Shown here in pieces: positions 1-34,092 of a stretch of DNA of 34,092 bases (its first letter is position 1; each line of letters begins with the position of its first letter). The stretch is taken from the NCBI GenBank assembly GCA_009996615.1, contig JAACZU010000019.1, forward strand, positions 1-34,092, read 5' to 3'. Source of the DNA: Rhodanobacteraceae bacterium (GTDB lineage Bacteria; Pseudomonadota; Gammaproteobacteria; Xanthomonadales; Rhodanobacteraceae). The notes below the pieces were generated by a model. The model ran no database searches and was not told the origin of the DNA. It was given only the letters and a program-made list of their open reading frames with translations. Made by a program: the position numbers and the translations under genes.

Positions 1-1424
1 GCGCCGTTGCCGGCGTCTGCGACCGGCACCGCAGCCCTGGCCGGCCTGGCCGCCTGGGCCTCGCGCGGAGCGCGCGCCGGTGCGGCGTGCTCGCCGCGGC
101 GTTCGCCGCGCTCGCCACGCGCACGCGGGGCGCGCGAGCGCGTGGTGTCGCCCTTGGGCGGCGGGCCGGCGGTGTTGCGCGCGGCATCGTCCGCTTCTTC
201 CTCGGCGCTGAGCGCGGTGGCGGCGGACGCCTTGCGCGCGCGCGGCGGCGGCACGACCAGCATCTCCGGCTCGATCGAGGCGGTCGGGATCTTCTGCTCG
301 ATGTAACGCTCGATGTCGGGCAGGCTCATCGCGTACAGGTCGCAGGCGAAGCTGATCGCGTCGCCCTCGGCGCCCAGGCGCGCGGTGCGGCCGACGCGGT
401 GCACGTAGTCCTCGGCGTCCTGCGGCAGGTCGTAGTTGAAGACGTGGCTGACGGCGGGGATGTGCAGGCCGCGCGCGGCGACGTCGGTCGCGACGAGGAT
501 CTCGATCTCGCCCTTCTGGAACTTGCCGAGCAGGCGCTCGCGCTTGGCCTGCGGCACGTCGCCGGACAACGTGGCGACGCCGAAGCCCTGCCGCTCGAGC
601 ACGCGCGTGACCTTCTCGGCCGCCATCTTGGTGTTGACGAACACGATCGAGCGGTGCGCGTCCAGGCGCGAGAGCAGGTTCAGCAGCAGCGGCTGCTTCT
701 CCTCCTTGGCCGGGAAGTAGACCAGCTGGCGCACGCGGTCGGCGGTGACGTTGTCGGCCTCGACCGTCATCTTCTCCGGCTCGTTCATGTGCTCGTAGGC
801 GAGCTCGAGCACGCGGTGCGACAGCGTCGCCGAGAACAGCATGCTCTGGCGCTGCTCGCGCGGCGGCATGCGCCGGAACAGGAAGCGGATGTCCTTGATG
901 AAGCCGAGGTCGAACATGCGGTCGGCCTCGTCGAGCACGACCGCCTCGATCGCGTTGAACGAGAACACATGCTGCTTGAGGTAGTCGATCAGGCGGCCCG
1001 GCGTGGCGATGATGAGGTCGCAGCCGGCCTTGAGCGCGTCGCGCTGCTTGTCGTAGTCGACGCCGCCGTAGATCAGCGCCGAGGTCAGGCCGGTGTCGCG
1101 GCCGATGGTGCGGAAGTCCTTGTCGATCTGGATCGCCAGTTCGCGCGTCGGCGCGATGATGATCGCGCGCGGATCGGTCAGCTTGCGGTCGGCCGCGGCG
1201 GGCCGGGTCAGCAGGCGGTTCAGCACGGCGACCAGGAACGCGCCGGTCTTGCCGGTGCCGGTCTGCGCCTGGCCGGCGATGTCGCGGCCGGTCAGCGCAA
1301 GCGGCAGGGTCAGCGCCTGGATCGGCGTGCAGCGCGTGAAGCCGGTGGCGTTCAGGCCCGAGAGCAGGCGTGGATGCAGGTCGAAGCTTTCGAAGGTGAT
1401 GTCGGTAAGGGGATGCTGGGACAT
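1..1424 (-). CDS. rhlB: ATP-dependent DEAD-box RNA helicase RhlB, C-terminal end beyond window
   Basis: RhlB unwinds structured RNA and in gammaproteobacteria usually works with RNase E in mRNA decay. The reading frame starts at ATG ([14 protein letters not shown]) and stays open to base 1, so about 474 residues are visible and the stop lies outside the window. Visible motifs in order: Q-motif region (RCTPIQ, about residues 31-36), Walker A AQTGTGKT at 53-60, PTRELA, DEAD at 165-168, SAT, and the helicase C domain ending with HRVGRTAR. After the core there is a long Ala/Arg/Pro-rich basic tail (from about residue 400), typical of RhlB in Xanthomonadales and probably RNA-binding. The gene is divergent from trxA-rho, the usual arrangement in this order. 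The call is secure; only the C-terminus is unknown. Confidence 0.95.
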
Positions 1425-1784
1425 GTGGTTTCTGCGGATCGTGGGAGCGCTCGCGTCGTCGGGCGCGGGCGCAGGGGGCGGGGGCAGGCGAAGGCCGCTG
1501 CGCGCCCTCGGCGCGTCCGGGAACCTTGCTGCCGTCCAGGTGCTCCGGCGCCCGACACATGGTGGCGCAGCGCCGCTCTTGCAATGCGCGCACGCGGTCC
1601 CCACCTTGCACGAGCCAGCCGTTTTGGGCTGAAATGAGCGTGCTTTCCCGCACCCCATTCCGCGCCGCCTGCATCGCCGAACCGCGCGAGTGTAGCGGAA
1701 GCGCGCCATCGGCGCGCGGCAGACCGCACAGGTGCCCGTGAAGCCGTCCCGCTCCCCCCTGATGATTTTTCCGGAGAATTTCCC
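1425..1784. other. Divergent intergenic region between rhlB and trxA
   Basis: These 360 bases hold the control signals for both rhlB (minus) and trxA (plus). No convincing gene is seen; the open frames crossing it are GC-driven shadows. A possible trxA promoter is TTGCAC (1606-1611), an 18-base spacer and TGAAAT (1630-1635), which would give a leader of roughly 140 nt. The match is modest and inferred only by eye. The sequence near 1671-1710 is unremarkable. Confidence 0.4.
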
Positions 1785-2114
1785 GTGAGCGAACTCATTG
1801 CGCACGTCAACGACGACCAGTTCGACGAGCAGGTCCTCAAGTCTTCCGACCCGGTGCTGGTCGATTTCTGGGCCGAATGGTGCGGTCCGTGCAAGATGAT
1901 CGCCCCGCTGCTCGACGACCTCGCCGCCACCTACCAGGGCAAGCTGAAGGTCGCCAAGATCAACATCGACCACAACCAGAAAACCCCGCGCAACTACAAC
2001 GTGCGAGGCATCCCGACCCTGATGATCTTCAAGGATGGCAAGGTCGAGGCGACCCAGATCGGCGCCGCCAGCAAGACCCAGATCGCGCAGATGATCGACA
2101 AGGCGATTGCCTGA
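1785..2114 (+). CDS. trxA: Thioredoxin 1
   Basis: Small cytoplasmic dithiol oxidoreductase of 109 residues, the normal length for TrxA. It reduces protein disulfides and is recycled by thioredoxin reductase. The active site WCGPC places the redox cysteines at residues 33 and 36, and the conserved cis-proline loop (RGIPTL) follows at about residue 74. The start is GTG, chosen because the protein begins [12 protein letters not shown] like its relatives and because CCGGAGAA (1771-1778) sits at ribosome-binding distance. It is followed by rho on the same strand after about 200 bases, the trxA-rho order seen in many gammaproteobacteria. Confidence 0.97.
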
Positions 2115-2130
2115 ACGACCGGGATTGGAA

Positions 2131-2172
2131 TCGGGATTGGGGACTGGCGCAAGCGGCTTCTCCCAATCCCGA
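2131..2172 (+). repeat. Inverted repeat between trxA and rho (AATCCCCAATCCC type)
   Basis: TCGGGATTGGG at 2131-2141 pairs perfectly with CCCAATCCCGA at 2162-2172 across a 20-base loop. No T-run follows, so a classical terminator is unlikely. A related run (GGGATTCGGGATTGGGGATT) lies at about 24134-24153, which marks this as a dispersed repeat family. It sits in the trxA-rho gap, where it could attenuate or process the transcript, but that is inference. Confidence 0.6.
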
Positions 2173-2322
2173 CTCCAGGCTTCACCGCTGGACGCCCGCA
2201 AATGGCGGTGCTAACGTAATCCACAAGCGAGCGCCCGGGGCCGAGTCCGCCCCGCCCGCTTCTCCCCGCTTCTTTATTCCCCTCCCTCCAGTTCCACCAA
2301 CGGCGCCCAGCGAGGATTGCCC

Positions 2323-3987
2323 GTGTCCGAAAACGAAACGAACGAGAACGGCCAGAGTGCCGTCGCCCCGAGCCGTCCCGAGCCCCGGCAGAAGGCCCCG
2401 CGTGGCCAGCAGTCGCTGCCGCTGCCCGAAGGCGCGGCGGCTCCGGCCGAGCCGCGCAACGACGCCGCGTCGCCGGCAGGCGACGGCGGTGACGGCAATG
2501 CCGCCGCAGCCGCTGCGGCGCAAGGCGCGGGCGGCCAGCCGCAACAGGGCCAGGGCCAGGGCCAGGGCCAAGGCCAGGGTCAGAACCAGGGCCCGGGCCG
2601 CCGTGGGCGGCGCGACCGCCGCGGGCGCCACGGCGGCGGCGGTGGCGGCCAGCCGGCCAACCGCGGCGGCAACTTCGACGAGGACGAACTGGACGACTCG
2701 AAGAACGGCGGCGGCAACGGCCCGCTGATCGACCTCAACGAGCTCAAGCGCAAGAGCGCGGCCGATCTGCTGGCGCTGGCCGAGACGCTGGGCATCCAGG
2801 AAGGCGTCGCGCGCGCGCGCAAGCAGGACATCGTGTTCCTCGTGCTGAAGGCGCATGCGCGCGCCGGCGGCGGCATCTACGGCGAGGGCGTGCTGGAGAT
2901 CCTGCAGGACGGCTTCGGCTTCCTGCGCGGCTTCGACGCGTCCTACCTGGCCGGTCCGGACGACGTCTACGTGTCGCCCTCGCAGATCCGCCGCTTCAAC
3001 CTGCGCACCGGCGACTACATCACCGGCCGCATCCGTCCGCCGAAGGAAGGCGAGCGCTACTTCGCGCTGCTCAAGGTCGACACGATCAACGACGAGCCTC
3101 CGGAGGCATCGAAGAACAAGGTCCTGTTCGAGAACCTGACGCCGCTGTTCCCGCGCAAGGCGTTCCACCTCGAGCGCGGCAACGGTTCGTCCGAGGACAT
3201 CACCGGCCGCATCCTCGACCTCGTCGCGCCGATCGGGCGCGGCCAGCGCGGCCTGATCGTCAGCCAGCCCAAGGCCGGCAAGACGATGATGCTGCAGAAC
3301 GTCGCGCAGGCGATCGTGCACAACCATCCGGATGCGCACCTGATCATGCTGCTGATCGACGAGCGCCCCGAGGAAGTGACCGAGATGCAGCGCAGCGTGC
3401 GCGCCGAGATCATCTCCTCGACCTTCGACGAGCCGGCCGTGCGCCACGTGCAGGTCGCCGAGATGGTGATCGAGCGCGCCAAGCGCCTGGTCGAGCACAA
3501 GAAGGACGTGGTGATCCTGCTCGACTCGATCACGCGCCTGGCGCGCGCCTACAACACGGTAGTGCCGTCCTCCGGCAAGGTGCTGACCGGCGGCGTCGAC
3601 GCGAACGCGCTGCAGCGCCCGAAGCGCTTCTTCGGCGCCGCGCGCAACGTCGAGGAAGGCGGCTCGCTGACGATCATCGCGACCGCGCTGATCGACACCG
3701 GCTCGAAGATGGACGAGGTCATCTACGAGGAGTTCAAGGGCACCGGCAACATGGAAGTGCACCTGAACCGGCGCATCTCGGAAAAGCGCGTCTACCCGGC
3801 CATCGACATCAACCGCTCCGGCACGCGCCGCGAGGAGCTGCTGATCGATCCGGACCAGCTGCAGAAGATCTGGATCCTGCGCAAGCTGCTGCACCCGATG
3901 GACGAGCTGGCGGCGATGGAGTTCATGCTCGACAAGATGAAGAACACGAAGACCAACGACGAGTTCTTCGGCGCGATGAAGCGCTGA
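2323..3987 (+). CDS. rho: Transcription termination factor Rho with long disordered N-terminal insert
   Basis: Hexameric RNA helicase that ends transcription at Rho-dependent sites; it acts on nascent RNA using ATP. The C-terminal about 420 residues are a canonical Rho: cold-shock-like RNA-binding domain ([16 protein letters not shown]), Walker A (QPKAGKT), Walker B region ([12 protein letters not shown]), and the ends of the ATPase core (FRGTGN-like [12 protein letters not shown]). The start is taken as GTG 2323, because GAGGA at 2312-2316 is six bases upstream; an in-frame TTG at 2317 is less likely. About 120 residues before the core are low complexity: Ala-rich, then eight hexanucleotide repeats coding Gly-Gln, then Arg/Gly-rich stretches. 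The protein is therefore about 554 residues against roughly 420 in E. coli. The 3' end is duplicated at 6891-6982. Confidence 0.97.
2545..2592 (+). repeat. Hexanucleotide tandem repeat in rho coding (Gln-Gly)n
   Basis: Eight consecutive six-base units of the type CAGGGC (four exact, then CAAGGC, CAGGGT, CAGAAC, CAGGGC) encode alternating Gln-Gly from about residue 75 of Rho. Since the unit is six bases, gain or loss of copies keeps the frame and would only change the length of the disordered linker. Confidence 0.85.
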
Positions 3988-4050
3988 CTCCGCCTGTCGC
4001 ACGTCCCCACGAAAAAGCCGGCACAAGCCGGCTTTTTCGTTGCATGCCGC
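3958..4050 (+). repeat. Rho 3'-end direct repeat, left copy
   Basis: The last ten or so codons of rho, its stop and its terminator (93 bases) recur at 6891-6982 in the same orientation. By hand alignment about 78 of 92 aligned positions agree, with one base deleted in the right copy. Similarity starts near the codons DEFFG and stops just after the terminator. This is the copy that completes the intact rho gene. Confidence 0.85.
4011..4038 (+). terminator. Rho-independent terminator of rho
   Basis: Twelve-base perfect stem GAAAAAGCCGGC / GCCGGCTTTTTC with an ACAA loop, the right arm carrying five T. The A-rich left arm means that it could also stop transcripts arriving from the minus-strand gene at 4120-4719. 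Confidence 0.92.
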
Positions 4051-4119
4051 CCTCTGTGAGACGAGCCAGAACGGGTTTTCCAGCCGTGGCGCACCAGATA
4101 CCCTGGCGCTTCGCCCCGC

Positions 4120-4719
4120 TTACTCGGCTTGCTCGTCACACTTGGCCTGGGTACTGCCTGCTCCCGTACCATGGCCGGGCGGCGTCCAGTCCAGGCGAGT
4201 CTGGAACCATGGGCCGGGAGGCGGTCCCTTCGCCCGGACCCACGTGATACTGACGCTCCACCCGTCTGCGAATGACGCGCCCGCCGTGTACGTCGTCACG
4301 CCTGGATCACTGTTGACCGACACGGGCGGCAGCAGCGTGGCTGCGGTTGCGGCATCCTGCGCCGGCGGGACCGGTGGCCAGTTGCCACCACCACCGCCGT
4401 CTCCACCGCCACCGTTGTAGCCACCGCCTCCTCCGCCACCGCCACCGCCACCCGGCGTTACCGTGACGGGCGGCAGGCAAATATCCTGCTGCGGCGTTAC
4501 CGGCGGCACCGGCGCCCCCATGCTCCTGAACCAGCCGGCGATATCCTTCACCGGCCTTACGACCGTTACGATCGAGCCGTCCGGCTGCTGGCTGACGATG
4601 GTTTCGGTTGCCGCGCTGATGACACCTGCACCGGCGGGCGCCGCCTCGTTGGCAGCCATAACACCCGCGGCGCGGGCTGCCGTGACAATGACAAGAATGG
4701 CCTTCAGGATCACCTTCAT
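4120..4719 (-). CDS. Exported Gly/Pro-rich protein of unknown function
   Basis: I do not recognise this 199-residue protein. It begins with a short basic, hydrophobic signal peptide (MKVILKAILVIVTAARAAGV, likely cut after VMA or MAA near residues 22-23). A Pro/Val-rich part follows (about 28-88, with one Cys near 81), then a long glycine tract broken by Tyr/Asn/Asp (about 90-113), and a C-terminal part with Trp motifs (FADGWSVSITWVRAKG, WFQTRLDWTPP). A second Cys is near the C-terminus. The ATG has CGGAGA a suitable distance upstream. It is divergent from the response regulator at 4871 and lies in the segment bounded by the duplicated rho ends. A surface or periplasmic role is inferred from the signal peptide only. 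Confidence 0.65.
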   Translation of the reverse strand: MKVILKAILVIVTAARAAGVMAANEAAPAGAGVISAATETIVSQQPDGSIVTVVRPVKDIAGWFRSMGAPVPPVTPQQDICLPPVTVTPGGGGGGGGGGGYNGGGGDGGGGGNWPPVPPAQDAATAATLLPPVSVNSDPGVTTYTAGASFADGWSVSITWVRAKGPPPGPWFQTRLDWTPPGHGTGAGSTQAKCDEQAE

Positions 4720-4870
4720 GGCTCGTACTCTCCGGATTGGACAATGCCGCGGACGTCGAATTGTTCGCGCACCGGTACGCTAACAGGCGAAGCTCACATG
4801 AAGCTCTCGACCCCGGCTTCCGCGCGTCCATGGCGCACCCGGGCGCCCGCTTGCGTTACGCTCCCCACGC

Positions 4871-5536
4871 ATGCACATCCTGATCGTCGAAGACGATGAA
4901 GCGACCGCGCGATCGATCCGCGACGCGCTGCGCGCGGCTGGCCACGAGGCTCGTACGGTCGTCAGCGCCGAGGCCGCGCGCACGGCGCTCAATACCGAAG
5001 CGTTCGACCTCGCGATCGTCGACATCGGCCTGCCCGGCGCCGACGGATTGAGCCTGGTCCGGCATCTTCGCAAGCGCGACATGCATGTGCCCGTTCTGAT
5101 CCTCACCGCACGCGATGCGATCACCGATCGCGTCGGCGCGCTCGATCTCGGCGCCGATGACTACATGGTCAAGCCGTTCGCGCTGACCGAGCTCACCGCG
5201 CGTTGCCGAGCATTGATCCGGCGCAGCCAGCGCGCCGCGAGCAATGAAGTCCGGATCAACGGGCTGGACATCGATTTCGCCATGGCGCGGGCGGTCATCG
5301 ACGGCCGCCCCATCGCGCTGACACGCGGCGAGTGGCGGATGCTCGAACGGCTGGCCATGCAACCAGGCCGTATCGTCGACAAGGAAGTCCTGCGCGCGTC
5401 CCTGGCGCAGGATGAGACCGCGCCGACGCTGCACGCGGTCGAGGCCTGCCTGTCGCGCCTGCGCGCGAAACTCGGCAAGGCGGTATCGATCACGGCCCTG
5501 CGCGGCTTGGGCTACCGGCTCGATGAGACCGATTGA
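4871..5536 (+). CDS. OmpR-family response regulator (TctD/QseB-like), system 1
   Basis: DNA-binding response regulator of 221 residues. The receiver domain has the acidic pocket EDD at 7-9, phospho-acceptor Asp51 (VDIGLPGADG), Thr79 and Lys101 (VKPF). A winged-helix OmpR/PhoB DNA-binding domain follows (about 125-218), ending with GLGYRLDE. It is a clear paralogue of the regulator at 8942-9610: same length class, same receiver motif IGLPGADG, same ALDLGADDY stretch. No strong ribosome-binding site is visible before the ATG. The kinase gene overlaps its end by 14 bases, so the two are translationally coupled. Its target is unknown; the divergent Gly-rich gene is the nearest candidate. Confidence 0.92.
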   Translation: MHILIVEDDEATARSIRDALRAAGHEARTVVSAEAARTALNTEAFDLAIVDIGLPGADGLSLVRHLRKRDMHVPVLILTARDAITDRVGALDLGADDYMVKPFALTELTARCRALIRRSQRAASNEVRINGLDIDFAMARAVIDGRPIALTRGEWRMLERLAMQPGRIVDKEVLRASLAQDETAPTLHAVEACLSRLRAKLGKAVSITALRGLGYRLDETD

Positions 5537-6911
5537 ACGCATTGCGTCGGTCCGCGCGCGCCTGCTTGGCTGGCTGCTGCCGCCCTTGCTGATCGTCGCC
5601 GCGCTCGGCGCCACGCTGGACTACATCCTCGCAGCGCGGATCGTGCGCAGCGGCTTTGACGACGCACTCGGCCAGCTGGCGTCGGCGCTCGCGGCGCGCA
5701 TTGCTCCCGATGCGACCGGGCGACTGCGGCTGCGGCTGTCCGGGGACGACGCAGCCTTGCTGTCCGTGGAGGGCGGCGATACGCGCCATTTCCTGGCGAT
5801 CGGCAGCGATGGCAGCTACATCGCGGGCGACGCACGCTTGCCGGTGCGCAGCGCCAGCAACGATCCGGCACTCGTGCTGCGCGATGTCCAGCATGGGGCG
5901 ATCCGGGTACGCGAAGCCGTCCACCGTGTGCGCATCCACGACCGGGACGTCATCGTTGCCATCGCCGCCACCACGCAGGCGCGCGATGCGACGCTGCGCC
6001 ACCTGTGGGTGGTGACGCTGGGCGGCAGCCTCACGCAGCTGGCATTGGTGCTGGCCATCGTCTGGACCGGCGTGCGGATTGGCCTTGGCGCACTGCTGCG
6101 CCTGCGCGACGCGATCGCGGCGCATGGGCCCGCAGATCTCATGGAGATTCCCGAGTCGGCCGCGCCGGCCGAAGCCAGGCCCCTGCTGCGCGCGATGAAC
6201 CAGGCCATCGTACGTGCGCGGGAAGCCAGCGAGGCGCGCCAGCAATTCGTCGCCGACGCGGCACACCAGTTGCGCCGACCGCTGACCTCGGTACAGGCAG
6301 GGCTCGAGCTGCTTGCGGGAGAGCTGCGCGACTCGCCGCAACGACAGCGGGCACGGGATCTGCTGATCGACAGCCGCCGCCTGGCGCATACGACCCATCA
6401 GTTGCTGGCCCTGGCGCAAGCGGATGCGGTGGCCGCTCGAGGGGACGCACCGACGTCGATTCGACTCGATCGGCTGGTCGCCGACGCCGCCGAGCGCGCG
6501 CTCGACCGCGCGCTCGCTCGCGGCATCGACCTCGGGGTCGACACACGGCCGGCTACCATCGAGGGCGTTCCATGGCTGCTCAACGAGGCACTTTCCAACC
6601 TGATCGACAACGCGCTGCTGTACTGCCCCTGCGGAGCACGCGTCACCGTCCGCTGCGACCATAGCGACGGCGGCGCATTTCTGGAAGTCGAGGACGACGG
6701 CCCGGGGATCGCGCCCGACCTTCGCCAACGCGTGCGCGAGCGCTTCTACCGCGGACGACACCATGGGGTCGACGGCAGCGGGCTTGGCCTTGCGATCGTC
6801 GCCCAGGTCGCGCGCGTGCACGCGGCGGATTTCACGATCGAAGAAGGCGCCGCCGGCCGCGGCACGCGCTGCCGTCTCGACTTCCATCGTGACGGATTCT
6901 TCGGGCGATGA
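5523..6911 (+). CDS. Sensor histidine kinase (TctE/QseC-like), system 1, altered H-box
   Basis: Inner-membrane histidine kinase of about 462 residues, partner of the overlapping regulator. Two membrane segments (about 14-37 and 162-184) flank a periplasmic sensor part resembling the 2CSK N-terminal domain of TctE. The dimerisation/phospho-acceptor motif is ADAAHQLRRPL with His248; the residue four positions on, normally Thr/Asn, is Arg252. The ATPase domain has the N box (LSNLIDNALLY), G1 (EDDGPGIAP) and G2 (GSGLGLAIV). Three cysteines around LLYCPCGARVTVRC are unusual here. The ATG at 5523 fits the start of the paralogue at 9594. The last codons (GFFGR and stop) lie inside the duplicated rho end, so the terminus appears to be formed by a junction. 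Confidence 0.92.
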   Translation: MRPIERIASVRARLLGWLLPPLLIVAALGATLDYILAARIVRSGFDDALGQLASALAARIAPDATGRLRLRLSGDDAALLSVEGGDTRHFLAIGSDGSYIAGDARLPVRSASNDPALVLRDVQHGAIRVREAVHRVRIHDRDVIVAIAATTQARDATLRHLWVVTLGGSLTQLALVLAIVWTGVRIGLGALLRLRDAIAAHGPADLMEIPESAAPAEARPLLRAMNQAIVRAREASEARQQFVADAAHQLRRPLTSVQAGLELLAGELRDSPQRQRARDLLIDSRRLAHTTHQLLALAQADAVAARGDAPTSIRLDRLVADAAERALDRALARGIDLGVDTRPATIEGVPWLLNEALSNLIDNALLYCPCGARVTVRCDHSDGGAFLEVEDDGPGIAPDLRQRVRERFYRGRHHGVDGSGLGLAIVAQVARVHAADFTIEEGAAGRGTRCRLDFHRDGFFGR

Positions 6912-6982
6912 AGTGCTGACTTCACCTGTCTCACATCCCCGCGAAAGAGCCGGCGCACTCCGGCTTTTTCGTTGCCTGCGGC
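6891..6982 (+). repeat. Rho 3'-end direct repeat, right copy
   Basis: A diverged, same-orientation copy of the rho 3' end and terminator (see 3958-4050). One base is missing relative to rho, which shifts the frame so that the rho-derived ATGA supplies the TGA stop of the histidine kinase. Most differences are transitions or fall at former third codon positions or in the terminator loop, while the hairpin itself is kept. Confidence 0.85.
6943..6970 (+). terminator. Terminator after the system 1 kinase, derived from the rho terminator
   Basis: Stem GAAAGAGCCGG / CCGGCTTTTTC with a six-base loop (CGCACT). One A-T pair of the rho original is a G-U pair in the RNA, so the 11-base stem is preserved. 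Five T are in the right arm. Confidence 0.88.
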
Positions 6983-7386
6983 GCGCGCGCCGGGGGCAAG
7001 GTCAATATGTACGAATGTGTATTTTTTAACGTGTACTTGTAAAGATCACCAGCCCGGCTTGGCCCGCCGCCGCGGCGATGCTAGCCTCCGGCTGCGCTGG
7101 AGGGCGGGCGTTGGGGCCCACGGGTTCCAGGGAAATCGACACAGGCGAGCACCGGCTCGATGCCGGCATCGTGATGCCACCGTCGCGACGCGTCGCGGGC
7201 TGCCGCACTGGCCGCCCTGGCATGCGGCGTCCGCGGTTTCCCGACGGCCCGATGAAGGATGTCCCGGATACGGGACACGTCCCGTCGGAGCCGGACGCAC
7301 CCGGCCATGGCCGCACGCCGAGCCGCCGCGCACGACGCCCCTTTTTGTCGAGGGGCGGTCCAACAAGCATCAATGGGAATCAATCG
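6983..7386. other. Leader and upstream region of the beta-helix gene
   Basis: About 400 bases with no credible gene. An AT-rich patch at about 7005-7042, unusual for this sequence, contains a run of six T and probably belongs to a promoter or marks the segment edge. Three copies of GTCCCG occur as an inverted pair plus one (7261-7266, 7271-7276 reverse, 7279-7284), an operator-like layout. CGCCCCT / AGGGGCG arms around 7335-7357 can form a hairpin about 30 bases before the start codon. Assignment to regulation of the following gene is inference. Confidence 0.45.
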
Positions 7387-8820
7387 ATGAATGGATCTGC
7401 AAGCAACACCCGCCTGCGGCTGAAGCCGTTGTCGGCCTGTCTCGCGCTCGCGCTCTGCGTCAGCACCTCCAGTACCGCGCTCACGGCAGCGCAGCCGGCC
7501 CATGCCGCGCCCGGCGCCGGCTTCGCCGCCCGCCACACGGTCCAGCGCACCGGCGCAGGCTTCCTGCGCATGCAGCAGGAGCGCCTGGAGCGCGGCTGGC
7601 TGCAGGCGCGCGCGGTCGCCAAGCGTCCCGCCACGACGCTGCCGGTGACCTCGTGCGCCGATGACGGCAGCGGCGGTACCTTGCGCGAAGTCGTGGCCGG
7701 CGCGGTCGACGGCGACACGGTCGACCTGTCCGCGCTGACCTGCAGCACCATCTCGCTGGCCCAGGGTGGCATCGCGATCAACGTCGACAACCTGAGCATG
7801 GTCGGCCCCGGCGCGGACAAGCTGACGATCGACGGCGGCGGCATGGACACCGTCCTGAACTTCTATGGCGGATCCGGCGGCGGCGGCACGCTGCAGATCA
7901 GCGGCTTGACCGTGGCCAACGGCTTCTACGAGGACTTCGGCGGCGGCGGCATCTGGACCGGCCAGGGCGGCAGCGTGGAGCTGACCAATTCGGTCGTCAC
8001 CAACTCCACCTCGACCGGCATGTACGCCAGCGGCGGCGGCATCTTCGCCGCCGGCAACGTCACGCTGGTCAACTCGACCGTGTCGAACAACACTGCCAGC
8101 AGCAGCAAGTACGACGGCATCGGCGGCGGCGTCTACGCCAAGGGCGACCTGACCGTCGTCAACAGCACGATCTCCGGCAACACGGCCAAGGCCGACGGAA
8201 GCTACGTCGGCTACTACGGCTACACCTACGACGGCTACGGTCTCGGTGGCGGCGCCGCCGCCGTCGGTACGACGCGCATCTCCAACTCGACGATCAGCGG
8301 CAACGCGGCCGCGATCGGCGGCGGCGTGTTCGCGATGTCGCTGGAGTCGCTGCAGAACAGCACGGTCACGCTCAACAAGGCGCTGCCGGAGAACAGCTCG
8401 GTCGGCTTCGGCGAGGGCGGCGGCATCGCCGTCAATGGCAATGCCGGCCCCGGCACGCTCGACAGCAACATCCTGTTCGGCAACAGCGGCGGCGGCGGCT
8501 ACTACGGTGCCGACCTCGGCGGCCTGACCACGGTGGTCGGCTCGAACAACCTGATCGGCAGCTCGACCAGCCCGGTGCCAGCCGACACCTTGTCGGCCGA
8601 TCCACTGCTGCTGCCGCTGGCGAACAACGGCGGCCCGACCATGACCCACGCACTCGGCGCGGCCAGCCCGGCGATCGACAGCGGCAGCAATCCCGGCAAC
8701 CTGACTACCGACCAGCGCGGTGGCGCGTTCGCCCGCGTGTCGGGCAGCGCGGCCGACATCGGCGCGTTCGAAGTGCAGCAGGTCGACGCGATCTTCGTCG
8801 ACGGCTTCGAGCAGCGCTGA
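7387..8820 (+). CDS. Secreted parallel beta-helix protein with choice-of-anchor-Q-like end and IF-x-DGFE tail
   Basis: Exported protein of 477 residues. The start at ATG 7387 (MNGSASNTRLRLK) is chosen because it gives a typical signal peptide (hydrophobic ACLALALCVSTSS, likely cleavage after AHA near residue 41) and GGGAA precedes it; the frame is open further upstream without coding character. The mature part has repeated right-handed beta-helix/adhesin-like rungs (NSTVSNNTA, NSTISGNTA, GGGI/GGGV turns). A conserved block (LANNGGPTMTHAL, SPAIDSG, TDQRG, ADIGAFE) matches the end typical of choice-of-anchor Q domains. The last residues are DAIFVDGFEQR, a short C-terminal motif found on many exported proteins of Rhodanobacteraceae. 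It lies between the two paralogous two-component systems. Confidence 0.88.
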   Translation: MNGSASNTRLRLKPLSACLALALCVSTSSTALTAAQPAHAAPGAGFAARHTVQRTGAGFLRMQQERLERGWLQARAVAKRPATTLPVTSCADDGSGGTLREVVAGAVDGDTVDLSALTCSTISLAQGGIAINVDNLSMVGPGADKLTIDGGGMDTVLNFYGGSGGGGTLQISGLTVANGFYEDFGGGGIWTGQGGSVELTNSVVTNSTSTGMYASGGGIFAAGNVTLVNSTVSNNTASSSKYDGIGGGVYAKGDLTVVNSTISGNTAKADGSYVGYYGYTYDGYGLGGGAAAVGTTRISNSTISGNAAAIGGGVFAMSLESLQNSTVTLNKALPENSSVGFGEGGGIAVNGNAGPGTLDSNILFGNSGGGGYYGADLGGLTTVVGSNNLIGSSTSPVPADTLSADPLLLPLANNGGPTMTHALGAASPAIDSGSNPGNLTTDQRGGAFARVSGSAADIGAFEVQQVDAIFVDGFEQR

Positions 8821-8837
8821 CCGCGCAAACGATCGGT

Positions 8838-8868
8838 GCCGGCGGCGGATCCGCCCGCCGCCGGCTTT
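8838..8868 (+). terminator. Terminator-like hairpin after the beta-helix gene
   Basis: Perfect 11-base stem GCCGGCGGCGG / CCGCCGCCGGC with a six-base loop, followed by only TTT. It probably ends the beta-helix transcript, leaving about 70 bases for a promoter of the next regulator. Confidence 0.7.
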
Positions 8869-8941
8869 CGCGACCGCCGCGCGTCCTGCGCGGCGGCTGC
8901 ATCCGGTAAGCTCTCGGCTGCTGGCTGGGGAGCTGCGCGCG

Positions 8942-9610
8942 ATGCGTATCCTTGTGGTCGAAGACGATGCCCTGGTGGCCGACGCGATTTGCCGCGGACT
9001 CGGCCGCAGTGGCTTTGCGGTCGATCACGTCGGCAGCGCCGAACACGCCGAGGCCGCGCTCGAACTCGAGCACTTCGACCTGGCGATCATCGACATCGGC
9101 CTGCCCGGCGCCGACGGCCTCGCCCTCGTGCGCCGCCTGCGCGCGGCCGGGCGCGCGCTGCCGGTGCTGATCCTGACCGCGCGCGACGGCCTCGCCGACC
9201 GCGTCGACGCGCTCGACCTCGGCGCCGACGACTACCTGGTCAAGCCGTTCGAGTTGCCCGAGCTGGCCGCGCGCAGCCGCGCGCTGATCCGCCGCATGCG
9301 CTCGGTGGCGAGCGCGCGCCTGGCCATCGGCGAGCTCGCGCTCGACCTGGCCGCGCGCAGCGCGCACGTCGGCGGCGATCCGCTCGAACTGACCCGGCGC
9401 GAGTGGTCGATCCTCGAATGCCTCGCGCTGCAGGCCGGCCGCGTCGTCGCCAAGGACCGCCTGCTGCAGGCGATCGCGGGCTGGGACGAGGAGATCAGCC
9501 ACAACGCGATCGAGGTGTACGTGTCGCGCCTGCGCGCCAAGCTCGGCGCCGCCGCCGCGATCCATACGGTGCGCGGCATCGGCTACCGCCTCGATGACGT
9601 CGCCCACTGA
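8942..9610 (+). CDS. OmpR-family response regulator (TctD/QseB-like), system 2
   Basis: Response regulator of 222 residues with receiver motifs EDD (7-9), phospho-acceptor Asp51 in IDIGLPGADG, Thr79 in LILTA and Lys101 in VKPF. An OmpR-type winged helix follows, ending GIGYRLDD. The ATG is the only sensible start. It is strongly similar along its whole length to the regulator at 4871-5536, so the two arose by duplication or by acquisition of a relative. The gene overlaps the kinase gene by 17 bases. Its promoter would lie in the gap after the beta-helix gene. Confidence 0.94.
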   Translation: MRILVVEDDALVADAICRGLGRSGFAVDHVGSAEHAEAALELEHFDLAIIDIGLPGADGLALVRRLRAAGRALPVLILTARDGLADRVDALDLGADDYLVKPFELPELAARSRALIRRMRSVASARLAIGELALDLAARSAHVGGDPLELTRREWSILECLALQAGRVVAKDRLLQAIAGWDEEISHNAIEVYVSRLRAKLGAAAAIHTVRGIGYRLDDVAH

Positions 9611-10973
9611 CCATGCCGGCAGCGTGCAGCGGCGCCTGCTCGGCCTGCTGCTGATCCCGCTCGCGCTGCTGCTCGCCGGCGGCATCCTGCTCGACTACAC
9701 GATCGTCATCAGGCCGATTCCGGCGGCCTACGACCAGGCCCTGGTCAACGCCGCGCTCGGCATCGCCGCGCACGTGGAGGTCGATGCGAACGGCCATGTC
9801 ACCGCCGACCTGTCGCAGCAGGCCGACACGCTGCTGCGCAGCGACCGCTACGACGCGGTCTACTACCTCGTGTCCGGCCCCGATGGCGGCTATCTCGCCG
9901 GCGACCGCGATCTGCCGGTCGCGCCGGGCGACCCGCGCAAGCCGACGTATCGCGACACCGAGTTCCGTGGCGATCCGATCCGGGTGGCGAGCGATCGCGT
10001 GCCGACTGCCGCCGGCGTGGTCACGGTCAGCGTGGCCGAGACGCTGCACAAGCGCGAACGCGCGCGCCGGCGCGTGCTGGTCAGCCTGGTCGGCACCGAC
10101 CTGCTGCAGCTCGGCGCCACGCTGCTGCTGGCCTGGATCGGCGTGCGCTACGGGCTGCGTCCGCTGCGCGCGCTGCGCGACCAGATCGCGGCGCGCTCGG
10201 CGCGCGACCTCGCCCCGCTCGACCTGGCCCCGGTGCCGGGCGAGGTGCGCCCGCTGGTGCGCGCGCTGAACCGCCTGCTCGCGACCGTGCGCGAGGCCGC
10301 CGAGGCGCAGCAGCGCTTCCTCGCCGACGCCGCGCACCAGCTGCGCACGCCGCTCGGCGGCATCCAGGCGCAGCTCGAGCTGCTCGCCCACGACCCCGGC
10401 GCGGCGCCGCTGCGCGACCGCGTGCGGGCCCTGCATGAAGGGTCGCGCCGCGCCGCGCACACCGCCAACCAGCTGCTCGCGCTGGCGCGCGCGGAGCCGT
10501 CGGCGGTGGTCGCCGGCGACATCCGCCCGGTCGACCTGAAGGCACTGGTCACCGATGCGGTGGCGACGCAGTTCGACCGTGCGCTCGCTGCGCACCAGGA
10601 CCTCGGCGCCGAGACCGAACCGGTCCACGTGGCCGCCAGCGACTGGCTGCTGCGCGAGCTGCTCGCCAACCTCCTCGACAATGCACTCGCATACACGCAG
10701 GCCGGCGGCCACGTCACCGTGCGCTGCGGCGCCGACGGCGCCGGCGCGTTCCTCGAGGTCGAGGACAACGGTCCGGGCATCCCGCCGGCGCTGCGCGGGC
10801 GCGTGCGCGAGCGCTTCTACCGCCTGCCCGGCTCGCGCGGCAACGGCTGCGGCCTGGGCCTGGCCATCGTCGACGGCATCGCCCGCCTGTATGGCGCCGA
10901 GCTCGGCATCGACGAAGGCGCCGACGGCCGCGGCACGCGCGTGCGCGTGCGCTTCGCCCACCGGCTTGCCTGA
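9594..10973 (+). CDS. Sensor histidine kinase (TctE/QseC-like), system 2
   Basis: Membrane histidine kinase of 459 residues. It has an N-terminal membrane segment (about 13-35), a 2CSK-like periplasmic sensor region, a second membrane segment (about 163-186), and HAMP-like/HisKA parts with ADAAHQLRTPL (His248 and the usual Thr252). The ATPase domain shows LLANLLDNALAY (N box), EDNGPGIPP (G1) and GCGLGLAIV (G2). His248 has the same number as in the kinase at 5523, which underlines the paralogy; unlike that protein, this one keeps the Thr linked to phosphatase activity. It overlaps its regulator by 17 bases. The signal it senses is not evident. Confidence 0.94.
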   Translation: MTSPTDHAGSVQRRLLGLLLIPLALLLAGGILLDYTIVIRPIPAAYDQALVNAALGIAAHVEVDANGHVTADLSQQADTLLRSDRYDAVYYLVSGPDGGYLAGDRDLPVAPGDPRKPTYRDTEFRGDPIRVASDRVPTAAGVVTVSVAETLHKRERARRRVLVSLVGTDLLQLGATLLLAWIGVRYGLRPLRALRDQIAARSARDLAPLDLAPVPGEVRPLVRALNRLLATVREAAEAQQRFLADAAHQLRTPLGGIQAQLELLAHDPGAAPLRDRVRALHEGSRRAAHTANQLLALARAEPSAVVAGDIRPVDLKALVTDAVATQFDRALAAHQDLGAETEPVHVAASDWLLRELLANLLDNALAYTQAGGHVTVRCGADGAGAFLEVEDNGPGIPPALRGRVRERFYRLPGSRGNGCGLGLAIVDGIARLYGAELGIDEGADGRGTRVRVRFAHRLA

Positions 10974-10992
10974 GCCGCTGCTGAAGCGGCTC
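10972..10992 (+). terminator. Hairpin overlapping the stop codon of the system 2 kinase
   Basis: GAGCCGCT / AGCGGCTC with a five-base loop begins within the TGA stop codon. Only a weak pyrimidine run (CCTTCC) follows, so it may be a weak terminator or an mRNA-stabilising hairpin. Confidence 0.5.
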
Positions 10993-11115
10993 CTTCCTGC
11001 AAACGGGCACACACGCGATTGTCAGCTTGCTGCAAGCTGCGCGGAGTACCGTCACGCGTGCGCTCCGGCGCCGAAGCGGCTTCCCCACCCTTCGGACCCC
11101 ACGCCCGACGCACCT

Positions 11116-11149
11116 CGGCCCGCACTCCCCATGCGGGCCGTTTTCTTTT
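11116..11149 (+). terminator. Strong Rho-independent terminator downstream of the kinase
   Basis: Nine-base perfect stem CGGCCCGCA / TGCGGGCCG, seven-base loop, then TTTTCTTTT. It lies about 140 bases after the kinase stop. Either it ends that operon or it ends a separate short RNA; the stretch between (10994-11115) has an inverted repeat CAGCTTG-CTG-CAAGCTG at 11022-11038 and no gene. Confidence 0.88.
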
Positions 11150-11176
11150 GCGCCCGACGCCGGATCAGGATCGGTG

Positions 11177-11197
11177 CGGCGGGCAAGTCCCGCCGCC
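11177..11197 (-). terminator. Hairpin after the oxidoreductase gene (minus strand)
   Basis: GCGGCGGG / CCCGCCGC arms with a short loop lie just past the stop of the minus-strand oxidoreductase gene. No T-run follows, so any terminating role is uncertain. Confidence 0.4.
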
Positions 11198-11205
11198 CGG
11201 CCCCG

Positions 11206-14200
11206 TCAGGCCGCCGCGCGCTGCGCCGCCGGGTTGCGCCAGATGGCCAGCAGCTCGGCCTGGCGCTGCAGCGCGGTTTCGAGGTGGCGTTCCTTGACGT
11301 GGCCGTAGCCGCGGATGCGTTCGGGCACCTGCGCGATCTCGACCGCGAGCGCGTGGTTGTCGCGGGTCAGGCCGGCCAGCAGCTCGTCGAGCGTGTTGGC
11401 GTAGTCGGCGATCAGCTGGCGCTCCATCTTGCGCTCGGCGGTGTAGCCGAACACGTCGAGCGCGCTGCCGCGCAGGCCGCGCAGCTTCGCGAGCAGCTTG
11501 AACGCCTTGAACACCCACGGACCGTACTCGGCCTTCTTCAGGTGGCCGTCGGCATCGCGCCTGGCGAACAGCGGCGGGGCGAGGTTGAAGTGCAGCTTGA
11601 AGTCGCCGTCGAAGGTGTCGCGAATGCGCTGCTCGAACTCGCCCGATGTGTACAGGCGCGCGACCTCGTACTCGTCCTTGTAGGCCATCAGCTTGAACGC
11701 GTAGCGCGCGACCGCCTCGGTCAGCGTGGTCAGGCCCGGCGTCTTCGCGCCTTCCGCGGCGCGCACCTTGTCGACCAGCGCCTGGTACTTCGCCGCGTAG
11801 GCCGCGTTCTGGTAATCGGTCAGGAACGCGACGCGGCGCGCGATGCGCTCGTCGAGCGAGGCGCTCAGCGTGGCGTCGTCGAGCGCACCGGCGTGCCCCC
11901 TTCCGCCTTCGGCACCTTCCCCCGCTTGCGGGGGAAGGGAAGAAGAAGTGTGCCCCGCAAGCGGGGGCAGGGAAGAAGGTCGGCGCACCGGCAGCGCGAG
12001 CGGGATCGCGCCGGACGGCGTGTGCGGGTTCGGCAGGCCGGCGGCCTTGCGCACCTGCACGAGGTCGTGCGCGGCCAGACGGCCCCAGTTGAACGCGGTC
12101 TTGTTCATCTCGATCGCCGCGCCGTTCAGCTCGATCGCGCGCATCAGCGCGTCCTGCGACAGCGGCACCCAGCCCTTCTGCCAGGCGTAGCCGAGCATGA
12201 ACAGGTTCGCTGCGATCGTGTCGCCGAGCAGCGCGGTGGCGAGCTCGGTCGCATCGACCAGCTCCGGCTGGCCGCCGCCGAGCGCCTGCGTCACCGCGTC
12301 GATGATGCCCTGCGCCGGGAACTGCAGGTCCGGCTTGCTCGTGAACGTGCCCGGCATCGCCTCGTACGTGTTCAGCACGACGCGCGCGCGGCCGGCGCGG
12401 ATCTTCGACAGCGCCCAGTAGTCGTTGACCACGACCATGTCGCAGCCGAGCACGAGGTCGGCCTCGCCGGCGGCGATGCGCACGGCGTGGATGTCGTCGG
12501 GCGTCTTCGCGATGCGCAGGTGGCAGGTGACCGCGCCGCCCTTCTGCGCCAGGCCGGTCTGGTCGAGCACGGTGCCGCCCTTGCCTTCCAGGTGCGCGGC
12601 CATGCCGATCAGCGCGCCGATCGTGACGACGCCGGTGCCGCCGATGCCGGTGACGAGGATGTTCCACGGCTGCGTGAGGTCACTCGCGAACGTCGGCAGC
12701 GGCAGCGTCGAGAAGTCGACCTCGGCCTTGCCCTGCTTCTTCTTGAGGCCGCCGCCGACGACCGAGACGAAGCTCGGGCAGAAGCCCTTCACGCAGGAGA
12801 AGTCCTTGTTGCAGTTGGACTGGTCGATCTCGCGCTTGCGGCCGTATTCGGTGTCCTTCGGCAGCACCGAGACGCAAAACGACTTCTCGCCGCAATCGCC
12901 GCAGCCTTCGCAGACCAGCGAGTTGATGAACAAACGCTTTTTCGGGTCTTCCAGCTTGCCGCGCTTGCGGCGGCGGCGCTTCTCGGTCGCGCAGGTCTGG
13001 TCGTAGATCAGCACGGAGACGCCGGCGACCTCGCGCAGGCGCTTCTGCACCGCGTCGAGTTCGTCGCGGTGGATGAACTCGACGCCGGGCGGGAACAGCT
13101 CGGGCTTGGACCACTTCGCGATGTCATCGCTCATCACGATGATCGTCGCGACGCCCTCGCTGCGCACCTGATGCGCGATGTCCGGCACGCTCAGCGTGCC
13201 GTCGACCGGCTGGCCGCCGGTCATCGCGACCGCGTCGTTGTAGAGGATCTTGTAGGTGATGTTGACCTTGGCCGCGACCGCCTGGCGGATCGCCAGCGAG
13301 CCGGAGTGGAAATAGGTGCCGTCGCCGAGGTTCTGGAACACGTGCCGGGTCTCGGTGAACGGCGCCTGGCCGCACCAGGTCACGCCCTCGCCGCCCATCT
13401 GCGTGAACGTGTCGGTGCGCCGGTCCATCCAGGTGACCATGTAGTGGCAGCCGATGCCGCCGAGCGCGCGGCTGCCTTCCGGCACCTGGGTCGAGGTGTT
13501 GTGCGGGCAGCCCGAGCAGTAGTGCGGCACGCGCGGGAAGTTTGCGCGCGGCAGCGTCAGTTCCTGCTCCTTCGCCTCGATCCACGCCACGCGCGCCTTG
13601 ATCGCGTCGCTGGTGAAGAAGCGGCCGAGGCGCCGGGCGATCACCAGCGCGATCATCGCCGGGGTCAGCTCGTTGGTCGACGGCAGGATCCAGTGGCCGG
13701 CCTCGTCGTACTTGCCGACGATGTGCGGGCGCACGTCCCAGTTGAACATGTATTCCTTCATCTGCGATTCGATGAAGGAGCGCTTTTCCTCGACGACGAT
13801 GATGTCCTCGAGGCCGCGCGCGAACTCGCGGATGCCGAGCGGCTCCAGCGGCCAGGTCATGCCGACCTTGTACACGCGGATGCCGATGTCGCGCGCCATC
13901 GCCGCGCTGATGCCGAGGTACTCGAGCGCCTGCAGCACGTCGAGGTAGCTCTTGCCGGTGGTGACGATGCCGAGGCGCGCCGTGGGCGAATCGAGCACGA
14001 CCTTGTCGATGCGGTTCGCGCGCGCGAACGCCTGCGAGGCCTGCACCGCGTACTGGTGCAGGCGCATCTCCTGGTTCAGCGGCGGATCCGGCCAGCGGAT
14101 GTTGAGGCCGCCGTCCGGACCGACGAAGTCCTCCGGCAGCACGATGTCGAGCTGGTGTGGATTGACGTTGACCGAGGCCGACGATTCCACCGTCTCGGCA

Positions 14201-14835
14201 ATCGTCTTGAAGCCGACCCAGCGGCCGGTGAAGCGCGACATGGCCCAGCCGAGCAGGCCCATGTCGAGGATGTCCTGCACGCCGGCCGGGTTCAGCACCG
14301 GCATCATCGCGCTGACGAATTCGAGCTCGGAGCCGTGCGGCAGCGTCGACGAGCGGCAGGCGTGGTCGTCGGCCGCGAGCGCGAGCACGCCGCCGAACTT
14401 GCCGGTGCCGGCCGCGTTGCCGTGCTTGAACACGTCGCCGCAGCGGTCCACGCCGGGGCCCTTGCCGTACCACATCGCGAACACGCCGTCGTACTTCGCG
14501 CCCGGGAACAGGTTGGCCTGCTGCGTGCCCCACACCATCGTCGCGCCGAGGTCCTCGTTCAGGCCCGGCGTGAACTCGATGTTCGACGCGGCGAGGTGCT
14601 TCTTCGCCTTCCACAGTTCCAGGTCGAAGCCGCCGAGCGGCGAGCCGCGGTAGCCGGAGATGAAGCCGGCCGTGTTGATGCCGGCGGCGCGGTCGCGCAT
14701 CTGCTGCATCAGCGGCAGGCGCACCAGCGCCTGCACGCCGGAGAGGTAGATGCGGCCTTCGGCGCGCGTGTACTTGTGTTCGAGCGTGTACTCGCGGTCG
14801 ATCGCGGGCGCGAGCGCGGTGGCGGGAACGGACAT
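11206..14835 (-). CDS. Indolepyruvate ferredoxin oxidoreductase family protein, fused subunits
   Basis: Large cytoplasmic enzyme of 1209 residues that oxidatively decarboxylates 2-oxoacids (aryl- or branched-chain pyruvates) to acyl-CoA, passing electrons to ferredoxin; the exact substrate cannot be read here. The N-terminal pyruvate-oxidoreductase part contains GFISGYRGSPLGG. A TPP-binding region includes YCSGCPHNTSTQ (about 438). A cysteine-rich ferredoxin-like segment at about 640-690 has CEGCGDCG and CNKDFSCVKGFC. The gamma-type domain begins with VTGIGGTGVV (about 725), and a C-terminal helical domain follows, as in proteobacterial fused forms. The start is ATG (MSVPATALAP). At about residues 950-980 a Pro/Gly/Ser stretch (SSLPPLAG, SLPPQAGEG) is encoded by a palindromic repeat element inserted in frame. 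Single gene, no clear operon partner. Confidence 0.93.
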   Translation of the reverse strand: MSVPATALAPAIDREYTLEHKYTRAEGRIYLSGVQALVRLPLMQQMRDRAAGINTAGFISGYRGSPLGGFDLELWKAKKHLAASNIEFTPGLNEDLGATMVWGTQQANLFPGAKYDGVFAMWYGKGPGVDRCGDVFKHGNAAGTGKFGGVLALAADDHACRSSTLPHGSELEFVSAMMPVLNPAGVQDILDMGLLGWAMSRFTGRWVGFKTIAETVESSASVNVNPHQLDIVLPEDFVGPDGGLNIRWPDPPLNQEMRLHQYAVQASQAFARANRIDKVVLDSPTARLGIVTTGKSYLDVLQALEYLGISAAMARDIGIRVYKVGMTWPLEPLGIREFARGLEDIIVVEEKRSFIESQMKEYMFNWDVRPHIVGKYDEAGHWILPSTNELTPAMIALVIARRLGRFFTSDAIKARVAWIEAKEQELTLPRANFPRVPHYCSGCPHNTSTQVPEGSRALGGIGCHYMVTWMDRRTDTFTQMGGEGVTWCGQAPFTETRHVFQNLGDGTYFHSGSLAIRQAVAAKVNITYKILYNDAVAMTGGQPVDGTLSVPDIAHQVRSEGVATIIVMSDDIAKWSKPELFPPGVEFIHRDELDAVQKRLREVAGVSVLIYDQTCATEKRRRRKRGKLEDPKKRLFINSLVCEGCGDCGEKSFCVSVLPKDTEYGRKREIDQSNCNKDFSCVKGFCPSFVSVVGGGLKKKQGKAEVDFSTLPLPTFASDLTQPWNILVTGIGGTGVVTIGALIGMAAHLEGKGGTVLDQTGLAQKGGAVTCHLRIAKTPDDIHAVRIAAGEADLVLGCDMVVVNDYWALSKIRAGRARVVLNTYEAMPGTFTSKPDLQFPAQGIIDAVTQALGGGQPELVDATELATALLGDTIAANLFMLGYAWQKGWVPLSQDALMRAIELNGAAIEMNKTAFNWGRLAAHDLVQVRKAAGLPNPHTPSGAIPLALPVRRPSSLPPLAGHTSSSLPPQAGEGAEGGRGHAGALDDATLSASLDERIARRVAFLTDYQNAAYAAKYQALVDKVRAAEGAKTPGLTTLTEAVARYAFKLMAYKDEYEVARLYTSGEFEQRIRDTFDGDFKLHFNLAPPLFARRDADGHLKKAEYGPWVFKAFKLLAKLRGLRGSALDVFGYTAERKMERQLIADYANTLDELLAGLTRDNHALAVEIAQVPERIRGYGHVKERHLETALQRQAELLAIWRNPAAQRAAA
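11892..11982. repeat. Palindromic repeat element inside the oxidoreductase gene
   Basis: Two hairpins, CCCCCGCTTGCGGGGG near 11920-11935 and TGCCCCGCAAGCGGGGGCA near 11951-11969, lie head to head within about 90 bases. They translate to the Pro/Gly-rich linker of the enzyme. The block is bounded by identical 9-mers GCGCACCGG at 11883-11891 and 11983-11991. This resembles the widespread small palindromic elements that yield SPLAGEG-type peptides in other proteobacteria. Confidence 0.8.
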
Positions 14836-14909
14836 GGGAAGGTCTCGGCGGGCCGGAAGAAAAAGCGCGGGATTGTAGCATCCGGCCCCGTGCCGACCCG
14901 CGGGGCAGG

Positions 14910-16694
14910 CTAGCGGGCGGTCGATGCCACCCCGGCGAAGAACGGCGCGAACTCGCCGCGCTGGCGCAGCAGCATGATCGCGCGCAGGCCCTCGTCCTCC
15001 AGCGGCGTCCAGCCGCTGCTCGGCTGGTCGTCGCCGCGCACGCGGCCGAGCAGTGCGAAGTAGCCGCCATCGTCGATGCCGGCCGCCTCGAGCAGCAGCG
15101 CCGGCAGGTAGAACGAGGCGGCGCTCTGCGGCGCCGCGGCGGGCTGCGCCTGCGCGGTGTCGAGCAGCAGCCACGGCACCGGCTGGCGCACGCCGTCGGC
15201 GCCGTCGTCGAAGCCGGCCTCGTTGAACACGCGCGGCATCGACGGCAGGTGGTCGCCGTAGAACAGCAGCAACGTGCGCCGCGGGCGCCGGCGCAGCGCC
15301 TCGGCGAGGCGGCCGAGCTCGCGGTCGGCGTTGTCGAGGTGGGCCAGGTAGCCGCGCAGGCGCTCGGCGCGCCCCGGACTCAGCACCGGCGGCACCGGCC
15401 GCGCGGCGATGCGTTGCGGGTCGTCGACCGGGTAGCCGTCGTACGGGCCGTGGCCCTCCATGCTGATCGCGAACACGAACGCCGGCGCGCGCACGGTTTC
15501 CAGCCGTGCGAGCACGTGGTCGGTCAGCGCACGGTCGCTGATGTAGTAGCCGAAGCGCTCGGCCTGGCCGAACTGCTGCTCGTCGTCGAACGCCGCGAAG
15601 CCCAGGTGCGCGAAGGCCGAGGCGCGGTTCCAGAACGTGCGCGCATTCGGATGCACCGCGACGGTCTGGTAGCCGTGCGCGGCCAGCACGCGCACCAGGC
15701 TCGGCAGCGGCGCCGCGGTCAGGCGCAGGTACGGATACTCCACGTCCGGGAAATAGCGCATCGCGATGCCGGTCAGCACCTCGAACTCGGTGCGGATCGT
15801 GCCGCCGCCGTAGGCCGGCACCCACAGGTCGCCGTGGCGTGCGGCGGCGGCGAGCCGGCGGTACTCGGGCAGCACCTGGGCCGGCTCGACACCGCGCAGG
15901 CGCGCCGCGTCGAAGAACGATTCGCTCTGCACGACGACGATGTCGGGCAGTTCTTCGGGCGGCGCCGGCACGCCGGCAGGCGGCGGTGCCGGATGCCGAT
16001 CGATCAGTTCCCGCGCACGCTCGAGGTCCGGCGGCGGCAGCACGAACGCCGTGCTCCAGGCGTAGCGCAGCAGCGTCGTCGGCAGCCCGCTGTGCAGCGC
16101 CGACTCGGCCGGCGACCAGGTCTTGAAGTCCTCCGGCACGGTCGCCGCGTAGACGTCCGACCACGGCCGCAGCTCCAGCAGCAGGCTCGCGCACAGGCCG
16201 GCCGACGCGCCGGTCAGGAGCAGGCGTCGTGCGCCGCGCACGCTGCGCCAGGCTGGCTCGCACGCATACAGCAGCACGCTGGCGGCGAGCGCCGCCACGA
16301 TCGCCAGGGCCTGCAGGAGGGTCAGGTAGCGCGCCAGCAGCGAGCCATCGCCGACATGCGCGAGCAGCACGAAATCGGCCGGCAACAGGGGCGTCTCGAG
16401 CGCGTCGAGCTTGAGCGCGTTGGCGGTGTACAGCGCGTACAGCAGCAGCAGCGCCAGCCACAGCGACAGCGCTGCGCGGCGCGTCAGGCCCAGCAGCAAC
16501 AGCACGGCGAGCGCCGCCGGCACCGCGTTCAGCGCAACCAGCGCGGGTGCGCCCACGGCGGCGCCTTTGGCGGCGAAAGCCGGGTCGCACCACGCCACCA
16601 GCACCCCACCCAGGGCCCAGGCCAGCAGCGCGTAGGTCGCCAGCGCGACCAGCCACGAGCCGCGCGACGACCACCGTTCACGTTTGCGTATCAA
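14910..16694 (-). CDS. Membrane-anchored sulfatase / LTA synthase-like transferase
   Basis: About 594 residues. The N-terminal third holds about five hydrophobic segments. The C-terminal part is an alkaline-phosphatase/sulfatase-type domain facing the periplasm: DIVVVQSESFFD (metal-binding Glu), GGGTIRTEFEVLTG (likely nucleophile Thr), HPNARTFW, SMEGHGPYDG, and LLLFYGDHLPS (Asp-His metal ligands). Relatives transfer phosphoglycerol or phosphoethanolamine to envelope glycans or lipids; the donor and acceptor here are unknown. The start is uncertain. TTG at 16694 has AAGGGGG nine bases upstream and gives a short N-terminus before the first membrane segment. An in-frame GTG at 16769 would add 25 residues but has a poor ribosome site. 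Confidence 0.85.
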   Translation of the reverse strand: MIRKRERWSSRGSWLVALATYALLAWALGGVLVAWCDPAFAAKGAAVGAPALVALNAVPAALAVLLLLGLTRRAALSLWLALLLLYALYTANALKLDALETPLLPADFVLLAHVGDGSLLARYLTLLQALAIVAALAASVLLYACEPAWRSVRGARRLLLTGASAGLCASLLLELRPWSDVYAATVPEDFKTWSPAESALHSGLPTTLLRYAWSTAFVLPPPDLERARELIDRHPAPPPAGVPAPPEELPDIVVVQSESFFDAARLRGVEPAQVLPEYRRLAAAARHGDLWVPAYGGGTIRTEFEVLTGIAMRYFPDVEYPYLRLTAAPLPSLVRVLAAHGYQTVAVHPNARTFWNRASAFAHLGFAAFDDEQQFGQAERFGYYISDRALTDHVLARLETVRAPAFVFAISMEGHGPYDGYPVDDPQRIAARPVPPVLSPGRAERLRGYLAHLDNADRELGRLAEALRRRPRRTLLLFYGDHLPSMPRVFNEAGFDDGADGVRQPVPWLLLDTAQAQPAAAPQSAASFYLPALLLEAAGIDDGGYFALLGRVRGDDQPSSGWTPLEDEGLRAIMLLRQRGEFAPFFAGVASTAR

Positions 16695-16846
16695 GGCTCC
16701 ATGCCCCCTTTGCCGCGTCAACCCTCCCCCAAGGGCAAGGCCGCACCTTAACGCAGCCCGCCGGACCACGCCTGCGCCGGATTCGTAAAGAAATCCAAAC
16801 GTGCACGCACGCGCCCCTTCGCGGTCCGCATGCGTGAAGTGCGCCC

Positions 16847-16887
16847 TTGACGATCGTCAACACTTCGTCCGCGGACTTGGCGACAAT
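16847..16887 (+). promoter_or_regulatory. FNR/FixK-type box and -10 element of the di-iron protein gene
   Basis: A perfect 14-base palindrome TTGAC-GATC-GTCAA at 16847-16860 has the 5-4-5 layout of CRP/FNR-family sites (FNR: TTGAT-N4-ATCAA; FixK also allows TTGAC). A -10-like GACAAT is at 16882-16887. If transcription starts about 16895, the box is centred at -41.5, exactly the class II activator position, and the ATG at 16919 would follow a leader of about 24 bases. Confidence 0.65.
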
Positions 16888-16918
16888 GAGCATATCCCCA
16901 TTTCCGCGACCGGACGCC

Positions 16919-17692
16919 ATGGCCATCGAACTGTTCAACAACGGCACGCATCGCTGCCTTGCCTTCAACGACCTCGTGCGCGGCGACGACGGCGTGCAGG
17001 CGAACCAGTTCCTGGTCATCGACGGAAACCAGTCGGCGCTGATCGATCCGGGCGGCGCGCTGCTGTATACGCCGCTCAGCCTCGCGCTCGCCCAGCACAT
17101 GCGCCTGCGCGAGCTGACCTGGATCCTCGCCTCGCACCAGGACCCGGACATCATCGGCTCGGTCGACAGCTGGCTGCTGTACACGCAGGCGCGCGTGGTG
17201 TGCTCGCGCCTATGGGGCCGCTTCATCCCGCACAGCGTGCCGCACTACCAGAAGGACGCCGGGCGCGACCGCTACCTGCTGCTCAATGACGAGGGCGCGA
17301 ACATCCCGCTCGGCGCCAGCCACCTGCAGGCGGTGCCGGCGCACTTCCTGCACAGCGTCGGCAACTTCCAGTTCTACGATCCGGTCAGCCGCATCCTGTT
17401 CTCGGGCGACCTCGGCGCCTCGCTGATCGACGCCGGCACGCACTACACGCCGATCACCGACTTCGACGCGCACGTGCCGCTGATGGCCGGCTTCCACCGC
17501 CGCTACATGGCCTCGAACCGCGCCTGCCGCTGGTGGGCGCGCCGCGCGCGCCGGCTCGACATCGACATGATCGTGCCGCAGCACGGCCTGCCGATCCAGG
17601 GGCCGGCGAACGTCGCGCGCTTCATCGACTGGGTCGAGAGCCTGGTCTGCGGCGTCGACCTGCTGCCCGAGGGCGAGGCGATGGCGTTCTGA
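16919..17692 (+). CDS. Di-iron oxygen-binding protein (ODP / flavodiiron-like metallo-beta-lactamase fold)
   Basis: Cytoplasmic protein of 257 residues related to the metallo-beta-lactamase-like half of flavodiiron proteins, but without the flavodoxin domain. Such ODP proteins bind O2 at a di-iron site and often act as oxygen sensors. Candidate ligands are His73, Asp75 and Asp77 in SHQDPD, His145 (HFLHS), Asp164 (SGDLG) and His222 (PQHG). The His that normally follows the second Asp is Ile78, as in some ODP variants. The start at 16919 (MAIELFNNGTHRC) matches family N-termini and follows the predicted transcription start; an in-frame ATG at 16886 is the alternative. The FNR-type box upstream fits control by oxygen or nitric oxide. 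Confidence 0.88.
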   Translation: MAIELFNNGTHRCLAFNDLVRGDDGVQANQFLVIDGNQSALIDPGGALLYTPLSLALAQHMRLRELTWILASHQDPDIIGSVDSWLLYTQARVVCSRLWGRFIPHSVPHYQKDAGRDRYLLLNDEGANIPLGASHLQAVPAHFLHSVGNFQFYDPVSRILFSGDLGASLIDAGTHYTPITDFDAHVPLMAGFHRRYMASNRACRWWARRARRLDIDMIVPQHGLPIQGPANVARFIDWVESLVCGVDLLPEGEAMAF

Positions 17693-17765
17693 GTGCCGCG
17701 ACGAGGCGGCGCGGCGACGTAGCGCCGTTGTCGCGAGTGCATCGCGGCTGCGGAATCACGGCGCG

Positions 17766-18410
17766 TCAGCGCAGCTGGAACGCGCAGTTGAACGCGACCG
17801 TGATGCGCTCGCCGTCGCCGAAGAACGGCAGCACCTGGTGCAGCAGCCACGACGGGAACAGCACGAGCTGGCCCGGCTGCAGGTTCAGCGAGAAATTGCC
17901 GAGCGCGAACGGCGGCTGCAGGCGCTCGTTGCCGGCGTCGACGTACATGCCGGCCAGGTGGTTGGGATGGATGAAGGTCAGCGCGCCGCTGTCGGGCTGG
18001 CCGGCGTCATGCTCGCCGGCGCTGACGCAGTAGACGCCCGACCAGCTCGCCAACGGATGGTTGTGCACGCCGAAGAAGCCGTTGCGGCGCGTGACGTGGA
18101 ACCAGGCATCGGTGGCGATGCGCAGGCGCGCACGCGTGGCCGCGTCGTAGCCGTTCAGCTCGCCGGCCAGCTGCAGCACGCGCGCCAGGCAGAACTCGCG
18201 CAGCTGCGCGATCTCCGGCTCGGGCCAGCCGAACAGGTCGAAGTGGCTTTCGAACACCTGCGCGTTGCGCACCGTGAACGGCGTCGGGTTGGCGTGGCGC
18301 CTGCCCTCGCGCGCGAGGAACAGCGTGCGCAGCGCGTCGTTCAGGCGCGCCGGTTCCGGATGCTGGTCGAACGCGAGCGGCAGCGCGAACATCGCGCGGA
18401 TCTGGAGCAT
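17766..18410 (-). CDS. Putative 2OG-Fe(II) oxygenase (TIGR02466-like)
   Basis: Protein of 214 residues resembling the TIGR02466/2OG-FeII_Oxy_5 family, whose substrates are mostly unknown. Key signals are FFGVHNHPLASWSGVYCV (His ligands and the SGVY strand), SGALTFIHP, and the C-terminal LFPSWLLHQVLPF plus ERITVAFN (third His ligand and the Arg expected to bind 2-oxoglutarate). The ATG at 18410 (MLQIRAMFALPL) is used; Met at 18392 is the alternative. It is convergent with the di-iron protein gene and divergent from the transporter gene. No signal peptide is seen. Confidence 0.82.
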   Translation of the reverse strand: MLQIRAMFALPLAFDQHPEPARLNDALRTLFLAREGRRHANPTPFTVRNAQVFESHFDLFGWPEPEIAQLREFCLARVLQLAGELNGYDAATRARLRIATDAWFHVTRRNGFFGVHNHPLASWSGVYCVSAGEHDAGQPDSGALTFIHPNHLAGMYVDAGNERLQPPFALGNFSLNLQPGQLVLFPSWLLHQVLPFFGDGERITVAFNCAFQLR

Positions 18411-18595
18411 CGGGGGTCCCCAGCGGTGGCGTGAGGCGCCACTTTACCCGCCGCGGCAGCCGCTGCGGGCGCCGCGATCGGCGCCAGCGGCGCTCGCCGC
18501 GGCGCGCCTTGCGTCGCCGCCCGCCCTGCCCTACCCTCGCGCGCCAACCGTTTCGTCTACCCGCGGCCACCGCGCCGCCCTCGGGGGAAATCCGC

Positions 18596-19909
18596 ATGTT
18601 CCAGGCCCTGGGCCACATTGCGTTCGGCCTGTTCGGGCTGGCCGTGCTCATCGCGATCGCATTCGCGTTCTCCAGCGACAAGCGCGCCGTCAACTGGCGC
18701 CTGGTCGGCACCGGCGTCTCACTGCAGATCCTGTTCGCGCTGGTCGTGCTGAAGCTGCCACTCGGCCGCGACGTGTTCAACGCGATCGCCGGCGGTTTCG
18801 TCAAGCTGCTCGACTTCGTCGGCGCCGGCTCGACGTTCATCTTCGGCAGCTTCATGGACACCTCGAAGTTCGGCTTCGTGTTCGCCGTGCAGGTGCTGCC
18901 GACGATCATCTTCTTCGCCTCGCTGACCGGCGTGCTGTACCACCTCGGCGTGATGCAGCAGATCGTCAAGGGCATGGCCTGGATCATCACCAAGGTCATG
19001 AACGTGTCCGGCGCCGAGACGACCAGCGTCTGCGCCAGCGTGTTCATCGGCCAGACCGAGGCGCCGCTCACGATCAAGCCGTACATCGAGCGCATGACGC
19101 AGTCGGAGCTGATGACGGTCATGATCGGCGGCATGGCGCACATCGCCGGCTCGGTGATGGCGGCCTACGTCGGCCTGCTCGGCGGCGACGACCCGGTGCA
19201 GCGCCAGTTCTTCGCCAAGCACCTGTTGACCGCGAGCGTGATGGCCGCACCGGCGACGCTGATGCTGGCCAAGATCCTGGTGCCGGAGACGGGCACGCCG
19301 CTGACCCGCGGCAAGGTGCAGCTCGACGTCGAGAAGACCACCGCCAACGTGATCGACGCCGCCGCCAACGGCGCCGCCGACGGCCTGCGCCTGGCGCTCA
19401 ACGTCGGCGCGATGCTGCTCGCGTTCATCGCGCTGATCGCGCTGGTCAACGCGCCGGTGCAGTGGCTCGGCGCGCACGCGTGGGGCGCCGACGGCGCCTC
19501 GCTCAACGCGTGGCTGAGCGCGCAGGCCGGCCATCCGGTCGAGCTGTCGCTGCAGACGATCTTCGGCTGGGTGCTGGCGCCGGTCGCGTGGCTGATCGGC
19601 GTGCCGTGGCAGGACGCCTCGCTGGTCGGCAGCTTCATCGGCCAGAAGGTCGTCATCAACGAGTTCGTCGCCTACGTCGACATGGCGCAGCACATCGACA
19701 AGCTCGGCAGCCAGAGCCAGCTGATCGCGACCTACGCGCTGTGCGGCTTCGCCAACTTCTCCTCGATCGCGATCCAGATCGGCGGCATCGGCGGGATCGC
19801 GCCGAACCGCCGCGCCGACCTCGCCCGCTTCGGCCTGCGCGCGGTGCTCGGCGGCTCGCTGGCGACGTTCATGACCGCGACGATTGCCGGCGTGCTCAGC
19901 GCGCTGTGA
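18596..19909 (+). CDS. Concentrative nucleoside transporter (NupC/CNT family)
   Basis: Inner-membrane cation-coupled nucleoside importer of 437 residues, the usual CNT length. Family signals are GQTEAPLTIKPY in the transport core and FIGQKVVINEFVAY later, each followed by hydrophobic helices. Another is the C-terminal YALCGFANFSSIAIQIGGIG. The ATG at 18596 has GGGGGAAA at 18583-18590. The PfkB kinase gene starts 19 bases after its stop, so uptake and phosphorylation of a nucleoside are probably co-transcribed. Substrate preference (pyrimidine or purine) cannot be decided from sequence alone. Confidence 0.93.
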   Translation: MFQALGHIAFGLFGLAVLIAIAFAFSSDKRAVNWRLVGTGVSLQILFALVVLKLPLGRDVFNAIAGGFVKLLDFVGAGSTFIFGSFMDTSKFGFVFAVQVLPTIIFFASLTGVLYHLGVMQQIVKGMAWIITKVMNVSGAETTSVCASVFIGQTEAPLTIKPYIERMTQSELMTVMIGGMAHIAGSVMAAYVGLLGGDDPVQRQFFAKHLLTASVMAAPATLMLAKILVPETGTPLTRGKVQLDVEKTTANVIDAAANGAADGLRLALNVGAMLLAFIALIALVNAPVQWLGAHAWGADGASLNAWLSAQAGHPVELSLQTIFGWVLAPVAWLIGVPWQDASLVGSFIGQKVVINEFVAYVDMAQHIDKLGSQSQLIATYALCGFANFSSIAIQIGGIGGIAPNRRADLARFGLRAVLGGSLATFMTATIAGVLSAL

Positions 19910-19928
19910 TGGTTCGAGGCACGCGGCA

Positions 19929-20915
19929 ATGACACAGGACACCCGCCGCGCCGAGGTGATCGTGGTCGGCAGCTACATCCAGGACCACGCCTGGCTGGTC
20001 GACCGCTTCCCGCAGGTCGGCGAGACGCGCCGCGCGCACGGCTTCAACCTCGGCCCGGGCGGCAAGGGCTTCAACCAGGCGGTCGCCTGCGCGCGCCAGG
20101 GCGTCGCCACGCTGTTCATCGGCGCGATCGGCAATGACGTGTTCGGCACGATCGCGCAGCGCTTCGCCGCCGACGAGGACCTGCCGTGCCACTGGCAGGT
20201 CTGCGCGGACGTGCCGACCGCGGCCTCGAGCATCGTGGTCGATCGCAGCGGCGCGAACCTGATCGCGATCAACCTCGCCGCCAACGAGCACCTCGACCCG
20301 GCCTTCGTCACCGCGCAGGCCGACGCGTTCGCCGGCGCCAGGGTGCTGCTGCTGCAGCTGGAGAACAACCTCGACGCGATCGCCGCCGCGCTCGCGCTCG
20401 GCGTGCGCCACGGCCTGCTGCGCGTGCTGAACCCGGCGCCGGTGCATCCGCAGGCCGACGCCGCGCTGCTTGCGCAGTGCGACCTGATCACGCCGAACGA
20501 GACCGAGTTCGCGCTGCTGCTCGAACAGGTCGCGCACGTGCACGTCGATGCGGCGACGCTCGCCACCCGCAGCGATGCGGACCTGCACGCGCTGGCGCGC
20601 CGGCTCGGCGTGCCGACCGTCGTGATCACGCTCGGTGCGCAGGGCTGCTTCGTCTCGCACGTCGACGGCGCGTGGCGCGGCGACGCGCACGGTTGCTACC
20701 GGCTCGCACCCGAGCGCGTCGCCGCGGTCGACTCGACCGGCGCCGGCGATGCGTTCTCCGGCGCGCTGGTCGCCGCGCTCGTGCGCTTCGCCGGGTGCCC
20801 GTTCCGCGACGCGGTCGTGCACGCGAACCGTTCCGCCGCGCTGTCGACCGAAACCGTCGGCACCGCGCCGGCGATGCCGCGCTTCGAGCAGGTGCTGGCG
20901 CGCTTCGGCGGCTGA
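19929..20915 (+). CDS. PfkB-family sugar/nucleoside kinase (ribokinase-like)
   Basis: Cytoplasmic kinase of 328 residues. N-terminal VVGSYIQDHAW and GFNLGPGGKGFNQA match the ribokinase substrate loop (GGKGxNQA). C-terminal DSTGAGDAFSGAL is PfkB signature 2 with the catalytic Asp and the anion hole, and NPAPVHP and TPNETE are ribokinase-like. The ATG lies 19 bases after the transporter gene stop. By sequence it could phosphorylate ribose or a nucleoside; the NupC-type neighbour favours a nucleoside or the ribose released from one. Confidence 0.92.
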   Translation: MTQDTRRAEVIVVGSYIQDHAWLVDRFPQVGETRRAHGFNLGPGGKGFNQAVACARQGVATLFIGAIGNDVFGTIAQRFAADEDLPCHWQVCADVPTAASSIVVDRSGANLIAINLAANEHLDPAFVTAQADAFAGARVLLLQLENNLDAIAAALALGVRHGLLRVLNPAPVHPQADAALLAQCDLITPNETEFALLLEQVAHVHVDAATLATRSDADLHALARRLGVPTVVITLGAQGCFVSHVDGAWRGDAHGCYRLAPERVAAVDSTGAGDAFSGALVAALVRFAGCPFRDAVVHANRSAALSTETVGTAPAMPRFEQVLARFGG

Positions 20916-20924
20916 CGCGCTTTT

Positions 20925-20997
20925 GTAGGCTGGACGCGCGCAGCGCGGCCGGCCCGATCGGCGCAAGCGCCGGCCGGCCTGCGGCCGTCCAGCCTAC
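20925..20997. repeat. GTAGGCTGGACG palindromic repeat
   Basis: GTAGGCTGGACG (20925-20936) and CGTCCAGCCTAC (20986-20997) bound a GC-rich, self-complementary centre. A single arm recurs at about 23177-23188 and the head GTAGGCTGG at about 33766-33774. It sits directly after the kinase gene stop. Confidence 0.75.
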
Positions 20998-21005
20998 GCC
21001 ATGCT

Positions 21006-21086
21006 TGTGCAGGAGCCCACCCCGTGGGCGACTTCGCAAACCAGGATGCTGCGATACCGCCGGTCGCGCACAGGGTGCGCTCCTAC
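21006..21086. repeat. GTAGGAGC-type REP pair
   Basis: Two inverted REP-like units: left GCAGGAGC-CCACCCCGTGGGCGAC (stem GCCCAC / GTGGGC) and right, on the other strand, GTAGGAGC with stem GCGCAC / GTGCGC. This GTAG-headed form is common between genes in Xanthomonadales. It lies just before the 3' end of the DedA gene. Confidence 0.75.
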
Positions 21087-21102
21087 GGGCAAGCGGTCCA
21101 CG

Positions 21103-21780
21103 CTACGACGCGGAATCGGCGCGGTCCGCACGACCCGCGGCGCGCTGGCCGCGCATTGCGCGGCAGGCCGCCAGACGCGCGCGACGACGGCTCATGCGGC
21201 GCCAGACCAGCCACGCGACCGCGGCCACGATCAATGCCGCCGCGATCGCGACGCCACCCTGGCCGCGGTGCACCCAGGCCAGCAGCCAGTCGCGGTTCTC
21301 GGCGCCGTAGTAGCCGAGCCAGACCCACGCCGGCACCGAGATCAGCGCGGCCAAGCCGTCCAGCAGCACGAAGCGCGCGAACGACACGCGCCGCGTCATG
21401 CCGGCAGTCAGGAACACCGCCGTGCGCAGGCCGGGCAGGAAGCGCGCGACGAACATCAGGCGGTTGCCGTAGCGGTCGAACTTCGCCTGCACCTGCGCAT
21501 AGCGGCGCGGCGTGAGCAGGCGCGAGACCCAGCGCGAGCGCAGCGCGCGCGCGCCGAGGTGCCGGCCGATCAGGAACACGGCGGCGTCGCCGAGCAGCAC
21601 GCCGGCCAGGCCGACCGCGACCATGATGCGCACGTCGGCGTAGCCGAGGCCCGCGATGATGCCGCCGGCGACCAGCGACACGTCCTCCGGGATCGGCACG
21701 CCGAAGCCGCAGGCCAGCAGCACGACGAACACGGCGACGTAGCCGTGGACCGTGAACAGGCTGATCAGGTGGTCGAGCAT
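21103..21780 (-). CDS. DedA-family inner-membrane protein
   Basis: Membrane protein of 225 residues. DedA/SNARE-associated proteins are thought to move lipid carriers (undecaprenyl phosphate or phospholipids) across the inner membrane. Visible signals are the N-terminal GFGVPIPEDVSLVAGG, followed by GVLLGDAAVFLIGRHLG and the amphipathic ARFLPGLRTAVFLTAGMTRR with the conserved R-x3-P-x-R-core. About five hydrophobic segments are present and the C-terminus is Arg-rich and cytoplasmic. The ATG start (MLDHLISLFTVHGY) is typical. It is divergent from dusB. Confidence 0.93.
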   Translation of the reverse strand: MLDHLISLFTVHGYVAVFVVLLACGFGVPIPEDVSLVAGGIIAGLGYADVRIMVAVGLAGVLLGDAAVFLIGRHLGARALRSRWVSRLLTPRRYAQVQAKFDRYGNRLMFVARFLPGLRTAVFLTAGMTRRVSFARFVLLDGLAALISVPAWVWLGYYGAENRDWLLAWVHRGQGGVAIAAALIVAAVAWLVWRRMSRRRARLAACRAMRGQRAAGRADRADSAS

Positions 21781-21943
21781 TCCGGCGGTCTTGGGCAGCG
21801 GGCGAGCACGGTGGACGGGCGTCTGTGGCAGCCGGACACGCTGCGCCGGCGAACGGCGAAGTCTATCAGGCCGCCGTGACGCGCTTTTCCGTCATGCCCC
21901 ACCACAGCGGGCCGGTGCGACACCACGCCGCTACAATGGGCGG

Positions 21944-22942
21944 ATGCGCATCGGTCCCCACCTGATCGACCCGCCCGTCGTGCTCGCACCGATGGCCGGT
22001 GTCACCGACAAGCCGTTCCGGCAGCTGTGCAAGCGGCTCGGCGCGGGCCTGGCCGTGTCCGAGATGACCACCGCCGATCCGCGCCTGTGGACGACGCGCA
22101 AGTCGCTCAAGCGCATGGACCACACCGGCGAGCCCGATCCGATCAGCGTGCAGATCGCCGGCTACGACCCGGCCATGCTGGCCGAAGCCGCGCGCTACAA
22201 CGTCGACCACGGCGCGCAGATCATCGACATCAACATGGGCTGCCCGGCCAAGAAGGTCTGCAACGTCTGGTCCGGCAGCGCGCTGCTGCAGGACGAGCCG
22301 CTGGTCGCGCGCATCGTTTCCGCGGTGGTCAAGGCAGTCGACGTGCCGGTCACGTTGAAGATCCGCACCGGCTGGAACCGCGACCACCGCAACGGCGTGA
22401 CGATCGCGAAGATCTCCGAGGATGCCGGCATCGCCGCACTGGCCGTGCACGGGCGCACGCGCGCGGACCTGTACGAGGGCGAGGCCGAGTACGCCACGAT
22501 CGCGGCGATCAGGGCGGCGATCTCGATCCCGCTGCTCGCCAACGGCGACGTCGACTCGCCGGCCAAGGCGCGCCACGTGCTCGACGTGACCGGCGCCGAC
22601 GCGGTCATGATCGGCCGCGCCGCGCAGGGCCGGCCGTGGATCTTTCGCGAGATCGCGCACTACCTCGCCACCGGCGAAGTGCTGCCGCCGCCGTCGCCGG
22701 CGGCGGTGCGCGACATCCTGCTCGGCCACCTCGACGACCTGTACGCGTTCTACGGCGAACCGCAGGGCGTGCGCATCGCGCGCAAGCATCTGGGCTGGTA
22801 CGCCAAGGACCGGCCCGAGAACGCCGCGTTCCGCGCAGTCGCGAACCGCGCCGAGAGCGCGGCCGAGCAGCAGCGCCTGACGCGCGAGTACTTCGATGCG
22901 CTCGCCGCCGATGCGGCGGGCGAGTTCGCGGCGGCGGCGTAG
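21944..22942 (+). CDS. dusB: tRNA-dihydrouridine synthase B
   Basis: FMN enzyme of 332 residues that reduces specific uridines in the tRNA D-loop to dihydrouridine. Motifs include LAPMAGVTDKPFR (FMN/TIM-barrel start), INMGCPAKKVCN (catalytic Cys), TLKIRTGW, ALAVHGRTR and GADAVMIGRAAQGRPW, followed by the C-terminal helical domain. The ATG at 21944 matches homologue starts. TACAAT at 21932-21937 lies seven bases before the ATG and no separate Shine-Dalgarno is evident, so the mRNA could be leaderless. The fis gene, a frequent partner of dusB in gammaproteobacteria, is not next to it here. Confidence 0.95.
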   Translation: MRIGPHLIDPPVVLAPMAGVTDKPFRQLCKRLGAGLAVSEMTTADPRLWTTRKSLKRMDHTGEPDPISVQIAGYDPAMLAEAARYNVDHGAQIIDINMGCPAKKVCNVWSGSALLQDEPLVARIVSAVVKAVDVPVTLKIRTGWNRDHRNGVTIAKISEDAGIAALAVHGRTRADLYEGEAEYATIAAIRAAISIPLLANGDVDSPAKARHVLDVTGADAVMIGRAAQGRPWIFREIAHYLATGEVLPPPSPAAVRDILLGHLDDLYAFYGEPQGVRIARKHLGWYAKDRPENAAFRAVANRAESAAEQQRLTREYFDALAADAAGEFAAAA

Positions 22943-22956
22943 AAAGGCGAAAAGCC

Positions 22957-23132
22957 TGAAAGACGAAGGACACGAAGAACACGAAGGAAAAGCGGTTCGA
23001 TCTTCCGTTCGTGGAGCGTGGAACAACGTAGGCCGGATAAAGCCGCAAGAGCGGCGCAGTCGGCGCTTCGCGCCTTGATCCGCCCTACATCTTCTCCTTT
23101 CGTGTCCTTCGTGTCCTTCGTGTTTCAATCTT
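22957..23132. repeat. MITE-like nested repeat: ACGAAGGACACGAAG arms around a GTAGGCCGGATAA palindrome
   Basis: The left arm (about 22957-22992) and the right arm (about 23096-23132) are imperfect inverted copies rich in ACGAAGGACACGAAG. Between them, GTAGGCCGGATAA (23028-23040) and its partner ending CCCTAC (about 23088) form an independent palindrome. No coding capacity is seen. The whole fills the dusB to hydroxylase gap. Confidence 0.72.
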
Positions 23133-23184
23133 TGGCTTCTGCCACAGACCCGCGCACCGTGCCGGCCGCGCAAGCGCGTCCAGC

Positions 23185-24117
23185 CTACGCGCCGACTCGA
23201 AGCAGAGGCAGCAGCAGCCAGCCTGCCAGCACCAGGGCGAGCGCGACGCGGCTGAGCTTGTAGCCGCGCGGGAACGCGCGCTTGAAGCGCTTGCGCTGCT
23301 CGCCCATGCGGTGCGCGAACGCGTACAGGCGATTGACCGCGCCGACCTTCTCGCCGCCGACGTTCTGCGTCGCGGTCGCGCGGCCGAGCACGCCGCTGAC
23401 GAAGCGGTTGAGGCCGCGCAGGAACGGCGTGCGCAGCGGCCGCTCGACGTCGCAGAACAGGATCACGCGGGTCTGCTCGCTGCGGTTCTCGGCCCAGTGC
23501 ACGTAGGTCTCGTCGAACACGACGTCCTCGCCGTCGCGCCAGGCATATTCCTCGCCGTCGACGACGATGCGGCAGGTGTCGGCGTTCGGCGTGACGAGGC
23601 CGAGGTGATAGCGCAGCGAGCCGGCGAACGGATCGCGGTGCGGGTTGAGTTTCGATCCCGGCGGCAGCAACGCGAACATCGCCGCCTTCACGCCCGGGAT
23701 CGTCTCCAGCAGCGCGACCGTGTGCGGGCACAGCGCATGCGCGCTTGGCAGCGGCTCGCCGTACCACTTCAGGTAGAAGCGCTTCCAGCCTTCCTTGAAG
23801 AACGAGCTGAAGCTGGCGTCGTTGTGCTGTTCGGCGGCGCGGATGTAGCCCTCATCGAACAGGTGCAGCGCCTCGGCGCGGATCGCCTGCCACTGCGCGC
23901 GCAGCGGATCGAGCTGCGCGAACGCGCGGCGGTCGAGGTACGGCCGCGCCGGCACCGCCGAGAACGCATACATCAGCACGTTGTACGGCGCGAAGAAGCC
24001 GGAGTGGTCGAGCAGCTGGCGCTTGAGCGGCAGGCGCTGACGTCCGCGCAGGTGCACGTACAGCACGCTGGCGACATACAGCGCGAGGAGGATGAGCAGG
24101 ATCAGGCGCAGGGACAC
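23185..24117 (-). CDS. LpxO-like aspartyl/asparaginyl beta-hydroxylase family protein
   Basis: Protein of 310 residues with an N-terminal membrane anchor (about 2-17) and a C-terminal hydrophobic segment (about 291-305), the layout of LpxO, which hydroxylates a lipid A acyl chain. The catalytic domain shows LNPHRDPFAGSLRYHLGL (HxD iron ligands) and VFDETYVHWAENRSEQTRVILF (second His and 2OG-binding Arg). The start is GTG 24117 (SLRLILLILL), chosen because it begins the membrane segment; a Shine-Dalgarno is not obvious. The TAG stop lies within a GTAGGCTGGACG repeat arm, so a repeat supplies the end of the protein. Substrate assignment to lipid A is by family only. Confidence 0.85.
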   Translation of the reverse strand: MSLRLILLILLALYVASVLYVHLRGRQRLPLKRQLLDHSGFFAPYNVLMYAFSAVPARPYLDRRAFAQLDPLRAQWQAIRAEALHLFDEGYIRAAEQHNDASFSSFFKEGWKRFYLKWYGEPLPSAHALCPHTVALLETIPGVKAAMFALLPPGSKLNPHRDPFAGSLRYHLGLVTPNADTCRIVVDGEEYAWRDGEDVVFDETYVHWAENRSEQTRVILFCDVERPLRTPFLRGLNRFVSGVLGRATATQNVGGEKVGAVNRLYAFAHRMGEQRKRFKRAFPRGYKLSRVALALVLAGWLLLPLLRVGA

Positions 24118-24133
24118 GGTGGGGCCGGGAGTG

Positions 24134-24155
24134 GGGATTCGGGATTGGGGATTTG
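24134..24155. repeat. GGGATTCGGGATTGGGGATT repeat
   Basis: Direct short repeats of GGGATT-C/GG upstream of the hydroxylase gene; same family as the inverted repeat between trxA and rho. Confidence 0.55.
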
Positions 24156-24230
24156 GTGCGCGCAGGATACGCCGTGGCGGCGTGGTCTGCTTTCGCCCGA
24201 CGGCTGGACGCAAGAGGAGGGGGCGAGCCC

Positions 24231-24428
24231 TGTGGGAGCGCCGGCAGGCGCGATGCTCTCCTGCCGCAAACGCATCGCGGCTTCCGCCGCTCCCACATAA
24301 GCCCGGCGAAGGCGCGTCGGCCTGCGGATTACGAGGCTGGCGCCAGAAGAGGTGCGAGCCCTGTGGGAGCGCCGGCAGGCGCGATGCTCTCCTGCCACAA
24401 AGGCATCGCGGCTTCCGCCGCTCCCACA
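24231..24428. repeat. Two direct copies of a GTGGGAGC REP pair (BIME)
   Basis: Two 67-base elements (24231-24297 and 24362-24428), 131 bases apart with similar flanks, nearly identical. Each begins with GTGGGAGCGCC-GGCA-GGCGC, a stem-loop, and ends with the inverted GCGGC-TTCC-GCCGC stem-loop followed by TCCCACA. The same two stem-loops, in the opposite order, make up the array at 33778-34092. They fill the space between the hydroxylase and trpS genes. Confidence 0.85.
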
Positions 24429-24461
24429 TAAGCCCGGCGCAGGCGCGACGCGCCGCAACGA

Positions 24462-25826
24462 TTACGCCGACGCCGCCTTCTGCGCCTGCTTCGCCAGCTT
24501 GTCGGCCTTCAGCGCGCCGAGCGCGGCGAGGACCGCCTCGCCCGCCGTCGCGTCGGCGTCGGCCGGCAGCGCCTCGCGCAGCAGCGGCGCGAGCGCGCCG
24601 GCGTCGTCGCCGGCCTCGACCAGCGCGGCGCTGAGGCGGCCGGCGTCCTTCGGCGCGTCGAAGCCGCGGCTCTGCAGCAGCACGCTGCCGTCGGCGTCGG
24701 TCAGCTTGAAATAGAACTTGCCGTCGGCCTCGCGATAGCTCTTGAGCTGCGGCAGCGCCGCGGCGTCGCTCGCCTTCGCCGCCGCTGCGGCAGGGCGGTC
24801 GTCGAGCTTGCGCACACCGACCGTCCAGCGCAGCTTCTCGAGCAGCGGCGTGGCGCGCTCGCGCGCCTTGTGCGCGCCGGCCAGCAGCTGTTCCTCGATC
24901 CGCTCGGGCCGCGCGATCAGCGCCTCGTAGCGTGCGCGCGGTGCGGCCAGTTCGGCGTCGATGCGCTCGAACAGCTTCTGCTTGGCGTCGCCCCAGCCGA
25001 TGCCGTCGGCGAACGCCTGGCGCATCGCGGCGGTTTCCTCGGCGCTGGCGAACGCCTGGTACAACGCGAAGATGTTCGAAGTGTCCGGATCCTTCGGCTC
25101 GCCCGGCGCGCGCGAGTCGGTGACGATGCCGAGGATCGCCTTCTTCAGCTCGTTCGCCGGCAGCCACAGCGGGATCGTGTTGTTGTAGCTCTTGGACATC
25201 TTGCGCCCGTCGGTGCCGGGGAGCGTGGCGACCTGCTCGTCGATGCGCGCCTCGGGCAGCGTGAACGCGGCGTCGGTGCGGGCCAAGCCGTCGGCGTAGA
25301 GATGGTTGAAGCGTTGCGCGATGTCGCGCGCCATCTCGATGTGCTGGATCTGGTCGCGCCCGACCGGCACCTCGTGCGCGTTGAAGATCAGGATGTCGGC
25401 GGCCATCAGCACCGGATACATGTACAGGCCGGCGGTCACGCCGGCGTCCTCATCCTCGCCGCTCGCGGCGTTCGCATCGACCGCGGCCTTGTACGCGTGC
25501 GCGCGGTTGAGCAGGCCCTTGGCGGTGACGCAGGTCAGGAACCAGGTCAGCTCCGGGATCTCCGGAATGTCCGACTGGCGGTAGAAGAACACCTTGTCCG
25601 GATCGAGGCCGGCGGCGAGCCAGGTCGCGGCGATCTCGAGCGTGGACTGCTGCACGCGCGCCGGATCGCCGCACTTGATCAGCGCATGGTAGTCGGCGAG
25701 GAAGTAGAACGATTCCGCGTCGGCGCGGCGGCTGGCCGCGATCGCCGGGCGGATCGCGCCGACGTAGTTGCCGATGTGCGGCGTGCCGGAGGTGGTGATG
25801 CCGGTCAGGATGCGTCGTTTCTGCAT
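24462..25826 (-). CDS. trpS: Tryptophanyl-tRNA synthetase with C-terminal extension
   Basis: Class I aminoacyl-tRNA synthetase of 454 residues that charges tRNA-Trp. ATP-site motifs are TSGTPHIGN (HIGH-like, about residues 11-19) and KMSKS (about 204-208); [17 protein letters not shown] and [14 protein letters not shown] are typical. The family core ends near residue 345. The last about 110 residues contain a small domain (about 365-405: [22 protein letters not shown]) that resembles YegP/DUF1508 repeats, then an Ala/Lys-rich tail. The start is ATG 25826, five bases after the ccdB stop, with little Shine-Dalgarno, so translation is probably coupled to the toxin gene. Confidence 0.95.
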
Positions 25827-25831
25827 GGGTT

Positions 25832-26149
25832 TCAGATGCCGCTGAAAAGGAAGTCGAGCGCGCGCTGGATCGCGTCGCACTGGTTATCGAGGTTGCCAAC
25901 CCGTTTGCGCAAGGCCGCCACCGGCACGGCGGCCAGCTCCGGCGTGTACATCACCAGCGCCTCGCCTTCGAGGTCGAGGCGCGGCGTCAGCGTCTGCGCC
26001 AGCTTGCCCTCGACCACGCCGGGCTTGCCGAGCGGCACGATGACCACCGTCGCGAGGCCTTCGAGCAGATCGGACTGGACGATGAGAAGATACGGAAAGC
26101 GTTGGCGGCTGCGCGTGCTTTCGTTGCGGTAGACGTCGTGGCGCGCCAT
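25832..26149 (-). CDS. ccdB: CcdB-type gyrase-poison toxin
   Basis: Small toxin of 105 residues; F-plasmid CcdB traps DNA gyrase on DNA. Family features are MARHDVYRN at the start, [36 protein letters not shown] and the end LDFLFSGI. The F-plasmid protein ends FWGI, and its last three residues (Trp-Gly-Ile) are needed for gyrase poisoning; here Trp is Ser. Its ATG overlaps the ccdA stop by one base (TGATG), the usual antitoxin-first coupling. trpS follows after five bases. Confidence 0.88.
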
Positions 26150-26379
26150 CACCAGGTGCGGAACTCGTCGCTCCACAGCCCGTCGCGCTCGATATGGCGG
26201 TTGTACGCCTCGATCGCCTCGCGGTTGTCGCGCTTCCACTGCTCGGCGCGGCGCTGGCGGATCACGTTCTCCAGGTGCGTTTCCAGCTCGCGCGACAGGT
26301 TGATGTCGAGCGCGCGCGCGTCTTCGAGCAGGTCCGTGCGGATGCTCAGGTTGGTCGCTTTCTTGACGGGTCTGGTCAC
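26149..26379 (-). CDS. ccdA: CcdA-type antitoxin
   Basis: Antitoxin of 76 residues. The N-terminal ATNLSIRTDLLEDARALDIN is a ribbon-helix-helix DNA-binding part, and the C-terminal half (RRAEQWKRDNREAIEAYNRH, GLWSDEFRTW) matches the CcdA toxin-neutralising tail. The start is GTG at 26379 with a G-rich stretch upstream. First gene of the apparent ccdA-ccdB-trpS operon. A promoter and a palindromic operator lie just upstream, fitting autoregulation by the CcdA-CcdB complex. Confidence 0.88.
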   Translation of the reverse strand: MTRPVKKATNLSIRTDLLEDARALDINLSRELETHLENVIRQRRAEQWKRDNREAIEAYNRHIERDGLWSDEFRTW

Positions 26380-26398
26380 GGTCGCCCCACAGGGTCAA

Positions 26399-26446
26399 TG
26401 CGCATGGGCCATGCGCAATGATAGGGAGCAAAGCGCATCGTCGCAA
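26399..26446 (-). promoter_or_regulatory. ccdAB promoter with overlapping palindromic operator
   Basis: On the minus strand, TTGCGA (26446-26441), a 17-base spacer and TATCAT (26423-26418) form a good sigma-70 promoter. Immediately downstream is the palindrome TGCGCATG-GGC-CATGCGCA (plus-strand 26399-26417), covering the expected start point. This is where a toxin-antitoxin autorepressor would bind. trpS may depend on this promoter. Confidence 0.7.
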
Positions 26447-26512
26447 ACGCGCCCAACCCCGGCGGACGCCGCACGACGTTGAACGCTGCGGAACCCACCC
26501 CGGAGATGCGCC

Positions 26513-27286
26513 ATGCGTCCGCTGCTCTACGCCACCCTGATCGTGCTTGCCGCCATTGCCGCGCCGGTCCACGCCGGCCACCTGCTCGACCTCGCCGTCG
26601 TCGACCGCGACACCGGCGCGACGCTGCAAACTTACCTCGACCGCGGCCGGCTGTACGTCGCCGGCACGCCAGGCCACCGCTACGCGGTGCGCCTGACCAA
26701 CCGCACGTGCGGCCGCGTGCTCGCCGTGCTCAGCGTCGACGGCGTCAACGCGGTCAGCGGCCAGACCGCCAGCCCGGAGCAGACCGGCTACGTGCTCGAT
26801 CCGTTCGCCTCGACCGAGGTCGCCGGCTGGCGCAAGAGCCTGGACGAGGTCGCCCAGTTTACGTTCACCGCGCTGCCGGACAGCTACGCCGCGCGCACAG
26901 GCCGGCCCGACGACGTCGGCGTGATCGGTGTGGCCGTGTTCACCGAACGCGTGCCGGTCTGGCGCCAGCGCGACGAGATCGCGCGCGAGGCGGCGCCGGC
27001 AGCGGCCGAGTCGCCGGCCGGCCGCGCGCAGCCGGCCGCCCCGGCCGCGCAGGCCAAGAGCGAGGCGTTCGCGCCCGAGCGCGAGCGTCTCGGCACCGGC
27101 CACGGCGAACGCGAGTACGCGCACGTCGACACCACCACGTTCGAGCGCGCCACGCGCCGGCCGGCCGAAACGCTGGCGCTCTGGTACGACAGCTACGCCA
27201 GCCTGGTCGCGCAGGGCGTCATCGCGCGGCCGCTGGCGCGCCATGCGCCGCGACCGTTCCCGGGCGGCTTCGTGCCGGATCCGTGA
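26513..27286 (+). CDS. Exported protein of unknown function
   Basis: I do not recognise a named family for this 257-residue protein. The N-terminus is a clear signal peptide (MRPLLYATLIVLAAIAAPVH, likely cleavage after HAG or VHA near residue 21). The mature N-terminal domain (about 22-155) is beta-rich, with YAVRLTNRTCGRVLAVLSVDG and YVLDPFASTEVAGWRKS. A Pro/Ala/Glu linker (about 160-185) and a C-terminal part with HGEREYAHVDTTTFERA and LALWYDSY follow. It is divergent from ccdAB and precedes the TonB receptor by 185 bases. Start ATG with CCGGAGAT a short distance upstream (26500-26507). A periplasmic or secreted place is inferred from the signal peptide. Confidence 0.82.
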   Translation: MRPLLYATLIVLAAIAAPVHAGHLLDLAVVDRDTGATLQTYLDRGRLYVAGTPGHRYAVRLTNRTCGRVLAVLSVDGVNAVSGQTASPEQTGYVLDPFASTEVAGWRKSLDEVAQFTFTALPDSYAARTGRPDDVGVIGVAVFTERVPVWRQRDEIAREAAPAAAESPAGRAQPAAPAAQAKSEAFAPERERLGTGHGEREYAHVDTTTFERATRRPAETLALWYDSYASLVAQGVIARPLARHAPRPFPGGFVPDP

Positions 27287-27361
27287 AGAGGGCCGAGAGG
27301 GCTGAGGGTCCGGGCATCACGGCTTCCGTCGCTCCCTCTTGAGACGCAGCAACCTCAGCCT

Positions 27362-27448
27362 GCAGACCTAGGTCTGCGCGCGCTGTTCGCTGCCGGGCCG
27401 CGCCTGCGATAAAGCGCGCTCGCGCGGCCCGCCGGGGTTGGGCCGCGC
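27362..27448 (+). promoter_or_regulatory. Control region of the TonB receptor gene: palindrome, promoter-like boxes, leader hairpin
   Basis: A perfect 16-base palindrome GCAGACCTAGGTCTGC (27362-27377) is followed by TTCGCT (27386-27391), a 16-base spacer and GATAAA (27408-27413). The palindrome would be centred near -50, a position for an activator. Downstream, GCGCGGCCC (27422-27430) and GGGCCGCGC (27440-27448) form a nine-base stem in the leader, ending nine bases before GAGGAA. The promoter call is by eye only. Confidence 0.5.
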
Positions 27449-27471
27449 CCTGTCCCGAGGAATTCCAAAAG

Positions 27472-29676
27472 ATGAGAACGACGACCTTCGTCCGGAGCGC
27501 GCTGGCGCTCGCCGTGGCGAATTGCCTGGCCCTGCCGGCGAGCGCGCAGACCACCACCGGGGAACCGGCCAGCCAGGCCCGCAACGAACTGCCGCCGGTG
27601 CAGGTGCGCGAGCGCCGCTCGCAGGACGATACGCGGCCGAAGCTGCAGCACATCATGCGCGAGGTCGATGGCCCGCTGATTACAGTCACCAAGAAGACCT
27701 CGATCACCAAGGTCGACAACATCCCGACCGTGATCGACAACAACCTGCGCGCGCTGTTCGCGCAGACGCCGGGCCTGTTCTATTCCGAGCAGCAGTCGCC
27801 CGGCCAGGTCAACCTGTCCTACCGCGGCATCGGCAACCCGCAGGAATCCGAGTTCGTCACGGTGCTGCTCGACGGCATCCCGCTGATGTCGGACTGGATC
27901 GGCTATCCGACCATCTACACGTTCCCGCTGCCGCAGCAGCTGGCCGAGGTGCAGCTGATCCGCGGCGGCAGCTCGCTGCTGTACGGCCCGGAGCCGCCGC
28001 CGGTGGTGAACCTGGTCAGCCGGAAGCCGGTCGCCGACCGCCCGCTGGCCGGCTACACCGAGAACGTGGTCGGCAGCAACGGCCTGTTCGGCACCTTCAA
28101 CCAGCTCTCCGGCACCTCCGGCGCCTGGGACTACCTGGCCGATGCGCACTACCGCAAGAGCGACGGCGCGCGCGACAACGGCGATTCGCGCCTGAAGGGC
28201 GCCGACCTGCACGTCGGCTACCGCCCGGACGACATGGCCTACTACGCGCTCGACTTCCACGCCTACAGCCTGGACACCGGCGAGGCGGGCAAGCTGAGCT
28301 ACCCGCAGTTCGTCGCCGATCCCGGGCAGACGGTGACGCCGTTCAACCGGCTGTGGACCGACCGCTACGTGCTCAGCTTCACGCACGACCGCCACTTCAG
28401 CGCCGACACGCAGCTCGTGGCCAAGGTCTGGGGCGGCTACCAGGACAACGCCTCGCGCGCGCAGGCGGGCAATCCGCCTTCCAGCGCGACGCTGCAGGAC
28501 GACCAGTTCCGCTTCGGCGGCCTCGACGCGCGCCTGCTGCACCGCTGGGGCCGCGGCAACGCGTTCACGCTCGGCACGACCCTCTACCACTCCGATGCGC
28601 CGTTCCGGCAGTGGACCACCGCCAGCCTCGCGCCGGACCGCTACGTGCGCTACGGCCAACCGTGCGCAAACGCCGCCGACAAGAACTGTGCGCGCCTGCG
28701 CCAAGAGCGCTCGACCGACTACGCCGCGGTGTTCGCCGAGAACGTGTTCCGTTTCGAAGGCGGCTGGCACTTCGTGCCGTCGGTACGCCTGGAGCGCGAG
28801 AAGGTGAACATCGACGAGACGATCAAGCCGCCGAACCTGACGCGCGCGCTGGTCGACCGCTCGGTCACGCACACCGTGCCGCTGTTCGGCCTCGGCTTCG
28901 GCAACGACTTCGGCCGCGGCAACGAGACCTACTTCAACGTCTCGCAGGGCTGGCGCCCGGTGCGCTACTTCGACATCGGCTCGCCGTTCGGCAACACCGC
29001 CGCCGGCGCGCAGAACGATCCGGACCCGACCCACGTGCTGTCGTGGGAAGCCGGCGTGCACGGCACCCCGGCCGACGGCCTGTTCTACGACGTCAGCCTG
29101 TTCCAGGTGAACGTGAAGGACCGCATCGAGGCGCAGCAGATCCCCGGCATGCCGGCCGGCAACACGATCAACGTCAACACCGGCGACACGCGCCACCGCG
29201 GCTTCGAGGGCCAGGTCGACTACGACTTCCTCGCCGCGCAGGATCCGAAGACGACGCGCCACCTGTCGGTGTTCGCCAACCTCTCGCTGCTCGACGCCGA
29301 GTTCACGCGCTCGATCCGCGGCGTCGCCGGCAACAAGCCGGCGTTCTCGCCGAACTACCTCGCGCGCGTGGGCCTGTCCTGGCGCGAGGACCAGGCCTAC
29401 AAGGTCGCACTGTCGGTCGTGTCGGTCGCCAGCCAGTACTGGCAGGACTCGAACCTGCCGCAGGGCACACCGACCGCGGCGAACTGGATCCCGGCCAAGG
29501 TGCCCGCGTACACGGTCGCCGACCTGTCGGCGGACTGGTGGGTGATCCCGCAGGTGCGCCTGCTCGGCGGCGTGTCGAACCTGACCGACCGCACGTACTA
29601 CGCGCGCGTGTTCGGCGGCGGCCTCGAGCCGGCGGTCGGCCGCACCTACTACGTCGGCGCGGCGTACGAGTTCTGA
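27472..29676 (+). CDS. TonB-dependent outer-membrane receptor
   Basis: Outer-membrane importer of 734 residues, normal length for the family, energised by TonB-ExbBD. The signal peptide ends LPASAQ (about residue 25). A possible TonB box (LPPVQVRE) is near 41-48. The plug domain includes LRALFAQTPGLFYSEQ, LSYRGIG, VLLDGIPLMSDW and EVQLIRGGSSLLYGPEPPP, as in FecA-like receptors. The 22-strand-type barrel region ends with Phe (AAYEF), the usual last residue of outer-membrane barrels. Two cysteines in a predicted outer loop (CANAADKNC) may form a disulfide. There is no N-terminal signalling domain, so it is not a transducer. Start ATG with GAGGAA nine bases upstream. The substrate is not evident; the sulfate importer follows after 359 bases. 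Confidence 0.93.
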   Translation: MRTTTFVRSALALAVANCLALPASAQTTTGEPASQARNELPPVQVRERRSQDDTRPKLQHIMREVDGPLITVTKKTSITKVDNIPTVIDNNLRALFAQTPGLFYSEQQSPGQVNLSYRGIGNPQESEFVTVLLDGIPLMSDWIGYPTIYTFPLPQQLAEVQLIRGGSSLLYGPEPPPVVNLVSRKPVADRPLAGYTENVVGSNGLFGTFNQLSGTSGAWDYLADAHYRKSDGARDNGDSRLKGADLHVGYRPDDMAYYALDFHAYSLDTGEAGKLSYPQFVADPGQTVTPFNRLWTDRYVLSFTHDRHFSADTQLVAKVWGGYQDNASRAQAGNPPSSATLQDDQFRFGGLDARLLHRWGRGNAFTLGTTLYHSDAPFRQWTTASLAPDRYVRYGQPCANAADKNCARLRQERSTDYAAVFAENVFRFEGGWHFVPSVRLEREKVNIDETIKPPNLTRALVDRSVTHTVPLFGLGFGNDFGRGNETYFNVSQGWRPVRYFDIGSPFGNTAAGAQNDPDPTHVLSWEAGVHGTPADGLFYDVSLFQVNVKDRIEAQQIPGMPAGNTINVNTGDTRHRGFEGQVDYDFLAAQDPKTTRHLSVFANLSLLDAEFTRSIRGVAGNKPAFSPNYLARVGLSWREDQAYKVALSVVSVASQYWQDSNLPQGTPTAANWIPAKVPAYTVADLSADWWVIPQVRLLGGVSNLTDRTYYARVFGGGLEPAVGRTYYVGAAYEF

Positions 29677-29691
29677 CCCAGCCCGCGAGGG

Positions 29692-29718
29692 CCGGGGCCG
29701 GCACGCCGCCGGCCCCGG
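29692..29718 (+). terminator. Terminator-like hairpin after the TonB receptor gene
   Basis: CCGGGGCCGGC / GCCGGCCCCGG, perfect 11-base stem and five-base loop, followed by CCTTCGC rather than a T-run. Confidence 0.55.
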
Positions 29719-29778
29719 TCCTTCGCAAAAGCGTCGCAGGAACGGCTTCAGCCGCGCTGCTTTTCGAGATCGACACCC

Positions 29779-29870
29779 GTAGGGTGGGACGCAGCCGCGC
29801 AGCGGCGAGTCCCACCGCCCGCCCGCGACGACGGTGGGACTCGCGCCTCCGGCGCTGCGGCCCACCCTAC
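29779..29870. repeat. GTAGGGTGGGAC palindromic repeat pair
   Basis: Left unit GTAGGGTGGGAC...GTCCCACC (with inner stem GCCGC / GCGGC) and right unit in the opposite orientation ending CCCACCCTAC. The inverted similarity continues a few bases outside (ATCGAC on the left, GTCGAT on the other strand at the right). Another GTAG-headed family of the window. Confidence 0.78.
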
Positions 29871-30035
29871 GGGGATCGACCCGACTGGTTGCGCCCTCGA
29901 CCCTCGACGGAAACGCATCGCGCCCGAAGCCGCTCCTGCCCCTGCCCGCTGCGGCGATCCGCCGCCGCTGCGCTAACGCCGACATAACCTTTTCGCTGCC
30001 AGACTCCGGCGTGCATCGTCACGAGGGGGAACGCC

Positions 30036-31043
30036 ATGCGCCATGCCGTCGCCATCGCCGTGCTGCTGCTCGCGCTGGCCGGCTGTGGCGGTTCGGCGCC
30101 GGACGGTACGCACCTGCTCAACGTGTCCTACGACCCGACGCGCGAGCTGTACGGCGACATCAATGCCGCGTTCGCGGCCGAGTGGCAGCGCACGACCGGC
30201 GGGCAGGTCGCGATCCGCCAGTCGCACGGCGGCTCCGGCAAGCAGAGCCGCAGCGTGATCGAGGGCTTGGAGGCGGACGTCGTCACGCTCGCGCTGGCCG
30301 GCGACATCGACGCGCTGCACGACCGCGGCGACCTCGTGCCGGCCGACTGGCAACGGCGCCTGCCGGACAACAGCGCGCCGTACACCTCGACGATCGTGTT
30401 CCTCGTGCGCAACGGCAATCCGAAGGGCCTGCGCGACTGGGACGACCTGGTCCGGCCGGGCGTCGCGGTCATCACGCCGAACCCGAAGACCAGCGGCGGC
30501 GCGCGCTGGAACTACCTCGCCGCGTGGGGCTATGCGCTGCACCGCTACGGCAGCGAGGCGGCAGCGCAGGACTTCGTGGCCAAGCTGTACCACAACGTGC
30601 CGGTGCTCGACGCCGGCGCGCGCGGCGCGACCACGACGTTCGTCGAGCGCGGCCAGGGCGACGTGCTGCTGGCATGGGAGAACGAGGCGCTGCTCGCGCT
30701 GGACGAGGCCGGCGGGCACGAGCGCTTCGAGCTCGTCGTGCCCTCGCTAAGCATCCTGGCCGAGCCGCCGGTCGCGTGGGTCGACCGCTACGTCGACAAG
30801 CACGGCACGCGCGCGCTGGCCGAGGCCTACCTGCGCTACCTCTACACGCCGCCGGCGCAGGCCATCATCGCGCGCCACGGCTACCGGCCGCGCGATCCGA
30901 CCGTGCTGGCGAAGTACGCGGACCGCTTCCCGCCACTGGTGCTGCTGACCATCGACGGCGCCTTCGGCGGCTGGCGCGCGGCGCAGGCGCGGCACTTCGC
31001 CGACGGCGGCACGTTCGACCAGATCTACGCACCGGGTCGATAG
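30036..31043 (+). CDS. sbp: Sulfate-binding lipoprotein of ABC importer
   Basis: Periplasmic binding protein of 335 residues for sulfate (possibly thiosulfate). The signal peptide ends in a lipobox LALAGC, so it is lipid-anchored through Cys19 or so, unlike the soluble Sbp of E. coli. Family motifs include [16 protein letters not shown] near the N-terminus, QSHGGSGKQ, and [20 protein letters not shown] (the Sbp/CysP signature). The ATG has GAGGGGGAA at 30023-30031. cysT begins seven bases after its stop, followed by cysW and cysA with 4-base overlaps, so the four genes form one operon. Confidence 0.93.
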
Positions 31044-31050
31044 GGCCGCC

Positions 31051-31899
31051 ATGGGACGCCTGATGCGCCAGCCCCGCCGGCACGCGCTGCCCGGCTTCGG
31101 CCTGACCCTCGGCGTGTGCCTGGCCTGGCTCGGCCTGCTCGTGCTGCTGCCGCTGGCCGCGCTGGTGCTCAAGGCCGCCGCGCTCGGCCCAGCCGAGCTG
31201 TGGCAGGCGGCGACCACGCCGCGCGCGCTGGCGGCGTATCGGGTCAGCTTCGGCTGCGCCGCGCTGGCCGGGCTGGTCAACCTGTTCTTCGGACCGCTGC
31301 TGGCATGGGTGCTGGTGCGCTACCGCTTTCCCGGCCGCACGCTCGTCGATGCGCTGATCGACCTGCCGTTCGCGCTGCCGACCGCGGTCGCCGGCATCAC
31401 GCTGACCGCGCTGTACGCCTCGACCGGCCCGCTCGGCCGCTGGCTCGAGGCGGCCGGCTGGAAGGTCGCCTACACGCCGAGCGGCATCACGGTCGCGCTG
31501 GTCTTCGTCAGCCTGCCGTTCCTCGTGCGCAGCGTGCAGCCCGTGCTCGAGACGCTCGAACCGGACATCGAGGAAGCCGCCGCCACGCTCGGCGCCGGCC
31601 GCCTGACCACGCTGTGGCGCGTCGTGCTGCCGACGCTGTGGCCGGCGATCCTGTCCGGCTTCGCGCTCGCGTTCGCGCGCGCGATCGGCGAGTACGGCTC
31701 GGTGATCTTCATCGCCGGCAACCTGCCGCTGGTGTCGGAGATCGCGCCGCTGCTGATCGTCAGCAAGCTCGACCAGTACGACACCGTCGGCGCCACCGCG
31801 ATCGCGGTGGTGCTGCTGGCGGCCTCGTTCGCCGCGTTGCTGGCGCTGAACCTGGTGCAGTTGTGGACCGTGCGGCGCCGCTCGGCGGAGGCGCGATGA
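31051..31899 (+). CDS. cysT: Sulfate ABC transporter permease CysT (CysU)
   Basis: Inner-membrane permease of 282 residues with about six hydrophobic segments. The cytoplasmic EAA loop that contacts the ATPase is [38 protein letters not shown] and [17 protein letters not shown] are typical of CysT. Start ATG ([11 protein letters not shown]) seven bases after the binding-protein gene. Its stop overlaps the ATG of cysW in ATGA. It pairs with CysW to form the channel. Confidence 0.94.
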
Positions 31900-32750
31900 A
31901 CGCGCGCAAGCCGTCGGCCGCACTGCGCGATCCGGCTTGGCTGCGCTGGAGCCTGCTCGCGCTCGCGCTCGGCTTCGTCGCGCTGTTCCTCGTGCTGCCG
32001 CTCGTGGCGGTGTTCGGCTACGCGTTCGAGAAGGGCGTGGCGGTCTACCTGGCCAGCCTGACCGATCCGGATGCGCGCGCGGCGATCCGCCTGACCCTGC
32101 TGGTCACCGCAATCGCGGTGCCGGCCAACACCGTGTTCGGCATCGCCGCGGCGTGGCTGGTCACGCGCTTCCAGTTCCGCGGGCGCGGCCTGCTGCTGAG
32201 CCTGATCGACCTGCCGTTCGCGGTCTCGCCGGTGATCGCCGGCCTGATCTTCGTGCTGCTGTTCGGCGCACAGGGCTGGCTCGGGCCGTGGCTGGCCGCG
32301 CACGACGTGAAGATCATCTTCGCCGTGCCCGGCATCGTGCTGGCGACCACGTTCGTGACGTTCCCGTTCGTCGCGCGCGAGCTGATCCCGCTGATGCAGG
32401 CGCAGGGCAGCGAGCAGGAGCAGGCCGCGCTGACGCTCGGCGCCGGCGGCTGGGCGATGTTCTGGCGCGTGCTGCTGCCGAAGATCGGCTGGGGCCTGGC
32501 CTACGGCGTGATCCTGTGCAATGCACGCGCGATCGGCGAGTTCGGCGCGGTGTCGGTCGTCTCCGGCCACATCCGCGGCCTGACCAACACGATGCCGCTG
32601 CACGTGGAGATCCTCTACAACGAATACCATCGCACCGCCGCGTTCGCGGTCGCCTCGCTGCTCGCGCTGATCGCGCTGGCGACGCTGGCGCTCAAGCAGC
32701 TGATCGGCTGGCGCCTGCGCAAGCCGCCGCAAAGGGACGCCGCCGCATGA
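31896..32750 (+). CDS. cysW: Sulfate ABC transporter permease CysW
   Basis: Second permease subunit, 284 residues and about six hydrophobic segments. Signals are [21 protein letters not shown], the EAA-type loop [21 protein letters not shown], and [20 protein letters not shown], the CysW form of the conserved motif, followed by [13 protein letters not shown]. The ATG overlaps the end of cysT and its own stop overlaps the start of cysA (both ATGA), indicating coupled translation. Confidence 0.94.
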
Positions 32751-33769
32751 ACATCACGGTCGAGGGCATCGGCTACCGCTACGGCGAGGCGGCCGTGCTG
32801 GACGGCATCGACCTGGCGATCGCATCGGGCGAGCTGCTCGCGCTGCTCGGGCCGTCCGGCTGCGGCAAGACGACCCTGCTGCGCGTGCTGGCCGGGCTGG
32901 AGTTTCCCGACCGCGGCCGCGTGCTGTTCGAGGAACGCGACGTGACCCGGCTCGGCGCGCGCCAGCGCCAGGTCGGCTTCGTGTTCCAGCACTACGCGCT
33001 GTTCAACCACCTGACCGTGTTCGACAACGTCGCGTTCGGCCTGCGCGTGCGCGGCTGGCGCGCGCGGCCGTCGCGCGCCGAGATCGCACGGCGCGTGACC
33101 GAACTGCTCGAACTCGTGCAGCTCGGCGAATTCGCGCGACGCCATCCGGCGCAGCTGTCCGGCGGCCAGCGCCAGCGCGTCGCGCTGGCGCGCGCGCTGG
33201 CGGTGGAGCCGGCGATCCTGCTGCTCGACGAGCCGTTCGGCGCGCTCGATGCGCGCGTGCGCGGCGACCTGCGCCGCTGGCTGCGCGGCCTGCACGACCG
33301 CATCCACGTCACCAGCGTGTTCGTCACGCACGACCAGGAGGAGGCGTTCGAGCTGGCCGACCGCATCGCGGTGATGAACCGCGGCCGCATCGAGCAGCTG
33401 GCCGATCCGCAGACGCTGTACACGCAGCCGGCCAGCCCGTTCGTGTGCCGCTTCCTCGGCGAGGTCAACGAGCTGCCGGCCGCGCTGCACGCGCGCTGGA
33501 CCGGCGTCGACGCCGCCGACGTGACCGCGTTCGTGCGTCCGCACGAGCTCGACCTCGCCGCTGCTCCGAGCGCCGATGCCACGGTCGACGCCGTGCGCGA
33601 CCTCGGCGGCAACGTGCGCGTCGAAGTGCGCCATCCGGCGCTGGCGGCGCCGTTGGTCGCGCTGTACGAACGCGGCCGCTTCGGCGCCAGCGGCCTCGCC
33701 GCCGGCACGCGCGTCGCGCTGGTGCCGCGGCGCTGGTCGCTGTTCCGCGGCGACGCGCCGTATCCGTAG
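32747..33769 (+). CDS. cysA: Sulfate ABC transporter ATPase CysA
   Basis: Cytoplasmic ATPase of 340 residues that drives the CysTW channel. Walker [10 protein letters not shown] (about 34-42), Q-loop VFQHYALF, signature [15 protein letters not shown], Walker [12 protein letters not shown] and the H-loop [10 protein letters not shown] are all present. The C-terminal regulatory domain (about 235-340) includes FVRPHELDL, as in CysA, and ends at PYP. The ATG overlaps the cysW stop by four bases. The stop TAG lies in a GTAGGCTGG repeat head. Confidence 0.95.
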
Positions 33770-33777
33770 GCTGGCCA

Positions 33778-34092
33778 TGGTGGCAGCGGCGGAAGCCGCG
33801 ATGCTCTTGCCGCGCTCCCGCAAGTCGGGCCACCAAAATCATCGCGCCTGCCGGCGCTCCCACAGGGGACTCGTTCGCCGTGGACGCCTGTGGTGGGAGC
33901 GGCGGAAGCCGCGATGCTCTTCCCGCTCTCCCGCAAGTCGGGCCACCAAAATCATCGCGCCTGCCGGCGCTCCCACAGGGGACTCGTTCGCCGTGGACGC
34001 CTGTGGTGGGAGCGGCGGAAGCCGCGATGCTCTTCCCGCTCTCCCGCAAGTCGGGCCACCAAAATCATCGCGCCTGCCGGCGCTCCCACAGG
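33778..34092. repeat. Tandem array of 113-bp units built from inverted GTGGGAGC REPs, cut by the window end
   Basis: Units start at 33778, 33891 and 34004, exactly 113 bases apart; the third is cut after 89 bases. Each carries a stem-loop GCGGC-GGAA-GCCGC, a centre with CTCCCGCAAGTCGGGCCACC, an inverted stem-loop GCGCC-TGCC-GGCGC with CTCCCACA, and a linker (GGGGACTCGTTCGCCGTGGA). Units 2 and 3 appear identical over the visible part; unit 1 has a few changes. No gene is present. The array probably continues beyond the window. Confidence 0.9.

What the first reader, a model, noticed from the sequence alone, without database searches (positions are those of the whole stretch)
3958..6982. A 2.9-kb segment bounded by direct copies of the rho 3' end: candidate integrative cassette using rho as attachment site
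The last rho codons, stop and terminator (3958-4050) recur at 6891-6982 in the same orientation with about 78 of 92 positions equal by hand count and one base deleted. Between them lie a Gly-rich exported protein and a two-component system. Elements that integrate at the 3' end of a conserved gene restore that gene and leave the displaced end at the far side, which is the pattern seen here. No integrase is present, so it could be a reduced island, a cargo moved in trans, or a product of recombination with a relative.
Basis: partly seen in the sequence, partly recalled or inferred. Interest (0 to 1): 0.85.

Follow-up and report, generated by a model that had tools for sequence, protein, structure and literature searches.

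The report
Cassettes stacked behind rho and ahcY
Small groups of genes have been slipped in right behind two housekeeping genes of these bacteria, each time giving the gene a fresh end and pushing its old end downstream, a pattern best explained by capture of relatives' DNA through the shared gene rather than by an integrating element.

Summary
In detail: 3958-4050 and 6891-6982 match at 78 of 93 alignment columns. Following the cargo to another species revealed a wider pattern. Displaced copies of a gene's 3' end plus terminator lie behind cassettes at rho (3 of 78 loci: G000, G028, G152) and ahcY (3 of 31 genomes: G000, G005, G008), eight displaced tails in all, stacked twice. Relatives show alleles without the insert: G004 for G005 (7.8 kb collinear, 88.7%), G149 for G152 (6.7 kb, 87.9%). 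In G028 the first rho tail is nearest that of G062, which carries the same acyltransferase behind rho. The duplicated stretch is detectable from about 26 to 531 nt before the stop, so no fixed core is seen; no Phage_integrase (PF00589) match lies on the contigs of the two G000 loci. The window's cargo (Gly-rich protein, RR1, HK1) also sits behind ahcY in G011; a decayed HK1 lies behind rho in G014. Best explanation: capture of relatives' DNA anchored by homology in the housekeeping gene, with an illegitimate joint at the other end. Site-specific integration by an unseen enzyme is not excluded. No insert-free allele was found for the window's own site.

The parts
2317..3987 (+). rho, intact host gene
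   Evidence: ORF of 556 aa; NCBIfam Rho equivalog, E 2e-207
3958..4050 (+). proximal rho tail: last 27 nt of coding sequence, stop, UTR and terminator (hairpin about 4009-4040)
   Evidence: 78 of 93 columns identical to 6891-6982; hairpin -24.5 kcal/mol
4120..4719 (-). Gly-rich protein (199 aa; probably exported, by its look only), first gene of the cassette
   Evidence: no Pfam match; 60% identical homologue beside the RR1-HK1 relatives in G011, contig C95
4871..5536 (+). RR1, OmpR-type response regulator
   Evidence: Pfam Response_reg and Trans_reg_C; groups with G011 C95, support 0.998
5523..6911 (+). HK1, 2CSK_N histidine kinase whose last six codons and stop lie in the displaced rho tail
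   Evidence: Pfam; frame checked; clade with G011 C95 and the G014 remnant, support 1.0
6891..6982 (+). distal, displaced rho tail with its terminator (hairpin about 6941-6972)
   Evidence: hairpin -20.7 kcal/mol
7387..8820 (+). beta-helix protein, first gene behind the displaced tail
   Evidence: Pfam Beta_helix; best homologue in 119 relatives G008 C194, 57%
8942..9610 (+). RR2, relative of a regulator found behind rho in 12 of the other 60 rho loci then held
   Evidence: 65-70% identity
9594..10973 (+). HK2, partner of RR2
   Evidence: Pfam; an HK2-type kinase follows the regulator in 10 of those 12 loci

Best explanation
The 2.9-kb stretch is a cargo cassette (Gly-rich protein, RR1, HK1) captured behind rho by recombination anchored in rho itself. 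Incoming DNA from a relative carried the end of rho, its terminator and the cassette. It crossed over with the resident rho by homology on the left and was joined at the other end, without long homology, to a point inside the resident rho 3' end. Rho therefore stayed whole with a donor end, and the old end was pushed behind the cassette, where its terminator now follows HK1 and its sequence supplies the HK1 stop codon. Repeating this stacks cassettes, newest nearest the gene. A variant with the same product is single-crossover integration of a circularised fragment. Shown: the duplications, their recurrence at rho and ahcY, stacking, insert-free alleles for other insertions, one tail found with its cassette in another species. 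Inferred: the homologous left crossover, the illegitimate right joint, entry by natural transformation, and the application of all this to the window's own case.
For: Eight displaced tails: rho in G000 (1), G028 (2), G152 (1); ahcY in G000 (2), G005 (1), G008 (1, weak, E 2.4e-4). Insert-free alleles: G004 for G005 (7.8 kb, 88.7%), G149 for G152 (6.7 kb, 87.9%), and G147, G148, G144 and G154 for G028 (resident block starts 72-179 nt behind rho, 70-86%). G028 tail 1 nearest G062 (79%, next 59%), which has the same acyltransferase (80% over 1.14 kb) behind rho. Detectable starts of the copies before the stop: 27 nt (G000 rho), about 62 and about 26 (G028), 114 (G152), about 34 and 231 (G000 ahcY), 531 (G005); G008 unclear. 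Cassettes are unrelated to each other (acyltransferase, sulfatase, esterase, beta-helix, weak NHL match, MazEF-like, two-component system). RR1-HK1 is no young copy of RR2-HK2. ComEC- and DprA-family genes exist in G000.
Against: No insert-free allele or donor was found for the window's own insertion. Laboratory HFIR usually deletes recipient sequence and mostly shows 3-10 bp microhomology (PMC3240628); here sequence is duplicated instead, and microhomology was not established. No donor tract was visible in the coding part of rho in G028 or G152 or of ahcY in G005; the donor signal is in the UTR only. In G005 the proximal tail, which should be donor DNA, is nearer to G004 than the distal one (92.8 against 89.9%), and both G005 UTRs are alike. 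G028 tail 2 is nearest G146 (83%, next 76%), which has a related sulfatase cassette behind rho, but G142 and G152 also have that cassette there and their tails are not near (71% or less), so this pairing is only suggestive. In G062 and G146 no coding part of a displaced rho tail was found. The Gly-RR1-HK1 module lies behind two different genes (rho in G000, ahcY in G011), which homology in one gene does not explain. A scan of 0.755 Mb of unselected G000 sequence found no third such gene. Some short copies may look short through decay. ComEC and DprA families were also found in most control genomes, E. coli included, and ComEC was not found in G008 (86% complete), so they say little.
Confidence: 0.57

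Rival explanations
1. Site-specific integration: an unidentified recombinase acting in trans inserts circular cassettes at the 3' ends of rho and ahcY, each cassette carrying a replacement gene end.
For: Only two target genes were seen, both keep a whole end at each insertion, cassettes stack at the same point, and the same module sits behind rho in G000 and behind ahcY in G011. No third site in 0.755 Mb of unselected sequence.
Against: Well-preserved duplicated stretches differ in length (114, 231, 531 nt before the stop); no PF00589 match lies on contigs C19 or C6 of G000 (other recombinase families, and the other genomes, were not searched); no shared core between the rho and ahcY ends was apparent by eye.
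Confidence: 0.15
2. Local tandem duplication: an ancestral rho-tail, RR, HK block doubled, and the Gly-rich and beta-helix genes came later.
For: Two related two-component pairs in tandem; a rho tail precedes the block with each pair; the two G000 tails are nearest each other (84%, next 79% to G027).
Against: RR1-HK1 groups with G011 C95 and the G014 remnant, not with RR2-HK2. Congeners with rho tails 83% alike (G004, G005) have 84 and 83% identical RR and HK, but G000 has 53 and 46%; this yardstick is coarse, since unrelated tails reach 79%. The other arrays hold unrelated cassettes.
Confidence: 0.1
3. Ectopic copying of only the 92-nt rho tail behind an older HK1 gene, as a borrowed terminator, with no insertion at all.
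For: The copy is short and supplies HK1 with a stop and a terminator; HK1-type DNA is also behind rho in G014, so the module may be an old neighbour.
Against: Elsewhere the displaced copy is followed by the resident genes of insert-free relatives; longer copies (231 and 531 nt) exist at ahcY.
Confidence: 0.13

Closest known systems
Sequential displacement arrays of T6SS effector-immunity modules in Vibrio cholerae (Kirchberger et al. 2017, PMC5361080; passages read)
   Same: Homology at the upstream side, new module inserted, old 3' part pushed downstream, successive events stack; HFIR proposed; no evidence of an integrase
   Different: There the effector gene beside the anchor is displaced; here the anchor is a housekeeping gene that stays whole, and the cargo is unrelated to it
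Homology-facilitated illegitimate recombination (HFIR; PMC3240628: abstract, introduction and part of the methods read)
   Same: One homologous and one illegitimate end; inserts of about 1 kb on average
   Different: Reported products generally carry a deletion and mostly microhomology; here there are duplications, and microhomology was not established
Minimal mobile elements of Neisseria (concept recalled; only a search listing seen)
   Same: Different small cassettes between conserved genes, no mobility genes
   Different: No displaced gene ends are part of that concept as I recall it
Genomic islands integrated at conserved genes by tyrosine recombinases (a dusA example in the search listing; otherwise recalled)
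   Same: Gene end restored, displaced end at the far side, site reused
   Different: No PF00589 match on the two G000 contigs, and no fixed core

Membership tests
Integrase-borne island at a gene end | recombinase gene in or beside the element | tested here: not met
   All 7 PF00589 matches of G000 lie on contigs other than C19 and C6. Other recombinase families and the other genomes were not searched
Integrase-borne island at a gene end | fixed attachment core, constant duplication | tested here: not met
   detectable starts from about 26 to 531 nt before the stop; the well-preserved ones at 114, 231 and 531
Integrase-borne island at a gene end | host gene end restored, displaced end at the far side | tested here: met
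Integrase-borne island at a gene end | insert-free allele in relatives | tested here: inconclusive
   met for G005/G004 and G152/G149; none found for the window's own rho site
HFIR product | homology at one end with donor tract up to the insert | tested here: inconclusive
   UTR of G028 matches G062 (77%, against 23-33% for G144, G154 and G146); no tract in the coding part
HFIR product | illegitimate joint with 3-10 bp microhomology | tested here: inconclusive
   joints of G005 and G000 printed; donor sequence beyond the joint unknown
HFIR product | deletion of recipient sequence | tested here: not met
   gene ends are duplicated at all eight tails; deletions behind the tails were not excluded
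Minimal mobile element | different cassettes at one place between conserved genes, no mobility genes | tested here: inconclusive
   variable content behind rho in 20 genomes of genus g14 and ahcY to metF distance 3 nt to 11.6 kb where metF was found; absence of mobility genes checked by Pfam only for the cassettes
Minimal mobile element | spread by transformation and flanking homology | not testable with these tools
   needs strains and an assay
Integron | IntI integrase and attC sites | tested here: inconclusive
   no PF00589 match on C19 or C6; attC not searched

The most novel reading that the evidence does not exclude
Rhodanobacteraceae-type bacteria carry a dedicated, still unseen cassette-insertion system that recognises the 3' ends of rho and ahcY, adds cargo cassettes in last-in-first-out order without any enzyme on the cassette, and renews the gene end and terminator at each insertion: an integron-like array built on housekeeping genes.
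Probability: 0.13. Interest if true: 0.88.

Novelty: new variant of a known kind. Interest (0 to 1): 0.57.

Why it matters
Gene ends duplicated behind unrelated cargo are a readable scar of capture without a visible mobile element. If the pattern holds at strain level, it orders gains at fixed places, shows how housekeeping genes act as anchors for gene capture while staying intact, and helps explain why the stretches behind rho and ahcY vary so much among these species. It also makes a testable choice between homology-driven capture and a hidden recombinase.

Tried and rejected
Simple tandem duplication of tail plus two-component system: disfavoured by the tree and, more coarsely, by tail against protein identity. 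Chance: rejected for the window pair.

Rows dropped before counting: matches limited to the UTR and terminator, in the g14 rho loci G142, G144, G150, G155, G156, G143 and the weak G062 hit, because that genus uses a stereotyped hairpin and another gene's terminator lies before the resident block in several of them; inverted, terminator-only or local-repeat self-matches in G018, G043, G044, G045, G011 and G013; a 22-nt match in G015 that falls within the next gene by eye; and the many short self-matches at E 0.001-0.1.

Windowed identity to find a crossover in rho or ahcY coding sequence gave no clear switch. The first ahcY search used a wrong frame but hit the right gene; it was redone with the right frame (by script, over 233 genomes). 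One search gives two matches also in G001 (gene split over contig ends), G008 (gene broken near a contig end; its displaced copy was found only by the tail model), G144 (9% contamination) and G177; the last two were not followed up. The 31 ahcY genomes were chosen by me (all 16 of the window's genus and 15 others) out of 223 with a match. Rho stretches were 3.4 to 30 kb long behind rho, four of 78 under 8 kb, so a more distant tail would be missed. The scan for further gene-tail copies covered 0.846 Mb, 0.755 Mb of it unselected; of its 72 pairs it set aside those over 400 nt and families with more than 4 copies. Literature: searches (Dokdonella and genomic island; four terms on rho, no paper), and one search gave nothing on point in their listings; one search listed 5 of 33,135 papers holding any of three terms, none with the ahcY phrase, and is no real test.
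Full report
What was checked. The window is part of contig C19 of a 3.91-Mb genome. Its genus includes genomes whose contig lengths equal those of Dokdonella records (G015 and D. fugitiva A3; G010 and Dokdonella sp. BIN16), so the window is inferred to be from a Dokdonella-like bacterium. The repeat is real: 78 of 93 columns are identical, E = 1.9e-21, and no other match of comparable length exists in the genome as held. It spans the last 27 nt of rho, the stop, the UTR and the terminator. Both hairpins fold stably. NCBIfam confirms rho, and ahcY and metF in the loci used below.

The cargo. A Gly-rich protein without a Pfam match, an OmpR-type regulator (RR1) and a 2CSK_N kinase (HK1) lie between the copies. 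The last six codons of HK1 and its stop lie inside the distal copy. RR1-HK1 is not a young copy of the neighbouring RR2-HK2: it groups with a pair on G011 contig C95 (support 0.998 for RR; 1.0 for HK together with a remnant in G014), and RR1-RR2 and HK1-HK2 are only 53 and 46% identical. For comparison, congeners whose rho tails are 83% alike (G004 and G005) have 84 and 83% identical RR and HK, whereas the two G000 tails are 84% alike. This comparison is coarse: over 58 nt the median between congeners is 67%, and a tail of another genus (G027) reaches 79% to the G000 proximal tail.

The neighbours. Among the 60 other rho loci held at that point, 12 have an RR2-type regulator behind rho, 10 of them within 120-204 nt and two at 1.4-1.6 kb; 10 of the 12 also have the kinase. 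This makes RR2-HK2 a probable older neighbour of rho. The inference is soft: in the kinase tree G000 HK2 groups with kinases of G046 and G023 that are not beside rho, and in other genomes of the window's genus the RR2-HK2 relative lies elsewhere. None of 12 congeneric rho stretches has an intact Gly-RR1-HK1 module or a second rho tail; three further congeners (G001, G003, G008) had no usable rho locus. G014 has a decayed HK1-type piece directly behind its rho terminator.

The second site. In G011 the module Gly-RR1-HK1 lies directly behind ahcY, between ahcY and metF. Following this lead, G000 itself proved to have three ahcY tails: the gene, a short copy about 1.33 kb downstream and a 77-residue copy about 3.2 kb downstream, with a protein with a weak NHL match and a beta-helix protein between them. 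G005 has a 177-residue copy behind a cassette with MazEF-like and nucleotidyltransferase-like genes, and G008 a decayed copy behind an esterase. In all, 3 of 31 genomes examined at ahcY have displaced tails. In G001, G003 and G006 metF follows ahcY within 3 to 71 nt.

Rho in another genus. G028 has three rho tails with an acyltransferase and a sulfatase-family cassette between them, and G152 has two with a related sulfatase cassette. In all, 3 of 78 rho loci (G000, G028, G152) have displaced tails with coding sequence; terminator-only matches were not counted.

Insert-free alleles. G004, from the end of its single ahcY onward, is collinear for 7.8 kb (88.7%) with the distal copy of G005 and what follows it. 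G149 behind rho is collinear with what follows the distal copy in G152 (242 nt at 69%, then 6.7 kb at 87.9%). The block behind the third G028 tail starts 72 to 179 nt after rho in G147, G148, G144 and G154 (G144 has 9% estimated contamination). So in these cases the distal tail is the resident end and the stretch before it is the insert. For the window's own rho site no such allele was found.

Tail and cassette. G028 tail 1 is nearest the tail of G062 (79%, next 59%), and G062 has the same acyltransferase behind rho (80% over 1.14 kb). G028 tail 2 is nearest G146 (83%, next 76%), which has a 48% identical sulfatase cassette behind rho; G142 and G152 have such a cassette there too without a near tail, so this second pairing is only suggestive. 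Tail 3 is about equally near G144, G143 and G049 (76%).

Mechanism. The copies are detectable from 27, about 26, about 34, about 62, 114, 231 and 531 nt before the stop (G008 unclear), while in G000 rho and G005 the shared stretch ends at or just behind the terminator. Decay may have shortened some, but the well-preserved ones (114, 231, 531) differ as well. A tyrosine-recombinase site would be expected to give a constant core. No PF00589 match lies on C19 or C6 of G000. Homology-anchored capture gives variable joints, keeps the gene whole, needs no element-borne enzyme and explains a tail that goes with its cassette. The closest printed model is that for stacked immunity genes in Vibrio cholerae, where HFIR is proposed (PMC5361080, passages). 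HFIR generally deletes sequence at the joint (PMC3240628); duplications point either to joints upstream of the crossover or to single-crossover integration of circularised fragments, which the same paper reports as a fate of linear DNA in E. coli. Transformation can also make partial duplications (PMC3784515, abstract and outline only).

Results against this reading. No donor tract shows in the coding parts of rho or ahcY. In G005 the proximal copy, expected to be foreign, is nearer the sister genome than the distal one (92.8 against 89.9%). The Gly-RR1-HK1 module lies behind two different genes, which leaves its first arrival at each unexplained. A scan of 0.846 Mb of G000 (0.755 Mb of it not selected) found gene-tail copies only at rho and ahcY. 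This restriction to two genes is the main reason to keep a hidden site-specific system open.

Verdict. The attachment-site reading is replaced by homology-anchored capture, with moderate confidence. I file it as a new variant of a known kind of event: displaced housekeeping-gene ends as scars of stacked cassette gain. The searches made here listed no description of it at rho or ahcY; they cover open-licence papers only.

Noticed in passing
8790-8820; L268 and L244 (ahcY loci of G000 and G011): Several proteins of otherwise different kinds (two beta-helix proteins and the NHL-type protein of G000, the beta-helix protein of G011) end in a similar short stretch around I-F-x-x-G/D-F-D/E near the C-terminus, possibly a sorting signal (seen by eye).
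   Followed up: no
33778-34092 and 24220-24450: Tandem copies with periods of 113 and 131 nt share a core that occurs in both orientations in the window; short repeat families with up to 66 matches occur in the scanned part of the genome.
   Followed up: no
L049 (G014), directly behind rho: A decayed HK1-type kinase piece directly follows the rho terminator; G009 shares the flanking sequence without it.
   Followed up: partly
ahcY to metF interval in 31 genomes: The distance from ahcY to metF runs from 3 nt to 11.6 kb among related genomes, and in 10 of 31 no metF was found in the stretch fetched: a hot spot for gene gain.
   Followed up: partly
6891-6911: HK1 takes its last six codons and its stop from the displaced rho end; a one-base deletion in the copy moves the stop upstream of the one that rho uses.
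   Followed up: yes
G004 C30, G005 C1, G010, G011 C209, G012, G013, G015: In these other genomes of the window's genus the RR2-HK2 relative lies away from rho, tens to hundreds of kb off on the same contig or on another contig.
   Followed up: no
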